Assembly (NCBI RefSeq): GCF_947241125.1
Contig: NZ_OX365700.1
Span: 3,752,001 to 3,816,000, forward strand
Source of the DNA: Nitrospira tepida
GTDB lineage: Bacteria > Nitrospirota > Nitrospiria > Nitrospirales > Nitrospiraceae
Length of the DNA stretch: 64,000 bases
Direction: 5' to 3'
Of this stretch, positions 1 through 64,000 are shown piece after piece. Numbering within the stretch: position 1 is the first letter of the stretch; each line of letters begins with the position of its first letter. The translations under genes were made by a program, and so were the position numbers. The notes under the pieces are model-generated. The model was given only the letters and a program-made list of their open reading frames with translations. It was not told the origin of the DNA and made no database searches.

Positions 1-927
1 AGGCCGACCCTTCCGGTAGTCCTTATCATCGGGGACAGAGGGCACCTCGGCCCACTCGCGGATCATATCCGGCTCGTCGCGGTCTGGTTGCCAGGCGGTC
101 CCCGGCAGCCGCTCGATCTCGGCCCGCAACGGCGGGCTCATGTCCGCGCTGATCGCGTAGCCGATCCCTCGCGCCGGCTCCTCGCACCACGCCAGCACCT
201 CCTGTTCATACAGGGCGCTGTCGCCCCGGACGAAGAGCTGCTCCACGCCGGCTGGCAACGCCGCCACGGCCCGCTCCAGGATGCGCACGTTGCCGCAGCC
301 CGCCGGCACGTTCCCATCCCGGAATTCGTCGTGGACGACCAGGTCCTGCTCGGCCCAGACGACCACGACGGGTTGATAGCCCGACGTGCCCTCGTACGTC
401 ACCGTCGCCGTGCGCTTGTGGGCTTCCAGGATCGTGGCATCCACATCCAGCGTGGCGGTGCGCTGCGGCATCTGCTGCTGCACCGCGGCGAGGATGCGCC
501 GGTTCGCGGCCCCCACGCCCGCCAAGGGCGCCGACTCCTCGGGCACGGCCGTCTTCTCGCCAGCACGCAGCAACGGGAGATCCTCGACATGACACGCCTC
601 CAAGAAGTCGCGCATCGTGGTGGCCGCGGGCAGCTCATAGCCCAGCAGGGCGGCCAGTGCGGCATCGGCGCGCAGGGTCGTGAGGTCCTGGCAGCGGTCC
701 CCGCCCGCCGCCCACAGCGCGATCCGCGTCTCCACCCACTGCGCCGACGTCACGCCGCGCTGCCGCTGTTTGATCCGGACCTGCTCATTGACGACCTGCG
801 CCGCTCCGACGCGGCGAAACAGCTCGATCACCAAGGGCACGCCCGCATGCGCGGTGACCAGACGGGGATCAATGCGGTCGTCAATCTCGAACGGCAGCCG
901 AGGACTCGCAAACGGCTTCTCAGGCAT
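1..927 (-). CDS. IS1380-type DDE transposase, cut by the window edge
   Basis: About 309 codons are visible, starting at ATG 927 behind a strong AAGGAGGAGG-type ribosome-binding site; the rest lies left of base 1. The protein begins MPEKPFASPRLPFEIDDRID and carries the DDE-transposase signatures TLDVDATILE (about residue 140) and VRGDSALYE (about residue 234), as in IS1380-family enzymes that move DNA by cut-and-paste. The right end of the element lies between here and the tRNA gene, but I could not fix its terminal repeat. The reading frame is open throughout, so this part shows no decay. The family call is by motif memory. Confidence 0.85.
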   Translation of the reverse strand, partial: MPEKPFASPRLPFEIDDRIDPRLVTAHAGVPLVIELFRRVGAAQVVNEQVRIKQRQRGVTSAQWVETRIALWAAGGDRCQDLTTLRADAALAALLGYELPAATTMRDFLEACHVEDLPLLRAGEKTAVPEESAPLAGVGAANRRILAAVQQQMPQRTATLDVDATILEAHKRTATVTYEGTSGYQPVVVVWAEQDLVVHDEFRDGNVPAGCGNVRILERAVAALPAGVEQLFVRGDSALYEQEVLAWCEEPARGIGYAISADMSPPLRAEIERLPGTAWQPDRDEPDMIREWAEVPSVPDDKDYRKGRP

Positions 928-1161
928 CAACCTCCTCCTTGGTTGGCGAATCACCCATTGGGTGAATCACCTCGCAAGGCTGATGCCATGCGGTCGCCTG
1001 CTGCTCATGCGTCCAGACCGATTCCGTGTCCATCACGATTGGGAGCTTAGCCGGAGAATAGGGCAAGGCCACCTTTCTTGACTGGCTTACTGCCGCATGG
1101 TAGCATGCTGAAAATTCAGCACTTTTCCCGCACCATGAGAAGTCCATTGATCGTGCAAAGT
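928..1161. other. Non-coding end of the IS1380-type element and tRNA upstream region
   Basis: No credible gene is present. The stretch holds a short palindrome at 1106-1121 (7-bp arms TGCTGAA/TTCAGCA around AA), which may belong to the end of the insertion sequence. The exact boundary and any target duplication cannot be read without the other end. Confidence 0.4.
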
Positions 1162-1237
1162 GGGGCTGTGGCGCAGTTGGGAGCGCGCGTGAATGGCATT
1201 CACGAGGTCGCCGGTTCAATCCCGGCCAGCTCCACCA
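1162..1237 (+). tRNA. tRNA-Ala (anticodon GGC)
   Basis: A 76-nt cloverleaf including an encoded CCA end. The acceptor stem GGGGCTG pairs with CAGCTCC (one G-U). The anticodon arm is CGTGA/TCACG around the loop ATGGCAT, giving anticodon GGC, which reads GCC and GCU alanine codons. The T arm is GCCGG/CCGGC around TTCAATC. The gene stands alone between the IS1380-type element and the ABC-F gene; nothing suggests an element integrated into it. Confidence 0.95.
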
Positions 1238-1353
1238 CTTTGTCTCGACCTCCTCGATTGCCTACACGCTAGTCTCACATTCTCGCTACCCTATCCATCT
1301 CGAATCGTTCCGGAGTGTGAACCGGGCCATGCTGTGTAATCGATAGGCTCACT

Positions 1354-3195
1354 ATGCTGCAAATCGAAGAGGTATGGAAACAATTTGGCACTCGCGTCCT
1401 GCTCAAGGATGCGTCGGCACACCTGCGCCCGAACACCCGCGTGGGCCTGGTGGGGCCGAATGGGTGCGGCAAGACGACGTTGTTGCGCATGATCATGGGG
1501 GAACAGTCTCCCGACAAGGGGACGATTCGAAAGCGCCCGCGCCTGACCATTGGATATTTGGCGCAGGAACTCGAGCCTCTCCTAGGAAAGAGTGTGCTGG
1601 AAGCCACCCATCGGGACCTTTATCCGGAGCACGAGGCCAAACGCATCCTGATGGGCCTGGGCTTCACCGTTCACGACTTTTCGCGCATGGTGGACACCCT
1701 GTCCGGAGGCTACCGCATGCGCGTGGCGCTGGCCCATCTCCTCTTGTCCAACCCGGATGTGCTGCTGCTGGATGAACCGACGAACCATCTGGACAAGGTG
1801 ACGCAACGCTGGTTCGAGGAATTCCTCCTCGCTTCCAAGATGACGCTCCTCATCGTCAGCCACGACACGAAGTTTCTGGATCAGGTGGCTACGCATATGT
1901 GGGAAATCCGGCACCAGCAGATCCGGGAGTACCGCGGCAACTATTCGCAATTCGTCGTTCTGAAAGCCGAACAGGACGCGCAGTTGGAATCCGCTGCCAC
2001 CCGACAAGCCAAGGAAATCGCCCGGGTCCAGAAGTTTGTCGACCGTTTCCGGTATCAGGCCAACAAGGCCCGCCAGGTCCAGTCCCGCATCAAGCAGTTG
2101 GAGAAGGTCAAGGTCATCGAACGGCAGCGCGATCCGCGGCGGGTTCGGTTTACCTTTCCCGAGCCAAGCCCCAGCGGTCGGCACGTGCTGGAATTGCGGG
2201 GCGCCGCCAAGGCCTATGGGCATAAGGTAGTATACGGGTCATTGGACTTCACCGTGGAGCGAGGACAGCGGATTGCCTTGGTTGGAGAAAACGGCGCAGG
2301 GAAAAGCACGCTCCTCAAAATGCTGGCGGGCGTGACGCCACTGGACAAAGGCTCGCGGACGGTGGGACATGGGGTGACCCTGCATTATTTTGCCCAGCAC
2401 CAGGCCGAAACGCTCAATCCCGAACACACCATCCTGGATTCGCTCCACGAAGTGGCCAAACAGGCGGAAACGAATTTCCTCAGGGGCATCGCCGGAGCCT
2501 TCCTCTTTTCAGGGCCCGACCAGAAAAAACCCATCAAGGCATTGAGCGGAGGCGAACGAAACCGGGTCGCCCTGGCCCGCATGTTGGTGGAGCCTGCGAA
2601 CACCCTGTTGCTGGACGAGCCGACCAACCATCTCGATCCCGCATCGGTAGATGTGCTGACGGACGCGCTCGTCGCGTTCCCCGGGACCCTCATCTTCATC
2701 TCGCACGATCCGACGTTCCTGTCGCGGATCGCCAACCGCGTCGTCGAAATCGACGACGGGCAGGCGAAGGACTATCTCGGCGACTACGAATACTATCTCT
2801 GGAAGCGCAGCAAAGAACTGGAAGAATTTGGGAGGGACCAGGCGGACGATGGATCGGTCGGCACGAACGGCAATGAGCGCGCGAACGGCTCAGGTCCAGG
2901 CTCCGACTCTCCCAAGGGAAAAGCTGCGGAGCGCCGCGAGTTGATCAAGGCGGAGGCCCGCCTGGAGAAGCAAGTCGCCAGGGCAGAAGCGGTCGTGCTT
3001 GAGTGCGAGGCCAAGATCAAGGCCCGGGACGGGGAACTTGCCGACCCGCAACTCTATGAGGACTTCGACCGCTGGAAGGCGATGCAACGAGAGCACGACC
3101 TGTGGAAGCACGATCTTGAACGAGCCACACTCAAATGGGAGGAGCTGTCGCAAGAGCTGGAACGTGTCCGTGGATCGTTGGCGGGTCTTGTCTAA
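1354..3195 (+). CDS. ABC-F family ATPase (ribosome-associated type)
   Basis: This 613-aa protein has two ABC ATPase domains and no membrane segments, the layout of ABC-F proteins that bind the ribosomal E site and act in translation. Domain 1 (about 1-240) has Walker A GPNGCGKTT, signature LSGGYRMR and Walker B LLLDEPTNHLD. A charged linker follows, then domain 2 (about 275-490) with GENGAGKST, LSGGERNR and a second LLLDEPTNHLD. The last 100 residues are a charged coiled coil, as in Uup/YheS-like members. The start follows the family length. Its stop overlaps the stop of the convergent PilZ gene by 4 bp. Subfamily (Uup, YheS or other) is not resolved. Confidence 0.93.
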   Translation: MLQIEEVWKQFGTRVLLKDASAHLRPNTRVGLVGPNGCGKTTLLRMIMGEQSPDKGTIRKRPRLTIGYLAQELEPLLGKSVLEATHRDLYPEHEAKRILMGLGFTVHDFSRMVDTLSGGYRMRVALAHLLLSNPDVLLLDEPTNHLDKVTQRWFEEFLLASKMTLLIVSHDTKFLDQVATHMWEIRHQQIREYRGNYSQFVVLKAEQDAQLESAATRQAKEIARVQKFVDRFRYQANKARQVQSRIKQLEKVKVIERQRDPRRVRFTFPEPSPSGRHVLELRGAAKAYGHKVVYGSLDFTVERGQRIALVGENGAGKSTLLKMLAGVTPLDKGSRTVGHGVTLHYFAQHQAETLNPEHTILDSLHEVAKQAETNFLRGIAGAFLFSGPDQKKPIKALSGGERNRVALARMLVEPANTLLLDEPTNHLDPASVDVLTDALVAFPGTLIFISHDPTFLSRIANRVVEIDDGQAKDYLGDYEYYLWKRSKELEEFGRDQADDGSVGTNGNERANGSGPGSDSPKGKAAERRELIKAEARLEKQVARAEAVVLECEAKIKARDGELADPQLYEDFDRWKAMQREHDLWKHDLERATLKWEELSQELERVRGSLAGLV

Positions 3196-3563
3196 CCGGG
3201 CATCTTCAGGGTTTCTTCCAGGTAGTAATACAGCCAGCGATTCTTTTCCACTGTTACCACTTCGTCCCAGACGACCCCGATCAGGTAACCTTTTTCCCAA
3301 GGCTTGACCCAGGCCACCGTCCCGGCAAGCTTCTCCTGCTGCTCCTGTCCCTGTTGGTCCAGGAATGCCAGCACCACCATGACATCGTCTTTGGGCGCCA
3401 ACTTGGCTTTGGTGTGCAGCCCTGCCCCGATGCGATTGACATTATCCAGCACGGCCGTCACGGAGGGTCCGCCGCTCTTCGGCTCAAGCAGAGCGGAACC
3501 CACCAGCGTCGCCCGGACAAAGCGACGGCGCTCACTGGGCTGTGTTGATGCCGGTTGAGTCAT
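3192..3563 (-). CDS. PilZ domain protein
   Basis: A 123-aa single-domain protein with an RRRFVRA-like arginine motif near residue 14 and a DNVNRIGAG segment near residue 43. These match the RxxxR and (D/N)xSxxG motifs by which PilZ domains bind cyclic di-GMP, although the second motif is non-canonical (N-R-I-G in place of S-x-x-G). It would be a cytoplasmic c-di-GMP receptor with an unknown partner. A GGDEF enzyme is encoded at 24939 but not in the same operon. The stop overlaps the ABC-F stop, so the genes are convergent with no room for a terminator between them. Confidence 0.8.
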   Translation of the reverse strand: MTQPASTQPSERRRFVRATLVGSALLEPKSGGPSVTAVLDNVNRIGAGLHTKAKLAPKDDVMVVLAFLDQQGQEQQEKLAGTVAWVKPWEKGYLIGVVWDEVVTVEKNRWLYYYLEETLKMPG

Positions 3564-3654
3564 CCCGCTCTCCTGGCTTTGAGTATAGCGAACAGGCGAG
3601 GTTTGTCCACCACGTCGCGGGGCGGTTCGTGTCGGCGTGCGTTTCCGGTGCAGG

Positions 3655-4947
3655 TTAGTTTTTCTTCGGCGCGTAATAGCGAACTCCCTTCAGCTCGGGA
3701 GGGAGATGCGATTGCTCCCGCTGCGCGGCCGGATCGTCATGCACATACCGGTACCCTTCCCCATAGCCTAACTGCTTCATAAGCGGCATCACCGCATTGC
3801 GCAAGTGAAAGGGCACGGACAAGTTCCCATAGGTTTGGGCATCGGTCATGGCCTTCATGATCCCGGCATAGGACGCATTGTCCTTGGGGCAGGTCGCCAA
3901 ATAGGTCGTTCCTTGTGCGAGCGTGATCTGGGCTTCGGGCATCCCGACGAACTGCACCGCTTGTGAAACCGCTACGGCGACGAGGAGCGCCTGGGGCTGC
4001 GCGTTTCCGATGTCCTCGGAAGCGAAAATCACTATCCGCCGGGCAATAAAGAGCGGGTCCTCCCCTCCCTCCAACATACGGGCCAGCCAGTAGAGTGCCC
4101 CGTCCGGATCCGAGTCGCGCAGACTCTTAATGTAGGCGGAAATAAGATTGTAATGCTCCTCGCCGGCATGGTCGTACCGGAGGGCTTTCTTCGAGAGCGC
4201 CGCCGCCACCGCCTGTTCGTCGAGCACCAATCCCCCGTCAGGTTGCCGTGGCGTATGCGCGACTACATGCTCCAAGGCCGTCAAGGCCGACCTGGCGTCC
4301 CCGTTTCCAAACGCGATCAGGTGCCGGCGCGCAGCGGGAGTCATCGTCGCGTGCAGGTGACCGAATCCGCGGGCAGGATCCGCCAGCGCCCGATCTAACA
4401 CCTGACCGAGCGCTTCATCGGGCAGCGCGTGCAGCATCACCACCAGCGACCGCGAGAGCAAGGGCGCGATGACCTCGAAAGAGGGATTCTCGGTGGTCGC
4501 CCCGAGCAACACGATGGTGCCCTTCTCGACGTGCGGAAGAAACGCGTCCTGCTGCGCCTTATTGAATCGATGGATCTCATCGACAAACACAATGGTGCGT
4601 TGCCCGGAGAAGACCCGGCGTTGCTCGGCCGCCTTGACGACGGCCCGCAATTCGGCAATTCCGCTCGTGACAGCCGGGAACCATACGAAGACGGCGCTGG
4701 TCCGCTTCGCGATCAGTTGCGCCAACGTAGTTTTCCCGGACCCGGGAGGGCCCCACAAGATGACGGAGGACAGGGTATCGGACTCGATCGCGCGACGGAG
4801 CGGTCGATCAGGTCCGATCACATCCTCCTGCCCGAGGAATTCCGCGAAGTCACGCGGCCGCATCCGTTCGGCCAGCGGCGCGTGAGAAACATCCGAGCCG
4901 GACTCGGTCCGATAGAGATCAGTTTGCGCGTCCCGTTGGAAGGACAT
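3655..4947 (-). CDS. rarA: Replication-associated recombination ATPase RarA (MgsA)
   Basis: A 430-aa AAA+ ATPase of the RarA/MgsA/WRNIP1 family, which works at stalled replication forks with SSB. Visible motifs are Walker A GPPGSGKTT (about residue 55), Walker B VFVDEIHRFNKAQQDAFL (about 105) and sensor GATTENPSFEV (about 130). The C-terminal half has the family stretch ending GYRYVHDD and the final KGVRYYAPKK. The reading frame continues far upstream, but the start at MSFQRD gives the usual family length and the upstream extension has no family character. It diverges from the hydrolase gene at 5053. Confidence 0.93.
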   Translation of the reverse strand: MSFQRDAQTDLYRTESGSDVSHAPLAERMRPRDFAEFLGQEDVIGPDRPLRRAIESDTLSSVILWGPPGSGKTTLAQLIAKRTSAVFVWFPAVTSGIAELRAVVKAAEQRRVFSGQRTIVFVDEIHRFNKAQQDAFLPHVEKGTIVLLGATTENPSFEVIAPLLSRSLVVMLHALPDEALGQVLDRALADPARGFGHLHATMTPAARRHLIAFGNGDARSALTALEHVVAHTPRQPDGGLVLDEQAVAAALSKKALRYDHAGEEHYNLISAYIKSLRDSDPDGALYWLARMLEGGEDPLFIARRIVIFASEDIGNAQPQALLVAVAVSQAVQFVGMPEAQITLAQGTTYLATCPKDNASYAGIMKAMTDAQTYGNLSVPFHLRNAVMPLMKQLGYGEGYRYVHDDPAAQREQSHLPPELKGVRYYAPKKN

Positions 4948-5052
4948 AGGCGAGTAGGAGCCAGTTGCCCCCATTCTATACGGAACCGCAAACCCCCGCA
5001 ATCGGCGGCCGGCCCGTCCCATCTGGGCTTGATTGACCCCTGAGGCGAGAAG

Positions 5053-5895
5053 ATGGTAGAGAACAGCCCCTACGGAGCTGCGCCTCTGCGCGGATCGCCC
5101 ATGCCCTACGCCACCGTGAACGGCATCAGACTCGCCTATTCCGAGCGAGGGACGGGCCTGCCCGTGGTCTTTCTGCACGGGTTTCCCCTCAACCGGGAGA
5201 TGTGGACGCCCCAGAGACAAGGGCTCAGCGACCGGGCCCGCATCGTCACGGTTGACCTGCGGGGACACGGCGAATCCGACGCCCCCCTGTGGCAGTATAC
5301 GATGGAACAGTTCTCCGACGATGTGGCGGGGTTGCTCGATCATCTCGGCTTGCAGTCGGTGGTCTTGGTCGGACTGTCGATGGGCGGCTACATCGCGCTG
5401 ATGTTCTGCCGGCGCCACGCCCATCGGCTCAAGGCGCTGGTTTTGACCGACACGCGGGCCCAGGCCGACACGGAAGAGGGACGGGCCGGCCGTTTCCAGA
5501 TGGCTCAGACCGCCTACCGGAAGGGGCCCGACGCCGTTCGAGACATCATGGTTCCCAAACTGCTCTGTCCAAGGACGCTTCAATCCAATCCGATGGTGGT
5601 CTCGCAGGTGGACGCAATGATCGCGCGCATGGAGCTGAGCGGCCTGGCGGGAGACCTGATGGCCATGGCGAGTCGCCCCGACTCGGTCCCGCTCCTCCCG
5701 TCGATCCGCTGCCCGACCCTGGTCATGGTCGGGGAACAGGACCAGCCGACCCCGATATCGGACGCAAGGCTGATGTCGGACCGCATCCCCGGGGCACGGT
5801 TGGAGATCATTCCCGACGCGGGGCACCTCCCCAATCTCGAGCAGCCGGAGCGGTTCAACCAGGCACTGTGGCGATTCCTGTCCTCACTCGATTGA
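5053..5895 (+). CDS. Alpha/beta hydrolase (enol-lactonase-like)
   Basis: A 280-aa alpha/beta-fold hydrolase. The oxyanion-hole motif HGFPL is near residue 50, the nucleophile elbow GLSMGG near residue 118 gives the catalytic serine, and DAGHLPNLEQPE near the end supplies the histidine. It resembles 3-oxoadipate enol-lactonase and related esterases, but no aromatic-degradation genes lie nearby, so the substrate is unknown. ATG 5053 has a GAGG ribosome-binding site at good spacing. ATG 5101 (MPYATVNG) is the start expected from family alignments and is equally possible. Confidence 0.88.
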   Translation: MVENSPYGAAPLRGSPMPYATVNGIRLAYSERGTGLPVVFLHGFPLNREMWTPQRQGLSDRARIVTVDLRGHGESDAPLWQYTMEQFSDDVAGLLDHLGLQSVVLVGLSMGGYIALMFCRRHAHRLKALVLTDTRAQADTEEGRAGRFQMAQTAYRKGPDAVRDIMVPKLLCPRTLQSNPMVVSQVDAMIARMELSGLAGDLMAMASRPDSVPLLPSIRCPTLVMVGEQDQPTPISDARLMSDRIPGARLEIIPDAGHLPNLEQPERFNQALWRFLSSLD

Positions 5896-5944
5896 TCTGA
5901 CGGAGTGCCGAACGGCTCTAAGATCGACCCGAAAACGGCCTCGA

Positions 5945-6574
5945 TCAGTCGCCGTCGCCCACGCTCCCCTGCCGGATCAGCTTGAGAAATTCAAGCCGTG
6001 TTTGCTCCTGGGTCCGAAACGCCCCCAGCATGTGGCTGGTGACCGCGACGGTATTCTGTTTCTCGACCCCGCGCATCATCATGCAGAGGTGTCGGGCTTC
6101 CATGACCACCCCGACGCCGTGCGCGTTGAGCTTGGACTGGAGCGTTTCGGCGATTTGAACGGTCAATCGTTCCTGCACTTGCAGCCGCCGGCTGAAGGCG
6201 TCCACGATCCGTGGAACCTTGCTGAGCCCGACGACTTTCTTGTTGGGGATATAGCCGACGTGACATCGGCCGAAGAACGGCAGCAGATGATGTTCGCACA
6301 TGCTGAAAAAATCGATATCCTTCACGATCACCATCTCGTCGTACTCGATCGGAAACAGGGCTTGATTGACGAGTTGATCGATATTCTGATGGTAGCCTCG
6401 GGTCATGAACTGCAACGCCTTCGCCACGCGGCGCGGCGTCTCGAGCAATCCATTCCTTGTCGGGGTCTCGCCGATCTCGACCAGCAGCCGTGTCACCAAC
6501 CCTTCCAGCCCCGGCGCCTGTCCGTCCCGGGTTCGGGACAGCACACGCTTGCGGCCGGTTTGTCTTCGTGGCAT
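5945..6574 (-). CDS. folE: GTP cyclohydrolase I
   Basis: A 209-aa enzyme converting GTP to 7,8-dihydroneopterin triphosphate, the first step to folate or biopterin-type cofactors. The zinc and active-site motifs are intact: [12 protein letters not shown] (about residue 108) and [14 protein letters not shown] (about residue 160). It lies 34 bp downstream of a pterin synthase gene on the same strand, so product and next enzyme are probably co-transcribed. The alpha/beta hydrolase converges on it. No feature suggests regulation. Confidence 0.96.
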
Positions 6575-6608
6575 GAGAACTCCTTGCTTGAATCAGGAAC
6601 CGGCCCGC

Positions 6609-7034
6609 TCAGCAAGAGGACGAGGGGCCGGCATACTCGAAGTAGTTGTCCCGCGTTTCGACCACGCCCACCTTGGCCAGCTTTCCGTTGGGGATCGCCT
6701 CATGAAGGATTTCCCAGATCAGCCGCGCCAGGTTCTCTCCCGTCGTCGTGATCTGGGTAAAGGCGGGGTCGCGGTTCAAATCCTGATGATCGAAGCGCCG
6801 AACTACCCGCTCGGTCACCACCCGATCCAGCCCCTCCAGATCGAGGCTCCGTCCCGTAGCCGGGTCGATGGGGCCACCCACCGTCACGTACACGACATAG
6901 TTGTGCCCATGGCCGTTCGGATTGTTGCATTTGCCGAACACCCGCCGATTCTCCTCCTCGGAAAGCTGGTCCGTATGCAACCGATGGGCTGCGCTGAAAC
7001 GGTATCGTCGCGTCACGCTGGCCGCCTGTGCCAT
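6609..7034 (-). CDS. 6-pyruvoyl-tetrahydropterin synthase / QueD family enzyme
   Basis: A 141-aa member of the T-fold PTPS/QueD family. Zinc ligands are in RFSAAHRLH (about residue 15) and NPNGHGHNY (about 40); the catalytic cysteine sits in FGKCNNPNGHGHNY. The spacing C-x5-HGH is that of animal PTPS, whereas QueD typically has C-x3-HGH. It is followed by folE, which makes its substrate, 7,8-dihydroneopterin triphosphate. The product would be 6-pyruvoyl-tetrahydropterin or 6-carboxytetrahydropterin; sequence alone does not settle which. No queC or queE lies nearby. Confidence 0.9.
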   Translation of the reverse strand: MAQAASVTRRYRFSAAHRLHTDQLSEEENRRVFGKCNNPNGHGHNYVVYVTVGGPIDPATGRSLDLEGLDRVVTERVVRRFDHQDLNRDPAFTQITTTGENLARLIWEILHEAIPNGKLAKVGVVETRDNYFEYAGPSSSC

Positions 7035-7135
7035 GTAATTCTCCCGGGATGAAAAAGGCCGGTCCCCTCACCAAGAGCGAGACCGGCCACGAACCCGCGA
7101 CGTCAAGATTGCACTCGGCTGGCACGCGTCAGCGC

Positions 7136-7456
7136 TCAAGCGCTGAACGAGCTGCCGCACCCGCAGGTCGTCTTGGCCTGCGGATTCTTCACGGCAAAGC
7201 CGGAACCCTGAAGGCTATCGACATAATCCACTTCGGCGCCGGACAGCAGCGGCGCGCTCTGGGGATCGAGGATGACTTGAATTCCGTTCTTTTCGATCAC
7301 GGTGTCGTCCTCCCCGATCTTGTTCTCGAACGCCATCCCGTATTGGTAGCCGTGGCATCCGCCTCCGCGCACATAGACCCGAAGGCCCACCACATCCTTC
7401 TCCTCCAGCATCAGTTCCTTGATCTTATTCGCAGCCACATCCGTGACGGTAATCAT
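7136..7456 (-). CDS. A-type iron-sulfur cluster carrier (ErpA/IscA family)
   Basis: A 106-aa HesB/IscA-fold protein with the three conserved cysteines that hold a transferable Fe-S cluster: one in GGGCHGYQYG (about residue 34) and two in the C-terminal CGCGSSF. Length matches ErpA. It is preceded on the same strand by the ferredoxin and NuoF genes, both Fe-S proteins, and a GGAGG site precedes its ATG. Its natural job is delivery of [4Fe-4S] or [2Fe-2S] clusters to apo-proteins. ErpA and IscA are not separable here. Confidence 0.93.
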   Translation of the reverse strand: MITVTDVAANKIKELMLEEKDVVGLRVYVRGGGCHGYQYGMAFENKIGEDDTVIEKNGIQVILDPQSAPLLSGAEVDYVDSLQGSGFAVKNPQAKTTCGCGSSFSA

Positions 7457-7497
7457 CTGGGTTCCTCCTTACCGGGTTAGCATATACATAGAGACTT

Positions 7498-7854
7498 CTA
7501 GATTAAATTGCACGACTGATCGACGATCTGCACACTCGCCGCTTCCGAAGGACGCTCCCACTTGTGCAACGGCACCCGCACCACCACATCACCCATCACC
7601 CGCGCCTGACAGCCCAACCGATGCCAGGGTTCGCTCAGCCCCTCGCGATCGAGCAGGTCCTGCTCGTCGAAATCGATCTCCGACAACCGATCGCTTCCCG
7701 ATTGGACCTCCACCCGGCAGGTCGTACAGGAAGCATTCCCTCCGCAATCGTGAGTCAAGGGAAAGCCGAGCAGTTCGGCCGCTTCCAAGATGGTCACGTT
7801 GCGCGGAACCTCTCCGCTTTTTCCATCGGGATGAAGAAAGGTAATCTGTGGCAT
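7498..7854 (-). CDS. [2Fe-2S] plant-type ferredoxin
   Basis: A 118-aa ferredoxin. The cluster motif CGGNASCTTC (about residues 36-45) and a fourth cysteine in RLGCQAR match the C-x5-C-x2-C...C pattern of adrenodoxin/plant-type [2Fe-2S] domains. Translation probably starts at ATG 7854 with a GGGTGAG site; the frame is open 90 bases further upstream, but that would overlap the NuoF gene. It sits 22 bp after the NuoF-like gene, suggesting that the ferredoxin and the flavoprotein exchange electrons. Confidence 0.92.
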   Translation of the reverse strand: MPQITFLHPDGKSGEVPRNVTILEAAELLGFPLTHDCGGNASCTTCRVEVQSGSDRLSEIDFDEQDLLDREGLSEPWHRLGCQARVMGDVVVRVPLHKWERPSEAASVQIVDQSCNLI

Positions 7855-7876
7855 CGGACTCACCCGTTGACCGGCG

Positions 7877-9181
7877 TTATGCCGACCCTGCCGTGACCGG
7901 CGCCGGTTGATAAGGACATCGCTGGAGTCGGATATGGGCTTCAAATTCGTCCTGAAACAGCTTCAGGGCACTTTGAACGAGCACGGCCGCGCCGGTCACG
8001 AGCGTGCAGTAGCCTGTTCCCTTCACAAAGCCCGCGATCTGCAATAACGTGTCCAAATCCTTTTGTGTCCCTTCGCCCGCCTCAATCTTCGTCATGAGCG
8101 ACGCCAGGTTGATGGTGCCCATCCGGCAAGATGGACATTGGCCGCAGCTTTCTCCCTTGAAGAAATTGGAAAAATGGAGCGTCTTGGCCACCATACACGT
8201 GGCGTCATCGACCACGATGACGCCGGCCGACCCGAGGCCCGTGCCGGCTTTCTTGAGGGAGTCAAAATCCATCTGCAAATCCAACTGATCCGCCGTCACC
8301 ATTGGAAAGGCCGGGCCGCCGGGGAAGACGGCCTTGACCTTCCGGCCGTTGGGAACCCCGCCCCCACATCGCTCAACCAAATCCCGGAGAGGTGTGCCGA
8401 GGGGCAACTCATAGATACCGGGACGAGTGACCGCGCCGCTCAGCGAGAAGAGCATCGTCCCCGGACATTTCTCGGTGCCCACTTCATTAAACCAGCTCGC
8501 TCCTTTCCTCAGGATGAGCGGGATGTTGCACAGGGTCTCCACATTGTTGACGAGCGTGGGCTTCCCGTAAAGTCCGAAGTCGGTCGGGTAAAACGGAGGC
8601 TTCTGCCGCGGCATCGCCGGACGGCCCTGCATGGATTCGAGCATCGCCGTTTCTTCACCGGCCACGTAGCTGCCCTGCCCGGAGAAGACTTCGAGGTCGA
8701 GATCACGCCCGGAGCCGAACACATTCTTTCCGATGTATCCCTTCTCGCGCGCCTGTGCGAGAGCCTTCTGTAGATTTTCCTGCTCCTCATGGTATTCGTG
8801 GTTGACGTACAGGAAGGAAGCCTTGGCGCCGACCGTATAGGACGCAATCAAGCACCCTTCAATCAACTGGTGCGGGGCGTGCTTGAGGAGATGCCGGTCC
8901 TTGAACGTGCCCGGCTCATGTTCGCCGGCGTTGCAGACGAAATACCGTTCCTTGACCCGGTGGTTGAGCACCTTATCCCACTTGACCCCGGTCGGGAACC
9001 CGGCTCCCCCGCGACCGCGCAAGCCGGAGCGCTTGATCTCCTCGACAATCTCCTGGGGCTTGGAGTCGGCCACGCACTTTCTCCACGCTTCATACCCGCC
9101 TGTCTTGGCATAGGCGACCAGGTCCCACGCCGGCCCCTCAAGCGACCGCAGCACTCGTCCTTCTTGCTGGTTCATGTTCAT
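7877..9181 (-). CDS. NuoF-type NADH-binding flavoprotein, isolated from complex I genes
   Basis: A 434-aa homologue of complex I subunit F/51-kDa, which binds NADH, FMN and a [4Fe-4S] cluster. The FMN/NADH motif GRGGAGFPTG is near residue 57, the glycine-rich NADH loop with GEETAMLESMQG near 178, and the cluster motif CGQCPSCRMG near 355 with the distant cysteine in TGYCTLV. No nuoE or nuoG partner is adjacent; the next gene is a [2Fe-2S] ferredoxin. This suggests an NAD(H):ferredoxin oxidoreductase or a detached dehydrogenase module rather than respiratory complex I itself. Confidence 0.92.
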   Translation of the reverse strand: MNMNQQEGRVLRSLEGPAWDLVAYAKTGGYEAWRKCVADSKPQEIVEEIKRSGLRGRGGAGFPTGVKWDKVLNHRVKERYFVCNAGEHEPGTFKDRHLLKHAPHQLIEGCLIASYTVGAKASFLYVNHEYHEEQENLQKALAQAREKGYIGKNVFGSGRDLDLEVFSGQGSYVAGEETAMLESMQGRPAMPRQKPPFYPTDFGLYGKPTLVNNVETLCNIPLILRKGASWFNEVGTEKCPGTMLFSLSGAVTRPGIYELPLGTPLRDLVERCGGGVPNGRKVKAVFPGGPAFPMVTADQLDLQMDFDSLKKAGTGLGSAGVIVVDDATCMVAKTLHFSNFFKGESCGQCPSCRMGTINLASLMTKIEAGEGTQKDLDTLLQIAGFVKGTGYCTLVTGAAVLVQSALKLFQDEFEAHIRLQRCPYQPAPVTAGSA

Positions 9182-9378
9182 GATGCTGGCTCGTGATCGG
9201 CCGGCCCCAGGCCGACGCGTAACTATACGGTTCTACGCGGGAAGCCGTCAAGCAACCGGCCCGGTGTGGGGCTCAATTTCGGCTCAAGTGGCCCAGTCGC
9301 CCCAAGGAAACAGGGAGAGGCGCTGGGCCTTTCAGGGAAGGACCCGACTGGACGGCCACGGAAATTCTGATGGAAATT

Positions 9379-9969
9379 CTATTTGATATGGCTTCCGGCT
9401 CCCATGAAGAACAGCATGGGGATCGAGAGCATGAAGTTCACCCGGGAGGCCAGCAATGCCGTCCGCCCCCAGGCGGCCATCTCCGGCGGCGGCGGCGGAC
9501 CACCGGCCGCAGCCTGGGAGACCGCGGCGATGATTTTCTTCTGATTCGGCCAAATGATCGCGTGCACGTTCGCCATCATGATGATCCCCAGCAACCCGCC
9601 GATGCCAAGCGCGTAGGCTCCCGTGCCCCCCTTGGAATAGAGCCAGAAGTAAAGGACGAGCCCGGCCAGCACTGTGACGGTCGCGCCGTGACGGAACCAG
9701 TTCAAGGCCGCAGGCATGAGCTTCGGGATCACAATGTTCTTTGTCGGTCCGTCCAGGCTTTTCAGGAACGCCGCGTTGATCAGGTTGAAAAAGTACAACA
9801 GGCCGATCCAGGTGATGCCGGCGAGGAAGTGCACCCAGCGGAACAGGATGCCCAGCCAATCCGCCTCCCCCGCTCCCACGCCTGCCATCCCCAGAAACAC
9901 GACTATCAACACGACCGAGAGGCCGAGGCCGGCCCACAGGGTCTGATAGGGATCTTCGAGAAACTTCAT
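9379..9969 (-). CDS. PuuD-type membrane protein (urate oxidase N-terminal domain)
   Basis: A 196-aa membrane protein with about five hydrophobic segments and histidine-bearing stretches such as FRWVHFLAGITWIG and MMANVHAIIWP. It matches the membrane domain of PuuD urate hydroxylases, but the C-terminal cytochrome c part of full PuuD is missing, so a role in urate oxidation is doubtful. A proline string PPPPPE precedes the last helix. The start has an AAAGGCGG-type site. About 200 bp without a gene separates it from nuoF. Confidence 0.78.
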   Translation of the reverse strand: MKFLEDPYQTLWAGLGLSVVLIVVFLGMAGVGAGEADWLGILFRWVHFLAGITWIGLLYFFNLINAAFLKSLDGPTKNIVIPKLMPAALNWFRHGATVTVLAGLVLYFWLYSKGGTGAYALGIGGLLGIIMMANVHAIIWPNQKKIIAAVSQAAAGGPPPPPEMAAWGRTALLASRVNFMLSIPMLFFMGAGSHIK

Positions 9970-10061
9970 CGCGCCACCGCCTTTCCGGTTAAGTACTTGA
10001 CCGCAGTCTGTACCCCAAGCTCATCCACAATGTCAAGCCGCGGCCTTCAGAATCGGCAGCC

Positions 10062-10994
10062 TCACGCCATCAGGCGATCCACCGCATCGCACAATTCGCG
10101 GACGGCACGGGCGGAGGTGTTCAGCGCCGCCCGCTCGTCGGCCGAGAGATCGAATTCGACGATCCGCTCGGCGCCGCCCTTGCCGAGTTGCACCGGCACG
10201 CCCACGATGTCCCGCAACCCGTATTCGCCTTCGCATTTGACCGAGCAGGGCAGGATGCGTTTGTGGTCCTTCACGATGGCTTCCACCATCTCGACGGCCG
10301 AGGCCGACGGGGCATAGTACGCGCTGCCCGTCTTCAGCAAGTTGACGATCTCCGCTCCCCCGTCCTGCGTGCGTTTGACCAGGGCCTCGAGCCGGTCCTT
10401 GGGCAGCCATTCGGTGATCGAACGTCCGGCCACGGTGGTATGGCGCAGGAGCGGCACCATCGTATCGCCATGCCCTCCCAGCACGATCGCGTGGATCTCG
10501 GCGGGAGAGACGCCCAACTCCAGCGAAATGAACCGCCGGAATCGCGCCGAGTCCAGAATGCCGGCCATGCCCAGCACGCGGTGTCGAGGAAACCGGCTCA
10601 CCTTCAAGGCCACGTGGACCATCGCATCCAGCGGATTGGTCACCATCACCAGATAGGCCTGCGGCGACCGGGCGACGATGTGCTCCACCACGCCTTTGAC
10701 GATCCGGGCGTTGGTGGAGAGCAGTTCATCCCGGCTCATGCCGGGTTTCCTGGCAATACCGGAGGTGATGACGGCGACCGCCGATCCGCCGGTCTCCTCA
10801 TAATTGTTGGCGCCGGTCACGAGCGCGTCATGGCCATAGACCGCGCCTGCCTGCATCAAATCCAGCGCTTTGCCCTGCGGCATACCCTCGACCACGTCCA
10901 CCAGCACCACGTCATAGCAATTCCGTTCGGCCAACCGCTGGGCGACCGTCCCTCCGACATTGCCCGCTCCCACCACCGTGATTTTCGGTCGCAT
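10062..10994 (-). CDS. mdh: Malate dehydrogenase
   Basis: A 310-aa LDH-type malate dehydrogenase of the citric acid cycle. NAD-binding GAGNVGG is near residue 9, a substrate arginine lies in [19 protein letters not shown] is near 118, and the catalytic histidine lies in [10 protein letters not shown] near 175. The arginine (not glutamine) in the mobile loop fits malate rather than lactate. ATG 10994 is chosen because GGAGAGG sits 5 bases upstream; the open frame continues eight codons further. Repeat-like sequence separates it from the gene upstream. Confidence 0.95.
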
Positions 10995-11002
10995 ATGAAC
11001 CT

Positions 11003-11076
11003 CTCCGTCAATCGTCATTCGTCATAGGTGAATCGTGGTTCAGCCGGCTGACGATTGACGAGTGACCATTGACGCG
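11003..11076. repeat. REP-like intergenic repeat with CGTCAATCGTC-type units
   Basis: The stretch is built from short units related to CGTCAATCGTC and TGAATCGTG in both orientations, so that 11004-11022 can pair with the ACGATTGACG units at 11050-11075. A similar arrangement at 43077-43160 also ends in TTGACGCGT. Such units fit a REP-like extragenic palindromic repeat. It lies between two minus-strand genes. Confidence 0.55.
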
Positions 11077-11082
11077 TTCCTT

Positions 11083-11493
11083 TTAGTGCTGCTCGTGCTC
11101 CGTCCAGCCCGCCACCTTGAAATTGATCGTGCACACGAAGTTCTCGCCGTCGTAGAAATTCACCTTGATTTTTTTCTTCCCGTACCGCTGCGCCAAAAAC
11201 GCCTCCGGCGCGTCGATCAAGCCTTGATACGTGCCCGGCTCGAAAGCACCGAGTTCGACAAACGTGACGATCATTCCGCTCTTCACTTCCTGAAGAATCT
11301 TGGCCCAACAGCGAGGATAAACTTCCCAGAATTTGGCGTCGATTTCCTCGCGGGTCGGCTCGCGCCGTTCTTCCCCGGGCTTCACATCGCGGTTGGCAAA
11401 CTTGGCCAGGCGCCGGACGTAGGGATACTGCTGGCCGGTAAACAGCTTATAGACCCACTGGGGCACATCTCGCTTGGTCGCGTCAGCGGTCAT
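11083..11493 (-). CDS. Conserved-looking hypothetical protein
   Basis: A 136-aa soluble protein with no motif I recognise. It has no signal peptide or membrane segment, is rich in K, E, Y and W, and has a C-terminal half of alternating beta-like segments (KIKVNFYDGENFVCTINF). Codon use and base composition match the neighbours, so it is very likely a real gene. It lies between norD upstream and mdh downstream on the same strand; a link to NorD is possible only by position. Confidence 0.7.
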   Translation of the reverse strand: MTADATKRDVPQWVYKLFTGQQYPYVRRLAKFANRDVKPGEERREPTREEIDAKFWEVYPRCWAKILQEVKSGMIVTFVELGAFEPGTYQGLIDAPEAFLAQRYGKKKIKVNFYDGENFVCTINFKVAGWTEHEQH

Positions 11494-11547
11494 CTAGTCA
11501 CTGGTCCTTCTTCGCCATCGGCGCAGAGTTCATTTTTCGAACGCCCC

Positions 11548-14500
11548 TTATGCCGTCAAACGGTGATACACCCGCGGCAACCGTTCCGGCAAGCCCTTAA
11601 CTTCGTCAATGACGACATAGCGCACGTCTCCATACATGCGGCGCAGATAACCCTCCGCCTCCCGGTCCACCGTGATGCAGAAGGGCACGATCCCCTTGGC
11701 GGTCGCTTCGCGGAGCGCCATCTTCGTATCCTCAATCGCATAGTCCTCGGCATAGTGGTCGTCCAGCGGCCGCCCATCGCTGATCAGCACGAGCAATTGC
11801 ACCCGCGCGTCGGTGGCCGTGAGCTTGGCCGCCGCATGCCGGATCGCCGCCCCGTCACGGTTCTGGTGCATCGGCTGCACCGCCCCGATGCGGCCGGCGA
11901 CCCGGGACCGGCTCTCTTCTTCAAAGTCCTTGAGCACCACAAACTCCACATCCTGCCTGCCCCGTCCGGAGAATCCATAGAGCGCGTATTGATCGCCGAT
12001 GGCCTCCAGCGCCTCGCAGAGCAAGACCAGCCCGGCCTTCTCGACATCAATGACCCTGCGACCGTCCGCCGCGATCTGCCGGCCGGTCGAACCGCTGAGA
12101 TCCACCAGAAAGGCCACGGCCACGCTGCGGTCCCGCCGATCGCGTCGGATGTACAGGCGATCCGACGGGTCCGTGCCAGCCGCGAGATCGGCGCGCAAGG
12201 CGACGGCGGCGTCCAAATCTACATCATCCCCATGGCTCTGCCCCCGAACCTGCCGGAGCGCCGGCGGACGGATGCCCTCGAAATACCGCCGCAGCACGCG
12301 AATGGCCGCCCCATGTTCGTTCAAGACCGCTTCGACAAAATCCGCGTCTTCCGAGGTCTGCCGTTGCTCCCGCACGAGACACCATCGCGCACGATAATCC
12401 CGGATCATGCCGTCCCATTCATCGTACTGATAGGTCCCGGCCTCGTCCGGCCCCGGCTCCCAGCGGGGCCGCCGTTGATCTTCAAGGGCGACCAGTTCAT
12501 CGGCCGAGCGATCGGGCGCCGCCTGTCGGCCCGACAGGTCCTGTTCGGCCCGTGCCACCTCACGAAGCCGGCCGTCGGCTGAGCGCCGGCTTGCTGTTCC
12601 GGCCTCACGTCCTCCCGCCTCATCCTCCTGCGGCACAAGCTGGGCGCCTTTGCTCGACTCATTTGCTTGCTGCCCCCCAGCCCCGATGAATTCCGGCTGC
12701 ATCCCGCCGCGATAGTGCCAATTGTCGATCGGTTGGTAGGTCTCGGTGAGGACTTCAGAGGCTTGGGGCCCTCCGGCCATCTGCTCCGTAGAATTCTCCT
12801 GCGAACGATTCTCCGGGGCTTCGCTCGACGGCAAGGCAGCCGCGCTCAGGCGCTCGTCCATCCTCACATAGACCTGGTCGATGATTCGGAGGACATCGGC
12901 GGCCGTCACCTGCTCCGCCAACACCGAGCGGCCGAGCGACCAACATTCGGTCACAGCCTCCTGAATCGCGTCAGGGATCATGACGTCCGACAACCCGCTT
13001 GATGTGAGCAACAGCGCATCGAGCACCAGCTCACGCACCGACATGCCGTGCGTCAGCGAGCGCAGGGACAGCGCCGCCTTGGCCGCCGCATCAAGCTCAG
13101 CCCGCAGGCCTGGATACTCGGCGCGCAGTCTCGCTTCAACCCTGGCATCCTCAAGAATGGTCCAGAGGTCCCGGATGACGCCAGGTTGAGGATAGAGGGC
13201 GAAGAAATCGGCCAGCGTATGCGGGGTTGACTTCGCGATCCGCGACGACCGGCCGTACCGGGCCGCGACGGTCTCAACCAACTCGCCCAGTTCCGCCAGA
13301 TCCAGGTCGTAGGTGCCAAATTCGAGATGGCCGGCTTCATGCGCGACCATCACCACGTACGCTCGCCGGTTGGCCTCCCGATCCGCCTCGCGGCGCATCA
13401 CCGGCGGCACGAAGATGGTTCGGCCGTCCGGACTGACGGTGGCGCGGGCGCGGGTCTTCGCCTTCTGTCCGCTCGTATGTGGTTCCGCTGCCTCATCCGG
13501 CAACGGCTCGACCCTCACGGCCTTGCCACAGAGCGCCTGTGCGAACAGGGTCAGCGACCGCGCCACCTGGCGCAGCGGCACACCGTTCTGGGCTTCCTCC
13601 AATGCAACCAAGGCCTTGCTGGTCTCCAACGAGAAATAGGCCCTCGCCCCTTCCACGCTGTAGGCCAACACCTCCATGCCGCTCTTGAACCAGTCCTCAA
13701 ACACCTTCCAGGCACGGTCGTCCGCTCCAATCAACCCAGCCAGGCTTGCGCAACGGCGCAAATAAGCCTGTGCGACGATCGCATCCCGTTCCGCAACCAA
13801 CAGGCCGTACTGCAACATGCGGGGCTGCCAGTCGATCGGAATCTGTTGCAGTAATGCCGGGGCTTCGGCCAAGACCTCCACCGCCAATTGCGGGTCCTGC
13901 TCGGCCAGCGCGCCGGCCATCCGGACGGTGAGCCGTCGCGCGGTCGCAGCCGAAATCTCTTCCAAGAGCGCCGGGGTTGTGCGGAAGAACTCCAAGGTCG
14001 CCATGTAATCGGGCTTGCCGAACTGATTGATCGTCACCAGCTTGAGCCCCAGGCCGGTCCAGCTTCGCAGGTCTTCCACCTCCATGATCTTGGCGATCTT
14101 CGGACTCTCTCGGAAAAACTCGCCGCCGAGCACATAGTTCACGTCGCTCAGCTCAAGCCCGTGATCGACCCATTTCACCATCTGTTCGTGAGGCATCAGC
14201 CCCACCAATTCCGGCGCCACCCGCAGGAACTCGAGCGTCATCCCGGGATCTCGTTCGGCCAGCTCCAGGCCCATCGTCAGCACACGCACGCGATCGTCTC
14301 GGGACGAGATCAACCCCAAGAGCAAGGGACTCTCCTTGGCATACTTGAGCGCCGAGGCGCCGGAGGACTCGGCCATCCCGACCGCCAGATCGAGCCAGGA
14401 GCTCAGATCATCCAGCCCCGCGCGGCGGTGCAGCTCGGGCAGGGCCTCGATCACCGCACGGGCCGCCTTAGGAGACAGGTCCTCCAGTTCCTGGACCAAG

Positions 14501-14628
14501 GCCGTGACGGCCGGCACCAGCCCCAACCGCTCGATTTCAGCCATGAGCAGGGCGACATGCGCAGCATCCAGAGAGGCTGCCAGGTGTCGCGTCAGCCGAT
14601 CGCGCAATGAGTCCTCTGAAAAAGCCAT
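11548..14628 (-). CDS. norD: NorD/CbbO-like VWA-domain protein with a long N-terminal repeat region
   Basis: A 1026-aa protein of the NorD/CbbO class, which works with a MoxR AAA+ ATPase (NorQ/CbbQ) to activate or remodel metalloenzymes such as nitric oxide reductase or Rubisco. The C-terminal VWA domain (about 830-1020) has the metal site DLSGST and later SDGRPLDD. A middle domain carries HEAGH (about residue 450). Residues 40-330 hold about six imperfect helical repeats of 40-55 residues, each with a pattern like LEFLRVAPELVGLM. Typical NorD is about 600 aa, so the N-terminal part is extra. The ATG at 14628 (MAFSEDSL) diverges from the FTR gene. The matching ATPase is at 19197-20015. Confidence 0.85.
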   Translation of the reverse strand: MAFSEDSLRDRLTRHLAASLDAAHVALLMAEIERLGLVPAVTALVQELEDLSPKAARAVIEALPELHRRAGLDDLSSWLDLAVGMAESSGASALKYAKESPLLLGLISSRDDRVRVLTMGLELAERDPGMTLEFLRVAPELVGLMPHEQMVKWVDHGLELSDVNYVLGGEFFRESPKIAKIMEVEDLRSWTGLGLKLVTINQFGKPDYMATLEFFRTTPALLEEISAATARRLTVRMAGALAEQDPQLAVEVLAEAPALLQQIPIDWQPRMLQYGLLVAERDAIVAQAYLRRCASLAGLIGADDRAWKVFEDWFKSGMEVLAYSVEGARAYFSLETSKALVALEEAQNGVPLRQVARSLTLFAQALCGKAVRVEPLPDEAAEPHTSGQKAKTRARATVSPDGRTIFVPPVMRREADREANRRAYVVMVAHEAGHLEFGTYDLDLAELGELVETVAARYGRSSRIAKSTPHTLADFFALYPQPGVIRDLWTILEDARVEARLRAEYPGLRAELDAAAKAALSLRSLTHGMSVRELVLDALLLTSSGLSDVMIPDAIQEAVTECWSLGRSVLAEQVTAADVLRIIDQVYVRMDERLSAAALPSSEAPENRSQENSTEQMAGGPQASEVLTETYQPIDNWHYRGGMQPEFIGAGGQQANESSKGAQLVPQEDEAGGREAGTASRRSADGRLREVARAEQDLSGRQAAPDRSADELVALEDQRRPRWEPGPDEAGTYQYDEWDGMIRDYRARWCLVREQRQTSEDADFVEAVLNEHGAAIRVLRRYFEGIRPPALRQVRGQSHGDDVDLDAAVALRADLAAGTDPSDRLYIRRDRRDRSVAVAFLVDLSGSTGRQIAADGRRVIDVEKAGLVLLCEALEAIGDQYALYGFSGRGRQDVEFVVLKDFEEESRSRVAGRIGAVQPMHQNRDGAAIRHAAAKLTATDARVQLLVLISDGRPLDDHYAEDYAIEDTKMALREATAKGIVPFCITVDREAEGYLRRMYGDVRYVVIDEVKGLPERLPRVYHRLTA

Positions 14629-14766
14629 CTGGCGTGGTTCTCCATGTTCCTGTGGGCCTGCGCCGGGAGGGAAAGGAAGCGATTGTAAAGGAGGGCATTT
14701 CGCTTGTAAACTGCGAGGCTCGCGTCGCACGAGCACACAGGCTGCACAACGAAGAGGCCACCGACC

Positions 14767-15195
14767 ATGGCGGAACCAACCCAAGCCAGTCTCGACAAGA
14801 TGTGGAAGTTCGCAAAGGGTTTCGCGGAGAAGAGCGGGACGACCTTTCATCCGACCCCGGCCGTCACGGAGGCCGTGATCAAGGGCCTGGCGGCCCATGT
14901 GGATGAGCTCGGCAAGCCGCTCTGTCCTTGCAACTTCTACCAGGACAAGCAGGCCGAGGCGAAGCTCCGGCGCTGGATCTGCGCCTGCGACGAAATGCAG
15001 ATCTACAAATACTGCCACTGCCTCCTGTTCGTAAACGAGGAGGGCATGCCGATCACGGAGTACCTGCCGGAAGATCACGAAGGGCGTCAGGTCTACGGCC
15101 TCATCCCCGACCCCACTCCCGCCAAAGGCCGCGCGCTGAAGCACAAGGCCGCGCACCAGCCAACCTCGTCTTCACTAGAGCACGGAAGGAAATAA
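14767..15195 (+). CDS. Ferredoxin-thioredoxin reductase, catalytic chain type
   Basis: A 142-aa protein with the complete cysteine set of the FTR catalytic chain: PLCPCNFY (about residue 52), WICACDEM (about 75) and YKYCHCLLF (about 87). In this family these hold a [4Fe-4S] cluster next to a redox-active disulfide that is reduced by ferredoxin and passed to thioredoxin. No variable (alpha) chain is encoded nearby, as is common outside photosynthetic organisms. It sits divergent from norD and ends 14 bp before the stop of the convergent SEC-C pseudogene. Confidence 0.92.
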   Translation: MAEPTQASLDKMWKFAKGFAEKSGTTFHPTPAVTEAVIKGLAAHVDELGKPLCPCNFYQDKQAEAKLRRWICACDEMQIYKYCHCLLFVNEEGMPITEYLPEDHEGRQVYGLIPDPTPAKGRALKHKAAHQPTSSSLEHGRK

Positions 15196-15209
15196 GCAAA
15201 GCGCTTTCT

Positions 15210-17745
15210 TCATTCAGCGCGTCGGGCAGCCTCAATCCTTCCGCGACAGCACTTTTTGAACTTGATGCTGCTCCCACAGAAACAAGGTTCATTGGCACCG
15301 GGAAGTTTGGATCCAGACATCGGGAAAGAGAACACATCCTCCCTAATCAGAGCCTCCATATTAGGGTCCTGGTGCCATTCTCCACTAAACCATACGGCGC
15401 CATGGAAGAGCCGCACACTATCTGGAAGGTGAATACCAAAACCTATGCTCTTCTTTGCGCGTCGCCGATATTTCTCCAAAAGAGCTCTATGAACAGTAGC
15501 CTGCCGTAACTTATCCAAAGGCAAATCGCGTGATGCAATAAGGGAGATCACCAGGTCGTCTAGAGCAATGGTATTTCGACAGAGTTTCCCGGATGAGGGT
15601 ACCTGCTTTCTGATTTCATCAAACATTCTTGCTAGCGTTCTGAGAGCAGGATAAGACAAATCCAACAAGGAAAAGGCAATCCATCGAGCATCTTGATTTG
15701 CAAAGCGCCCCTGCAACTCTCTGAAGATCCTCTTCACCTGGATAGGAATCTCAAACTCGATCGTTGGGCATTCCGTCCTATCCCCTCGACGGAATTGCAT
15801 CACACGATCGAATTTGTCCTCAAAGCCAAGAAAGGTTGCCATGTTGTGCATGCCTTTCTTCGGCCTCACATCGAGATCATCGAGACGAAGTCGATTCTGC
15901 AGATATGCGCCAAAAAGGGACAACTCATCACCGAGCACCTCCACGGGTCCTTTCTCCAGTGCCGTCCTACGCTCAACATAGTGAAGAAAAGCGTCAGGAC
16001 CAGGACAAAATTCCGTTATGGTATCCAAGTCCGCAATGGAAGTTGAGTATGGGTATTCGTGATCCTGAAACAGCCCGAGCGGTGCCAATGCGGATAACCT
16101 GGTGGCCGCGATGGATAAGTGATGAAGGCTGACCGTCATCAAGTATGTTTTTTTGACCTCGTCCTTTCTTATGACTAGTTGCCTTCCAGTTTTTGTCTCA
16201 GTCAACGTGGCCTCTTGAACACTGCTGATATGCCTGGCTGCTCGCCTTGCCTGCTCAAATGCATCCTCAAGGTTCCGTTCTAAATCGGTGCGCAGCCGCC
16301 CAAGGTCACCCATCTGAGATTCGAACCGGAAATTACGTGCCTTCGCCTCACAGAGAATCAGAAACGGTGCCCAATATACGGCCAGGTCCAGTTCAGCCGT
16401 TCCTCCAGCTTTATCTGGATCCGGATACGCGAGTCCCCGAAAGACATGTTCCTTGGCGAATAGGCGATTGAAGTGGGCTTCGGCCTCCTCCTCAAGCCAT
16501 TTGGCTTTCCATTTTGAGTAGACGTCGCAAAAATCGCATTCTGACTGTGCGACATTGTCAAACGCGTTCCACAACTGGTCGAGGGCATTTGATAGGTCAC
16601 ACAGCAAGAGGCGGTTTCCGCCTAAGACAAAGAGGGGGCGCTTCATCATCTCCACCGGAGATTGCATTTTTACAATGTCGACGTTGGTGCAGCCGATAAG
16701 CCTGATCAACGATTGCCACTCCTGCATCGTGGGTGATGGGTCGATCGGAATATCACTCTGGGACACCGGGATGAATGAGCAGTCTGTATTGAGAAGCGCC
16801 CGTGTGCACTCGGCCCATGCGGCATGCTTGGCAGTAGGGTACTTCCGGACGAATTCGATCTCGGCTAAGTTCAAGCCTTTCCGACGCCTCTTATGAATCT
16901 CCTTCCACCGCTCTCTTCCTCTGAGGGAAGCTTCGCCAATTCCTTGGTACCACTCGCTGGCGCGGGCTTCCTGTGTTTGTATGATTTTAGTTAGCAACTG
17001 GCTGGCACGTTTGGGGCCTATGCCGACGCGAGCGAGAAAAACTCCTTCGAAGCGCCCTTGAATTTCCGCAAGCTCTCTCTGAGTCTGCTCAGGGTAGGCG
17101 GACCCCCTGACGACGGACGTGTGCATCTGAAACATGCGTGAGACAAACTGAGCATTATCGTGTGGGACATCCCCCCACGACTTGAACATCTCCGCACTCC
17201 TATTGGAATTGAATAGTCTGTCTAGGGCGGATAGGCCCCGCTCAAGGTGCTGGGCCGAGATTGCGGTGTTTGTTGATGTCCCAAACAACGGGATTAGCCC
17301 GCATTATTCATGACAGTTCGTCGCGAAATTGCGGAGTCGCCAGGCGAGACGGGCGCACGGAGCCGCGAGGAAGGGAGGCAGACTTGAAACAGTCTGTTGA
17401 CCGACCGAGCGGCGAGTCCGCCCGGCAACATGCCGCCGAAGCCGCATGTTGGCTTGTCGCAGCGGCGAATCCACAATTGCAGCAGAAGTGCCCATGAATA
17501 ATGCGGGTTAGGTGATAGGCTAACAGCTCAATCTGTGCGGGCACGGTGTCGTGAGATGAGTCCCTGTAACTATCAATGGGAACCGTGCTCAGATGAATAC
17601 ATATTTGAACGAACAGCCGCTCCGCATCTACCTCACGCCCCAATTCGTGAAGTTCACGTCTTGCTCTTTCTGCTTCATGGAGAGCTTCTGCCGAGATCTG
17701 TTCAACCGTCTCTTTGTTGAGTTGACGAATTGTTTGTGATGACAT
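15210..17745 (-). pseudogene. SEC-C protein with nuclease-like core, split by a 214-bp mobile element
   Basis: The 5' part runs from ATG 17745 to about 17512 and the 3' part from 17293 to 15210. Removing the element with one CTAA copy joins the parts in frame through LLAYHLIPLFGTS into a 773-aa protein. The C-terminus is a SEC-C metal-binding motif, EPCFCGSSIKFKKCC. Near residue 350 of the restored protein a stretch ELDLAVYW...LCEAKA resembles the D...ExK core of PD-(D/E)XK nucleases. Base composition is visibly more AT-rich than that of the neighbours, suggesting horizontal gain; a defence role is a guess. The 3' part could still be translated from internal starts. Confidence 0.82.
17294..17511 (-). 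mobile_element. Transposase-less IS110-related element, copy 1
   Basis: Both ends carry CTAA (TTAG on the plus strand at 17294 and 17508) followed by perfect inverted ends CCCGCATTATTCATG. Read on the minus strand, it is collinear with the first 135 bp and last 75 bp of the IS110-family element at 57316, with the transposase missing. Two hairpins are kept: CAGACT/AGTCTG around GTTTCA (17379-17396) and CAACATGC/GCATGTTG (17426-17451). It would need an IS110 recombinase supplied in trans. It interrupts the SEC-C gene. Confidence 0.9.
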
Positions 17746-17983
17746 TTTTTCAGGCAAGTTGGTCTGAGGGCAGGTGTCTTGATTAGCCTAACAGCTCATG
17801 GCGAGCATCAGCTGTTGCTCCTTCCACTTGCCTACCCTCTACCATATCGGTGAGGTGGAAGGGCTGGCCCACGTGCGCGCCTCCAACGAGCACCGCCCGC
17901 TTTGATGAAACTACAACTGATTTTGTGTGCGCGTTGGGCGAGCACAGCGGCTAGTCCTTCTACCTCACCGTTCGGCATTATTC

Positions 17984-18442
17984 TCACTGCCATCCGCTCA
18001 CCTCATACCCCTTCTCCACGAGACAGCGATTCACGACGTTCACATAGGCCTGGTTGGGCGCGGACGAGCCGAACATCCAACTGAACAACCCGCTGAAGAG
18101 GCCCCAGACGAACCCCGACACGGCGCCCACCGCCGCGCCGATGCCCGGGTCGCCCGCAATCGCACCGCCCACGGCTCCCCCTGCCGCACCAGCCCCGGCT
18201 CCAATCACCGCGCTGCCGGCCGCACGGCCGGCCGCGCCGCTTCCCTCCTCGGCTCCGGCCTGCTCGGCGACTTCCCGACAATCCTCGATGTCCCTTTCCG
18301 CCGCCTCTTCCCCCACCGACTTTAAATGGCCGTTCGGATAGAGAATCGGTTTCGGGCCGGAACAACCGGGCAGGCCGCTGAGCAACAACCAGACGCAAAG
18401 CAGGCTCACGCCCCTCGACTGCGAATGCGCCGCGTTCGTCAT
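17984..18442 (-). CDS. Glycine-zipper lipoprotein
   Basis: A 152-aa protein with a lipoprotein signal peptide (LLCVWLLLSGLPGC, cysteine near residue 26). From about 75 to 125 it has a glycine/alanine-rich zipper with repeats such as GAGAGAAGGAVGG, ending in a hydrophobic FVWGLFSGLFSWMFG. Glycine-zipper proteins usually sit in or insert into membranes. ATG 18442 overlaps the stop of the DUF167 gene by 4 bp (ATGA), so translation is coupled. Its function is unknown. Confidence 0.78.
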   Translation of the reverse strand: MTNAAHSQSRGVSLLCVWLLLSGLPGCSGPKPILYPNGHLKSVGEEAAERDIEDCREVAEQAGAEEGSGAAGRAAGSAVIGAGAGAAGGAVGGAIAGDPGIGAAVGAVSGFVWGLFSGLFSWMFGSSAPNQAYVNVVNRCLVEKGYEVSGWQ

Positions 18443-18732
18443 AACCGCAATTTTTCGGCCACGGATTGAGCCGACAGGCCCTTGAGCAGAATCTGTTTTC
18501 GCCTCGCGGATGCCCCTGAACGAATCACGATCGCCCCAGCCGGCACACCGCAACGCTCGGCCAGAAACCGAATCAGCGCCTCGTTGGCCGCGCCCTCCAC
18601 CGGCGGCGCCGCCACCCTTATCTTCAGCGCGTCACCATATGGCCCGACACATTCGGTGCGCGGCGCGTTCGGCTGCACGTGGACCGTCAGCACCGCCCCT
18701 TGAGCGGTGTCGTGGATGAACCCGGTGCTCAT
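18439..18732 (-). CDS. DUF167 (YggU-family) protein
   Basis: A 97-aa protein matching the small YggU/DUF167 fold: VHVQPNAPRTECVG near the start, then LKIRVAAPPVEGAANEALI and the C-terminal GASARRKQILLKGL. The family is widespread but has no firm biochemical role. It is the third gene of a minus-strand run: NorQ-like ATPase, lipoprotein, DUF167, glycine-zipper lipoprotein. It overlaps the next gene by ATGA. Confidence 0.9.
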   Translation of the reverse strand: MSTGFIHDTAQGAVLTVHVQPNAPRTECVGPYGDALKIRVAAPPVEGAANEALIRFLAERCGVPAGAIVIRSGASARRKQILLKGLSAQSVAEKLRL

Positions 18733-18750
18733 GAGAACCGGCGAAGGGAA

Positions 18751-19179
18751 TCAGAGGAGACGCACGGTCTCGCGAAGTTCTTGGAGACGTTTGGCGAATA
18801 AATCGAGGTGCGCGACCCGCATGCCTTGGTCGTGCCGTTGCTTCCACAGGCGTTTGAAGACGGCCCAGAGTTCCTGCTTCAGGGTCACCGCCTTGGCATA
18901 GGTGACCGTCTTGGCCTGCTGCTCGGTCACGCCGCAGAAGGACTGGTCCAGGGCATGGACCTGATTGTGGAGATCGTCCATGGCAGCCTGGTAGGTGGTG
19001 GGATCGAGCGCGGCCTTGGCACTGGCTTCAAGCATCGTCGTGAGGTTCTCGATTGTCTGAACCCCGGTCGTCCCCTTGGCCTGGGTCAGGTAATGGTCGG
19101 CTTTGGGATAGAAGAGGTAGCTGCATCCGGAGAGGCTCAGCGCGAGGACGGCGGCGATGACATAACTCATTCGGCGCAT
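18751..19179 (-). CDS. Small outer-membrane-type lipoprotein
   Basis: A 142-aa protein with a lipoprotein signal (AAVLALSLSGC, cysteine near residue 19) followed by a charged, mostly helical region. ATG 19179 has GGAGG five bases upstream, while the longer frame lacks a site. It begins 17 bp after the NorQ-type ATPase stop, so the two are likely co-transcribed, and the DUF167 gene follows 18 bp later. No conserved domain is recognised; a structural or accessory role in the envelope is possible. Confidence 0.75.
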   Translation of the reverse strand: MRRMSYVIAAVLALSLSGCSYLFYPKADHYLTQAKGTTGVQTIENLTTMLEASAKAALDPTTYQAAMDDLHNQVHALDQSFCGVTEQQAKTVTYAKAVTLKQELWAVFKRLWKQRHDQGMRVAHLDLFAKRLQELRETVRLL

Positions 19180-19196
19180 GGCGGCCTCCGTTGGTC

Positions 19197-20015
19197 TCAA
19201 AACACCGCCTTGATCAACTCGCCGATCGTGCGCTGCATATCCGCATCGTCAGTAATGGGGCGGGCGACCGAGACCTCGCAGGCACGCCCCGGCTCCACGC
19301 CCTGCCGGATCAACGTGCCGGCATAGACCAGCAGCCTGGTGCTGACCCCTTCTTCAAGCCCGTGATGTTTCAAGTTGCGGACCTTCTCGCCCAGTTTGAC
19401 GAGCGCGCGCGCCACCTCGCCCGTCACGCCGGCCTCGCGCTCGATGATGCGGGTTTCGACGGCCGGCGCGGGGTAGTCGAATTCGATCGCGACGAACCGC
19501 TGCTTGGTGCTCTGCTTCAGATCCTTGAGCACGCTTTGATAGCCGGGATTGTAGGAGATCACCAGGAGAAACTCGTCGACCGCTTCGATGATTTGGCCTT
19601 TCTTCTCGATCGGCAGCAGGCGCCGGTCATCGGTCAAGGGATGGATGATGACGGTGGTATCCTTCCTCGCCTCGACGATCTCGTCCAGATAGACGATCGC
19701 GCCATGTTTCACGCCCAAGGTAAGCGGACCGTCGATCCAGACCGTTTCCTGCCCGCGCAGAAGATACCGGCCCACGAGGTCCGAGGCGGTGAGGTCCTCG
19801 TGGCAGGCAACCGTGATGAGTGGCCGTCCGAGCCGATAGGCCATGTGCTGCACGAACCGCGTCTTCCCGCAGCCGGTCGGTCCCTTGAGCATGACCGGCA
19901 TGCGATTCTGCGCGGCGGTCGTAAAGAGTCCCACTTCGCCTTGCGACTCGACGTAGAAGGGCTCCTGGTCGATCCTATATCGCTCGATCTCAAACTCGCG
20001 GCCTTTGTTGGTCAT
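19197..20015 (-). CDS. norQ: NorQ/CbbQ-type MoxR AAA+ ATPase
   Basis: A 272-aa MoxR-type AAA+ ATPase that partners NorD/CbbO proteins. Walker [11 protein letters not shown] is near residue 44, Walker [14 protein letters not shown] near 106, and sensor ISYNPGYQS near 154; the C-terminal helical lid ends in LIKAVF. Length matches NorQ/CbbQ. ATG 20015 (MTNKGREF) is preferred over an upstream TTG. Its partner norD is 4.5 kb further along on the same strand. No nitric oxide reductase or Rubisco gene lies in the window, so the target enzyme is unknown. Confidence 0.9.
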
Positions 20016-20164
20016 GGCGTGATCACTTAACAACGATAGATGGCCCGGCCTCGCCTGCGACTGGCAGCACCTTAAACGGAAGACAGCGGGAAGATCAAGG
20101 GAGTTGGCGCCACCGCCAAGAGCGAGGAGACAGGAGCGAGGAGAGCGAGCAGAACGGCCGGCGG

Positions 20165-23100
20165 TCAGGCGATGGCTTTGGCGGCGAGAGCAGGCCGATC
20201 CAATACTTCCCGGACCTTCTGCGCCAGCTCCTGGGGGGCGAACGGCTTCTGAAGGAGCGTGGCATTAGCCCGCACCCCTCCCTTGGCAAACACCGGATGG
20301 TCGGGATACCCGGACATGTAGAGCACCTTCATCTCCGGGCGGGCCAAGCAGAGCTTCTCCGCCACCTCCGGTCCGCTCATTTGGGGCATGACGACATCTG
20401 TCAGCAGCAGGTGGATCGGACCGAGATGCTTGGCCCCGGTCAAGAGGGCCTCGATGCCGTGCCGGGCCAGCAGCACCGAATAGCCGTGCATCCGCAATGT
20501 CTCCTGGACGAGGTAGCGGACGGCCGGTTCGTCCTCCACCACCAGCACGGTCTCCTTTCCGCGCACCTCCGACTGCAGCCCGCCGTTTGATTCGGCGACC
20601 GAATCCGCCTCCTCCACGCGCGGAAAATAGATTCGGAAGGTCGCCCCTTCGCCCGGCATGCTGTCCACCTCGATATGCCCGCCGGTCTGCTTCACGATGC
20701 CGTAGACGGTCGAAAGACCGAGTCCCGTGCCCTTGCCCTTTTCCTTCGTCGTAAAAAAGGGCTCGAAGATATGCGACCGAATCTCGGGGTCCATGCCGCA
20801 ACCGGTGTCCTGGATGGTCAAAAGCACATAGGCGCCCGGCTCCAGCATGACGGGGGCAAGGCGGTGCCGCTTGTCGATCGTCACATTGGCAGTCGAAACC
20901 GTGAGTTTGCCGCCGTCCGGCATGGCATCGTGCGAGTTGACCGCCAGGTTCATGATGACCTGCTCGATCTGCGTCGGATCGGCCTTGATCTTGCCGAGCG
21001 AGGGGGCGAGCACCGTGCCGAGTTCGACGAGATCTTCCCCGATCAAGCGGCGCAACATGCCGTCCATGCCGGAGATCACTTCGTTCAGGTCCAGGACCTT
21101 GGTGGAGACAAATTGGCGCCGGCTGAAGGCCAGAAGCTGATGCGTGAGTCCCGCGGCCCGGTCTCCCGCCTTCTTCACCTCTTCGACCTCTTTGCGCATG
21201 GGATCGTCCGGCTGCAAGCGGCTGATGATGAGTTCGCAATACCCCCGGATGACCGTCAGCAGGTTGTTGAAGTCATGCGCGATGCCTCCCGCCAGCCGGC
21301 CCACCGCCTCCATTTTCTGGCTCTGCCGCAACTGCTCTTCCGTCTGCCGGAGCGCCTCCTCGGCCCGCAGCCGCTCGATCAATTGTCCAATGCGGAATCC
21401 GAAATCCGCCGCCATCTTCAGCAGTTCCTCGTCCGGCTCGCGCACTTCGACCGCATACAGCTCGATCACGCCGTGGATCTCATTGCCGACCCGGATGGGG
21501 AACCCGAAGGCCCCGTGCAGACCGGCCTGGAATGCGGAGGACCGGCGGGGAAAGTTGGGATCTGTCGTGACGTCCGAGATCCAGGCCGGCTTGCCGGCCG
21601 CCCAGATGCGCCCGGGCAGGCCGTTGCCGACGGTGAACCCCAGCCGCCACGTCTCCCCGACGAATTCTTCCGCAATACCCGGCGCCGACACACGAATGTC
21701 GAAACAGTTGAGCCGTTGATTCGGCTTGTCCAGCATCCACCAGACGCCGACCGACCATCCCAAATGGTCGCAGATGGCCTGGAGGATCCTCGGACAAATG
21801 TCCTGGATCGACTTGGCTTCCGCCAGAATCTGCGTGATGGCAAACTGTGCGGCCAGCCGTTGTTCGGTCCGCCGGCGCTCGGTGATGTCGCGCACGAACA
21901 CGCTGAAGATGTGCGTATGCCCGATCAAGGACGGGGAAACGGTCAGCTCGACCGGAAACTCCCGCCCGTTTTTCCGACAAGCCGTGGTTTCGACCCGCTT
22001 GTTCAGAAAGGCGCCCTCGCCCGTCGTGAGAAACCGATGCAACCCTTGCTGATACAACTCCCGATATTGGGGGGGAATGATCGTCTCGGCGAGCTGCCGT
22101 CCCATCGCCTCGGCGCGGGTCCAGCCAAACAGCCGGACCGCCTGGGTATTCCACTCCGTGACCAGGCCGTCGGCGTCCATGCTGATCACGGCATCCAACG
22201 CCGTATCCACCACGGCCTTGACGCGCTGTTGGCCCTGGAGGAGCGCGGACTCGGCGGCGCGCGCGCACTGGCTCTCATATCGGGCCTGGACACATTCCCG
22301 CTGGAGCCGCCGGGCGGACCAGAAGAGCAGGCCGAGCGCCGGCAACCCGACCGCCGCGCTCGCCAGGCCCAGCTTCCAGAGCACGCCATGAATCGGCGTC
22401 AAAATGTCGCTGCGGTCTCTCCGCAACAGAATGGACCAGCCATAGCCTTTGAATTCTCCGAACCCCTGGGTCTGCGCATACCCGGTCACGACCGGCACGT
22501 GCCGCCGCAGATGCTCCTCCTGCACATAGCCCGGCTTTCCCATCAGGCTCAGGAGCGCCGAAGGGAGTCCCTTCTCCCGAAGATTGATGGGGGCATGGTG
22601 GGTCCCCGAATCGATGAACACGTCTCCGGAACGGGACATGAATTGATATTCGAGCGTCCCGGAGAAATCCTCGTTCGCCTCCATCGCCCGAAGCGTGCGG
22701 GTCAGCAGGTCTTCCAACATACTGACCCCGATGCGGCCGGTCACCACCCCCAAGAATTCTCCCTTAGGTCCGATAATGGGCGCGGTAAGGGAGCCGGCTT
22801 CCTGCCCCTGGATCTCCTGATGAGCCGTCACCTCTCCGACGTGAATCCGTTTTTGGTCGCGGCTGATTCGGAACCAATCCGCCTTTCCGTATTCCAACCC
22901 GACCGTCTTGGGATCGGTGGCGGCAATGACCCGTCCATGGGCATCGGTCACGCCCAGCCAGGTATAGACCGGGCTGTAGGACCGTCTCATCCACTCAATA
23001 TAGTCGTTCATATAGGCCCGATCGCCCATTCTGGTGCTGAGGACACGCGCCGTGATGCCGACATCGCCATATCGCTCGAACAACAGACGATCGAGCTTGT

Positions 23101-23281
23101 CGGTGATCTCGGCGGCGGCCAACGCGAGACTTTCCCCGGCGGTTTCGACCAGCCGTGACTCCACATACCGGAGCCCCAGCGTGACGGTCGTCAAGGCCAC
23201 CACGGCCAAGGCAATGATCAGAAAGAGGAGCCATCGGTAGGGCTTGGGCGGCGAGGTCTCTGACTGTTTGAGCAGCGGCAT
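20165..23281 (-). CDS. Hybrid sensor histidine kinase (dCache-PAS-GAF-HK-REC)
   Basis: A 1038-aa membrane kinase. TM1 is about 19-38, a periplasmic dCache-like sensor about 45-300, and TM2 about 303-322. A PAS domain (about 350-470), a GAF domain (about 480-640) and a HisKA domain with [11 protein letters not shown] follow. The HATPase domain has DTGCGMDPE and [13 protein letters not shown]-terminal receiver starts [12 protein letters not shown] with phospho-acceptor [13 protein letters not shown]. Its ATG directly follows the TAA of the upstream YkgJ-DUF2156 gene with no gap, so the two are translationally coupled. The signal is unknown. Confidence 0.93.
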
Positions 23282-24805
23282 TTACGGCTCTTGCACGATG
23301 GAGGTTTGGACCAGATGGATCGGATGATAGGCCTGCTTGGATCGCGCCAGGCTCGGCAAGCCGAACGCGTCCATCGTATTGATGAACCGATAGCCCTGTG
23401 CAAGCGCCGCGCGAACGCTTTCCCGAAAGACATACTCCGCCAATCCGGGCATGGATCGGTCGGTAATTTCAGCCAGCACGCACCAGACCTCTTTGGCCAA
23501 GGCACCGCCGAAGGTATAGGCGCGGATACGGCCATCGATCCACACCACATGGCCGGTTAGACCCAACGGTTCCGCATCCGCCAGCAACCTCATGTGGAAG
23601 CGGCGGCTGTCCTCCAGGCAATATCGGGCTGATTCATCTTGGGCCTGGCGCGACTTACAGTCCTGCCATTCTTGGCAGAGGGCCATGCAGTCCGGCGCAT
23701 CCGTGGATTGATAGGGAGCCATGGTGGCCTGCTGATGGGCACGGCAAAACTGATTGTAGGATGCGCGCTGCGACTTATAGGCGTCGCCCTGGAGGTCGAC
23801 CAGATCGCTCGCCCGGTAGAGATATTCCGGCTCTTTCGAGACGACTCGATAGCCCCAGGCTTCCAGCTCGGCTTTCCATGAAGCCGGAACCGATTCGATG
23901 CGGGTCACCGCGGAGTGGCCATTGCGCCGGTTCATCCAGGAGAAGAGCGTCGCGATCAGGGTCCTGTTCGGACCGGAGCCTGCTCCAAGCGGCGGCGCCG
24001 GCATGAAGATGCCATCGGGGGATTCGGCAAACAAACAGAGGGAGCCGTCCACCTCCGCCCAGCAATAGTTCAGCAACTCACGCCAGAGGTAATGGTTCGC
24101 GAACAGCCACGCCGAGGGCAGAACCTCCGGCGGAAGGCGGGTCGCCCGAGCCGCCGTCTCGAAGCGACGGCGATCGGCCAGCTCTAAGGGCTTGATGGGC
24201 AGGTCCCGCCGGGAAACGGACAGCCTCGCGGTCAAGGCCGGCAGGGATTGCAGCACGACCACGTCTTCCTGAAACCGGGTCACTAACGACGGGTGCCGCT
24301 CGAACATCGCCAGCACCGCTTCCTGCTCGAGGTAGCGGGCCGTCTCGGCCACATGCTCGCGGAACGCGGCCTGTTCCGGAAGGAGGGCCTGGCTGTCGAA
24401 GAGAAAGGGACACTTCATGTCCCACCCCAGTAGGATTTCCCGGTGAGCCTGGTCCCACATCACGGCCAAGGGATAGAGCCGGCAATCCAACGGCCGGACC
24501 TCATAGATCCGGCAATGGTGCGTCGCCGCGTCGAAGGCCGGACAGACATAGCCCTCGCCGGCCGGATGGGGCTGCACCTCGATCTGGCAGCCGGCGTGAT
24601 CGCCGAAGGCAGAGGGCGAAAGCCCACGACCGACGGCGGCCCGGATCTCATCGCCGGTGAAATAGGGCCGCAAGAAACTGTCGGCCTCGGGGAAGCGGCA
24701 GCAGACCTCGCAGGCGAGACAGACCCGGCTTGGCACATACTGTCCGATCCGTTCGATCTGAATCAGTTCGCCGGCCCGCGGTTCCACGCTGGATGAGGGA
24801 GCCAT
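23282..24805 (-). CDS. YkgJ-type cysteine cluster fused to a DUF2156-like acyltransferase domain
   Basis: About 507 aa from ATG 24805 (ATG 24814 also possible). Residues 25-130 hold a YkgJ-type zinc/iron-chelating region: CLACEVCCRF, then CPAF, HHCRIYEVRPLDCRLYP and DMKCPF. Residues 200-500 look like the GNAT-fold DUF2156 domain, with FANHYLWREL, YLYRASDLVDLQGDAYKSQRAS and a late FINTMDAFGLPSL. DUF2156 domains occur in aminoacyl-phosphatidylglycerol synthases, but no membrane part is present. The stop abuts the start of the histidine kinase, so they form an operon. The substrate is unknown. Confidence 0.75.
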   Translation of the reverse strand: MAPSSSVEPRAGELIQIERIGQYVPSRVCLACEVCCRFPEADSFLRPYFTGDEIRAAVGRGLSPSAFGDHAGCQIEVQPHPAGEGYVCPAFDAATHHCRIYEVRPLDCRLYPLAVMWDQAHREILLGWDMKCPFLFDSQALLPEQAAFREHVAETARYLEQEAVLAMFERHPSLVTRFQEDVVVLQSLPALTARLSVSRRDLPIKPLELADRRRFETAARATRLPPEVLPSAWLFANHYLWRELLNYCWAEVDGSLCLFAESPDGIFMPAPPLGAGSGPNRTLIATLFSWMNRRNGHSAVTRIESVPASWKAELEAWGYRVVSKEPEYLYRASDLVDLQGDAYKSQRASYNQFCRAHQQATMAPYQSTDAPDCMALCQEWQDCKSRQAQDESARYCLEDSRRFHMRLLADAEPLGLTGHVVWIDGRIRAYTFGGALAKEVWCVLAEITDRSMPGLAEYVFRESVRAALAQGYRFINTMDAFGLPSLARSKQAYHPIHLVQTSIVQEP

Positions 24806-24938
24806 AAGACGCATCCGATGAAGCGGAGGCCAATTGTAGCACCGTTTCCAAGAAGCTCCTAATGTTTCGCGCAACCGCTTGGACCCCGCCCCAAACGCGG
24901 GTTTTCTTGACCGCCGGTCCTCCGGCTGAAATACTGCC

Positions 24939-25976
24939 GTGAGCCACGGTCTTTCCGCAAGCACCGGCATGGACGGGAACCAATCACCTAAGCACCAGTA
25001 CGATCCAGGTAGCCTGCTCGATTCCCAGCCGACCATCATCTCCGTGATCGCGCCGGCCACGCACCGGGTCGTGTTCCAAAACAAGACCTCCCGGGAGAAG
25101 TTCGGCGACCTCTCCGCGCGCACCTGTTACGAAGCCATCGCCAACTGCGCGGCCCCCTGCTCGTTCTGCAGGATGCCGGAAGCTGTCGCCACCGGCGCCC
25201 TGACCGCCAGCGAAGTGCCGTTGTCCGACGACCAGCACCTATTGGTTCAATGGGCCAGAGTGGAGACCAGCGACGGGCAGGCGCATGTCGTGGAGACGAT
25301 CACCGACATCACGGCCCTCAAACGGCAGGAGCGCGAGCACCAACTGCTCATCCGACAATTGAAGCAGACCAACCGCGATCTCGTGGAGGTCAACCAGCAA
25401 CTGCACGACCGGTCCACGCGCGACGGGCTGACCGGCCTGTACAACCACTCGTATTTCCAATCCCTGCTCTCCTCCTTGATCGCTCAGGCCCAGCGCACCG
25501 GTTCGTCCGTCTCGCTCCTCTTTCTCGACCTCGACGACTTTAAGGTGATCAACGACTCGTTCGGCCATGCCACCGGAGATCAGGTCTTGCGCGAGATCGG
25601 AGGCCTGCTCGACGGCCAGTACCGGGCCGGCGACGGGAGGCGGGTCCGCCGCGCCAGCGACGTGGCGGCCCGATACGGCGGCGAGGAGTTCGCCTTGATT
25701 CTGCCGAACACCGATCTGCCGGGCGCGCTGGTCGTGGCCGAACTGCTGCGCCATCGCGTGACAACCCTGTCTTCCCTGCCCGAACTGGCCCCGTTGGATC
25801 GGTCGGCCCACAGGCTGAGCTGGAGCATCGGCGTCGCCGCCTACCCGCTCCATGCGGTGAGCGCCGCCGATCTGCTGGCGGCGGCGGACGCGGCCGTCTA
25901 CGCGGCGAAAACCGCCGGGAAGAATTGCATCCGTGTCGCCGAGGCGAAGCGGCTCAGCGATCGGACTGGGCGGTAG
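24939..25976 (+). CDS. Diguanylate cyclase with cysteine-rich PAS-like sensor
   Basis: 345 aa from GTG 24939, or 335 from ATG 24969. Residues 30-130 form a PAS-like domain with C-x6-C-x3-C-x2-C in TCYEAIANCAAPCSFC, a pattern that may bind a metal or sense redox state. After a coiled linker, residues 165-335 form a GGDEF domain with active-site YGGEEF and an inhibitory-site RASD five residues before it, so product feedback by c-di-GMP is likely. It is cytoplasmic with no membrane segment. The divergent YkgJ-DUF2156 operon starts 130 bp away. A PilZ receptor is encoded at 3192. Confidence 0.92.
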   Translation: MSHGLSASTGMDGNQSPKHQYDPGSLLDSQPTIISVIAPATHRVVFQNKTSREKFGDLSARTCYEAIANCAAPCSFCRMPEAVATGALTASEVPLSDDQHLLVQWARVETSDGQAHVVETITDITALKRQEREHQLLIRQLKQTNRDLVEVNQQLHDRSTRDGLTGLYNHSYFQSLLSSLIAQAQRTGSSVSLLFLDLDDFKVINDSFGHATGDQVLREIGGLLDGQYRAGDGRRVRRASDVAARYGGEEFALILPNTDLPGALVVAELLRHRVTTLSSLPELAPLDRSAHRLSWSIGVAAYPLHAVSAADLLAAADAAVYAAKTAGKNCIRVAEAKRLSDRTGR

Positions 25977-26164
25977 CCGGCGCGATCGAACGCGGCACAC
26001 CGGGCGCGTTCTCCTCGCGTGCTGCGCTCCCATCCCCTTGAGTGCCCGCCGGTGCCATGCTACGATGACTTCCAGTCGGCTTATCACTGAGGCAGTCTGA
26101 TCCGCATGATTCGCCGGGACCTCAGCATCCGAACCCAAGGGGAGACTCCGCGGGAGACCTCGCA

Positions 26165-27628
26165 TTGGCACTCGTGCACCATTGGCCGGAGCAGCCAGCC
26201 ACGGACGCTGCCTCCCATCGCTGCTCCGCAATTCGCCGCCAACTGATCCGCGCAGGCTTGTGGTCCGTCTCATCCTCGAACGGAGAGGCGACGGGTTTCA
26301 CCTCGCACTGGAGAGTTGCAACGACGCCGTTTTGGCTGACCCCGGATGACCTGGCGTTTTTCTCCGATCTCGGCGGACGCCTGCTGTCGTTCTACCGAGC
26401 CCTCAATCGCCTCTACTTCGAGAGCGTGAGGGGCTCGCAGCCCCCGTGGGTGGCATCCTATCTCGATCAGGGCAAGCCCGAATCCCTGGTGGTCTACAGC
26501 AGGATGAATCGGTTCCGCCAAGCTCTACCCGCCGTCATCCGACCGGATGTGCTGCCGACGGATCACGGCATGGTCATCACGGAGCTCGACTCGGTCCCCG
26601 GCGGCATCGGCGTGACCGCGGCGCTGACGCGCTTCTATGAGGAGGCGGCGCCGCGCGAATGGAATTGGATCGGCGGCGCGTCCGGCATGATCGGCCGGTT
26701 TGGCGACATGCTGCGGCATCAGATCGGCGCACGAACCGGGATCGTGGCCATCGTTGTCTCGGATGAGGCGAAGGAGTACCGTCCGGAAATGGAGTGGGCG
26801 GCCGACCGGCTGCGAGCGGGAGGATTGGACACAACCTGCATCCATCCGCGCGACCTTCGGTTTACCGAGGAAGGGTTTCGCGCGCAGATCGGGGCGGAAG
26901 AGCGCCCGGTGGCCGCGGTCTACCGCTTCTTTGAATTATTCGACCTGAAGAACATTCCCAAGGTCGAGCTGCTCATGTACGGAGCCAAGAAGGACCTGGT
27001 GGAGGTGACGCCTCCGTTCAAGCCGGCCCTGGAGGAAAAATTGGCCTTCGCGCTGTTGCACCATCCCCTGCTGACGCCGTTCTGGGAGCGGGAGTTGGGG
27101 GAGGACCTCTATCGATCGCTCCAATCGCTGATGCCCCAGACCTGGGTCCTGGACCCCAGTCCGATCCCGCCGACCGCCGTGATTCCCAATCTCATCCTCG
27201 GCGGGCGGCCGCTGGCCGATTGGCGATCGCTGGCCAAGGCAGGGCAAAAGGAACGCCGGTATGTCCTGAAGCCGTCGGGATTTTCCGAACAGGCCTGGGG
27301 CAGCCGCGGCGTCTCGGTGGGGCACGACCTCCCGCAGGCAGAGTGGGAAGCGGCGCTCGATCGCGCGATGGCCTCGTTTCCACAGACTCCGCATGTCCTC
27401 CAGGTGTTTCACAAGAGTCGGTCCGGCCACGTCACCTATCAGGACTCCGACAGCGGCGAGATCCGATCCATGACGGGGCGGGCTCGCCTGTGTCCCTACT
27501 ACTTCGTGGTGGAGGGACGGGCCGAGTTGGGCGGAATCCTCGCCACCGTCACCCCGGCGGAGAAAAAAGTCATTCACGGGATGCAGGACGCCGTCATGGT
27601 GCCCTGCGCCGTCGCCCCCGTCACGTAA
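26165..27628 (+). CDS. Uncharacterised 487-aa protein, possibly ATP-grasp-like
   Basis: I do not recognise the family with confidence. The start is TTG 26165 behind GGGAG; a GTG lies three codons on. There is no signal peptide or membrane segment. The C-terminal third (YVLKPSGFSEQAWGSRGVSV, then HVLQVFHKS and YYFVVEGRAELGG) has the look of an ATP-grasp nucleotide-binding fold, as in glutathionylspermidine-synthase-like proteins. It is the first gene of a run with a glutaredoxin-like protein 13 bp downstream and KamA, so a peptide or thiol ligase is a reasonable guess. Confidence 0.6.
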   Translation: MALVHHWPEQPATDAASHRCSAIRRQLIRAGLWSVSSSNGEATGFTSHWRVATTPFWLTPDDLAFFSDLGGRLLSFYRALNRLYFESVRGSQPPWVASYLDQGKPESLVVYSRMNRFRQALPAVIRPDVLPTDHGMVITELDSVPGGIGVTAALTRFYEEAAPREWNWIGGASGMIGRFGDMLRHQIGARTGIVAIVVSDEAKEYRPEMEWAADRLRAGGLDTTCIHPRDLRFTEEGFRAQIGAEERPVAAVYRFFELFDLKNIPKVELLMYGAKKDLVEVTPPFKPALEEKLAFALLHHPLLTPFWERELGEDLYRSLQSLMPQTWVLDPSPIPPTAVIPNLILGGRPLADWRSLAKAGQKERRYVLKPSGFSEQAWGSRGVSVGHDLPQAEWEAALDRAMASFPQTPHVLQVFHKSRSGHVTYQDSDSGEIRSMTGRARLCPYYFVVEGRAELGGILATVTPAEKKVIHGMQDAVMVPCAVAPVT

Positions 27629-27641
27629 AAGAGGGTTTTCA

Positions 27642-27887
27642 ATGGCTCTGACGCTCTACCACGTCCACTGGTGTCCGGACTGTATCGAGGTTCGGGATAA
27701 ACTCGACTCTCTGGGACTGCCCTACGAGAGCGTCGTGGTGCCGGATTTCCGACCGATGCGAAAGCAGGTGTTCGAGGTTTCCGGACAGTATTTCGTGCCG
27801 GTCCTCAAGGACGGGGAAACCGTGTTGACCGAGACGGATGAGATTGTGGCGTATCTCGATCGGCTGCGCGCGACCACCGGACCATGA
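27642..27887 (+). CDS. Glutaredoxin / GST N-terminal-like thioredoxin-fold protein
   Basis: An 81-aa single thioredoxin-fold domain. A CPDC redox motif sits at residues 11-14 (HWCPDC), the cis-proline segment is YFVPVL, and the final helix starts ETDEIVAYLDRL, as in glutaredoxins and glutathione-transferase N-terminal domains. It follows the unknown 487-aa gene by 13 bp and precedes kamA by 59 bp. It probably reduces a disulfide or carries a thiol modification on a partner in this operon. Confidence 0.82.
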   Translation: MALTLYHVHWCPDCIEVRDKLDSLGLPYESVVVPDFRPMRKQVFEVSGQYFVPVLKDGETVLTETDEIVAYLDRLRATTGP

Positions 27888-27946
27888 AGATCGACCGGCC
27901 GCAACCCCGCGCGAGCAGGCGATGCATCTGAGCCAAAGGAGCCGTC

Positions 27947-29143
27947 GTGGAAGAGTGGAGACGCATTCTCGCTGACAGCCTGGTCAAGCCGAAGCAGCTC
28001 GCCGAACGGTTCGGTCTGGATGCCGAGGAACTCGAGGCCGTCGTCGGGCCTTACCCGATGCGCATCACGCCGACGGTGCTGGCCACGATCAAGGAAAAGG
28101 GGGACGCGATCTGGAAACAGGTCGTTCCCGATACGGTCGAGCTGGCCGACGCGGAGGCGGAGGATGATCCGCTCGAAGAGGACCTGATGAGTCCGGTGCC
28201 GCATCTGGTCCACCGGTATCCGGACCGGGTGCTCCTGATGGTGACCAACCAGTGCCCGATCTACTGCCGCTTCTGCACGCGCAAGCGGCTCGTGGGCAAA
28301 CCCGGGTTCCTCAAGAAAGGCGAGTTGGATCGGGCCATCGCCTACCTGCGGGACCATACGGAAGTCCGGGACGTCATCCTCTCAGGCGGCGATCCGCTGC
28401 TGCTGCCGGACCATCTGCTCGAGCGCATCCTGAAAGCGCTGCGGACGATTCCGCATCTGGAGCTGATCCGGATCGGTTCGCGCGTGCCCGGCACCTTGCC
28501 GGAACGGATCACGCCCAGGCTCTGCGAGATGCTTAAGAAGTATCATCCGTTTTACATGAACCTCCATTTCAACCATCCTGACGAGCTGACCCCCGAAGTC
28601 AAGCGGGCCTGCGGCCTGTTGGCCGACGCGGGGATTCCCCTGGGCGCCCAGACGGTGCTGCTCAAGGGCGTGAACGACGATCCCGAGGTCATGAAACGGC
28701 TGATGCACCAGTTGCTTCTGGCCCGCGTGAAGCCCTATTACCTCTATCAGGCCGACCTGACCAAAGGCACCAATCACTTCAGGACCACCGTGGAAACCGG
28801 CATGCAGATCATCAAGGCGCTCCAAGGCCATACAAGCGGCATGGCGGTCCCCCACTTCGTCATCGACGCGCCGGGCGGAGGCGGCAAGATTCCCGTGCTC
28901 CCGTCCGACTATCTGGTGCACATGGATGAGGACGGGGTCGTCCTGCAAAACTACGAGCAGAAGACCTTCCACTACCCGCAACCTTCCGCCAACGGGAAGC
29001 GAGAACTGCCGATGGTGGGCGCCTATGCCGCATCCTCCTCCACGCGGGACGGCTACGCCTCTTGCGGAGACAGCCATACCGGCAAACTCGACGGTTTTGC
29101 CGCCTGGGGAAACAGTTGCGGGGGGGATTACGACGACCTGTGA
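27947..29143 (+). CDS. kamA: KamA-family radical SAM enzyme (lysine 2,3-aminomutase type)
   Basis: A 398-aa radical SAM protein. The cluster motif CPIYCRFC (C-x3-C-x2-C) is near residue 103, followed by family stretches RKRLVG, ILSGGDPLLLPD and DAPGGGGKIPV that build the PLP and substrate site. GTG 27947 has an AAAGGAG site. Lysine 2,3-aminomutase makes beta-lysine, a compatible-solute precursor or, in EpmB relatives, a translation-factor modification. No acetyltransferase gene is adjacent. The tail is unusual: about 40 residues rich in Ser, Gly and Cys. Its stop overlaps the dCTP deaminase start (GTGA). Confidence 0.92.
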   Translation: MEEWRRILADSLVKPKQLAERFGLDAEELEAVVGPYPMRITPTVLATIKEKGDAIWKQVVPDTVELADAEAEDDPLEEDLMSPVPHLVHRYPDRVLLMVTNQCPIYCRFCTRKRLVGKPGFLKKGELDRAIAYLRDHTEVRDVILSGGDPLLLPDHLLERILKALRTIPHLELIRIGSRVPGTLPERITPRLCEMLKKYHPFYMNLHFNHPDELTPEVKRACGLLADAGIPLGAQTVLLKGVNDDPEVMKRLMHQLLLARVKPYYLYQADLTKGTNHFRTTVETGMQIIKALQGHTSGMAVPHFVIDAPGGGGKIPVLPSDYLVHMDEDGVVLQNYEQKTFHYPQPSANGKRELPMVGAYAASSSTRDGYASCGDSHTGKLDGFAAWGNSCGGDYDDL

Positions 29144-30297
29144 CGACCAGAGCTCGCCAGTCCGGCATTCTCCCCTATCAGCAGATCAGGCAGCTCATGG
29201 CGAGGGGCGCCATCACCGCCGCCCTGCCGATCGAAGATCGGCAGGTCCAGCCGGCGAGTCTGGACCTCCGCTTGGGCGCCAAGGCCTACCGCCTGCTGGC
29301 CAGCTTCCTTCCCGAGCAGACGGAGATCACCAGCCGCCTGAACGTGCTGGATTTCTACCAGTCCGACCTCGTGATGTACGAGATGGACCTCACGGAGGGG
29401 GCGATCCTGGAGAAGGGGCACGTGTATCTCGTGCCCTTGCTGGAGCGGCTTAACCTGCCTCCCACGCTGCGGGCCAGAGCCAACCCCAAGAGCACGACCG
29501 GCCGCCTTGATATTTTCACCAGGGTCGTCACCGACCTGAATACCGGCTACGATGAAATCCGCGCCGGCTATCGCGGCCCGCTATACCTCGAAGTCGTGCC
29601 GCGCTCGTTCACGATCAAGGTCAAGACCGGCCAATCCCTCAATCAGATCCGCTTTGTGCAAGGCCGGGTCACGATGTCCGACGCACAACTGCTGCAGCAA
29701 CATCGAGCAGACCCGCTGGTCTACCACAACCTCGCCTCCGCCACGCCGCTCGGCCCTCGCGAGCTGCGGCTGGACCGTGGCCTGTTTCTGCGCATCGACT
29801 TAAAGGGCGTGGAGCGGGACGATCAGCCGATCATCGGCTATCGGGCCAAGAAGAACAGCCACGTGATCGACCTTTCCAAAGTCGGCCACTATCGCGCCGT
29901 GGATTTTTGGGAGCCGATCAAGCGCCGGAAGGAAGGCAGCCTGTTGCTGGAGCCGGAGGAGTTCTACATCCTGGCCTCGAAGGAACGGGTCCGGGTTCCC
30001 CCCGGTTATGCGGCGGAGATGGTCGCCTATGAGGCCGCCTGCGGTGAGCTGCGGACGCATTATGCCGGGTTCTTCGACCCGGGATTCGGCTACGGCGGCA
30101 AGGGCGAGGTGCTCGGCACGCAAGTGGTGCTGGAAGTCCGGCCGCACGACGTGCCCTTCCTGATCCACGATGGACAAACCTTCTTCAAGGTTGTATATGA
30201 CAGGATGCTCAACGCCCCCAGTCACGTCTACGGCATGGCCCTGGGCTCTTCCTATCAGCGCCAAACCCTGACCCTGAGCAAACATTTTAAGGTCTAA
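29140..30297 (+). CDS. dcd: 2'-deoxycytidine 5'-triphosphate deaminase, long two-domain form
   Basis: A 385-aa protein of the dUTPase/Dcd fold that would convert dCTP to dUTP. The N-terminal half contains QPASLDLRLG and ARANPKSTTGRLD; the C-terminal half repeats the fold, with YAGFFDPGFGYGG and QRQTLTLSKHF at the end. Standard Dcd is about 190 aa; this doubled form is known from other bacteria. GTG 29140 overlaps the kamA stop by 4 bp, so translation is coupled, although the two functions have no obvious link. Confidence 0.9.
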   Translation: MTTRARQSGILPYQQIRQLMARGAITAALPIEDRQVQPASLDLRLGAKAYRLLASFLPEQTEITSRLNVLDFYQSDLVMYEMDLTEGAILEKGHVYLVPLLERLNLPPTLRARANPKSTTGRLDIFTRVVTDLNTGYDEIRAGYRGPLYLEVVPRSFTIKVKTGQSLNQIRFVQGRVTMSDAQLLQQHRADPLVYHNLASATPLGPRELRLDRGLFLRIDLKGVERDDQPIIGYRAKKNSHVIDLSKVGHYRAVDFWEPIKRRKEGSLLLEPEEFYILASKERVRVPPGYAAEMVAYEAACGELRTHYAGFFDPGFGYGGKGEVLGTQVVLEVRPHDVPFLIHDGQTFFKVVYDRMLNAPSHVYGMALGSSYQRQTLTLSKHFKV

Positions 30298-30305
30298 CGA
30301 TTTCG

Positions 30306-30695
30306 ATGACGGACGATTCACCGCCGGACGGCGGACGCCAGACATCCGGCCCCAAGAAACCGCGGCGCGTGCCCGAGCACCAGAACGTGATCGGGCTGAT
30401 GATCGGGACGGCCCTGATGTTCCTCGGCTTCTTGACCGTGCTGCTCTCCATCAGCGGCGGGTTCGAAATCGACGTCAAGCCGATCCTGCTCTATTTCGGC
30501 GGGCTCGCGATTTGGGCCAACGCCACCGTCGAAAACGTCACCGTGCGCTATCTGGTCATGGGCGGCGCAATCACCGCCGGCCTGGCCTTCTTCCACTTCG
30601 GCGAGGTGCTGTTCTGGCACAAGCAGGTCATCTTCTGGGGGACCGTCATCCTCGTCTCCTATTTCATGTTCAAGACGAGCACCCCAGGGGAATAG
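30306..30695 (+). CDS. Small integral membrane protein of unknown function
   Basis: 129 aa with a proline-rich, basic cytoplasmic N-terminus (about 30 residues) followed by four closely spaced hydrophobic segments. The third and fourth are separated by FHFGEVLFWHKQ, which contains two histidines. No family is recognised. It starts 8 bp after the dCTP deaminase stop and is followed by a 124-bp structured repeat. Confidence 0.75.
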   Translation: MTDDSPPDGGRQTSGPKKPRRVPEHQNVIGLMIGTALMFLGFLTVLLSISGGFEIDVKPILLYFGGLAIWANATVENVTVRYLVMGGAITAGLAFFHFGEVLFWHKQVIFWGTVILVSYFMFKTSTPGE

Positions 30696-30742
30696 ATAAT
30701 AGCCCTGGATCGCTAGAGACCACGGATAAAAGCAGGCTCCAG

Positions 30743-30866
30743 CAGGATGTTCAAAAAGACCGTCCAGCGCGGCCGCAGCAAGCAAAGAAACGAGGCATAC
30801 TCTTTTCGGTATGTCGAGTTTCTGAGCGTCGCGAGAACAAAGCTGGCGGGCTTTTTCAACGTCCTG
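30743..30866. repeat. 124-bp structured repeat, family B, copy 1
   Basis: The ends are imperfect inverted repeats: CAGGATGTTCAAAAAG and, inverted, CAGGACGTTGAAAAAG. The centre folds as GAAAC/GTTTC enclosing GGCATAC/GTATGTC. The second copy (50100-50224) shares most of the sequence but has AAAGG/CCTTT and GCGTAC/GTACGT at the same stem positions, so pairing is kept. The element ends 11 bp before the GT2 start codon, where it would form the 5' leader. Confidence 0.85.
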
Positions 30867-30877
30867 CCGAACACAAC

Positions 30878-31588
30878 ATGACCATCACCGTGGTCATGCC
30901 CGTGCTGAATGAAGCGCAGGCCCTGGCCGTCACCCTTCCCCACACCCTCTCGCTCGGCTTTGACGAATTGATCCTCGTAGACGGCGGCAGCACCGACGGC
31001 ACCATCGAACGGGCGCAAGCGGCTGTCGCAACCCGTTCGCCCCATCACGGTCCATGCTCCCTGACGATCATCGAGGCGCTCGCCGGCCGCGCCGGCCAAC
31101 TGAACGCCGGCGCCGCGGCGGCGCAGGGTAAGGTGCTGTTGTTTCTCCACGCAGACACGCTCCTGCCGAGCGACGCCCGGCGCGAGATCACAAAGGCCCT
31201 CGCCGATCCCTCAGTCGTGGCGGGACGGTTCGACGTCCGCTTCGACCGCGACACGTTGCTGAGCCGCACCATCGCCCGGATGATGAACCTGCGCTCGCGC
31301 TGGACCGGCATGATGACCGGCGATCAGGCGCTGTTCCTCCGAAGCGAGACATTCCGCTCCCTCGGAGGGTTCGCCGCGATCCCGCTCATGGAAGACCTCG
31401 AGCTCAGCCGCCGGCTGAAACACATGGGGAAGGTGGCATCCCTTCGCGCCCAAGTCGTGACCTCCTATCGCCGCTGGGCCCATTGCGGTCCGATCCGGAC
31501 TATTGTAAGGATGTGGGGCCTCCGGCTGTTGTATTGGCTGGGCGTGAGTCCGCACCGGCTGGCCCGTTACTACCGGCCCGTTCGCTGA
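30878..31588 (+). CDS. Family 2 glycosyltransferase (rSAM/selenodomain-associated type)
   Basis: A 236-aa GT-A-fold transferase starting ITVVMPVLNEA, with VDGGSTDGT near residue 36, the metal-binding FLHADTLLP near 92 and MEDLELSRRL near 175. It fits the group usually found next to a DUF2064 protein, which indeed follows 12 bp downstream. The donor and acceptor sugars are unknown. ATG 30878 lies immediately after repeat B, and no clear ribosome-binding site is present. Confidence 0.88.
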   Translation: MTITVVMPVLNEAQALAVTLPHTLSLGFDELILVDGGSTDGTIERAQAAVATRSPHHGPCSLTIIEALAGRAGQLNAGAAAAQGKVLLFLHADTLLPSDARREITKALADPSVVAGRFDVRFDRDTLLSRTIARMMNLRSRWTGMMTGDQALFLRSETFRSLGGFAAIPLMEDLELSRRLKHMGKVASLRAQVVTSYRRWAHCGPIRTIVRMWGLRLLYWLGVSPHRLARYYRPVR

Positions 31589-31600
31589 ACGGCATCATCC

Positions 31601-32383
31601 ATGACGCTACCGCCGCGCACAGGATCGAGCGGATCATCTCGTCATACCACCTCATCGCGCCGCGCGGAGGCCGCGTTGGTTCTCTTCGCCAAAGCTCCCA
31701 TCGCAGGCCAGGTCAAGACGAGGCTCTGCCCGCCGCTCACCCCCGATGAGGCGGCCAGTCTTCACGGCAGCTTCGTGCTCGACAGTTTGGAGCGGAGCAA
31801 GGCGGCGATCCAGCAGCAGAAGCTGTCTCTCGATCGCATCCTGGCCTGCGCGCCCTCGGCCGCTCATGCGTTCTTCAAAATTCTCGGCGAGCGCCATGGA
31901 GTCCGGCTGATCGATCAGGTGGGAGACGATCTCGGAGCCAGAATGGACCAGGCCGCGTCAACCCTGTTTGCCGAGGGCTATCGCCGCCTGCTGATCGTCG
32001 GCACGGACCTCCCGTCGCTCCCACTCTCGACCTATCGGGACGCGCTCGCACAACTGGACCGCCATCCGGTCGTGCTGGGCCCGGCCCTGGACGGAGGCTA
32101 TTATCTGTTGGGGCTCACGCAGCCGGCGCCCGAATTATTTGATCGGATCCCCTGGTCCACCGCTGAGGCGCTGAAGGCCACGCTGGCCCGCGCCGAAGCG
32201 GCCGGGCTCTCGGTGGGGCAGCTCCAATCTTGGCGGGACGCTGATACGATCGAGGATCTCCGATTCATCATTCAGGAAGCGAAACAAGACGAGCGACGGC
32301 CTAAACCGCAACGGCAGTTCTCCGCGCGGACCGCCGGCGCGTTGCAATTGATCGGCCAACGGTTACAGGCCCGCGCACAATAA
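31601..32383 (+). CDS. DUF2064 nucleotidyl/glycosyltransferase-like protein
   Basis: A 260-aa protein of the CofC-like DUF2064 family. The nucleotide-binding start is LVLFAKAPIAGQVKTRL, followed by VGTDLPSLP (about residue 130) and LGPALDGGYYLLGL (about 160). These proteins are regularly paired with the preceding GT2 type. The reaction is not established; transfer of a nucleotide or sugar phosphate is likely from the fold. The C-terminal 40 residues are basic and probably disordered. An SDR gene follows 17 bp later. Confidence 0.88.
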   Translation: MTLPPRTGSSGSSRHTTSSRRAEAALVLFAKAPIAGQVKTRLCPPLTPDEAASLHGSFVLDSLERSKAAIQQQKLSLDRILACAPSAAHAFFKILGERHGVRLIDQVGDDLGARMDQAASTLFAEGYRRLLIVGTDLPSLPLSTYRDALAQLDRHPVVLGPALDGGYYLLGLTQPAPELFDRIPWSTAEALKATLARAEAAGLSVGQLQSWRDADTIEDLRFIIQEAKQDERRPKPQRQFSARTAGALQLIGQRLQARAQ

Positions 32384-32400
32384 GTCACGGAGGAGTTTCC

Positions 32401-33135
32401 ATGTCAGCAAAAGTCGCCGCCATCCCGGGAGGAGCCAAGGGCATCGGAAGGGACATCGCGCTGGAACTGGCTTCGCAGGGCTGGCAGGTGGCCATCTGTT
32501 ATCGCAACAGCGAACAAGCGGCGAAGGCCACCTGCGACGAGATCGTCAAGCGCGGCGGCCAGGCCTTTTTGCTCCAAGCCGATGTGGCGCAGGTCGAGGC
32601 GGCGCGGAGGTTCGTGCAGGAGGTGGAGCAGCGCTGGGGCAGGATCGATGCGTTGATCCACTGCGCCGGTCCCTATCACCGGATCAAGCTGTTCGACGAG
32701 ACGCCGCAGGGCTGGAATGACATGTTCGCCGGCAACCTCCATTCCCTGTTCTATGTGGCGCAGGCAGCCGTGCCAGGCATGATCCAGCGCAAAAGCGGGC
32801 GGATCGTCACGTTCAGCATGGCCAACGCCGACCAGATGGTGTCGCAGCCGGACGTGACGGCCCACTATATCGCCAAGGCCGGGGTCCTGATCCTCACCCG
32901 TACGCTCGCCAAGCTGCTGGCGCCGCACGGGATCACCGTCAACGCCGTCTCGCCGGGCTTCATCGACTCCGGCAGCGCCCCGCCGGAGGAACTGGCCGGC
33001 ATGACCAAACGGATTCCCGCCGGCTACATCGGCCAGGTCGGCGACATCACAGCCGCCGTGCGCTACCTCCTCTCGGACGAAGCCCGGTACGTCAACGGTG
33101 CGAATCTGCAGATCAGCGGGGCCTGGGGAATATAA
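32401..33135 (+). CDS. SDR-family NAD(P)-dependent oxidoreductase (FabG-like)
   Basis: A 244-aa classical short-chain dehydrogenase. The cofactor motif reads PGGAKGIG instead of the usual TGGxxGIG, NAG is replaced by CAG in IHCAGPY, and the active-site YIAKAG is intact near residue 157. The C-terminal pattern with VNAVSPGFIDS and VNGANLQISGAWG matches 3-oxoacyl-ACP reductases. A GGAGG site sits 6 bases before the ATG. It closes the GT2-DUF2064-SDR run. The substrate is unknown; fatty acid synthesis is only one option. Confidence 0.88.
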   Translation: MSAKVAAIPGGAKGIGRDIALELASQGWQVAICYRNSEQAAKATCDEIVKRGGQAFLLQADVAQVEAARRFVQEVEQRWGRIDALIHCAGPYHRIKLFDETPQGWNDMFAGNLHSLFYVAQAAVPGMIQRKSGRIVTFSMANADQMVSQPDVTAHYIAKAGVLILTRTLAKLLAPHGITVNAVSPGFIDSGSAPPEELAGMTKRIPAGYIGQVGDITAAVRYLLSDEARYVNGANLQISGAWGI

Positions 33136-33659
33136 GGGGGGCAGGGCGCAGCAGGTCTGTCTCTTCACTCGCAGACCGCGCACCCACACGACCATCATAA
33201 TTTCTGGTGAAGGGCGGTGCCGGGGGACCTGTTGCTCACCTATTGCAACGGGTCGGGATGCGCGCAGTTGAGACAGGCCTGCGCACCCTGCTGGGAAGGC
33301 TGATGAAAGAAAATGCCGGTCGCGGAGCGTCAAGAAGGGGGTAGCGAGGCAGTATGGCCTGCCTGCTCGCAGAGGCCGCACCTCGGAAGGTGCTCCCTCC
33401 ACGCGCGCAGATGAACAAAGTCCGAACACCCCGCCTGGGAGCGCTGTTCCCCACCACACAGAGCCATAGCCTAGGGCACTTCTGACCGATCCATTCGGCC
33501 ACGCGGCTACAGTCTCTCTCCTCTACCACATCTCAGCAAATCTGCTAGGGTTTCGGCTATCGCTTGCGTGACAAGTCATCCCGATCCTCCCCTGGCCCAT
33601 ATTCTCGCGCAGAGGATCGTCTCGGCAGGGAATGAATGAAATGGAAAGGAGAGGGTCCC
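33136..33659. other. Gene-free 520-bp interval
   Basis: No convincing gene on either strand; open frames here have no family character or ribosome-binding site. It is GC-rich with several short palindromes, for example GAGGCCGCACCTC near 33375, a close match to GAGGCCGCGCCTC near 63386. A structured RNA is possible but not shown. Confidence 0.4.
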
Positions 33660-33911
33660 ATGCCCCTGGAGATGAACAATCAGATCAGGATGAAGATCCT
33701 GAAACTACTCGACGACCGTGGCGGCGCCATCAGCAAGGAGGAATGGAGACACATCGAGGCCGGCAGCATTGAGATCGATCGATACCTTGCCGAACTCATC
33801 GTTCAGGGCTGCATCCGGCATGATCAGGAAACCCGAATCTACTCGGTGACCGACACAGGCAGACACGAACTCGCCCGCCTCCAAGCAGCCGGTGACTCCA
33901 TCGGCAGTTAG
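33660..33911 (+). CDS. Small winged-helix-like protein
   Basis: 83 aa from ATG 33660, which has AGGAGAGGG upstream. The pattern MKILKLLDDRGGAISKEEW, then IDRYLAELIVQGCIRHDQ and YSVTDTGRHELARLQ, is that of a winged-helix DNA-binding domain of the PadR/ArsR-like kind: two helices, a recognition helix and a beta wing. It probably works as a dimeric repressor. It stands at the edge of the accessory islet and may regulate itself or nearby genes. Confidence 0.72.
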   Translation: MPLEMNNQIRMKILKLLDDRGGAISKEEWRHIEAGSIEIDRYLAELIVQGCIRHDQETRIYSVTDTGRHELARLQAAGDSIGS

Positions 33912-33953
33912 CCGAGTAAAGAGACCTCCGATGCATTCGTGCTTCCGTTCGGG

Positions 33954-34418
33954 TCATTTGGCGAGCCGCCACAAGATGAGCCCCAGCGCCACCAGCACGA
34001 GATCCTCGAGCGGGGAATACCAGCGCAACGGCTGGGGAAAGTAGACGCCGTAACAGCCGCAATTGGGCAGGTCGAGCCCACGGGCAAGCGAGATGGCCAT
34101 CCAGACGGCATAGACGCCGTTCAGCAGCACGGTCGCCAGCGCGGCTCTTGACAAGTGGCGTCCGGACAGGACCCAGAGGCCCAGCACCCATTCGATCGTC
34201 GTGATGAAGAGCGCGATCGGCCAGAGCGACCAGTCGGGAAAGGCGCGATAGGAGACGAGCACCTCCACGAACCCGGACAGATCGAGCGACTTCCCCAGCG
34301 CCGAGGCAAGGAGAATGCCGCCGAGCACCGCCCGGAGCACCCACTGCAACCCGATCTGCCGAGAATCCCGCTTCGTATCCGTATCAATTCGCGAGAGCGT
34401 ATGAGGAATCTTCCTCAT
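33954..34418 (-). CDS. MauE/DoxX-type redox-associated membrane protein
   Basis: 154 aa with four predicted membrane helices. An acidic-basic first loop (SALGKSLDLSGF) and a periplasmic CGCYG between helices 3 and 4 are typical of MauE/DoxX-like proteins that accompany thiol-disulfide systems. The ATG overlaps the stop of the disrupted DUF5615 toxin gene by 4 bp (ATGA), so it may have been co-translated; a later start is possible. A decayed copy of its 3' end lies at about 35383-35425. Confidence 0.75.
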   Translation of the reverse strand: MRKIPHTLSRIDTDTKRDSRQIGLQWVLRAVLGGILLASALGKSLDLSGFVEVLVSYRAFPDWSLWPIALFITTIEWVLGLWVLSGRHLSRAALATVLLNGVYAVWMAISLARGLDLPNCGCYGVYFPQPLRWYSPLEDLVLVALGLILWRLAK

Positions 34419-34981
34419 CGTCGCTGCGTGACTGTGTCACTGACCTCAATGACCTTTTCGCCAGCCCTGAGAAGCCTCTCGGCGGTAGACCAAGCCAGCG
34501 AGAGAATAACCTTCAGCCTTGCATTGGATGTGTTCCCGCAGGTGATCCAGAGTATCTGCGGCGGCGAACCCTGTTGCACGACCAGGTCGACCAAGTCACG
34601 ATCTTTAGCCCACATTATTCATGACGGTTCGTGACGAAACCACCAAGACGCCAAGTGAGACGGGCGCGTGGAGCCCCGAGAGGCCGAAGCGTACTTGAAA
34701 CAGTACGTTGAGGCCGCGAAGGGCGAGCCCGCCCGTTGGCATGCCGCGAAGCTGCATGCCAACTTGTCGCAGCGGCGTATCGGTGGTTGCAGTAGAAGTG
34801 CTCATGAATAATGTGGGTTAGTCAGGACAATCGCCCCCGCATCCCGGGCGGCGTAGAAGATATCGCGATCTTTCGCACTGCGTAGTCCCAGGTTCCTCAC
34901 CGGTACGGCTTCGACGCCATACGTCGCGCTGAGCCATCGGGCGATAACGGATGAGATTTGCGCGTCGATCCAGATCTTCAC
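34415..34981 (-). pseudogene. DUF5615 PIN-like toxin gene interrupted by a 213-bp element
   Basis: The 5' part starts at GTG 34981 (VKIWIDAQISSVIARWLS) and breaks at AGAIVLT; the 3' part resumes KDRDLVDLVVQQG and ends at 34415. Removing 34605-34821 except one CTAA joins them as AIVLTKDRDLVDL, a 117-aa protein matching DUF5615 (Mut7-C-like PIN) toxins. Conserved acidic residues D6, D38-R-D and the KD of TKDRD are present in the restored product. The start overlaps the DUF433 antitoxin stop. The split gene cannot make an intact toxin. Confidence 0.9.
34605..34821 (-). mobile_element. Transposase-less IS110-related element, copy 2
   Basis: The flanks are CTAA on both sides (TTAG at 34605 and 34818 on the plus strand), and the inverted ends CCCACATTATTCATGA are perfect over 16 bp. 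It matches copy 1 and the outer parts of the complete element at 57316. Hairpins are CGTACT/AGTACG around GTTTCA (34690-34707) and TTGGCATGC/GCATGCCAA (34736-34762). The base pairs differ from copy 1 but pairing is kept. It interrupts the DUF5615 toxin gene. Confidence 0.92.
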
Positions 34982-35202
34982 GCCGCAAGGATCGGATGGT
35001 TGAGCCGGCTACTGGCAAATCGCAGGCAGGCCGAAATATCTTCCGGTTCGAGGGCCGGCAACTCTTCGAGAACCTGCTGTTGGGTGAGTCCTGCGGCCAG
35101 CAGATCGAGGACATCGACCACACGAATCCGCATTCCGCGAATGCAGGGTCGCCCCCCACACTGCTCAGGATTCACCGTAATGCGTTCGACGAGTTCGGCC
35201 AT
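34978..35202 (-). CDS. DUF433 antitoxin
   Basis: A 74-aa protein with the DUF433 pattern: RITVNPEQCGGRPCIRGMRI, then VVDVLDLLAAGLTQQQVLEELPALEPEDI, a helix-turn-helix-like region. DUF433 proteins are the antitoxins of DUF5615 PIN-like toxins and usually repress their own operon. The toxin gene overlaps its stop by 4 bp but is broken by a mobile element, leaving an intact antitoxin. Start ATG 35202 with AAAGG upstream. Confidence 0.92.
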   Translation of the reverse strand: MAELVERITVNPEQCGGRPCIRGMRIRVVDVLDLLAAGLTQQQVLEELPALEPEDISACLRFASSRLNHPILAA

Positions 35203-35341
35203 GTGGTGGACCTTTCTGGATCAATCAGACCGACCGGGAGGCAGTGTACCAGATCAAGCCATCCAGGACCATGGCTGACAAGATTTGGGGCGATGAGACT
35301 AAGCCGCCAGTGGAAGGCTACTCAGATCGACGCTCCGTGCC

Positions 35342-35530
35342 TTAGATTGGGTGCGAGACAGACACTACTGGCTGTTCAGCGATTCGCCACAAGGTGAGCC
35401 CCAGCACGAGATCTTCCAGTCGTCCGAAGGTCTGAACCGTCTTGGCCGCGAGCCGCCCGGCAATGGCCGCCCCGATGCTGCATGACCCGCCGGTCACCGG
35501 CGCCACCCTCCCTGTAAGTCTTCCCGTCAT
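35342..35530 (-). pseudogene. Chimeric ORF: SDR head joined to a MauE/DoxX tail
   Basis: A 62-codon frame with an AAGGAG site before ATG 35530. It begins like a short-chain dehydrogenase (GRVAPVTGGSCSIGAAIAGRLA), then switches to LEDLVLGLTLWRIAEQ, which matches the C-terminus of the MauE/DoxX protein at 33954 (LEDLVLVALGLILWRLAK). DNA at 35383-35425 matches 33965-34012 with a small deletion. It is almost certainly the scar of a rearrangement rather than a functional gene. Confidence 0.75.
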
Positions 35531-35629
35531 GGTAAGGCTCCTTCGTGCCGAAAGGACTCTTGGTATCTCTTGACTCACCGGACTGGACGATAGATCCCCA
35601 CGCCTTTACCAGAAGTGGAAATCGCTACA

Positions 35630-36313
35630 CTACGAACTGGATTTCTCCTGTTCAATAGGACTTAGTTCGAGTTGTTTGAGAGGTATCCCCAGAACGCCTT
35701 TGAGAGCTCTGAAGAACCGATCAACCGTGTTGATCATCTCAACAGTCTCTTCGCGGCTAATCCTGTAACGCTGTGGAACGACGCAATCCTTGCTCCGCCA
35801 GTCGATTTCACGCGGATGCTTTAGCCCTCTCCGATGCTTGAGTGAGTTGACGGCATTCCGTAAGACTCGTATCTCATTCCAGCCCTCGACATTGCAAAGA
35901 CTGAAGCCAATGGATGTTTCTATCAGCTTCACGATCTCATCGAATGGTAAGTCAGACACCATTCTCAGCTTCGTCAGTGTCTCTGGGTTTACGTCTAACA
36001 GCTCTTGAATGTTCTTTGGACCCTTGTGAACAGTAGAGTTTAGCCACGGACCGTGGGCGAGTCGGTGTAACTCGCCCTCAACAAGCGCAACTAACTCGTA
36101 AGCGATCGCGCGTGCCGCAATCTCGATTCGCGCAATCGGATAGTCGACGGCCTGCTCAAAGTCTCCGAGCGATTGGAACTCACCAGCCAGCCTCCGCTCT
36201 TCGATTGAGCTGAGTTCACGGTCTGCCTCTACAGAAACACAATTCAGGAAGTTTTTAAGCAACTTCAACTGAATCCCGATAGTCACAAGATTCACTGTTC
36301 TTTCTTGCGTCAT
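35630..36313 (-). CDS. Hypothetical helical protein, possibly HEPN-like
   Basis: A 227-aa, mostly helical, soluble protein with lower GC than its neighbours, suggesting recent acquisition. Near residue 150 it has EIRVLRNAVNSLKHRRGLKH, which resembles the R...H motif region of HEPN-domain proteins (often RNases in toxin or defence systems), but the spacing is not canonical. No other motif is seen. It stands alone next to the DUF433/DUF5615 pair. Confidence 0.6.
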   Translation of the reverse strand: MTQERTVNLVTIGIQLKLLKNFLNCVSVEADRELSSIEERRLAGEFQSLGDFEQAVDYPIARIEIAARAIAYELVALVEGELHRLAHGPWLNSTVHKGPKNIQELLDVNPETLTKLRMVSDLPFDEIVKLIETSIGFSLCNVEGWNEIRVLRNAVNSLKHRRGLKHPREIDWRSKDCVVPQRYRISREETVEMINTVDRFFRALKGVLGIPLKQLELSPIEQEKSSS

Positions 36314-36811
36314 GTAACGCTAATTCTGCTTCAGGTTACCGGCACAAGCGAATGTGCTGCCAGATTCGCGCACACCAAACACACATATCATCTCCTACCC
36401 CTAATCCCGAACTTCGAAAGCCGTAGATGGTAGAACGGCGCCCGGCGCGGTGAGCCTCAAGCGCTTACCGCGCCGCCGTCGTCCCCACCCCATCGAGCCG
36501 CTTCGTCTCCCCAATCTCGGATGGAACGGATGCGCGGTGTGATCGCGCCATTGCGGACGCTGCCTATGCGGTAAGAAAGCAACGTATCGCGTGCGACGGC
36601 ATTGCGGCAGAACGCCGCAGCCTTAGAGGAGCAGGCGAGGAAAGGGCAAACGCATCCGACGGCCGTCTGTCTATTTCGCATGATGGCGCGACCGCACCCG
36701 CGCGCCGTTCGTCAGCCGAGACGACACTATTTCTTGAAGCGCGGGATCTGCGAGCACGAGAACACGAGAGGCGCCCATGTCCTCACCCCGAGTCCGATGC
36801 CGGACAAAAAA
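36314..36811. other. Gene-free 500-bp interval with hairpins
   Basis: No frame here looks coding. It contains a GC-rich hairpin at about 36444-36476 (GGCGCGGTGAG/CTTACCGCGCC). The segment is compositionally mixed and may be the remnant of decayed genes. It ends at the long terminator-like hairpin that follows grxD. Confidence 0.4.
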
Positions 36812-36906
36812 GGAGGGCGTCTGCCGAACTCTCGATTGCGCGCGTCGAACGAGCACATTCCGATCGTGCGCGTTTCGCGAGCAGGAGAGTTTGGCAGGCG
36901 CCCTCC
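36812..36906 (-). terminator. Long hairpin with T-run after grxD (family C, copy 1)
   Basis: Arms 36812-36833 and 36885-36906 are complementary over 22 bp (two G-U type mismatches). On the minus strand the second arm is followed directly by TTTTTT, the form of an intrinsic terminator for the glutaredoxin gene that ends 26 bp upstream. The 51-nt loop is far larger than in normal terminators, holds its own small hairpin, and matches the loop of a second element at 63449-63546 at 34 of 51 positions. Confidence 0.8.
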
Positions 36907-36932
36907 TCAAACTGTCTCTGCTGATTCGTTTC

Positions 36933-37256
36933 TTACTTTCCGAACGCCTTCTTCAGCAGCGGCTCGATCTCGCCCTTCTTCTCCATTGGGTCCAAAATAT
37001 CCGTATCCCCATAGAACTGTCCGTCGATGAAGACCTTGGGGAGGGTCGGCCAGTTGGTCATCCTGCTGAGGGCTTCGCGCTTCGCGGGATTTTGCAGCAC
37101 ATCGATGACTTCATAGGGGTACCCGTACCTGTCGAAGAATTGCATGGTCTCCCGCGTGAACCCGCACATGGGGAACTGCTTGGTGCCCTTGCCGTACACC
37201 AAGATCTTATGGGCTTTGATCTCGCGCTCGATTTCTTCTTGAATGGGGTCTGCCAT
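36933..37256 (-). CDS. grxD: Monothiol glutaredoxin, Grx4 family
   Basis: A 107-aa CGFS-type glutaredoxin with CGFT at residues 31-34, the cis-proline segment WPTLPKVFIDGQFYGDTDIL and the start IQEEIEREIKAHKILVYGKG. Grx4 proteins bind a bridging [2Fe-2S] cluster, often with BolA partners, and pass it on or sense iron. A BolA-family gene lies 180 bp upstream on the same strand, supporting that role. Confidence 0.95.
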   Translation of the reverse strand: MADPIQEEIEREIKAHKILVYGKGTKQFPMCGFTRETMQFFDRYGYPYEVIDVLQNPAKREALSRMTNWPTLPKVFIDGQFYGDTDILDPMEKKGEIEPLLKKAFGK

Positions 37257-37435
37257 ATCTATCCCTCCATACCAACCTTTGGTTGAATCGGCGGCTCATC
37301 GGGCGTAGCCCCTCTATACCAAGCTACGCTTGAACCGCCGGCTATTCATTGTGCTTTCGTAACTGAGCCGGCGGAGAAGCCCCTTGCGCGTGTTTCCATT
37401 CCTCTACTTTCATGGATCGCCGCCGGAGAAACACC

Positions 37436-37708
37436 TCACGTGATTCCCTTCCCAATCTGTTCTGTCCCTCCTATCTCCTCCGGCGTGGCGGCGGTCAATT
37501 CCAACGCATGGATGCGGCCGTCCTTGAGCGGCGCATCCAGCGCCTGGTAGACCATCCGGTGCCGATCCAACAGATTCTTTCCCGCAAAATGCCGGGAGAC
37601 GATCCGCACGATCAGGTGATCCATCGTTCCGGTCTTATCCGTGACCGTCACGGTCGCATCGGGCATCGCCCTGCGGACATAGTCGGTCAAGGTCTGGGTC
37701 GTAATCAT
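37436..37708 (-). CDS. BolA/IbaG-family protein
   Basis: A 90-aa protein of the BolA fold: DATVTVTDKTGTMDHLIVRIVS, then FAGKNLLDRHRMVYQALDAPL, with the conserved histidine region and KDGRIHALELTAATPEE at the end. BolA proteins form cluster-binding heterodimers with monothiol glutaredoxins, and Grx4 is the next gene downstream. Regulation by iron is likely from the family but no operator is visible. Confidence 0.92.
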   Translation of the reverse strand: MITTQTLTDYVRRAMPDATVTVTDKTGTMDHLIVRIVSRHFAGKNLLDRHRMVYQALDAPLKDGRIHALELTAATPEEIGGTEQIGKGIT

Positions 37709-37997
37709 TTCATTTCATTTCCTTCAACATTCCCGCAGGGTTGCTGCGCTGACCTTACCGTAACCATCCTCGAATCTCAACGGCCCTGCCACCCGTGCCC
37801 CTGATAACCATTCCACCGCTCCCATGTTTATTCGATTGGTTTATCCGATTGTCTCGGCACCGTATCGAAGTCGATACACCCTAGAATCCTTTGGACCCCT
37901 CCGCGCCGGTCCATTGGTCGCCTCAAATTTGCTATGTGCTTGAGACTTCAATCATTCTCATGAAATGAACCCATTTCCGTCTTGCCGGCTCTATCTT

Positions 37998-38011
37998 GGT
38001 ATGAAGCTTGC
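37998..38011 (+). promoter_or_regulatory. Sigma54-type promoter candidate upstream of the sensory cluster
   Basis: TTGGTATGAAGCTTGC has GG at 37998-37999 and GC at 38010-38011 with exactly ten bases between, matching the -24/-12 pattern (TGGCAC-N5-TTGC, with TATG for CACG). It lies 47 bp before the 27-aa ORF. No clear pair of enhancer sites was found; a short TCATT-N7-AATGA palindrome lies about 35 bp upstream. Confidence 0.55.
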
Positions 38012-38057
38012 GGTACTGCCGAGCCGTAGTTCACATCGTATCGGAAAGGGAACGACG

Positions 38058-38141
38058 ATGATGTTCATGACCTACACATTGCCAATGGCCGCCATGTTGA
38101 TCGGACTCGCGACCTATTGGATGGTTACCAAACTCTGGTGA
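38058..38141 (+). CDS. 27-aa single-pass membrane microprotein
   Basis: ATG 38058 has AAAGGGA upstream and the frame encodes MMFMTYTLPMAAMLIGLATY then WMVTKLW. It is almost wholly one hydrophobic helix with a lysine near its C-terminus. It lies between the sigma54-like promoter and the response regulator, so it could be a small regulatory or complex-associated subunit. No homologue is recalled, and at this length coding is inferred from the start site and hydrophobicity. Confidence 0.6.
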   Translation: MMFMTYTLPMAAMLIGLATYWMVTKLW

Positions 38142-38409
38142 CCCGTTTATTTATCGAACGAGAGACGAGTCGACCCATGTTGAGCTGGTGGTGCATCTCA
38201 TCTCCGATTGGTGGATTTCAACCATGCGACGGCAGGCTTATCTCAGCGCACTCTATCATTCCCGCGGATTTCAGGCCCGTCGCGCTGAACTGGACTCGGC
38301 ACTGATGTTGCTCAAGGAACTGGTCTTGAAGCCTCGGGTTTCACGAGCGGGGCATGATGAAGATCAGCGGCAGGATGCCATGAACGTCACTCACACAAGG
38401 AGGGGAGCC

Positions 38410-38847
38410 ATGACGGAGAAACGATCGGATGCGTTGTTCGGAGCGTCAACCGGGAATGGTCGCGTGTTAGTCGTGGATGATGAGCCGGATATCAGAAAGG
38501 TCGTCCGGATGACCTTGCAAAAGGCCGGCTACGACGTGCTCGAAGCCGAGAACGGCGAGAAGGCCATTGAAATCATCAACACAGGCGAAAACCGCCTGAT
38601 GCTCGATGTCCTGGTCTGCGACATCCGCATGCCGAAGATCAACGGCGTGGAGGCCATCGCCTACTTCCGGAAGAACTACAAGCGCGTCCCCATCATCGTC
38701 CTGACCGGATTCCCGGACACCGAGATGGCCGCGACGTTCCTGCGCGACGGCGGGATCGTGGACTATCTCGTGAAACCGGTAGAAGGCGAGAAGCTCAAAG
38801 CCGCCGTGGCTCGCGCGATGGAGCAGCGCGAAGTCGCCTCTTTGTAA
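38410..38847 (+). CDS. Single-domain response regulator
   Basis: 145 aa: a short N-terminal tail and one receiver domain. The acidic pocket is VVDDEPD, the phospho-acceptor aspartate lies in DVLVCDIRMPKING, the conserved threonine in VLTGFPDTE and the lysine in LVKPVEGEK. No output domain is present, so it acts through protein contact. ATG 38410 has AGGAGGGGAG upstream; the frame is open further up but lacks a site. The next two genes are histidine kinases, its likely partners. Confidence 0.93.
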   Translation: MTEKRSDALFGASTGNGRVLVVDDEPDIRKVVRMTLQKAGYDVLEAENGEKAIEIINTGENRLMLDVLVCDIRMPKINGVEAIAYFRKNYKRVPIIVLTGFPDTEMAATFLRDGGIVDYLVKPVEGEKLKAAVARAMEQREVASL

Positions 38848-38953
38848 CGTGGCACTCCCTTGTCGGATTCCCCTCCTGCGAGGAGCACCCCGCTCCTCGC
38901 ATGGTGTGGGAATGTTCCGGGCTTAACCACGCCGGCCGGTCACAGGGGGTATC

Positions 38954-39997
38954 ATGGGTAGCCCGAACTACGAGCAGATGAAGGTTGCCATCCTCGGCGC
39001 GGGAAAGGGCGGCTCGCGGCTCTTGGAAGTGTTGAGTCAGCTCCCGGGGGTGCAGATCTGCGGCGTGGCCGACAAGAACCCGAACGCGCCGGGGCTGCGC
39101 CGAGCGCTCGATCTGAACATTCCCGTCAGCCAGCATGTGACGGACTTCATCGGCAACCACGGCATCAACTTGATCATCGATGTCACCGGCGACCCGGCCC
39201 TGCCGCGGATCATCGCCCAACACAAATCACCGGGAACGGAAACACTGACCGGGGCCGCCTCCAAGCTGCTCTGGCACCTGATGCAGCACGAGTCGCAGCT
39301 CCAGGCCGAGGTGTCGCACACCGACAAGCTGGCGGCCATCGGCTCCTTTGCCGCGGGCATCGCCCACGACATCAATAACCCGCTCTACCTCATCCTGGGG
39401 CTCGCGGAAGACCTGATGGAGCAAACCGACCCGGCGGTCGTCCGGCAACATGCCCGGGACATCATCGACGCGGTCAAACGCACCAGCCGCATCTGCTCGG
39501 ATCTGACGCGCTACGCCCGGCGCGCGGACGACCAGGGAACGGCCCCTGTGGACGTACACGCCAAGCTCGACGAGGCCGTCAAGATCGGGCGCTATGCCCT
39601 GCTCTTCCAGGACATCGTCGTGCAGAAAGCCTACGGAGCCGTCCACGCCACCGTCCAGGGCAACCCCGACGACATCCTGCACATGTTCGTCAATCTCATC
39701 ACCAACGCCATTCAGGCCATGGAAGGCCGGGGCACCTTGACCCTTCGAACGAGCGAGCGCGACGCCTGGCTGGAGATCGGGGTGACCGATACGGGCTGCG
39801 GCATTCCCCGCGAGGCGCTGGAGCGGATTTTCGAGCCGTTCTACACCACCAAGGCGCCTGGGAAAGGCACCGGCCTGGGATTGTATAATGTCAACGCCAT
39901 ACTCAAGAAGCTGGAAGGCACGATCGCGGTCGAAAGCGAAGTGGGAACGGGCACGACCTTCCTGCTCCGGCTGCCGATCGCCAAACCCGTCGGCTAG
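38954..39997 (+). CDS. Histidine kinase with N-terminal Rossmann-like domain
   Basis: A 347-aa cytoplasmic kinase. Residues 8-95 look like a NAD(P)- or CoA-binding Rossmann fold: VAILGAGKGGSRLLEVL, then GVADKNPNAPG and LIIDVTGD. A HisKA domain with phospho-histidine H138 (GIAHDINNP) and a HATPase domain with DTGCGIPRE and GTGLGLYNVN follow. Such a fusion could sense a nucleotide or the redox state directly; that is inference. It ends 6 bp before the next kinase and belongs to the same operon. Confidence 0.9.
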   Translation: MGSPNYEQMKVAILGAGKGGSRLLEVLSQLPGVQICGVADKNPNAPGLRRALDLNIPVSQHVTDFIGNHGINLIIDVTGDPALPRIIAQHKSPGTETLTGAASKLLWHLMQHESQLQAEVSHTDKLAAIGSFAAGIAHDINNPLYLILGLAEDLMEQTDPAVVRQHARDIIDAVKRTSRICSDLTRYARRADDQGTAPVDVHAKLDEAVKIGRYALLFQDIVVQKAYGAVHATVQGNPDDILHMFVNLITNAIQAMEGRGTLTLRTSERDAWLEIGVTDTGCGIPREALERIFEPFYTTKAPGKGTGLGLYNVNAILKKLEGTIAVESEVGTGTTFLLRLPIAKPVG

Positions 39998-40003
39998 CGC
40001 CCC

Positions 40004-42466
40004 ATGACGACTGCCGGCTCGCCGCCTGTTCGCCCCTCCCGATGGGGGTTGAAAGGCAAGCTCATCGTCTCCATGTTGTTGGTGGGCGTGGTTCCGCTGC
40101 TCACCGGCCTGCTGCTGGCTTTTTTTCAGGGTTCGCGGGAAATTCGCGAGGTCAGCGGCGAGAGTTTCAAGGCCTTGGCCATCGAAGCGGCCAGAAAACT
40201 TGATCTGCTCGTCGGAGAAGAGGTCGCGCGCACGTCCCGGATTGCCGCCGATCCGGTCATCGTGCTCGAAATGGAACGGCAACGGGATGCCCGGCACGAC
40301 CTGCCCGAAACGGAACGCCAGCGCCGCGCCGCCCAGAAGCGCGAAAAATGGGAAGCCAAAGACCCGGTGACGGTCAAAGCCATCACCGACAATCCGCTCG
40401 CGCGCCTGTTGCGGGAGTACTACAGCGGCTCCAGCACCGAACTGGATCAGATGCTCCCGCATGTCGTCCGGGCCGCGACCCAGATGCTCTATATCACCGA
40501 CCTCGACGGGCACCTGGTCGCGGCCCTCACCGCCAAACCTCCTTATGACAACGGGCACTACGCCTGGTGGAAGGGCGCGTATAACAACGGGGTCGGACAA
40601 CTCTTCATCCAGGACCTGTATTTCGACGAACGATCCGACACCTATGTGTTCAGCATTTCGCTGCCCATCATGGACAGCCTCCGATATGAAGCCGTGGGCG
40701 TGCTCCATCGGGTGATCGACGCGAAAGCCTTCTTTTCCCCCTCCACCCATCCGATCCGGTTCGGCAAGACCGGCCACGTCATGCTCATCGACAGCCGGGG
40801 CATCGTGATGAGCTGCCCGATCCTGCCGACCGGCGTGCGCCTTGCCGATCCCGACTTGATCCCGCTGGTCACTCCGCGCGAGCCGGGGTGGGTGCAGGCA
40901 TCGAGCGACGGGCACGGCGGGACGTCCAAATCGATCATCGGGTTTTCTCCGCTGCCGGAAACCAGCCGGGCGACCAACGGCGCCATCGACGAAGGCGCCT
41001 GGCACACCTTCGTCTGGCAATCCTCGGAGGAGCTGTTCGCGCCGATCCAGCATTTGTTCACCTGGATGTCCGTCTTCGGGTCCCTGGCCGTGGTCCTGCT
41101 CGCCGCGCTCGGCTCGTTTGCCGCCGGCCGCATCGTCACCCCCGTCCGCAAGCTGCAATCGGCCGCGCGCGCCATCGGCCGCGGCGAGCTGCGGGAGCCG
41201 ATCGCCGTCAAGACCGGAGACGAACTGGAAGAGCTGGCCGAGGAAATCAACCGCATGAACAGCCAACTCGAACGGGCCTTTGCCGGCCTGACCAGCCAGG
41301 TCGAACTCAAGAGCCAGGAGGTCCGCATTCTGGAGCAATCCACCGACCAGATCCTGGACGCCGTCCCCTCGCCGATCTTCATGGTGGATCACCAAGGCGC
41401 GGTTCACTACATGAACCGGGCCTCCCGAGAGGCCTTCGACCTCCAGGAGGCCAACCAGGAGTCCGGCAACCTCTACGACCTGCTGCACCTGCCGGCCGGC
41501 GCGCGTGACCGATTGAAGCGGGAACTGGCGATCCTCGGCAACGGCCAGGGACGCGAACGCCGGACGCCGGCCACCCGGACCGCCCTGGCGCGAGACCCGC
41601 TCGCCCCCGGCGGCGGCGATGATGAGGCGGACCGCCGGGAACTCCAGGTCGGGAACGCCGTGTACCGCTACGAATGGTTTTCATTGCCGGCCAGGCCCGG
41701 CGAGGAGGCCCGGCTCGGCCTGGTGTTGAGAAACGCCACCGACGAAAGCCGCCTGCAGGAGCAACTCATCGAGGCGGAGAAGAAAGGCAGCCTGGGCGTG
41801 CTGACGGCCGGCATCGGACACGAACTGAACAATCCGCTCTTCGGCATTCTCGGGTTGGGGGAAGCGATTCAACACGAGCCCGACTCGGAGCAGATCAAGC
41901 AATATGCCAAGGACATCGTCCAGCATGGCAAGCGGATGGCCGGCATCATCCGCGACTTTGCGGGGGTCACGCGGGCGGACACAGGGGACCGGCGATGCTC
42001 GGTCGATCTGGCCCGGCTGCTCGACAGCGCGCTCCGGCTCGTTCAGCAATCCATGGGAGGGTGGGAGATCGAGGTCGAGAAGCGGTACGGGTCGCTCCCG
42101 CCGATCAACGCGGTGGGAGAGGAACTGTTGCAAGCCTTCGTCAATGTCATCCTGAACGCCGCCCAGGCCATGAAGGGCAAGGGACGCCTCACAATCACCG
42201 CCGAGCAGGGACCGGTGCTCCTCCAAATCACCATCCAGGATTCGGGACCGGGGATTTCGAAATCGCACCTCCTGAAAATTTTTGATCCCTTCTTCACGAC
42301 CAAGCAACAGGGACAGGGCAGCGGGCTGGGCCTCACGATCGCGCGCCGCCTGCTCATGAAGAACGGCGGCCATATCCGCATGGAAAGCACGCCCGGACAG
42401 GGCGCGTCCTGCATCATCACCTTTCCGATCCCGCAGGACGCAGCCCGAACGGAGGGAAAAGGATGA
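40004..42466 (+). CDS. Membrane histidine kinase (Cache-HAMP-PAS-HK)
   Basis: An 820-aa kinase. TM1 is about 18-38, a large periplasmic Cache-like region about 45-340, TM2 about 348-372, then HAMP. A PAS domain (about 445-580) begins ILDAVPSPIFMVDHQG. HisKA has GIGHELNNPL, and HATPase has DSGPGISKSH and GSGLGLTIARR. The last codons overlap the start of the Tll0287-type haem protein (ATGA), suggesting that the secreted haem protein and the kinase act together. Confidence 0.92.
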   Translation: MTTAGSPPVRPSRWGLKGKLIVSMLLVGVVPLLTGLLLAFFQGSREIREVSGESFKALAIEAARKLDLLVGEEVARTSRIAADPVIVLEMERQRDARHDLPETERQRRAAQKREKWEAKDPVTVKAITDNPLARLLREYYSGSSTELDQMLPHVVRAATQMLYITDLDGHLVAALTAKPPYDNGHYAWWKGAYNNGVGQLFIQDLYFDERSDTYVFSISLPIMDSLRYEAVGVLHRVIDAKAFFSPSTHPIRFGKTGHVMLIDSRGIVMSCPILPTGVRLADPDLIPLVTPREPGWVQASSDGHGGTSKSIIGFSPLPETSRATNGAIDEGAWHTFVWQSSEELFAPIQHLFTWMSVFGSLAVVLLAALGSFAAGRIVTPVRKLQSAARAIGRGELREPIAVKTGDELEELAEEINRMNSQLERAFAGLTSQVELKSQEVRILEQSTDQILDAVPSPIFMVDHQGAVHYMNRASREAFDLQEANQESGNLYDLLHLPAGARDRLKRELAILGNGQGRERRTPATRTALARDPLAPGGGDDEADRRELQVGNAVYRYEWFSLPARPGEEARLGLVLRNATDESRLQEQLIEAEKKGSLGVLTAGIGHELNNPLFGILGLGEAIQHEPDSEQIKQYAKDIVQHGKRMAGIIRDFAGVTRADTGDRRCSVDLARLLDSALRLVQQSMGGWEIEVEKRYGSLPPINAVGEELLQAFVNVILNAAQAMKGKGRLTITAEQGPVLLQITIQDSGPGISKSHLLKIFDPFFTTKQQGQGSGLGLTIARRLLMKNGGHIRMESTPGQGASCIITFPIPQDAARTEGKG

Positions 42467-43059
42467 CGAAGATCACCACATTCACGCTCTGGGGCTGCCT
42501 GGCGCTCTTCGGCATGTTCGCGACGGGCGCGCTGTCGGCCCCTCCCAAGAACAAGGATGAGACGCCTCCGCCCTTGCTCTCTCCCGAGAAGGTCGCCGAT
42601 TACATCCACGCGATCATCGAGGCGGACCGCAAATTCTACACGGCGCAGGTGGTCAACCGGATGCAGGAACGGGGCATCGTCAAGGCGACCGAGCATTGGG
42701 AAAACGAGGGCACGCTCCCCTTGCCGGCCCAGTTCCTGAAACACTCCGGGCAGGTCGTGGCGGAGAACGGCAGCGGCATCCGGTACCGGCTGATCAGCCT
42801 CTGGCCCATCAACCAACAGAACAGTCCCGCCACCCCATTTGAACGCAAGGCGCTTGAAACGTTGGCGGACAACCCGGCGGAGCCCTATCGCGGCATCGTC
42901 ACCAGCGGGAAGAAACGATATTTCCAAGCCATCTATGCCGATCGCGCGGTCTCAGCCGCCTGCGTCAGTTGCCACAACCAACACCCCTTGAGCCCCAAAC
43001 GGGACTTCAGGATGAGCGACATCATGGGAGGCATTGCCATCACCATCCCGGTGGAGTAA
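42463..43059 (+). CDS. Secreted Tll0287-like (DUF3365) c-type haem protein
   Basis: A 198-aa protein with a signal peptide (LALFGMFATGALSA) and, at about residue 168, CVSCHN, a CxxCH haem-c attachment motif. The domain (YIHAIIEADRKFYTAQVVNRM...AIYADRAVSAACVSCH) matches Tll0287/DUF3365, a haem-containing PAS-like fold often found in redox or gas sensors. Here it is a separate periplasmic protein whose start overlaps the kinase stop by 4 bp, so it may sense for that kinase. Confidence 0.9.
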   Translation: MTKITTFTLWGCLALFGMFATGALSAPPKNKDETPPPLLSPEKVADYIHAIIEADRKFYTAQVVNRMQERGIVKATEHWENEGTLPLPAQFLKHSGQVVAENGSGIRYRLISLWPINQQNSPATPFERKALETLADNPAEPYRGIVTSGKKRYFQAIYADRAVSAACVSCHNQHPLSPKRDFRMSDIMGGIAITIPVE

Positions 43060-43076
43060 GGCTGCGGCAGGCGGGG

Positions 43077-43104
43077 ATTCGTGAATCGTGATTCGTGAAT
43101 CGTC
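43077..43104. repeat. 14-bp tandem repeat in a REP-like intergenic region
   Basis: ATTCGTGAATCGTG is repeated twice in tandem with one change at the last base. Further on (43155-43177) lie GACTGACGGTTGACG-type units that can pair with GTCAACC here. The layout resembles the repeat at 11003-11076, and both end in TTGACGCGT. It lies between convergent genes, where it may act as a bidirectional terminator. Confidence 0.55.
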
Positions 43105-43191
43105 AACCCTGAAGGAACTGGAAGCCTCGGACGGAGATGCCTTTCCGGGGCGACTGACGGTTGACGTTTGACGCGTCATTTCAATATCTCG

Positions 43192-44298
43192 CTACGGCGA
43201 ATGGACGGCGGGGGCCGTGGGGTGATGATACTCCTCGCGATAGATCTGCAGGGCGGTCAATAGAAGCGCGACCACGATCGGGCCGATGAAAATGCCGATG
43301 ACTCCATAGACCGAGAGCCCGCCCAGCACGCTGAACATCAGGAGAAACACGGGAATCTGGGCGCCGTGCCCGATCAGCAGCGGGCGAAGCACCTGATCCA
43401 CCGTTGACACGATGCCGGCTCCCCAAACAAACAGCGCGACGCCTTTCCACACAGGCCCGGCCCAGAGCAGCCACAGGGCGACCGGCACCCAGACCAGGGC
43501 GGTGCCGCCGAATGGGATCGGCGCCAGGATCGTCGTCACCGCCATCAGTACAACTGGAACCGGCACGCCGAGCACGGCGTAGGCCAGCCCGGCCAAGAGT
43601 CCCTGCACGATCGCCGTCACGACCACTCCCTTGACCACGGCCCGCATGGTCAGGTCCAGCCGGACAAAGATCTTCGACTTGTGCGACGAGTCGAGCGGGA
43701 TCAGCTCATACAGTTTGGCGACCAGGTCGCGCCCGTCCCTGAAGAAAAAGAACAGGGTGACGATCATGATCAGCGCGTTCGCAAAAAACGCAAAGACATT
43801 CTTGACGAACCCGGTCAACCCGCCGACCAGAAATTGACTGAGCGACTTCGCGCTCGATATCAGCATCTCCTCAAGATTGTCCGGGCCGGCCTCCAGGCGA
43901 TCGTACCAGCCCCGCAGATACTCTCCCCCGAGCGGCAGTTTGGAAAGATGCTCCGGCAGCCGTTCGAGCCCCCCTTCGCTGACCCAGATCCGGATCGCCT
44001 TCTCCAGCACCACCGCTTCCCGCACGATCACGCCGCCCATCCAGATCAACGGCAGCACGCCCAACAACATGATACCGATGGTGAGGATGCCGGCCGCCAG
44101 GGATTCCCGCCCTCCCAATCGGGCCGTCAAGCGGCTGTACAGGGGATAGAGCAGATGGGCGAGCACGGTCGCCCAGACCATCGCCAGCAGAAAGGGCTGG
44201 AACATCAGCGCGAGTTGATACACCAGGAACAGGAGAATCGCGAAAAACGCGAGTCCGAAGATCTGCTGGCGCGTGAGGAGGGAGAGGGTCTTGTCCAA
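43192..44298 (-). CDS. AI-2E family transporter
   Basis: A 368-aa membrane protein of the AI-2 exporter (YdiK/TqsA/YhhT) family with about eight hydrophobic helices. The family pattern includes VLAHLLYPLYSRL, FFFRDGRD before helix 5, and the pair VPVPVVLMAVTTILAPIPFGGTAL and GHGAQIPVFLLMFSVLGGL. The actual cargo of such proteins is usually unknown. TTG 44298 with GAGG upstream gives normal length; an earlier start would overlap the divergent MTHFS gene, only 20 bp away. Confidence 0.9.
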   Translation of the reverse strand: MDKTLSLLTRQQIFGLAFFAILLFLVYQLALMFQPFLLAMVWATVLAHLLYPLYSRLTARLGGRESLAAGILTIGIMLLGVLPLIWMGGVIVREAVVLEKAIRIWVSEGGLERLPEHLSKLPLGGEYLRGWYDRLEAGPDNLEEMLISSAKSLSQFLVGGLTGFVKNVFAFFANALIMIVTLFFFFRDGRDLVAKLYELIPLDSSHKSKIFVRLDLTMRAVVKGVVVTAIVQGLLAGLAYAVLGVPVPVVLMAVTTILAPIPFGGTALVWVPVALWLLWAGPVWKGVALFVWGAGIVSTVDQVLRPLLIGHGAQIPVFLLMFSVLGGLSVYGVIGIFIGPIVVALLLTALQIYREEYHHPTAPAVHSP

Positions 44299-44318
44299 GG
44301 CGCCTCGTAGATAGCAGA

Positions 44319-45101
44319 ATGCCGACCGTGTTGTCACGCAAGAGACAGAGTCGGCGCTCGAATCGGCGCCCCGCCGCACAGACCGCGGTCCGGCGTTTTC
44401 GCTCCAAAGCAGCCGCGCGCCGCTTCGTGTGGGATCGATTGGCGAAGGAGGGGCTGGCCGCCTTTCCCTTTCCGCCGCAGGGCCGCATTCCGAATTTCGT
44501 GGGAGCCAGGGAGGCGGCCGAGCGGCTCTTCGAGATCGAACCCTGGAAGAGCGCCAAGCGGATCAAGGTCAACCCCGATGCGCCACAACGGCCCGTGCGG
44601 GAACTGGCGCTCCGCCTCGGCATTACCGTCTTCATCCCCACGCCCCGGTTGCGCGGCGGATTCAAAAAACTCGACCCGGCCAGGATTCCGGCGGAGCGCA
44701 TCAGGGAAGCAGCCGGCCTGTCGAGCGGAGCGGCCTGGGCGGAAGACGTAGCCCTCGAAAATCTCCCGCATATGGACGCCATTGTCTGCGGCTCGGTCGC
44801 CGTGACGAAGGGGGGCAAACGTTGCGGCAAGGGGGAAGGGTACAGCGATCTGGAGTATGCCATCCTGCGCGAGTTGGGCCATCCGCCGGTGCCGGTCGGC
44901 ACAACCGTTCATGATAGCCAGATCGTCGGCGACTTTCCGAGAGACCTCGCCGACCTGCCCCTATCCATGATCGTGACGCCGAGCCGAACTCTGCGCGTGA
45001 GAAAGCCGTTCCCTGCTCCGGCGGGCCTTGATTGGACAAGGCTGACCGAGGAGCAGCTCCAAGCCATGCCGCTGCTGAGAAAACTCAAGAAAGGCGGGTG
45101 A
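44319..45101 (+). CDS. 5-formyltetrahydrofolate cyclo-ligase family protein (MTHFSD-like)
   Basis: A 260-aa protein. A basic, probably disordered N-terminus (25 residues) precedes a MTHFS-type fold with RFRSKAAARRFVWDRL, VNPDAPQRPVRELAL and the ATP-site motif GKGEGYSDLEYAIL near residue 172. Classical MTHFS is about 190 aa; this longer form resembles the MTHFS-domain-containing group, whose activity is less certain. It shares a 20-bp divergent spacer with the AI-2E gene, and its end overlaps the stop of the gene at 45085 by 17 bp. Confidence 0.85.
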   Translation: MPTVLSRKRQSRRSNRRPAAQTAVRRFRSKAAARRFVWDRLAKEGLAAFPFPPQGRIPNFVGAREAAERLFEIEPWKSAKRIKVNPDAPQRPVRELALRLGITVFIPTPRLRGGFKKLDPARIPAERIREAAGLSSGAAWAEDVALENLPHMDAIVCGSVAVTKGGKRCGKGEGYSDLEYAILRELGHPPVPVGTTVHDSQIVGDFPRDLADLPLSMIVTPSRTLRVRKPFPAPAGLDWTRLTEEQLQAMPLLRKLKKGG

Positions 45102-45894
45102 AAATCAGATCGTCGAAATAGGTGACCGCGTCCGATCTGGTCCAGAGGCCGATGCGGCCGGATTGAAACGTGCGGTCGCAGAGATGCAGCAACTCGCGGC
45201 CGTCGTATGAGATCGAAATCTCGCACCCTTCGGCGCGCACGCGCAGCTTGTGCCAGTTCTTGAGAGAAATCGTCTGGCTCCGGCTCTCGACCAATTGTTG
45301 CACACCCTTCACCACTCGGTAGAGCCGGACGTTCTGCTCGACCGCGCTGACTCGCAGGAGGTAATAGTTCCGATCATCGGCCGCGCGCCAGATCACGCCG
45401 GCGCCCAACTCCGCCTTGCCGCCGACCGGCAGGAACGCCACCTCCATGTCCAGATCGGCCGCGTCGGTGCCGTTGATCAGCAACATCTTGTAGGCATGGT
45501 CCGCGCCTTTGGATTGGACCTGAGCCAGCACCTGCATGGAACTCCTCGCCCGTTCGCTGTGAAAGACTTTCCATTCGCCGGCCGGGCGCCCGTCGAAGAG
45601 GGTGCCCAGCGTGAACCCGGCCGGCAACCGCCCCGGCACGTCGTCGTCGAAATTCCACTTTTTGGTCGAGCCGCTTGCCCGCTCGTCTTGAGGATCTGTC
45701 GGGGGACCGGCCAGGCTGTCTGCCAGGACTGAACCCTGCAACAGGATCAGCGAAAGCCACAAGAGGACACCGGCCCCAACCAGACGGTCCGACAGGAGGC
45801 CGAAACGCCGGCTCGCCGCTGAATCAGCGGACGATGATCCACGGTGGTCATAGGCCGAAAATCCGTTTGAACCGATCCCAGAATCCTTCCCCAT
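45085..45894 (-). CDS. Secreted LamG/DUF1080-like beta-sandwich protein
   Basis: About 269 aa with a single hydrophobic segment (LVGAGVLLWLSLILLQGSVLA), probably a signal peptide or anchor, then a concanavalin-like jelly-roll: FDDDVPGRLPAGF, GAGVIWRAADDRNYYLLRVS, ENWHKLRVRAEG-like KNWHKLRVRAEG and FQSGRIGLWTRSDAVTYFDDL. Such domains bind sugars or cleave glycosides. ATG 45894 overlaps the PBP gene by 47 bp; a later start just before the hydrophobic segment is possible. It is likely co-transcribed with the PBP. Confidence 0.75.
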   Translation of the reverse strand: MGKDSGIGSNGFSAYDHRGSSSADSAASRRFGLLSDRLVGAGVLLWLSLILLQGSVLADSLAGPPTDPQDERASGSTKKWNFDDDVPGRLPAGFTLGTLFDGRPAGEWKVFHSERARSSMQVLAQVQSKGADHAYKMLLINGTDAADLDMEVAFLPVGGKAELGAGVIWRAADDRNYYLLRVSAVEQNVRLYRVVKGVQQLVESRSQTISLKNWHKLRVRAEGCEISISYDGRELLHLCDRTFQSGRIGLWTRSDAVTYFDDLIFTRLS

Positions 45895-48139
45895 GCGCTT
45901 CACAATACAGGGTTGGCTCGGTCCCTTCAATAAAGACTTCGTTCACGGATTCAGGGCATTGCGACGTGGCCAATTGGCCGGTTTGCGGATCGATCGACCT
46001 GGTCACGATACCGGACGGCACAGGAAAATCCGGCGAATCGGCCGGCAGCATGTCCTTCATGAAGTCCACCCAGATCGGAAGCGCGGCCTGAGACCCGCTG
46101 AGCTTCAGCTCGCGCCCGTCGTCAAACCCGACCCAGACGCCGACCACCAATTCCGGCGTGTAGCCGATGAACCAGGCGTCCCGAAACCCGTCCGTGGTGC
46201 CGGTCTTACCGGCCGCCGGATGAATGAGGCCAAGGGACCTGGCCCGCGCGGCTGTGCCCCGCTCGACCACACCCTTGAGCAGCGAGGTCATCAGATAGGC
46301 AGCCTGGGGCGAGACGGCTTGGCGGCGGTCCGTCACCGGCTGCCACAGGGGATCGCCCTCCTGCGCGATCACCTGCCGGAACGCCGTCGGCCCCATGACG
46401 ATCCCGTCATGGGCCAGGGCACCGTAGCTGCCGGTCATTTCCAACAACGACACGGCGGAGCCGCCCAGCGCGAGCGTCAGGTTCTCGTCCAGCGGGCTCC
46501 TGATGCCGAGTCCACGCGCCACCTGCGCGATGCGCTTGGCCCCGACCGTTTGAGCCACCCGCACCACCGGCACGTTCAGCGACTGTTCGAGGGCCGTGCG
46601 GACCGTGACCTTGCCGCGAAACTGCTTGTCGTAGTTCTGCGGCGACCAGGTTCCCGCGGGCGACTCGAAGGAGACCGGCTCATCGAGCAACAGACTGGCC
46701 GCCGTGATCGGCTGGCCGCCGTCCGTTTGCTTGGACTCGAACGCGGCCAGATAGACCAGCGGCTTGAACAGCGAGCCTGGCTGCCGCCTGGCCTGCACCG
46801 CGCGGTTGAACTGGCTCATCCGGTAGTCGCGCCCGCCGACCATCGCGACGATTTCTCCGCTGCGGGGATCGAGCACGACCATCGCGCCCTGCAAGGGTTC
46901 GCCGTTCTTGGTCAAATGAGCATGGGTCTGTTCCAGCCGCCCAAGCCCGCGCGCAAGGACCTCGGCCGCCGTCCGCTGCAAGATCGGGTCGAGCGTCGTA
47001 TAGACCCTGGCCCCCGGCGGCAAGGGCTGGCCGCTCAGTTCTTCGATCCGCCCCATGATGTAGTCCACGAAATAGGGCGCGTCGGCCACCATGTCCTGCG
47101 GCGGGTGGACCGAAAGCGGGCGGTTCACGGCCTGCGTCCATTCTTCTTCGGAGAGTTTCCCTTCCTCGCGCAACCGGCGGAGCACGATATCCCGCCGCTG
47201 CCGGGCGAGGTCCCGGTCCCGTAGCGGCGAGTAGGTGTTGGGGCCCTTGATCAGGCCGGCGATCAGGGCCATCTCGTCGATCGTCAGGTCATGCAGGGTT
47301 TTGCTGAAGTAGCTGTTCGCGGCTGCCTCCATGCCGTAGATGCCGACCGACCCGGCCTGCCCCAGATAGATTTCGTTCAGATAGCTCTCCAGAATTTCGT
47401 CCTTTCGGTACTTCGCCTCCAAGACCAGCGCCGCCATCGCCTCCTGAACCTTCCGCCCGAACGTGCGCTTCGGACTGTAGAAAAGGTTCTTGGCCAACTG
47501 TTGGGTGATCGTGCTGCCGCCCTGGACGACACCACCCTTGAGCAGATTGCGCCAGAGCGCGCGCCCCACCGCAATGGGATCGATCCCCGGATGCCAGTAG
47601 AACCGATGATCCTCCACCGCAAGGACCGTCTCGATCAAGCGCGGCGGCATGTCCCGAATCGGAACCCAGGAGCGCACCTGCCGGGATTCGCCTCGCAGCC
47701 CGCTGATCAACTGCGGCTCAAGCGCCACGGGGAAGGAGGGCACGTCCTGTGGCATGAGCCTGATGTCCCGGATGCGGGTGTGATCGAGCAACAGACGAAC
47801 CAAAGTCGGGCTGACGTGCAGGTCCGGCTGCTCGCGCAGAAACACATCCAACGTGTCGGGAGTCAGGCGAAACTCGCCGGGCTGGCGCGGCTCGTGCGCG
47901 ACCACATGGTACCCGAGTCGCCCAAGCCGCTCGATCACGCGGCCTTCCCGAAGATCTCGATCCACCCGCAGGGGAAAGGCCGCCCCATAAATCAACAGTG
48001 GCGGGCGTTCTTCCCCCTTTGGTAAGGTCAAGGTGGTGGCGAGATAGGCGCCGGACAGCACGAGCATCGCGATCACGAGCGCGATCCCGTAGAGACCGGC
48101 CTTGAGGCTGCTGGTCACCCAGCGTGCGAGTCGGGGCAT
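45848..48139 (-). CDS. mrcB: Bifunctional penicillin-binding protein, PBP1B type
   Basis: A 763-aa class A PBP that polymerises and cross-links peptidoglycan. One N-terminal membrane helix is followed by a UB2H-like region (about 60-130). The transglycosylase domain has VEDHRFYWHPG and GGSTITQQLAKNLF. The transpeptidase domain has the three active-site motifs SLFK (PGSLFKPL), SLN and KTGT (AGKTGTT). The UB2H-like region points to PBP1B rather than PBP1A. ATG 48139 is preferred to a TTG four codons upstream. The protein ends with RFKRIFGL. Confidence 0.93.
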   Translation of the reverse strand: MPRLARWVTSSLKAGLYGIALVIAMLVLSGAYLATTLTLPKGEERPPLLIYGAAFPLRVDRDLREGRVIERLGRLGYHVVAHEPRQPGEFRLTPDTLDVFLREQPDLHVSPTLVRLLLDHTRIRDIRLMPQDVPSFPVALEPQLISGLRGESRQVRSWVPIRDMPPRLIETVLAVEDHRFYWHPGIDPIAVGRALWRNLLKGGVVQGGSTITQQLAKNLFYSPKRTFGRKVQEAMAALVLEAKYRKDEILESYLNEIYLGQAGSVGIYGMEAAANSYFSKTLHDLTIDEMALIAGLIKGPNTYSPLRDRDLARQRRDIVLRRLREEGKLSEEEWTQAVNRPLSVHPPQDMVADAPYFVDYIMGRIEELSGQPLPPGARVYTTLDPILQRTAAEVLARGLGRLEQTHAHLTKNGEPLQGAMVVLDPRSGEIVAMVGGRDYRMSQFNRAVQARRQPGSLFKPLVYLAAFESKQTDGGQPITAASLLLDEPVSFESPAGTWSPQNYDKQFRGKVTVRTALEQSLNVPVVRVAQTVGAKRIAQVARGLGIRSPLDENLTLALGGSAVSLLEMTGSYGALAHDGIVMGPTAFRQVIAQEGDPLWQPVTDRRQAVSPQAAYLMTSLLKGVVERGTAARARSLGLIHPAAGKTGTTDGFRDAWFIGYTPELVVGVWVGFDDGRELKLSGSQAALPIWVDFMKDMLPADSPDFPVPSGIVTRSIDPQTGQLATSQCPESVNEVFIEGTEPTLYCEAHGEGFWDRFKRIFGL

Positions 48140-48245
48140 CAGGTACCACAAACGACGGTGAGCCTGTCAGAATACGGGAACGACCGGGCAGAAAAAAGAG
48201 CGTGCGGCTCTACCGGGCAAACGGCCTGCCATCGTCACGTTCCTC

Positions 48246-48280
48246 TTGACAGTCCCGAAGAGTGTTTTACATTAACACTC
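48246..48280 (+). promoter_or_regulatory. Sigma70-type promoter with operator-like palindrome
   Basis: TTGACA (48246-48251) and TACATT (48268-48273) are 16 bp apart. A perfect inverted repeat GAGTGTT-N7-AACACTC (48260-48280) overlaps the -10 box, where a bound repressor would block transcription. It lies about 115 bp upstream of the HtrA-type protease gene. A 15-bp tandem duplication (GTGCGTYCTYTTAAT twice) lies between promoter and gene. Confidence 0.65.
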
Positions 48281-48393
48281 ACCATACCAATGGGCGGTCC
48301 GGACCCCTAACGAATTGTGCGTCCTCTTAATGTGCGTTCTTTTAATGAAAGGCAGGGATCCCCTGATCAAGGTGAGCAGACTTGGCACACCCG

Positions 48394-49905
48394 ATGACTT
48401 CCATGATCCTTCGAGCCACCGGCTTGCTGGCGATTGGCGCCTTCATCGGCGCCGGCTGTACTGAATCCCCGCCCCCTTCCAACGCCACTCCTCAATCGGA
48501 GACGGTCTCGGCCCAGGACGCGCAGGCCGGGCCGATTCCCGTGTCGGTGGCCACCACGGGAGCCGCGACCTTGCCGGCCAACGAAACCTTCATCAACATC
48601 GCCAAAGCGGCCCGCGCCTCCGTCGTGAATATTTCATCCTCCCGCAAGGTCAAGCAGGAGGGACAGCCGTTCGGCAGCCCGTTCGACGATCCGTTCTTCC
48701 GCCGGTTCTTCGGGGACGAGTTCGAAAAACGCTTCAAGGCCCCGAGGGAACGGGAGCGCCAAGAGCAGGGGCTCGGGTCCGGCGTGATCGTGAGCACAGA
48801 CGGCTACATCGTCACGAACAACCATGTCGTCGAACAGGCCGACGAGATCAAGGTGTTGCTGGGCGACAAGCGCAGCTTCAAAGGCAAGGTCATCGGCACC
48901 GACCCCAAGACCGATCTGGCGGTGATCAAGATCGACGCGACCGACCTGCCGACATTGAAGTGGGCCGATTCGGCCCAATTGCAGGTCGGGGAATTGGTCC
49001 TGGCGGTCGGCAATCCCTTTGGACTCAATCAAACCGTGACGATGGGCATCATCAGCGCGGTCGGCCGGGCCAACATGGGCATCGTCGATTATGAGGACTT
49101 CATCCAGACCGACGCCGCGATCAATCCCGGCAATTCTGGCGGCGCCTTGGTGAACCTCAAGGGCGAATTGATCGGCATCAACACGGCGATCTTTTCGCGG
49201 AGCGGCGGCTACATGGGGATCGGCTTCGCCATTCCCAGCAACATGGTCCGGAACGTGATGAACAGCCTCGTCAAACATGGAAAGGTCGTGCGCGGCTGGC
49301 TCGGCGTGTCCATCCAGGAGCTGACGCCGGATCTGGCCAAGGAGTTCGGCGTTGCCGACGCACAAGGAGCCCTGGTCGCCGACGTGCTCGACGACAGTCC
49401 CGCCGCCAAGGCCAAGTTGCAGCGCGGCGACGTCATCATCGCCTTCAACGGGGTACCGGTGAAGGACCCGTCGCACCTGCGCAGCATGGTGGCGGAAACC
49501 TCGCCGGACACGACCAGCACGGTCACGGTCCTGCGTGACAAGGACAAGAAAGACTTCAAGGTGACCATCACGGAGCTGCCCAAGGACCTGGCCAAGGCCT
49601 CCAAAGAAGGGCCGGAAAGCTCCAAGGGCGAGCATGCGCTGGCGGGGATCACGGTGGAGGAGAATAAGGACCGGTCGGGAAAGAGCCGCCATCGCGGCGG
49701 CGTCGTGGTCACGGACGTGGAGCCGGACAGCGCCGCCGAGCGGGCCGGGGTCCGGCCGGGCGACGTGATCCTGGAGATCAACAGAAAGACGGTACGAACG
49801 GTCGCGGATTTTGATAAACTCACCGGCCAGCTCAGCGCCAAGACGCCGGTGCTGCTCTTGATCAATCGAGGGAACGCCACCATCTTCCTGTCGATCGCGC
49901 CATAG
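48394..49905 (+). CDS. HtrA/DegP-family periplasmic serine protease (lipoprotein form)
   Basis: A 503-aa Do-type protease that degrades or refolds damaged envelope proteins. The signal ends in a lipobox, AFIGAGC, so the protein is probably lipid-anchored, unlike DegP. The catalytic triad is H in TNNHVV, D in KTDLAVIKI and S in GNSGGAL. Two PDZ domains follow (about 285-375 and 410-500), the second containing [20 protein letters not shown] 48394 is preferred over TTG 48382. The palindrome over its promoter suggests stress control. Confidence 0.93.
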
Positions 49906-49963
49906 GCAGCGCGATCGACAGGAGGCGGAGCGGGGAATTCCACCAGAGAGGACATGCAACGTT

Positions 49964-50053
49964 ATGCTTGAACTGTTCGCGTACGCATTCATGGGCGGCA
50001 CCCTTTTGGTGTGCGCCATCGTCATCTTTTCATTCCTCAAGGCGATCGAATAG
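49964..50053 (+). CDS. 29-aa single-pass membrane microprotein
   Basis: ATG 49964 opens a frame encoding MLELFAYAFMGGTLLVCAIV then IFSFLKAIE, one hydrophobic helix flanked by charged ends. Upstream is AGAGAGGACATGCAACGTT, with GAGG rather far from the ATG. It lies 58 bp after the HtrA gene and before repeat B. It has the look of the small membrane peptides that stabilise larger complexes; the function is unknown. Confidence 0.55.
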   Translation: MLELFAYAFMGGTLLVCAIVIFSFLKAIE

Positions 50054-50099
50054 GTCGCGCTTCATTCCTCCGGCGGCGCCCGCAGCCAGAATTGCATTG

Positions 50100-50224
50100 C
50101 AGGATGGTCAAAAAGGTCGTCCAGCGAGGCCGCAGCAAGCAAAAGGGTGAGGCGTACTCTTCTCCGGTACGTCGAACCTTTGAGCGATGCGAGAACAAAG
50201 CTGGCGGACTTTTTCACCGTCCTG
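50100..50224. repeat. 125-bp structured repeat, family B, copy 2
   Basis: The inverted ends are CAGGATGGTCAAAAAG and, inverted, CAGGACGGTGAAAAAG. It matches copy 1 at 30743 over almost its full length, including GGCCGCAGCAAGCAAA and GCGAGAACAAAGCTGGCGG. The central stem is AAAGG/CCTTT with GCGTAC/GTACGT inside. It ends 31 bp before the start of a secreted-protein gene. Confidence 0.85.
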
Positions 50225-50255
50225 CCGCGGGCATGACGGGCCCGGGTCACCGATA

Positions 50256-50858
50256 ATGCCGCTCGCCGCCCACAAGTCCCACAACGCGGCTCCATGGGCG
50301 ATGGTCATCTTGTCGCTGTCGGTCCTCGCCGGACCGGCCATGGCAGGCCCCAGTCCGGCGGGCGGTGAACAAGACAGACGGGCTCCGGAAGAAGCAGCCG
50401 GCGCCGAGCAGATCTTCCACGCGCGCGATCTCAAAGGGGCGTCGGATGTGGGGTTGGAAGGCTGCGCGGCCAACTCGGGGGAATACACCCTCTGGGTCTA
50501 TGCCACCGCCGCCACCTGCGGCGTGCCGCGCGAACAGGCCGAGCAAGTCGTTCTGGTGCGCCAGCCCCTCCCGGGCGTGGCGCCCCTCCGGGCCAGAGTT
50601 ACGATTTCCGGCGGGTCCTACCACCTCTGGGTATTCGGGTCCGGCGATCCCGGCCACCCCTGGCTCCACATCTGTGGGAAGACCTGCGTGATCGGGGAAC
50701 TGCCGGCCAAGCCCGGATGGGTGTCGTTCGGCCCGATCGAAGTCCGGGATCTTCAGATGATCTTCATCCGGACCAAAGAGGTGCCCTATGGGCACACCCT
50801 CCGCCTCCATGCGATGGTGTTGTCCACGAGATCGGACCAACCTGACTGGCTCCCCTGA
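50256..50858 (+). CDS. Secreted hypothetical protein
   Basis: 200 aa with a signal peptide (MVILSLSVLAGPAMA) followed by a mature domain with six cysteines that are probably disulfide-bonded. Repeating glycine/tryptophan stretches (YTLWVYATAATCGV, SYHLWVFGSGDPGHPWLH) suggest a beta-sandwich. No family is recognised. The frame is open upstream into repeat B, so the start after the repeat at ATG 50256 is chosen; it also places the signal peptide correctly. Confidence 0.7.
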   Translation: MPLAAHKSHNAAPWAMVILSLSVLAGPAMAGPSPAGGEQDRRAPEEAAGAEQIFHARDLKGASDVGLEGCAANSGEYTLWVYATAATCGVPREQAEQVVLVRQPLPGVAPLRARVTISGGSYHLWVFGSGDPGHPWLHICGKTCVIGELPAKPGWVSFGPIEVRDLQMIFIRTKEVPYGHTLRLHAMVLSTRSDQPDWLP

Positions 50859-50900
50859 CCGCGGTTCGTCGCACCGACCTGCACAGCGACCCCGCCGGAA

Positions 50901-51596
50901 CTATTCCCGCTCGAAGAGATCGTGCAAGACTTTCCGAGCCGCCGCTACGAGTTGTTCTCGATCCTCCTGATGCCGCAGCAACAGCTCGCGCAGCCGGTGG
51001 GCCTCGGCATCATCAGGCTTCAAGCGGATCGCCCGGTCAAGCGCAGCCTGGGCTTCCACGCCATGGCCTTGCACCATGTGCAGCAGCCCAAGATCGACAA
51101 AGGCCTCCGCATCCTCCGGTTTGATACGCGCCGCCGCCTCCATGGCCTGTGCGGCCTCAGGCCAGCGGCCGACCCCCATCAGCGCCCGTCCCAGCCAGTA
51201 GTGGGCCTCCCCGTCATCCCGATGGAGACGGACCGCCGCTTCCAACGCCTCCGCCGCTCCGGCATAGTTATGGTAGTCTAGGAGCACCTGCCCGAGTCCT
51301 CGATAGGCTTCGCCAAATTCCGGATCGAGCCCGATGGCGGCGCGGTACTCCTCCGCCGCCCCGTTCATGTCGCCGCGGTGGGACAATTCTTCGGCCAGCC
51401 GATACCGAGTCTGGGCGTCGGTTCCGCTGAACGCAGGGGATGCACGAAGCCGCTCGCGGGCTCGGCGAAACTCCGCTTCGAGGTCGGCCTCCGTTGGACC
51501 TTCGGCGACCGCCGGCGTTGCCGTAGAAGCCTCGGCAACAGGCACGCCGAGGAACAGGAAGGCCAGGGACAAGAGGGCGGCGAGAGAAAGACCCAA
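50901..51596 (-). CDS. Periplasmic TPR-repeat protein
   Basis: A 231-aa protein with a signal peptide (LAALLSLAFLFLGVPVAEA) and five TPR units, for example YRLAEELSHRGDMNGAAEEY, AYRGLGQVLLDYHNYAGAAE and AHYWLGRALMGVGRWPEAA. TPR domains bind partner proteins. Start TTG 51596 has AGG upstream and no ATG is available in frame. It begins 12 bp after the stop of the NmrA-type gene, so the two are probably co-transcribed. Confidence 0.85.
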   Translation of the reverse strand: MGLSLAALLSLAFLFLGVPVAEASTATPAVAEGPTEADLEAEFRRARERLRASPAFSGTDAQTRYRLAEELSHRGDMNGAAEEYRAAIGLDPEFGEAYRGLGQVLLDYHNYAGAAEALEAAVRLHRDDGEAHYWLGRALMGVGRWPEAAQAMEAAARIKPEDAEAFVDLGLLHMVQGHGVEAQAALDRAIRLKPDDAEAHRLRELLLRHQEDREQLVAAARKVLHDLFERE

Positions 51597-51608
51597 TACA
51601 ACCTGCCG

Positions 51609-52559
51609 TTAGGTAATTGGGATGCGGGATTTGTTCTGCGCCAGCCACCGGTCAAACGTCAGCAGCGACGGATTCAAGGATCGCGAGAACTCCAGGCTGC
51701 GAGCGCCGCAAAACACGTCATTGAAATCGTGCATGAACTGGAACATGTTGCCGATGTCGGCGGCGGCGGGGAACCCGAAAGACCGGTAGACGTCAAACGG
51801 CACCGACTGATGTGTCACGTCCCTTCCCAAAGCCCGGCTCAATGAGGCGGCCATTTGGGCGCCGGTGAGGTGCTCGCCGGCAATGCCGACGGTCTTGCCG
51901 ATGAACTCCCGGCCCTTCCGAAACAGACCCAAGGCGCATTTGCCGATATCCTCGGCCGCGATGCCGGGCAGTTTTCTGTCCCCCATCGGCAGCGTGAACA
52001 CCAGCTTCCCGTCCGGTCCCTTCTTCGGTCCCATCCCGAAATAAATCAGGTTGTCCCAATAGAACGAGGTCAGCAAGAACGTGGTCGGAACCCCGAGCTT
52101 GGTGAATTCCGCATCGGCCTCGCCCTTGGCGTCGAAGTGCGGCACCTTGTACTTCTCCATCAGCGTCGGCATCCGGTTGTCGCTCAACGGCACCCACCGG
52201 CGCGTGTCCTCCAAGGTGGACCAGATCACGTGTTGGAGGCCCGCCTGTTTCGCCGCCTTCGCCATGCCGGCCGCCTCGGCATATTCCTTCTCCGGCGACA
52301 TGTGAGCCCAGAAGAAGGTCACGCAAAAGGCCCCGTAGGCGCCTCGGAAGGCTCGTTGGATGCTGTCCGGATCATGGACATCGGCTTGAACGACCTCGGC
52401 GCCCATGCGAGCCAATTCCTTGGCCTTGTCCCCGTTCACGTCGCGCGTGAGGGCGCGGGCTGTGAAGCCGCTGTTCGGCTCGCTCATGATCGCGCGGACC
52501 AATCCGCCGCCCTGCGCCCCGGTCGCCCCGACGACCGCAATGATGTTCTTTTCAGCCAT
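51609..52559 (-). CDS. NmrA-like NAD(P)-binding protein
   Basis: A 316-aa atypical SDR of the NmrA/HSCARG group. The dinucleotide motif is VVGATGAQGGGLVRA near residue 9, followed by ARALTRDVNG and GAEVVQADVHDP, which distinguish NADP binding in this group. The catalytic tyrosine/lysine pair of true SDR enzymes is not evident, as expected for redox-sensing members. ATG 52559 has AAAGGA upstream. The TPR gene follows in the same run. Confidence 0.9.
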   Translation of the reverse strand: MAEKNIIAVVGATGAQGGGLVRAIMSEPNSGFTARALTRDVNGDKAKELARMGAEVVQADVHDPDSIQRAFRGAYGAFCVTFFWAHMSPEKEYAEAAGMAKAAKQAGLQHVIWSTLEDTRRWVPLSDNRMPTLMEKYKVPHFDAKGEADAEFTKLGVPTTFLLTSFYWDNLIYFGMGPKKGPDGKLVFTLPMGDRKLPGIAAEDIGKCALGLFRKGREFIGKTVGIAGEHLTGAQMAASLSRALGRDVTHQSVPFDVYRSFGFPAAADIGNMFQFMHDFNDVFCGARSLEFSRSLNPSLLTFDRWLAQNKSRIPIT

Positions 52560-52735
52560 GTTCATTCCTTTCCGTGATGCTCGCGATGACCGCGGGTCAA
52601 TGCGCTCCTTGTGCGACACAGCCTACGCCTCGACTCAAGCGGGCGATGAGTGGTGATTGTGCCATGCAGGCGAACCGGCTGCCAAGTCGGACACGTCCGC
52701 TTTCACCTTCCGACCATGTCGCGGCTCGGCAGAGA

Positions 52736-53275
52736 TCAGGATTTATTTGCGGCGCGTTGGCGAGTCGGTTTCTTGATGATCACAGCCCGCACCTCACAGC
52801 GCAACGCGGGAGGCAGGTGGGAGAGTCGAGAGATTCGGCTCACGGTGACCACGACCGGCCCCGGATGACGGGCGAGTTGTTCCAGCAGATCGTTCACCTT
52901 TGGGTCGGCATACCGATCCTGCGCATCTGTGACGGCATTCCTCCGCCCGAACAGGGCGTCTGCTTCGTCAAAGAACAGGATCGCGCCCGTGCGAGCCGCC
53001 TGATCCAGCAGACGGGCCAGATTTTTCTCCGTCTCGCCGATGTACCGGCTCTCAATGTGAGAGAGATCGACGCGCAAGACCCGCCGGTCCAGTTCGGCCG
53101 ACAGCAGATCGACGGCCTTACGGCGTTGCAGCTTGGTGGAACCGGCGAGCACGATGACGCCGCCCTCCTTGATCTGCCGAGACCTTGCACCGGCCAGCCG
53201 CGGCACGAGCCGCCGGATCATTGCCGGCGTCACTCCCGGAAGGGTTGCGGCCGTTGGCATCGTCGTGGTCGCCAT
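52736..53275 (-). CDS. Short AAA-domain protein with a degenerate Walker A
   Basis: 179 aa covering one AAA core. Walker B (AILFFDEADALFG) and the segment SRYIGETEKNLARLLDQA are excellent matches to FtsH/Cdc48-type AAA proteins, but the P-loop reads LAGSTKLQRRKAV in place of GxxGxGKT, so ATP binding is doubtful. The arginine-finger region is also altered (ALRCEVRAVI). ATG 53275 has GGAG at good spacing. It may be a pseudo-ATPase that binds partners. Confidence 0.78.
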   Translation of the reverse strand: MATTTMPTAATLPGVTPAMIRRLVPRLAGARSRQIKEGGVIVLAGSTKLQRRKAVDLLSAELDRRVLRVDLSHIESRYIGETEKNLARLLDQAARTGAILFFDEADALFGRRNAVTDAQDRYADPKVNDLLEQLARHPGPVVVTVSRISRLSHLPPALRCEVRAVIIKKPTRQRAANKS

Positions 53276-53329
53276 ATCGTTCTCCATTTCGCGATGAAAC
53301 GGCGAGAGGGCGAGTCCCGTCCTGTGCCG

Positions 53330-54139
53330 TCATCCCCTCGCTTGTTGCCCGCTTACTGCAACCGTGGCGTAGTAGATCGCCCAGGTCTCAGGATCATCCG
53401 CAAAGCGGCAGTACCGCTCGAGGTCCGCCTCACTGACGACCCCGGTCGCCAGATACTTCTCCCGCAGTTGCACCGCAGACAGCCTCATGATCGTCGCCAT
53501 GCCGGACCCGCCGGGCGAGAGGGGCGCCTCATTCTCCACCGCCAGAGATCGGAGCCCCCGACGTTGCAACAGGGACGGGAGCTTCACTCCCAGCATGAAG
53601 TCCATCCCGAGCCTCCTGTACATCCGCTCGATCGCCTGATTGACCTTCTCCACAGAGCGCAACGTCTCCTCCGGTCCGGTGATCCCGCGCGACGCTGAAA
53701 AGTCCGGCTCCTCGATGACAAGCCAGCCACCCGGTTTGAGGCAGTCCAACATCCGGTCCAGCGCCACTTCGCAGTCCTGCATGTGGATCAATACATATCG
53801 GGCATGAACCAGATCAAACGACCGAGGCGGCAGCGCAGCCGTGCGAATATCCTCCTGCAGGATCTCCACGTTCGAGCCATGCTGATCCGCCAGAAACTTG
53901 GTCGAGAGGTCCACGGCCACGACCTGTCCCCTCGAACCGACCATCTCGCCCATCCAGTTCATGATCGACCCAGCGCCGGGGCCGACTTCCAGACAGCGCC
54001 AGCCCGCGCGCAGGCCCGTCCCCGAGAGGCGCCGCCGGCTGGCCGGATCACAGACCGTTTCGATCACACGAAGGCGCTCCAGTTCCTTCTGATCCTCCGC
54101 CCGCTGAAAGACATAGTCCGATCGCGGCTGGCCCCTCAT
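53330..54139 (-). CDS. SAM-dependent methyltransferase
   Basis: A 269-aa class I methyltransferase. SAM motif I is CLEVGPGAGSI near residue 50, motif II VVAVDLSTKF, and post-motif DLVHARYVLIHM is followed by LKPGGWLVIEEPD. The C-terminal third, with a long helical region, probably binds substrate. ATG 54139 has GGAGGAGGG upstream. A truncated methyltransferase fragment lies directly upstream. The substrate is unknown. Confidence 0.9.
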   Translation of the reverse strand: MRGQPRSDYVFQRAEDQKELERLRVIETVCDPASRRRLSGTGLRAGWRCLEVGPGAGSIMNWMGEMVGSRGQVVAVDLSTKFLADQHGSNVEILQEDIRTAALPPRSFDLVHARYVLIHMQDCEVALDRMLDCLKPGGWLVIEEPDFSASRGITGPEETLRSVEKVNQAIERMYRRLGMDFMLGVKLPSLLQRRGLRSLAVENEAPLSPGGSGMATIMRLSAVQLREKYLATGVVSEADLERYCRFADDPETWAIYYATVAVSGQQARG

Positions 54140-54227
54140 CTTCCCTCCTCCATCCCTCTCCATCCGGACAACAGGCAACGCTGCGCAATCAATGGTATGA
54201 AGCCGGGCAGATCTTCAGACACCGGCT

Positions 54228-54464
54228 TCATGACGGTCGGCGCGAGACGCACGCGCTCGCGACCTGCCGTTCGCTCCAGTCCATCCCGAGCACAGTTCCG
54301 GTCTGGCCGACCAGTTCGGCCAGGCGAAAGGGCGGGATGCCATGGCCGGATGCGACATCCAGGATCGTGACGCCCGGAACCAGATCCAACCGGTCCAGCC
54401 ACACTTCGGTCAAGGGGGGCGGACCAGTCGTCGCGTGGAAGCGCCCCCCGAGACCTGCATTCAC
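54228..54464 (-). pseudogene. Truncated class I methyltransferase fragment
   Basis: A 78-codon frame holding only the N-terminal SAM-binding part: LVPGVTILDVASGHGIPPFRLAEL, then GTVLGMDWSERQV, where it ends in unrelated residues and a stop. A full enzyme would need about 150 further residues. It is probably the remnant of a deletion or frameshift, since the following 90 bases in another frame (MKPVSEDLPGFIPLIAQ) look like a methyltransferase tail. Confidence 0.65.
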
Positions 54465-54593
54465 GTATTGGCCTGTTCATTGCGGCTTCCCGGTCAAGGG
54501 GCCACAGCATACCCTGTCGCCTTCCCCGGAGCCAGTCGAGCGCAGATGATGGCCCGACCCGGAGCAATTGGGACTTCCCTGATGCTGTCTGTG

Positions 54594-54782
54594 TTATGGC
54601 TGTGTCTTCGGTCGGCGCTTCCGGATGGGACCCTTGCCGATCACCGCAACGGACTCGCCTTCTGAAAACACGTCCTCCATTTCGGATTCGCTGCACGTGA
54701 GATCATCGACGCGTCGTTTCTGCGGCGCCCCAGCCGATTTTCCAGCAATCTCGGTCTTCTGTCGTTTGGCTGGGTCCTGCAC
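54594..54782 (-). CDS. Small charged hypothetical protein
   Basis: 62 aa from GTG 54782, with GGAG six bases upstream. It is rich in Lys, Arg, Glu and Ser, with no hydrophobic core segment and no motif known to me. Parts look disordered (SESEMEDVFSEGE, KRRPKTQ). The good ribosome-binding site supports translation; nothing suggests a function. Confidence 0.45.
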   Translation of the reverse strand: MQDPAKRQKTEIAGKSAGAPQKRRVDDLTCSESEMEDVFSEGESVAVIGKGPIRKRRPKTQP

Positions 54783-54843
54783 TGATCTCCATCCCTACTC
54801 ACGGTCCGCCTTCCTGCCGGGTGCGACGCCACCGGTCGTGTCA

Positions 54844-55062
54844 TTATCGAGAGCGGTTCAGAGAATACGACCCGCCGGTCGCCGGCGTTGCGACGGCACG
54901 TTGTAGCGTTTCCAGTTGCTGCTGCATGTCCATCAGCGCATGGCCGAGCTGACTCACGGAACAGTGCCGCAGGGCATGGAGGCTCGTTCCGCTCCACAGT
55001 CGCACCTTAGGTCGTGACGATGCATGCAGCGTGAGCACGTAGACTTGTTGTACGTTCTTCAT
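54844..55062 (-). CDS. Small hypothetical protein
   Basis: 72 aa from ATG 55062, preceded by a strong GGAGGAGG site. It starts KNVQQVYVLTLHASSRP and contains a helix LGHALMDMQQQLETLQRAV. There is no signal peptide or known domain. It is one of several small unrelated minus-strand genes in this stretch. Confidence 0.55.
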   Translation of the reverse strand: MKNVQQVYVLTLHASSRPKVRLWSGTSLHALRHCSVSQLGHALMDMQQQLETLQRAVATPATGGSYSLNRSR

Positions 55063-55217
55063 GCCTCCTCCATCGCGGGATCGGCCCGCGGTGTGAACCT
55101 TGCTGCGACGCGCGACCGGTCGCGCGTCGCAGCCTCCGTCAAACGGACCGAAAGACGGCGAGCACGTCGCTCAATGCCGCAATTTTGTTTTTCACGACAG
55201 CCCGCTCGGCTTTCAGG

Positions 55218-55511
55218 TCATCCAGAGCAGCCGTGTTTCCGGGTCCGCTCGTGAGACAGGCTCTGACGGTCATAGACGGTTTCACGGAACATGGCGGCGA
55301 CGGTCTGGGTGCGATTGGCCCGCATGGGGCTGGTCACTCTCCAGAACACACGCCCCGGATCGAGCGTCCCCTTGGCCTGTTCCATGGTGACATTCGAGCA
55401 CAACAGGGTCCCTTTTTTTACCGCCACGTAGCCGCCCTTGTTCACAAACTGAGCGGCGCTGGACAGGGGCAGCCCAATGACGATAGCGAACGCCAGCAGG
55501 TGCATCATCAT
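55218..55511 (-). CDS. Small secreted protein
   Basis: 97 aa from ATG 55511 (three ATG codons in a row, GAGGTG upstream). A signal peptide (HLLAFAIVIGLPLSSAAQ) leads to a mature part of about 76 residues with VAVKKGTLLCSNVTMEQAKG and one cysteine; it ends basic. No family is recognised. A longer frame exists upstream but it is the signal peptide and site that fix the start. Confidence 0.65.
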   Translation of the reverse strand: MMMHLLAFAIVIGLPLSSAAQFVNKGGYVAVKKGTLLCSNVTMEQAKGTLDPGRVFWRVTSPMRANRTQTVAAMFRETVYDRQSLSHERTRKHGCSG

Positions 55512-55720
55512 GCGCTTCACCTCTTTGAAAGAACGGGAAGATTTCGATGATGGGGTCGCCCGGCTCCAAGAAGAGCCGGGCTGACGCATCGCGGGCCTGG
55601 AGCGATTCAGCGAGAACATGAAGCCTCGCGCGGCGGAAGAACCTGTATCGCTCATCATTGATGAACCGCGGCCCACTCCCTGCCAACAGGGAGATGCCAG
55701 GCGGCATACCGCTGCCGGAT

Positions 55721-56032
55721 TCACAGCCTTTGCCGAGCCAAGATGATCGCCACGCTCCAGAGGATCAAGGCCGCTGAGGCGCGATGGGTCAGGGGTTCCG
55801 CCCTCTCCCCGGGAGAGAGGACGTAGCCGACAAAAATGAGAACGGTGCACGTGCCTGCCAAAATGAACGCAAAATTCCGCGGCGTGTTGTAGCGGATGAA
55901 GAAGAACGGGATGCCGTACAGAAGCCAATAGGGTATCCCCAGCGGCGTCAATAGATCGAGAACAAAGACGGCCGCGATGAACGACACGATCATCACAGTC
56001 GTCCCGGCATGTGATTGGGCATCCACCTTCAT
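55721..56032 (-). CDS. Membrane protein resembling an isolated sensor input domain
   Basis: A 103-aa protein with three hydrophobic helices: VMIVSFIAAVFVLDLLTPLG, WLLYGIPFFFIRY and FAFILAGTCTVLIFVGYVL, then ALILWSVAIILARQRL. I recognise the pattern as the membrane input region placed before PAS or kinase domains in many sensor kinases, but here the frame stops straight after it. It could be a real short membrane protein or the remaining head of a deleted kinase. Confidence 0.6.
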   Translation of the reverse strand: MKVDAQSHAGTTVMIVSFIAAVFVLDLLTPLGIPYWLLYGIPFFFIRYNTPRNFAFILAGTCTVLIFVGYVLSPGERAEPLTHRASAALILWSVAIILARQRL

Positions 56033-56086
56033 GCAGCATCCTGCCTCAACATGTCTGCCCTCATCGTTGCCTTCGCCCGGCCGACC

Positions 56087-56248
56087 TTAATGAGCCGGAA
56101 GACGATAGGGCACGAACATCTCATCGACGATCGCCTGGCCTTCTTTTGACAGCACAAATTGAGTAAATGCTTCGGCCGCCGGATGGGCCGTTTTCTTCTG
56201 AAGCAACAGCACCGGCCGCCACAGTGGGTCGCCGGGCCGCCATTCACG
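56087..56248 (-). pseudogene. C-terminal remnant of a periplasmic phosphate/oxyanion-binding protein
   Basis: In the frame ending at TAA 56089-56087 the translation reads WRPGDPLWRPVLLLQKK, then AAEAFTQFVLSKEGQAIVDE and MFVPYRLPAH. This is the typical end of PstS/ModA-like solute-binding proteins. An in-frame stop lies directly upstream at 56249-56251 and no start is available, so only about 53 codons of the gene remain. Confidence 0.7.
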
Positions 56249-56321
56249 TCACGCGATGAGGTGTATGGGAAGACGAGGCAGCAACTGGCGTGAGCCTCGC
56301 CGCTCCTTGCACCGCCCGCAA

Positions 56322-56681
56322 TCATCTCCAGGTGCGATGGACTTCGCTCACGTGCTCCACCCCGTCCACCTTCTCGATCTCCCATGCGACGTCAGCCGGA
56401 ATTTCCACGATTTTCAACTCCGCGCAATGGCCGTTGGCCTCCGCGCCGAGCGTTTCGACCACGCGCACCAGCATGTCGTCGTCTCGGGGGATCAGGCGTC
56501 CGCACTGGTTGAGGCGCGGCTCTTTCGGGGTGGCCGCGATGGGCCAGTAGGCCCCATGGTCCACTTCCTGAAGCGCCTCCCGTTGTCCTAGCTTCCTCAG
56601 CTCTCGAAACGCCCGATGGCTGAGACAAAACCCGCCGTAGCGTCCGTTACCATGGCTCGTGTTGATGACGATCTTTCTCAT
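56322..56681 (-). CDS. Conserved hypothetical protein of a phage-associated type
   Basis: 119 aa starting MRKIVINTSHGNGRYGGFCL. The pattern KIVIN...GGFxLSHRA, then RDDDMLVRVVETLG, NGHCAELKIVEIP and a final HRTWR recalls a small conserved family common in phages and bacterial accessory regions; its function is unknown. ATG 56681 follows GGGAG at somewhat long spacing. Confidence 0.75.
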   Translation of the reverse strand: MRKIVINTSHGNGRYGGFCLSHRAFRELRKLGQREALQEVDHGAYWPIAATPKEPRLNQCGRLIPRDDDMLVRVVETLGAEANGHCAELKIVEIPADVAWEIEKVDGVEHVSEVHRTWR

Positions 56682-56762
56682 GCCATTGTTCTCCCTCTCC
56701 GCCTCCCGACGGACTCGACGGCCGATGTGGTCACACGTTGTCCTTATGGTCATGGTCGTGAT

Positions 56763-56978
56763 CTACCGCGAAGAATCCAGCAGACGTTTGGCATGCTCAA
56801 ACGCCGCCGTTTTGGCGGCCCCTTCCGTCTCGTGCTCTCCGGGTGGGTGGTCTGAATACCCACCGATTCCTGTTCCGTGAAATCCCGGAATGGTAAATCG
56901 ACAGACCCACTTTCCGTTCTTGTTCCGGCTCGGCACGAGGATGATCTTCACTCCATGTGAATAGCAGGTCTCAGCCAT
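56763..56978 (-). CDS. Small hypothetical protein
   Basis: 71 aa with KIILVPSRNKNGKWVCRFTI followed by a glycine/histidine-rich loop and a C-terminal helix AAKTAAFEHAKRLLDS. No known domain; the fold could be a small beta-beta-alpha unit. AGGG lies upstream of the ATG. It is preceded on the same strand by a small membrane protein gene. Confidence 0.5.
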   Translation of the reverse strand: MAETCYSHGVKIILVPSRNKNGKWVCRFTIPGFHGTGIGGYSDHPPGEHETEGAAKTAAFEHAKRLLDSSR

Positions 56979-57096
56979 GGCTGCCCTGTCACCGAACGTG
57001 ATGGCGCGGCATACATGAATCGGCCCGCATCAGCCCCGCCTTGGCCTCTTCGTTCTCTCCCCCCCCCTCAAGGAGGGTCGGTCGTATGCAGGCCCC

Positions 57097-57267
57097 TCAT
57101 CTGACTTGATCTGATTTGTCCGGAGCCTGGCCTCCATCCGCGAACATCTTATAGTCATGGAGATACGTATAGACCGTCACCGCGACCATCGCCCCGCCAA
57201 AGACGACGGCAGCGCCCGATAAGGGATGTGTCATGAACCACTGGAGCATGATCGGTACGTCATTCAT
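57097..57267 (-). CDS. 56-aa single-pass membrane protein
   Basis: ATG 57267 follows GGGGGAGAATCATC, a good site. The product begins MNDVPIMLQWFMTHPLSGAA and has one hydrophobic helix (VVFGGAMVAVTVYTYL), then HDYKMFADGG and a polar tail. It is intact and adjacent to the left end of the IS110-family element (49 bp away). Function unknown. Confidence 0.65.
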   Translation of the reverse strand: MNDVPIMLQWFMTHPLSGAAVVFGGAMVAVTVYTYLHDYKMFADGGQAPDKSDQVR

Positions 57268-57319
57268 GATGATTCTCCCCCGACATCATCCGCTGATTCG
57301 GCTCGCCCTCCTGGGCTAA

Positions 57320-58579
<1,260 letters not shown>

Positions 58580-58738
58580 CATTCAAGACAGTTGCTCGGG
58601 TCCTCCCGGCTCCGCGCGCCCGTCTCGCAACGCGACTCCACGGTTTCGTGACGAACCGTCATGAATAATGCGCGCTAAGGCGCTACCGCTTACTCACCAA
58701 TGCGCGCGATCAACATGACGATTCACAAAGACACGTGT

Positions 58739-59050
58739 TCAGAACGTGGGCGCGACCTGTGAGACTGTTCTCGACCCCTCGTCCCGGTTGCAGCTCTCTT
58801 CTGCCATCATGCGCTGACCGTCGCTGGCATCCTTGGGAATTCTCGCCATGCAGGCCGACAGCGTGTCCTCAACAGCGCCAGAGGCCACCCCGGACGCTTC
58901 GCCTGTGGGAGCGGGGGTGATGGTTGGAGCGGAGGTGATCGCCGCCGTCAACGACTGATCCGCCGCCTGTGCAGACGTCCCCGAGATCCCCAGGATCAAC
59001 ACCAGCGGTGCAACGAGGATCGTGGACTTGATGATCGGATGGATTCTCAT
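58739..59050 (-). CDS. Small secreted protein
   Basis: 103 aa with a signal peptide (STILVAPLVLILGISGTSAQA) and a mature part rich in Ala, Thr, Ser and Pro, then a short region with two cysteines (LSACMARIPKDASDGQRMMAEESC). No family is known to me. ATG 59050 with GGGAGGG upstream. It lies 36 bp after a small membrane protein gene on the same strand. Confidence 0.65.
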   Translation of the reverse strand: MRIHPIIKSTILVAPLVLILGISGTSAQAADQSLTAAITSAPTITPAPTGEASGVASGAVEDTLSACMARIPKDASDGQRMMAEESCNRDEGSRTVSQVAPTF

Positions 59051-59085
59051 GGTTGCCGTCCCTCCCTTGCTGTAACGTGACCCGG

Positions 59086-59250
59086 TTAGGCCGCCTTCTT
59101 CATGGCCGGCTTCAGAGCCTCTTCGGCATCTTGTGCGTCGATAGCCAGGATTGAATTCGAAGCCACCAGCGCCCACACCGACCCGATGAGGGTCACAATG
59201 AGCCCTCCGGTCGCCAGTGCTCCATCGATGAACGAACCGACATTATTCAT
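59086..59250 (-). CDS. 54-aa single-pass membrane protein
   Basis: ATG 59250 has AAGGAGAGAG upstream. The product begins MNNVGSFIDGALATGG and has one helix (LIVTLIGSVWALVASNSILA) and a charged tail ending AMKKAA. With the secreted protein downstream it forms a tight pair. The function is unknown; the clear start site and helix support that it is real. Confidence 0.65.
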   Translation of the reverse strand: MNNVGSFIDGALATGGLIVTLIGSVWALVASNSILAIDAQDAEEALKPAMKKAA

Positions 59251-59366
59251 TTGACTCTCTCCTTGACCAGGCCTCAGAACCCAACGCTTCGACAGGCCCA
59301 AGATCGAAGCGCACTCATCCACAACCTTCTCTCCGGCCGGACCGCGGCATCGGCCCTCCTCCCGCC

Positions 59367-59564
59367 TCAAGAAAATGCCACAGGCAGACGGGCGCGGTTC
59401 GGCGTCGGCTCCAGATGATTTTGACGATGGGCTTCGATGACGGAATCGATGACGTCCCCGCACAGCAAGCACTGCCACCCAGGGATAGACTCGCCGCTTA
59501 TCGCGTCCCTCATTTCGATGCGCCTTCTTAACCCACCGCAACGTGAACACATTATGCAGATCAT
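59367..59564 (-). CDS. Zinc-ribbon protein
   Basis: 65 aa starting MICIMCSRCGGLRRRIEMRD, then WQCLLCGDVIDSVIEAHRQNH. Two CxxC pairs make a small zinc ribbon. I recall similar proteins (CxxCxG...GWxCxxCGxxID) in nitrite oxidisers and other environmental bacteria, without known function. ATG 59564 is chosen because the cysteine knuckle then lies at the N-terminus as in relatives. Confidence 0.7.
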   Translation of the reverse strand: MICIMCSRCGGLRRRIEMRDAISGESIPGWQCLLCGDVIDSVIEAHRQNHLEPTPNRARLPVAFS

Positions 59565-59831
59565 TCGGGGCTCCCTCCGCCGACACAAGAAACACGAATG
59601 CCGTCAAACCCGGCGGTCACATCGACTTGGTCAAACACAGACCAATTGCGCTTCAGAAGAACCTGACCGCGAGCGGCGGAGACTGAGGAATCAGACGCGC
59701 AGGAGAGATCGGGACGCGCGAGGGATAGGACAGTCAGCGAGGCTCAAGACAACTCATAGGTTCACCCTACAGGGCGCCATCTGTGGAGTCAATGCACATC
59801 GTGAGCGAAGCTTTCGTAAGGCCATGATTCT

Positions 59832-60017
59832 ATGCGGGTATATATTTTTTCATGCCAGGACTGTCAAAAACCCCAAAGATTGTCTCTGGCCCATCGCGGC
59901 GAATCAGGGCAACGCGGTACATGTTGGGTGAAAAAGCTCCGAGAGCCTCTTCTCTACGGGACCGAGCAAGGCACTCTTGCCGCCCCGATCCCTCGCTGCA
60001 CTCAATTCCCTACATGA
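59832..60017 (+). pseudogene. Possible zinc-ribbon remnant
   Basis: The frame begins MRVYIFSCQDCQKPQRLSLA, like the first knuckle of small zinc-ribbon proteins, but the second knuckle is missing (a single Cys in RGTCWVKK) and the rest has no pattern. No ribosome-binding site is visible. Either a decayed gene or chance. Confidence 0.3.
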
Positions 60018-60053
60018 ATCTGTTTCGATACAGAGTTTATCTGTTTGGATACA
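60018..60053 (+). promoter_or_regulatory. Paired upstream activator sites
   Basis: Two 15-bp copies, ATCTGTTTCGATACA (60018) and ATCTGTTTGGATACA (60039), are 21 bp apart, i.e. on the same face of the helix. Each contains a TGT-N6-ACA near-palindrome. They lie about 105-140 bp upstream of a consensus sigma54 promoter, the usual position of enhancer-binding-protein sites. Confidence 0.65.
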
Positions 60054-60158
60054 CGCCACTGGTCCATCACCCGTTGGAGTGAGACACCTCGATTCCTAAC
60101 CGCTCAAAAACCTGAATATGATTCCATTCGGACAGGGCGTCACTCTGCCTTCGGATCG

Positions 60159-60174
60159 TGGCACCGTGATTGCT
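60159..60174 (+). promoter_or_regulatory. Sigma54 promoter, full consensus
   Basis: TGGCACCGTGATTGCT matches TGGCAC-N5-TTGCW at every fixed position; GG and GC are ten bases apart. Transcription would begin near 60185, giving a leader of about 115 nt before the metalloprotease start at 60302. Confidence 0.75.
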
Positions 60175-60301
60175 CTTTTACGTGAAGCTGTTGCGCTCGG
60201 GACGGGAGCGTGGCGGCCCGCACAGGGTTGTTTAGCCCAAATCATCTCGCCATCACTATCATTCGCCCATTGATCAATCAACCACTAAAGGAGGCGACAC
60301 T

Positions 60302-62578
60302 ATGAGTCCGGATCCCACCAGAATGGAAAGCAGCAGCTCGATCGCAGAGGACTTGGAATTGGATGATCTCGCTCGACTGGCTCTGTCCGAGGTCCACGAA
60401 AGGGAGGAGCAGACGGAGACGGCGGAGTACGACGCGACAGCGGACACGGCCGCGAAGGCCAAACCGGCCATCACCGCCGCCCCGATCGCGCCACCCCTGC
60501 CCGTCACTCCGATCAAGATACTTCGCCGGCGGGTGAGCGGCCGGTATCGGAGCAGCGGCACGGGGTTCCAATTGGAACTCCGCATGGATGTGGACGGGTC
60601 TCGGCCGACCAACCGGTTCAGCGGCGACTTTTTCAGCACCAGCGGGTCAACCTCCGCCTATTTCGGCTCCTTTATCGTGGCTGCCCCAACGATCTCTGTG
60701 ACGGCAACGCAGGCGACCATCGAGGGCATCGGCCAGTTCACCTGGTCCACCGCCTATCAGAAGGTGAAGGTGACGATCCCGCGGACGCTGATCTTTTCGC
60801 CGCCCGGCAGCGCGACGGTACAGTTTGCAACTCCGTCCGGCACGGCCGGGGCGAGCTATCTCTGCCCGTTCGTCTCCGCCTATTTCCGCACCGTGCAATG
60901 GGAGCAGGATTGCGTGCAGGGCACGGTCCCGTTCGTGTCGTACAACACCGGGTCGCTTCCGCAACCAGCCACCAGTCCGGTCCGGGACCTCGGCGTGGCC
61001 AAGGCCTACGCGGAGGCCGGCATCGAGATGCAAACCGCCGGCATGGCAAACATCGTGAACAGCTCCGAAGCCGGCCCGAACGCCAAGTGGAGCGATTCGG
61101 AATTACACGCCGCGATGGTGAATAACTTCAGCCTCTGGGCGAACATCCCGCAATGGAAGGTCTATCTGCTGGTCGCCACCGCTCATGAAGGCGGGTATCG
61201 CGGCATCATGTTCGACTACGCCGATGCCTTCCAGCGGCAAGGCTGCGCCGTCTTCTACGACGCGATCAAGGGCACCGACGCGGCGACCCAGCGCGCCCAG
61301 CTCCGCACCTACGTGCATGAGCTGGGCCATTGCTTCAACCTGCTCCATTCATGGCAGAAGAATCTGGCGAACCCACCGGCGCCGCTCGGCCCCAACGGCG
61401 GCCTGGGCGATCTGTCGTGGATGAACTATGCCTGGCAATATCAGCCGCCCCCGCCGGCCCCCGGCGGAGAAGCGGCCTATTGGGCGAACTTCCCGTTCCA
61501 ATTTACCGACAACGAGATCGCCCATCTCCGGCACGCGTTCTACCGCAATATCATCTTGGGCGGAAACGCCTTCGCGACGGGAGCCGCCGAAATCGACCCC
61601 ATGCTGTTCGCGGACGCCGTCGAGGATTATTCTGGTCTACAGCTCGAACTGCGCGCGAGATCGGCCTTTGCCTTTGGCGAACCGGTGGTCGTAGAGATCA
61701 AGCTCTCCACCACGGACACGAGAGGACGACACGTGCATACGTTCCTCCACCCGAACACGACCATGGTCCAGATCGCCATCCGGCAACCCTCGGGCCGAAC
61801 CCTGCTCTATCGCCCGATGATCGAGCACTGCGTCGACGAGGAGCGGACGACGAAGCTCGATCCCGACCAACCGGCCGTCTACGAGAGCGCCTACATCGGA
61901 TACGGGAAGGATGGATTCTATTTCGAGCAGCCCGGCGCCTATCAGCTCCGCGCCATCTATGTCGCGCCGGACGGATCGCGCGTCGTGTCCCCGACGTTGA
62001 CGATTCGGGTCCGCTCGCCCCATTCGGCGGCCGACGAAGAAGTGGCTGAGTTGTTGATGGGTGACGAACAGGGCAAACTGCTCTACCTGCTCGGGTCGGA
62101 CTCCGACGCGCTGAAGCGGGGCAACGAAGCGTTCGATGAGCTGCTGGCCAAGCACGGCAAGCATCCGCTCGCCGTCTATGCGAACCTGGTCAAGGGCATC
62201 AACGCCGGACGCGACTACAAACGGCTGGCGGCCGACAGGCCGGATAAAACGGTCTCGGTACGCAAAGCGGAAGCGGGAGAAAGCATCCAGCAATTGTCGT
62301 CCGTCGCCGAAGCATCGGCCGGCGAGCGGGGCGTGGACAACATCACGCTGAACATGGTCATCCGCCGCATCGCGCGCGCCCAGAAGAAGGCGGGCGATCT
62401 CGACAGGGCGGAAGCCACCCTCGACCGGATGGTCGAGACGTTCAAGAGAAAGCAGCTCAAGCCGCAGGTGTTGCGACGGATCACGGCTCAGGCGGAGGCT
62501 GAAAAGGCTTCGTTGGGGTTGGGAGGCCATTCCGGCGAGAGCAACAACAACGGCCGTCGGGCGAGGCGGAAACATTGA
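60302..62578 (+). CDS. Metzincin-like zinc metalloprotease with C-terminal helical repeats
   Basis: 758 aa with AGGAG before the ATG. Residues 1-75 are acidic and disordered; no signal peptide is visible. Residues 80-190 look like a beta-sandwich. The zinc motif HELGHCFNLLH (HExxHxxGxxH-like, with N in place of G) is near residue 340, and a Met-turn WMNYAW lies about 40 residues on, as in metzincins. A second beta-rich domain (about 445-575) and TPR-like helices (about 580-740) follow. The companion gene at 62686 resembles the second beta domain. It may be secreted by a signal-less route. Confidence 0.8.
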   Translation: MSPDPTRMESSSSIAEDLELDDLARLALSEVHEREEQTETAEYDATADTAAKAKPAITAAPIAPPLPVTPIKILRRRVSGRYRSSGTGFQLELRMDVDGSRPTNRFSGDFFSTSGSTSAYFGSFIVAAPTISVTATQATIEGIGQFTWSTAYQKVKVTIPRTLIFSPPGSATVQFATPSGTAGASYLCPFVSAYFRTVQWEQDCVQGTVPFVSYNTGSLPQPATSPVRDLGVAKAYAEAGIEMQTAGMANIVNSSEAGPNAKWSDSELHAAMVNNFSLWANIPQWKVYLLVATAHEGGYRGIMFDYADAFQRQGCAVFYDAIKGTDAATQRAQLRTYVHELGHCFNLLHSWQKNLANPPAPLGPNGGLGDLSWMNYAWQYQPPPPAPGGEAAYWANFPFQFTDNEIAHLRHAFYRNIILGGNAFATGAAEIDPMLFADAVEDYSGLQLELRARSAFAFGEPVVVEIKLSTTDTRGRHVHTFLHPNTTMVQIAIRQPSGRTLLYRPMIEHCVDEERTTKLDPDQPAVYESAYIGYGKDGFYFEQPGAYQLRAIYVAPDGSRVVSPTLTIRVRSPHSAADEEVAELLMGDEQGKLLYLLGSDSDALKRGNEAFDELLAKHGKHPLAVYANLVKGINAGRDYKRLAADRPDKTVSVRKAEAGESIQQLSSVAEASAGERGVDNITLNMVIRRIARAQKKAGDLDRAEATLDRMVETFKRKQLKPQVLRRITAQAEAEKASLGLGGHSGESNNNGRRARRKH

Positions 62579-62617
62579 CGTCCATGACGGCGCCGTGATG
62601 AGATCGCGGTGACAGGC

Positions 62618-62655
62618 AGGCTGAAGCAGGCGTTGGCCAACGCCTGCTTCAGCCT
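62618..62655. terminator. Perfect 19-bp inverted repeat without loop
   Basis: Arms of 19 bp meet directly (AGGCTGAAGCAGGCGTTGG and its exact complement), centred between 62636 and 62637. As RNA it gives a very strong hairpin followed by TTTG on the plus strand. It lies between the protease and its companion, so it could limit read-through to the second gene. Confidence 0.6.
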
Positions 62656-62685
62656 TTGCCCGGCAAAGGTGGTCCTGCTCGTTCT

Positions 62686-63201
62686 ATGGCCATTGTGACG
62701 CTGACATTGCACGGTCCGGATCGGCCGCTGACGCTTGGATCGCCGGTGCCGATCAGGATCGAGGTGAAGAACGTCTCATCCGGCAGCGTCTGGATGGTCG
62801 GGGTCCTGGACGGATCGGAAACCGGCACCCGCTATCCGCATTATCTTCCGGAAATCAAACTCGGCGGGCGAGCCATCGCGAATCCGCCGGTCCCGGAAGA
62901 CCCATTGGTAAGCCCTCTGCGTCTGGCGGACTTTCACCTGCTCCAACCGGGAGCCGGATTCGATCCGACGACAAAAGCCGGAGCGTCCTACCTTCCAGTC
63001 AGCACCTTCGCCAATTTCCGCCCATCCCTGCCGGGTCGCTATGAATTCCAGCTTGTACTCTCAACCGAGAGCAGAAGCCCGGATCAGTGGTTGGGAAAGT
63101 TCGGACAGGATGTTGAACGGGCCGCGGTGCTGGACCGGCTGGGATTGATCCCCAAATTCACCGTCACCTCGAATCTGCTTGTGGTCGAGGTGCGGGGATA
63201 A
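62686..63201 (+). CDS. Companion beta-sandwich protein of the metalloprotease
   Basis: 171 aa from ATG 62686 (MAIVTLTLHGPDRPLTLGSP). The pattern GSPVPIRIEVKNVSSGSVW and RPSLPGRYEFQLVLS resembles the GEPVVVEIKLS...GAYQLRAIYV part of the upstream protease, suggesting related Ig-like folds, perhaps an inhibitor or accessory binding domain. No signal peptide. No close family known to me. Confidence 0.65.
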   Translation: MAIVTLTLHGPDRPLTLGSPVPIRIEVKNVSSGSVWMVGVLDGSETGTRYPHYLPEIKLGGRAIANPPVPEDPLVSPLRLADFHLLQPGAGFDPTTKAGASYLPVSTFANFRPSLPGRYEFQLVLSTESRSPDQWLGKFGQDVERAAVLDRLGLIPKFTVTSNLLVVEVRG

Positions 63202-63297
63202 CGGCTGGCAGGGATTCTCTGCTTTACCTCTCGTCTCTTCCTTGCAACGTCACCCGTGCTGGTGCCATTGAGGCCATCGAGCAACTTTTATCTACGA

Positions 63298-63448
63298 GGC
63301 TTCCTCCAAGCTCGTTCGTTGTCTTTCCCTTGGAGAGCAGTCTGGTAGGATCCTCACCGCGCGCATCCCACGAAGGCTTTCTGAGGCCGCGCCTCGTGCG
63401 ACCACGGCTATCAATGCTCCTTCCAAGCTTGCTCGTTGTCTATTTCCC
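63298..63448. repeat. Degenerate direct repeats
   Basis: TCCAAGCTCGTTCGTTGTCT (63306) and TCCAAGCTTGCTCGTTGTCT (63422) are near-identical 20-mers about 116 bp apart. The interval holds palindromic GC-rich sequence such as GAGGCCGCGCCTC. They may be decayed copies of the hairpin family next to them. Confidence 0.45.
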
Positions 63449-63546
63449 AGGACGGGCACCCGCGCTGGTCCCCCTGCGGCCGTCGAGTGAGGCCCTTCCG
63501 AGGGCGCGCGCTCCGGGAGCACAGGACCAGTACGGGTGCCCGTCCT
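63449..63546 (-). repeat. Long inverted repeat, family C, copy 2
   Basis: Arms 63449-63471 and 63524-63546 are complementary at 21 of 23 positions (AGGACGGGCACCCG... against its inverse). The 52-nt loop carries GCCCT/AGGGC and aligns with the loop of the element at 36812 at 34 of 51 positions, though the arms are unrelated. It starts 4 bp after the stop of the minus-strand gene at 63551, where it would fold in the 3' end of that transcript. Confidence 0.75.
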
Positions 63547-63550
63547 CCCC

Positions 63551-63910
63551 TCATGTCTCCATCATCTCCAGCCTCGCATCAAACTCATGCCCACAGGCGG
63601 TGCAACGGATGCAGTCCGACTCGACCGTAAACTCATCGGACCTGATGCCCATCCCGCCGCAATCCGGACAGCGGGCCAGGTGGACCCTGCGATCATCCAC
63701 CGTCTCATATTGGACGCCGCGGAGGCAGTAGATCAGCTTCCCGTCCAGCAACCACGGCCGGCCTGCGTTATCGACGACGGGCAACACGAGGTAGTGATGG
63801 TTCACGTAGTCTTCGATCTCGCGCTGGCTCGTGAACCCGTCACGAATCAGCTTCCCTCCCACCGCCTCATACAGCGCGTGCCCTTTCACGATCGCCTTGG
63901 TCGGACCCAT
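63551..63910 (-). CDS. Hypothetical protein with C-terminal zinc ribbon
   Basis: A 119-aa protein. The first 70 residues are mixed alpha/beta (GGKLIRDGFTSQREIEDYVN, PWLLDGKLIYCLRG). The end has two CxxC pairs, ARCPDCGGMG and CIRCTACGHEFD, a zinc ribbon. ATG 63910 follows GGGAGGTGGG. No function is known; zinc ribbons often bind nucleic acids or proteins. Confidence 0.75.
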   Translation of the reverse strand: MGPTKAIVKGHALYEAVGGKLIRDGFTSQREIEDYVNHHYLVLPVVDNAGRPWLLDGKLIYCLRGVQYETVDDRRVHLARCPDCGGMGIRSDEFTVESDCIRCTACGHEFDARLEMMET

Positions 63911-64000
63911 ATCCCACCTCCCAATCTTGAATAAGGTCTTGAATAGGCCGTTGAACAGTGAGCGCGATGCGTTTCGAACGAGAGACGCGGATCGCCCACG

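Follow-up and report, generated by a model that had tools for sequence, protein, structure and literature searches.

Introduction

BOX-type modular repeats of bacterial genomes are short, non-coding, modular, nested, and lineage-specific. REP sequences are multi-copy extragenic hairpins, most of them located behind coding regions (PMC3733652); they occur in mosaics, and their recognition, in single-stranded form, is strand-specific (PMC8266576, PMC3733652). Recognition of a folded single strand is also known from the integron attC sites, where the bottom strand is used and the stem is conserved in its structure and not in its sequence (PMC8946536). In Nitrospira inopinata, two CALINs have been reported with IntegronFinder 2.0 (PMC9024848).

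The element described here is a dispersed, Nitrospiraceae-specific hairpin of approximately 98 bp; literature searches did not turn up any account of a hairpin repeat in Nitrospira. It was encountered in a stretch of 64,000 nucleotides of Nitrospira tepida, in the following termed the window, which contains five clear copies (Table 1).

Hairpins in the Window

The initial annotation had picked out two hairpins, at 36812 and 63449, with self-complementary arms around similar loops, each behind the stop codon of a minus-strand gene. Both are real; their 23-nt arms are 91% complementary and stand 51 and 52 nt apart, respectively. The likeness of the loops is above chance, with 34 of 51 positions matching ungapped as opposed to 19.0 +/- 1.9 in dinucleotide shuffles, where a value of 34 was reached in none of 10,000. 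The inner hairpins GCAC/GTGC and GCCC/GGGC, the T6 behind the first copy and the position after minus-strand stops were likewise found as described. That the arms are unrelated is true of the pair itself, which agrees at 10 of 23 positions and thus at chance level (9.4 in shuffled sequence); across many copies, however, arm families and compensatory changes are seen, and after these had appeared, with compensation in situ, the idea of the arms as unrelated captured sequence was dropped.

The glutaredoxin encoded upstream of copy 1 shows up to 89% identity to proteins of Nitrospira metagenome-assembled genomes, and in two further genomes (L169, L181), elements also accompany the 119-amino acid gene that hosts copy 2. 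In some copies, an extra inner hairpin module, CCGGGGNACCCGTTGC..GCAACGGGTCGTGA, replaces or extends the apical part; it is located at 33220-33262 (+) of the window, at 2315361 and 1533347 of the same genome, and at two further loci (L017, L007).

Table 1: Element copies, host genes, and accompanying repeat in the window.
Feature	Position	Strand	Remarks
Copy 1	36811..36907	(-)	23-bp arms (36811-36833/36885-36907) and 51-nt core; 25 nt past grx4 stop; T6 next; 88.1 and 90.6 bits
grx4, host gene upstream of copy 1	36933..37256	(-)	monothiol glutaredoxin, PF00462; stop at 36933
bolA, precedes grx4	37436-37708	(-)	PF01722
Copy 2	63449..63546	(-)	23-bp arms (63449-63471/63524-63546) and 52-nt core; 4 nt past stop codon; 92.6 bits
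119-aa gene, host upstream of copy 2	63551..63910	(-)	stop at 63551; C-x2-C zinc-ribbon-like tail
Copy 3	17849..17969	(-)	apical region enlarged, 121 nt in total; 14 nt past stop codon; 55.1 and 63.1 bits
SDR-like gene, upstream of copy 4	32401-33135	(+)	copy 4 begins 4 nt past its stop
Copy 4	33140..33292	(+)	divergent core and extra inner hairpin CCGGGGGACCTGTTGC..GCAACGGGTCGGGA; 32.8 bits, E 2.7e-5
Copy 5	33344..33434	(+)	core good, arms decayed; directly downstream of copy 4 (array); 40.1 and 40.4 bits
Degenerate copy	63339..63429	(-)	downstream of copy 2 (array); 22.4 bits, E 0.007
Companion repeat	63412..63439	(-)	sense GAGCAAGCTTGGAAGGAGCAT-type, near copy 2

Family and Distribution

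Further copies were obtained by blastn of either of the two hairpins against their own genome (single contig, 4.73 Mb), the core matching better than the arms. Thirteen hand-collected copies were aligned without gaps over 98 columns, and from this seed alignment the covariance model R1 was built. The covariance search that the initial annotation had advised yielded at least about 32 distinct sense-strand copies in the own genome, in agreement with a second model, R2, and at least about 84 in a relative with a genome of 2.6 Mb (G009). Copy numbers range from approximately 0 to 84 per genome and are lower bounds, with the best 150 candidates of each genome scored. In a sample of Nitrospiraceae, copies were present in 73 out of 78 genomes. 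In a sample of the phylum, all 31 positive genomes belonged to this family, of which 32 members had been included, while none of 116 genomes from outside the Nitrospiraceae contained a copy. No match to the element was obtained in the viral contigs and plasmids searched, and neither of the two initial hairpins matched an Rfam family at the gathering threshold; with the second of the two thresholds applied, a sub-threshold match to the raiA-hairpin (E 0.71, within 36700-37000) was the only one. Overlap with predicted genes was seen for almost no copy. Between copies, identity is about 0.62 in the arms (0.56 in shuffled sequence) and 0.74-0.79 in the core; recent near-identical copies are absent from the own genome, where the best arm identity is 0.89.

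Structure of the Element

Comparison of 114 distinct copies over 37 base pairs shows standard pairs in 91.6% of all pair cells and changes in both partners for 34 of the 37 pairs, with a covariation score of 0.71, compared with 0.20 for shuffled and about 0.1 for slid alignments. The view that the arms vary freely around a conserved core is borne out, in the form of a co-varying 23-bp stem which encloses a 52-nt core with almost invariant unpaired positions. The near-invariant positions of the core are for the most part unpaired, namely, TC and SC, which face each other twice, a bulged A, and the apical TCNGAA. Since it is the unpaired positions that are invariant, the pattern is the one expected of a folded single strand that is read via its loops and not of a double-stranded binding site; for the same reason, binding of a protein to the core is plausible. 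The two halves of the core, left and right, are similar to one another in the manner of direct repeats (GTGCTCG..GA..CGCGCA; for example, in 63449-63546), with an identity of 0.66 versus 0.58 in shuffled sequence.

Strand Preference of the Fold

If a hairpin functions as a fold of the sense strand, G.U wobbles are expected to outnumber A.C mismatches. On the gene-sense strand of 96 copies the reverse was found, namely, 162 A.C versus 46 G.U (approximately 3.5 : 1; p 2e-16, a value which overstates independence, as the copies are mutually related). The excess is seen in the arms (148 versus 42) and in the core (14 versus 4), in the own genome (51 versus 11), in G009 (59 versus 27) and in the other genomes (52 versus 8); counted by element, A.C predominates in 69 copies and G.U in 13. 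R1 had been built on the sense strand and should favour G.U, so that the test is a conservative one. Moreover, the complementary strand is predicted to be more stable in 78 of the 96 copies. Terminator-like T-tract hairpins from the same loci, taken as a control, gave 38 G.U versus 32 A.C, in a small set that includes overlapping and probably spurious hairpins.

With the upstream gene on the opposite strand, the A.C excess persists (36 versus 6), and as it is found whichever way this gene runs, it does not arise from transcription. A mutational strand bias was considered as its cause and discarded, since the skew at 4-fold gene sites is about 0 and the A.C bias shows no flip with the direction of the neighbouring gene. 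The fold under selection is therefore apparently on the complementary strand, which suggests that only one DNA strand, the complement of the upstream gene's mRNA, has been selected to fold. The proposal of the initial annotation that the hairpin gives the upstream gene a functional RNA 3' end, read in the sense direction, is not supported by this mismatch pattern and by the predicted stabilities. With selection apparently on the opposite strand, a hairpin of single-stranded DNA (or an antisense RNA) is a better fit than a stabiliser of mRNA.

Position, Nesting, and Evolution at Fixed Sites

For analysis of the surroundings, gene calling in 3-kb loci around the 96 copies relied on a simple codon model. 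These copies are the best-scoring matches, and decayed ones may show other proportions. In 45 of the 96, the distance from a same-strand stop to the start of the element is at most 30 nt, mostly 0-8 nt; an opposite-strand stop within 30 nt of the element's end was seen in none. The fixed position and orientation behind stops noted for the first two hairpins thus extend to the family. TAA, TAG, and TGA are used equally upstream of the copies. In 22 of the 96 copies, the upstream gene has the opposite orientation. Thirteen are sandwiched by co-directional genes, including sucC-sucD, atpD-atpC, and purC-purS-purQ, as named by eye from the protein ends and the starts of the next genes.

Downstream of grx4, an element whose arms are related and co-vary is present in many Nitrospira genomes, in most of the orthologues with a T-tract behind it; other genomes have none at this site. 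One grx4 element (L121, 1842-1938) combines the left arm of one species' type with the right arm of another's; it pairs poorly and is possibly a recombinant. The sucC|sucD junction is empty, with 8 nt, in G029, G037, and G020; it holds homologous copies with compensated differences in G009, G041, G005, G027, and G036, and in G034, G025, and G035 this spot is occupied by elements of different types. Further genes, too, are followed by different element types in different genera. The sucC|sucD junction looks like an insertion hotspot. Other inserts of 300-850 nt are present at this junction in G024, G032, G011, G019, G002, and G008 (L241, L250, L259, L257, L246, and L249), with no full element seen there.

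Nesting occurs in three loci (L167, L209, L221), in which a complete copy is located inside the apical loop of another one whose outer arms are still paired. Solo right halves follow many copies, with 25 in the same orientation versus 3 on the reverse strand. Behind 20 of the 96 copies, a companion repeat occurs within the next 80 nt; shuffles gave none. Its form GAGCAAGCTTGGARGGAGCATYATA holds the palindrome CAAGCTTG; its sense strand has AAGGAG, similar to an SD sequence, and the opposite strand a -10-like TATNAT. Other loci with this repeat are L171, L175, L169, L148, L146, L139, L151, and L194.

Proposed Mechanism and Alternatives

The data point to an undescribed, REP-like, and possibly mobile element. 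Based on the strand bias, which is intrinsic to the element, the nesting, the lineage-restricted and variable copy number, and the repeated arrival of different types at the same junctions, a non-autonomous, strand-specific mobile DNA hairpin is favoured as the likeliest mechanism, albeit tentatively. One strand, complementary to the mRNA of the upstream gene, would form a long stem, with no fixed sequence, topped by a structured core. The folded single strand would be recognised via its core loops by a putative single-strand-processing enzyme, either cellular or IS-encoded, and new copies would land in fixed orientation just past stop codons or inside the apical loop of a copy already in place. 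The settled hairpin would probably be co-transcribed and may protect or insulate the upstream mRNA; the grx4 copy, with the T-tract behind it, may terminate transcription. From the structure, strand, placement, and distribution of the copies, we infer the mobility itself, the enzyme, and that the folded molecule is single-stranded DNA and not RNA. RAYT (Y1 transposase) was tried as a candidate for this enzyme and rejected; none is present in the copy-rich genomes G009, G046, G059, G067, and G075, while G011, G022, G032, and G044 possess it and yielded no copies. Integron integrase was rejected as well, since it exceeds the cut-off in only 8 of 78 genomes, is lacking in most copy-rich ones, and does not track copy number. 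Somewhat more speculatively, the elements could form a new class of mobile single-stranded DNA hairpins that is independent of either enzyme, with a putative enzyme of its own that would read the conserved apical core of the folded bottom strand and place copies in a single orientation directly behind stops, including those in essential operons.

That neither enzyme accounts for the copies speaks against the mobile hairpin, as does the lack of recent near-identical copies in the own genome; target-site duplications were not found, in flanks too diverged to determine them. Compensation in situ at grx4 and sucCD implies long residence under structural constraint, unlike a mobile element that is dead on arrival, and the exact placement behind stop codons of essential operons would suit a resident function, too. 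The main rival is a resident intercistronic or 3'-UTR RNA module, whose core-bound protein would stabilise the upstream message or set the ratio of gene products within an operon. It explains the placement (a few nucleotides past stops, in fixed orientation, and between co-directional genes) and the compensatory evolution, the former better than the mobile hairpin does. It does not explain why the mRNA strand is depleted of G.U and enriched in A.C, even in copies without a same-strand upstream gene, and it has to cope with junctions that are empty in many genomes and with the copies whose upstream gene runs in the opposite direction; on balance, we consider it rather unlikely. An antisense regulatory RNA, a small structured transcript of the complementary strand whose end would abut the 3' end of the host gene, would account for the wobble-tolerant strand, and in several copies the downstream companion offers a -10-like TATNAT on that strand. 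Promoter-like sites toward the element are, however, not enriched (7.24 versus 7.42 in shuffled sequence), the companion accompanies only a minority of the copies, and some copies leave no space for a promoter except within the start of the following gene; this explanation is considered improbable.

An intrinsic terminator with an unusually large hairpin would agree with the location behind stop codons and with the T-tracts at copy 1 and most of its grx4 orthologues. Only 10 of the 96 copies, though, have four or more T within the 8 nt directly downstream, the 3' flanks are purine-rich (74% A+G), and a conserved core is unnecessary for termination. Termination as the general function is excluded by the missing T-tracts and by copies that lie within operons between essential co-transcribed genes, in line with the earlier view that this is no plain terminator; the likelihood given to this explanation is very small, and it may hold for the copy at grx4. 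The lowest probability of all is assigned to integron attC sites or decayed cassettes, whose bottom strand would be recombined by IntI, notwithstanding the shared stop-codon position, bottom-strand preference, and structure-only stems, and the CALINs of N. inopinata. The own genome encodes two integron-integrase-like proteins over the TIGR02249 cut-off (C1:2948499-2949434(-) and C1:4636485-4637291(+)), the former gene lying about 3 kb from elements at 2945517-2945696. Against attC stand the absence of R boxes (RYYYAAC...GTTRRRY) from all 96 copies, the conservation of the apex and not the base, the dispersal of copies beside core genes, and the lack of IntI in copy-rich genomes such as G009.

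Comparison with Known Systems

In its manner of working, the element comes closest to REP and attC, yet it has the diagnostic sequences of neither. With REP, REPIN, and BIME it has in common that it is multi-copy, extragenic, and palindromic; it differs in its length (98 nt versus 20-50 nt for REP), in having a free stem and a conserved apex, in a copy number that does not depend on Y1_Tnp genes, and in its strict same-strand location behind stops. Of the REP tags, GTAG is found within 12 nt before the palindrome in 7 of 96 copies and CGTC beside it in 1 of 96. The likeness to attC consists in the location behind stop codons, a bottom-strand fold as derived from the A.C/G.U asymmetry, and a stem conserved in structure, whereas R boxes are missing, the apex is conserved rather than the base, and the copies are dispersed, most carriers being devoid of an integrase. 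The element may account for attC-like calls in Nitrospira. Like MITE and BOX repeats it is short, non-coding, modular, nested, and lineage-specific, but, in contrast to MITEs, its terminal inverted repeats vary from copy to copy, and a parent IS was not found. With an intrinsic terminator it shares the GC-rich hairpin past the stop and, at grx4, the T-tract, while most copies are without such a tract, may lie inside operons, and possess a conserved core.

The element gives a clear and testable prediction as to the strand and occupies core operons of nitrifying bacteria. The putative enzyme, if found, would reveal a novel way in which folded single-stranded DNA is handled; without it, the family would still be a large natural set for the study of stop-codon hairpins. 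Among the dispersed hairpins described so far, REP keeps its stem and attC keeps its base, while the element of the Nitrospiraceae keeps its apex and lets the stem drift under the constraint of pairing alone.

What the first reader, a model, noticed from the sequence alone, without database searches (positions are those of the whole stretch)
60018..60174. Textbook sigma54 control region ahead of a metalloprotease
A full TGGCAC-N5-TTGCT promoter is preceded by two near-identical TGT-N6-ACA sites 21 bp apart about 120 bp upstream. This is the geometry needed for an enhancer-binding protein and DNA looping. It implies that the protease operon responds to a specific signal.
Basis: partly seen in the sequence, partly recalled or inferred. 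Interest (0 to 1): 0.65.

Follow-up and report, generated by a model that had tools for sequence, protein, structure and literature searches.

The report
Sigma54 enhancer of a hydrolase regulon
The DNA ahead of this predicted zinc protease gene looks like a genuine sigma54 switch, and its two upstream boxes are copies of a control signal that this bacterium and its relatives place in front of many genes, including genes for degrading and effector-like enzymes.

Summary
TGGCAC-N5-TTGCT (60159-60174) is the window's only perfect sigma54 site, the genome has rpoN and 31 full activator domains, and two near-identical 15-mers lie 21 bp apart upstream. The exact box occurs 20 times in the genome (reversed control 2). 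In three genomes partner boxes sit 20-23 bp away, and 42 of 56 box clusters have a sigma54-like site 35-200 bp away (shuffles: mean 4.0, maximum 11). All 13 full-length homologues of the protease in a sister genus carry the same layout. Other targets encode Tle1-like phospholipases, a subtilase, a nuclease, caspase-like, TIR and other enzymes. The box is enriched in one order, little beyond it. The same sequence is published as the RhpR site of Pseudomonas, not linked there to sigma54 activation. The cognate activator is not identified. The protease is closest to actinobacterial proteins (58%), so a horizontally acquired gene may have been brought under a resident regulon. No expression data exist.

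The parts
60016..60031 (+). distal upstream activator box, GAATCTGTTTCGATAC (1 mismatch to GTATC-N6-GATAC)
   Evidence: the same GAATC...GATAC variant occurs as distal box ahead of Tle1-like genes in relatives
60037..60052 (+). proximal upstream activator box, TTATCTGTTTGGATAC (1 mismatch), 21 bp from the first
   Evidence: the same TTATC...GATAC variant occurs as proximal box in relatives
60053..60158 (+). 106-bp spacer, taken to be the DNA loop; no IHF-like consensus found
60159..60174 (+). sigma54 -24/-12 promoter TGGCAC-N5-TTGCT; predicted start near 60185
   Evidence: start inferred from -12 spacing
60302..62578 (+). 758-aa predicted metzincin-type zinc protease (HELGHCFNLLH, residues 339-349; downstream Met374); no Pfam or NCBIfam match over cut-off; AGGAGG ahead of the ATG
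62656..63201 (+). 181-aa ORF 77 bp downstream, possibly the second gene of the same operon
   Evidence: position; no Pfam match; operon is inference
37862..37877 (+). another exact box of the same kind in the window, GTATCGAAGTCGATAC, with TGGTATGAAGCTTGCG 119 bp downstream

Best explanation
60016-60174 is a sigma54-dependent control region. RNA polymerase with sigma54 sits closed on 60159-60174. A dimeric enhancer-binding protein binds each of two GTATC-N6-GATAC-type boxes, two helical turns apart on one face, oligomerises when activated, loops over the 106-bp spacer and melts the promoter with ATP. The protease gene, and perhaps the ORF after it, is thereby transcribed together with some 20-30 other targets per genome that carry the same box, many of them hydrolases or effector-like enzymes. 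Shown here: promoter, boxes, phasing, genome-wide association with sigma54-like sites, conservation ahead of homologues. Inferred: binding by an enhancer-binding protein, looping, activation, shared timing. Unknown: which of the 31 activators, and the signal.
For: Spacing scan GTATC-N(1-12)-GATAC in the genome: 20 places at N6, 0 at N7, 0-3 at other spacings except N3 (11 places with one repeated sequence; the window copy lies in an IS110-type transposase gene). Partner boxes with up to 3 mismatches cluster at offsets 20-23 (56 hits; 0-2 at every other offset from 16 to 60) around 68 exact boxes. Tandem pattern: 16 matches, 13 distinct places, reversed control 0; the window pair is one of them; 11 of the 13 have a sigma54-like site scoring 13 or more. 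42 of 56 box clusters in three genomes have a sigma54-like site within 35-200 bp, against 5.4% of random positions and 4.0 of 56 in shuffles, maximum 11; at score 15 or more 13 against 0.1. 13 of 13 full-length homologues in genus g14 (28-29% identical over the full alignment, about 32% in the matched part) have two boxes 23 bp apart and a sigma54-like site further on. 12 of 19 Tle1-like genes in ten genomes have a box within 700 bp upstream, against 1.2% of random 700-bp stretches. rpoN present; 31 full activator domains.
Against: No expression or binding data. Both window boxes are imperfect. 14 of 56 clusters lack a sigma54-like site at my threshold, and 7 of 19 Tle1-like genes lack a box. 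No activator gene could be tied to the box: none of the 30 activator loci scanned for it holds an exact box, one holds a 1-mismatch box. The promoter score, its threshold and the distance range are mine. The very same box is published for RhpR, a response regulator not described in the passages read as a sigma54 activator.
Confidence: 0.85

Rival explanations
1. The boxes are bound by a RhpR-like two-component response regulator that is not a sigma54 activator, and the sigma54 site is used with a different activator or is incidental.
For: RhpR of Pseudomonas syringae binds exactly GTATC-N6-GATAC by footprint, gel shift and ChIP-seq (passages of PMC4191427; of PMC6426608).
Against: Here the boxes are strongly tied to sigma54-like sites at enhancer distance and phased in pairs; the RhpR passages read describe no such link. 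Whether this genome has an RhpR orthologue was not tested.
Confidence: 0.1
2. One reading: TGT-N6-ACA palindromes are the activator site of a protease-specific switch.
For: Both cores are present and spaced 21 bp.
Confidence: 0.03
3. Chance: an isolated consensus match with no role.
For: Relaxed sigma54 matches are no more frequent than chance in the window.
Against: Perfect promoter, tandem boxes of a genome-wide class in the right order and distance, no ORF of 100 or more residues over the site, same layout ahead of homologues.
Confidence: 0.02

Closest known systems
RhpR inverted repeat GTATC-N6-GATAC (Pseudomonas syringae RhpRS)
   Same: Identical consensus and spacing (passages of PMC4191427)
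   Different: There the site of a response regulator with no sigma54 activation described in the passages read; here tandem, 20-23 bp phased, and tied to -24/-12 sites
PrsR/PEP-CTERM sigma54 regulon
   Same: Many scattered genes share an upstream box plus a -24/-12 element and a presumed sigma54 activator (passages of PMC1569441)
   Different: That box ends in TTTACA; TTTACA is absent on either strand of 59900-60158, and no PEP-CTERM match was found in the protein
FlrA-type enhancer sites yGTCA-N6-TGACr (DVU2894, FlrA)
   Same: Inverted repeat with an N6 core proposed as site of a sigma54 activator (passage of PMC4641369)
   Different: Other half-site sequence; linked to flagellar control
Metzincin zinc proteases
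   Same: HExxHxxxxxH and a conserved Met 25 residues after the last His, invariant in 17 aligned sequences
   Different: No family model over its cut-off for the window protein; a paralogue hits matrixin and archaemetzincin models weakly; predicted structure too poor to use, mean pLDDT 45.9

Membership tests
sigma54-dependent promoter | GG at -24 and GC at -12 in TGGCAC-N5-TTGCW | tested here: met
sigma54-dependent promoter | rpoN in the genome | tested here: met
   PF04552, one match at E 3.4e-57
sigma54-dependent promoter | transcription lost in an rpoN mutant; start about 12 nt after the -12 element | not testable with these tools
   no expression data
sigma54 enhancer (UAS) of a common activator | dyad site recurring upstream of other sigma54-like promoters of the genome | tested here: met
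sigma54 enhancer (UAS) of a common activator | identified cognate enhancer-binding protein | tested here: inconclusive
   five-genome comparison leaves one orthogroup (L011) but its tree is not clean
RhpR regulon | GTATC-N6-GATAC box | tested here: met
   two 1-mismatch copies in the window control region, 20 exact in the genome
RhpR regulon | rhpRS operon in the genome, autoregulated by the box | not tested
PrsR/PEP-CTERM regulon | 17-nt motif ending in TTTACA upstream of the -24 element | tested here: not met
   (TTTACA looked for, not the whole motif)
metzincin protease | HExxHxxxxxH zinc motif and Met-turn methionine | tested here: met
   H339, E340, H343, H349, M374 invariant
metzincin protease | metzincin fold | tested here: inconclusive
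   model of low confidence; no solved relative by sequence

The most novel reading that the evidence does not exclude
An order-wide sigma54 regulon in which one activator, through tandem GTATC-N6-GATAC boxes, switches on a battery of lytic and effector-like enzymes (Tle1-like phospholipases, subtilase, nuclease, metzincins, caspase-like, TIR, patatin, papain, peroxidases), serving antagonism, scavenging of dying neighbours or programmed death, and which recruits horizontally acquired enzymes by placing its box in front of them, as with the actinobacterial-type protease in this window.
Probability: 0.25. Interest if true: 0.75.

Novelty: new member of a known kind. Interest (0 to 1): 0.5.

Why it matters
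It turns one promoter into a defined, testable regulon with a written box, a fixed phasing and a list of targets. The held library, by the searches, showed me no description of this box as a sigma54 enhancer. If the enzyme list means what it looks like, these bacteria have a coordinated lytic or effector response that has not been assayed.

Tried and rejected
PrsR/PEP-CTERM control was my first guess and failed on the box. TGT-N6-ACA as the site was tested and dropped. Naming the activator: the 31 own activators were compared with those of G017 (29 of 31 matches taken), G107 (26 of 28), G172 (23 of 25) and G055 (36 of 38 matches, in 35 stretches); the two lowest-scoring matches of each genome were dropped. 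Only L011/L134/L167 has reciprocal best hits in the three box-rich genomes and none in the two box-poor ones, but the tree does not group them as a clade and their recognition helices resemble those of L017-type proteins present in all five; kept as a lead only. One search was a first, incomplete version. No activator gene lies next to an exact box in the own genome; in G017 the nearest are about 3.5 and 5 kb away. The structure prediction was too poor for a fold search. Sequence search of solved structures gave only insignificant FimG hits. PADLOC gave generic caspase, subtilase and TIR-type hits for 5 of 10 proteins and nothing for the window protease. Of 12 loci that match only the C-terminal domain of the protease (L054-L062, L064-L066), 4 have a box upstream and 8 have none, so that domain alone does not mark the regulon.

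Full report
OBSERVATION. The sequence at 60000-60300 was read directly. TGGCACCGTGATTGCT stands at 60159-60174 and is the only exact TGGCAC-N5-TTGCW of the window; with two mismatches allowed there is no excess over shuffles, 22 against 27.1. In a weighted scan of both strands it is the top site of 64 kb, 16 of 16 points. The whole genome (4,731,961 bases, one contig) holds 13 exact sites and 3 matches to the reversed pattern. The two 15-mers are at 60018-60032 and 60039-60053 with one difference. One rpoN and 31 full activator domains plus two weak relatives are present. No ORF of 100 or more residues covers the promoter. The downstream ATG at 60302 follows AGGAGG.

THE BOX IS NOT TGT-N6-ACA. 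Reading the DNA upstream of the 13 perfect sites of the genome and of a paralogous protease gene showed GTATC-N6-GATAC. A scan of all spacings from 1 to 12 gave 20 places at N6, none at N7 and 0-3 at the others, except N3, which had 11 places with a single repeated sequence; the window copy of it lies in the IS110-type transposase gene. The reversed control for all spacings together was 10 per strand against 48. The window has GAATC-TGTTTC-GATAC (60016-60031) and TTATC-TGTTTG-GATAC (60037-60052), one mismatch each.

TANDEM PHASING. Around 68 exact boxes in three genomes (own, G017, G107), partner boxes with up to three mismatches were counted at every offset from 16 to 60: 6, 16, 27 and 7 at 20, 21, 22 and 23, and 0-2 at every other offset. 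A tandem pattern that asks for the right half of the first box and ATC-N6-GATAC of the second gives 16 matches, 13 distinct places, in the own genome and none in the reversed control; the window pair is one of the 13. 11 of the 13 have a sigma54-like site of score 13 or more 35-200 bp away, the other two 12.5 and 12.

LINK TO SIGMA54. 56 clusters of exact boxes were examined: 17 own (all 20 boxes), 21 in G017 (all 25 boxes), 18 in G107 (23 of its 32 boxes). 42 of 56 have a site of score 13 or more on one side; random positions in the same loci 5.4%; 100 dinucleotide shuffles of the same flanks mean 4.0, maximum 11. At score 15 or more the numbers are 13 against mean 0.1, maximum 1. Distances from box end to -24 are mostly 52-157 bp; the window's 106 fits. 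The score rule and the range are mine, and the random positions are not restricted to intergenic DNA.

CONSERVATION. The protease has full-length homologues in 13 genomes of genus g14 (29 genomes of that genus are among the 175 family genomes searched; 20 of 175 have any match). All 13 carry two boxes 23 bp apart (one box of L052 with a mismatch) and a sigma54-like site of score 13-14; in the one examined (L221) a 99-aa ORF lies between promoter and protease. A second paralogue group has one exact box and a sigma54-like site in 4 of 4 relatives; the own copy has the box but only a 12.5-point site. As an independent test I took all Tle1-like genes (PF09994) of ten genomes chosen for many boxes: 23 matches, 19 genes. 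12 of 19 have a box with up to one mismatch within 700 bp upstream, 8 of 19 an exact one; random 700-bp stretches 1.2% and 0 of 4000. In three of them (G073, G107, G108) the pair is GAATC-N6-GATAC then TTATC-N6-GATAC, the same two variants in the same order as in the window.

BREADTH. Exact boxes per genome: own 20; genus g14 14-38; g4 25; g16 1-32; g17 0-10; g19-g21 0-1; reversed control mostly 0-3. In a sample of 245 genomes of the phylum the excess also appears in a second family of the same order (10-25 in g24-g27, 1-6 in g23); elsewhere box and control are mostly alike, with a few genomes at 6-10 boxes.

TARGETS. First genes downstream were picked by promoter side, start codon and ribosome site, a few by hand, which is rough. 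30 chosen proteins were scanned; 6 of these 30 (L089, L120, L121, L228 and two of L236) lie behind boxes whose best site within 200 bp on that side scored under 13. 20 of 30 have a Pfam match above cut-off: Tle1-like catalytic domain (3), vanadium chloroperoxidase N domain, subtilase, DNA/RNA endonuclease, patatin, polysaccharide deacetylase, caspase (2), ShlB/POTRA, tyrosinase, MauG-type peroxidase, TIR (2, one with nSTAND), DUF2278, autotransporter, PLAT, papain, PHB esterase. One more has a sub-threshold matrixin hit; nine have none. I did not compare this list with a background list of genes, so the theme of degrading and effector-like enzymes is an impression, backed statistically only for the Tle1-like family.

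THE PROTEIN. H339, E340, H343, H349 and M374 are invariant in 17 sequences, which is the zinc motif and probable Met-turn of metzincins (family knowledge). No signal peptide is apparent by eye. The best relative in one-per-species genomes is in Virgisporangium ochraceum, 58%; records of Nonomuraea and Embleya in the plasmid collection hold 53% and 46% relatives, while sister-genus homologues have about 32%. Horizontal origin is likely but no tree was made; GC of the gene is 63.3% against 61.8% for the window.

HOW IT WORKS. Shown: promoter, boxes, phasing, association and conservation. Inferred from knowledge of sigma54: an activator dimer per box, oligomerisation, looping over 106 bp, ATP-driven opening. 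The activator is not known. The profile over five genomes leaves one orthogroup of FhlA-like proteins (the FhlA likeness is from recall) but the tree and near-identical recognition helices weaken it.

COMPARISON. The string GTATC-N6-GATAC is in three papers of the held library, all on RhpRS or Pseudomonas signalling (passages of PMC4191427 and of PMC6426608; PMC7691447 seen in the listing only). The PEP-CTERM box differs (passages of PMC1569441). A Nitrospira quorum-sensing paper co-expressed rpoN; the passages read do not mention this box (PMC8553950). Passages read of the sigma54 surveys PMC12316311, PMC3162934 and PMC4641369 and of the response-regulator study PMC3333781 show no such box; their supplements were not read. 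Other papers appear only in search listings.

VERDICT. A well-supported sigma54 control region, correctly spotted, with the activator box misread by a few bases; it belongs to an apparently undescribed, order-wide regulon. Kind known, instance new.

Noticed in passing
window 37862-37877, promoter-like site about 37997: A second box of the same regulon with TGGTATGAAGCTTGCG downstream, ahead of a very short membrane-peptide-like ORF; a response-regulator-receiver ORF lies further down.
   Followed up: partly
window 57332-58579 (+): IS110-type transposase gene; the 13-mer GTATCGCCGATAC inside it occurs 11 times in the genome, probably copies of the element.
   Followed up: partly
L092 (own genome 4030000-4045000), L094: Four perfect sigma54 sites (three in L092, one in L094) have a different upstream repeat around GGTTCAC/TTCACGG; one activator gene (L023) lies within L092, suggesting a second regulon with its own activator.
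   Followed up: no
L305; own genome 850730-850756: Tandem box found only by the relaxed pattern, with TGGCACAGGTGTTGCG downstream (score 15); target gene not identified.
   Followed up: partly
L041 (G030:C108): The g14 homologue of the protease in this genome has an internal TAG, so the copy looks broken there.
   Followed up: no
L221:1772-2068: A 99-aa ORF of unknown family sits between the sigma54-like site and the protease gene in the sister genus; the window lacks it.
   Followed up: partly
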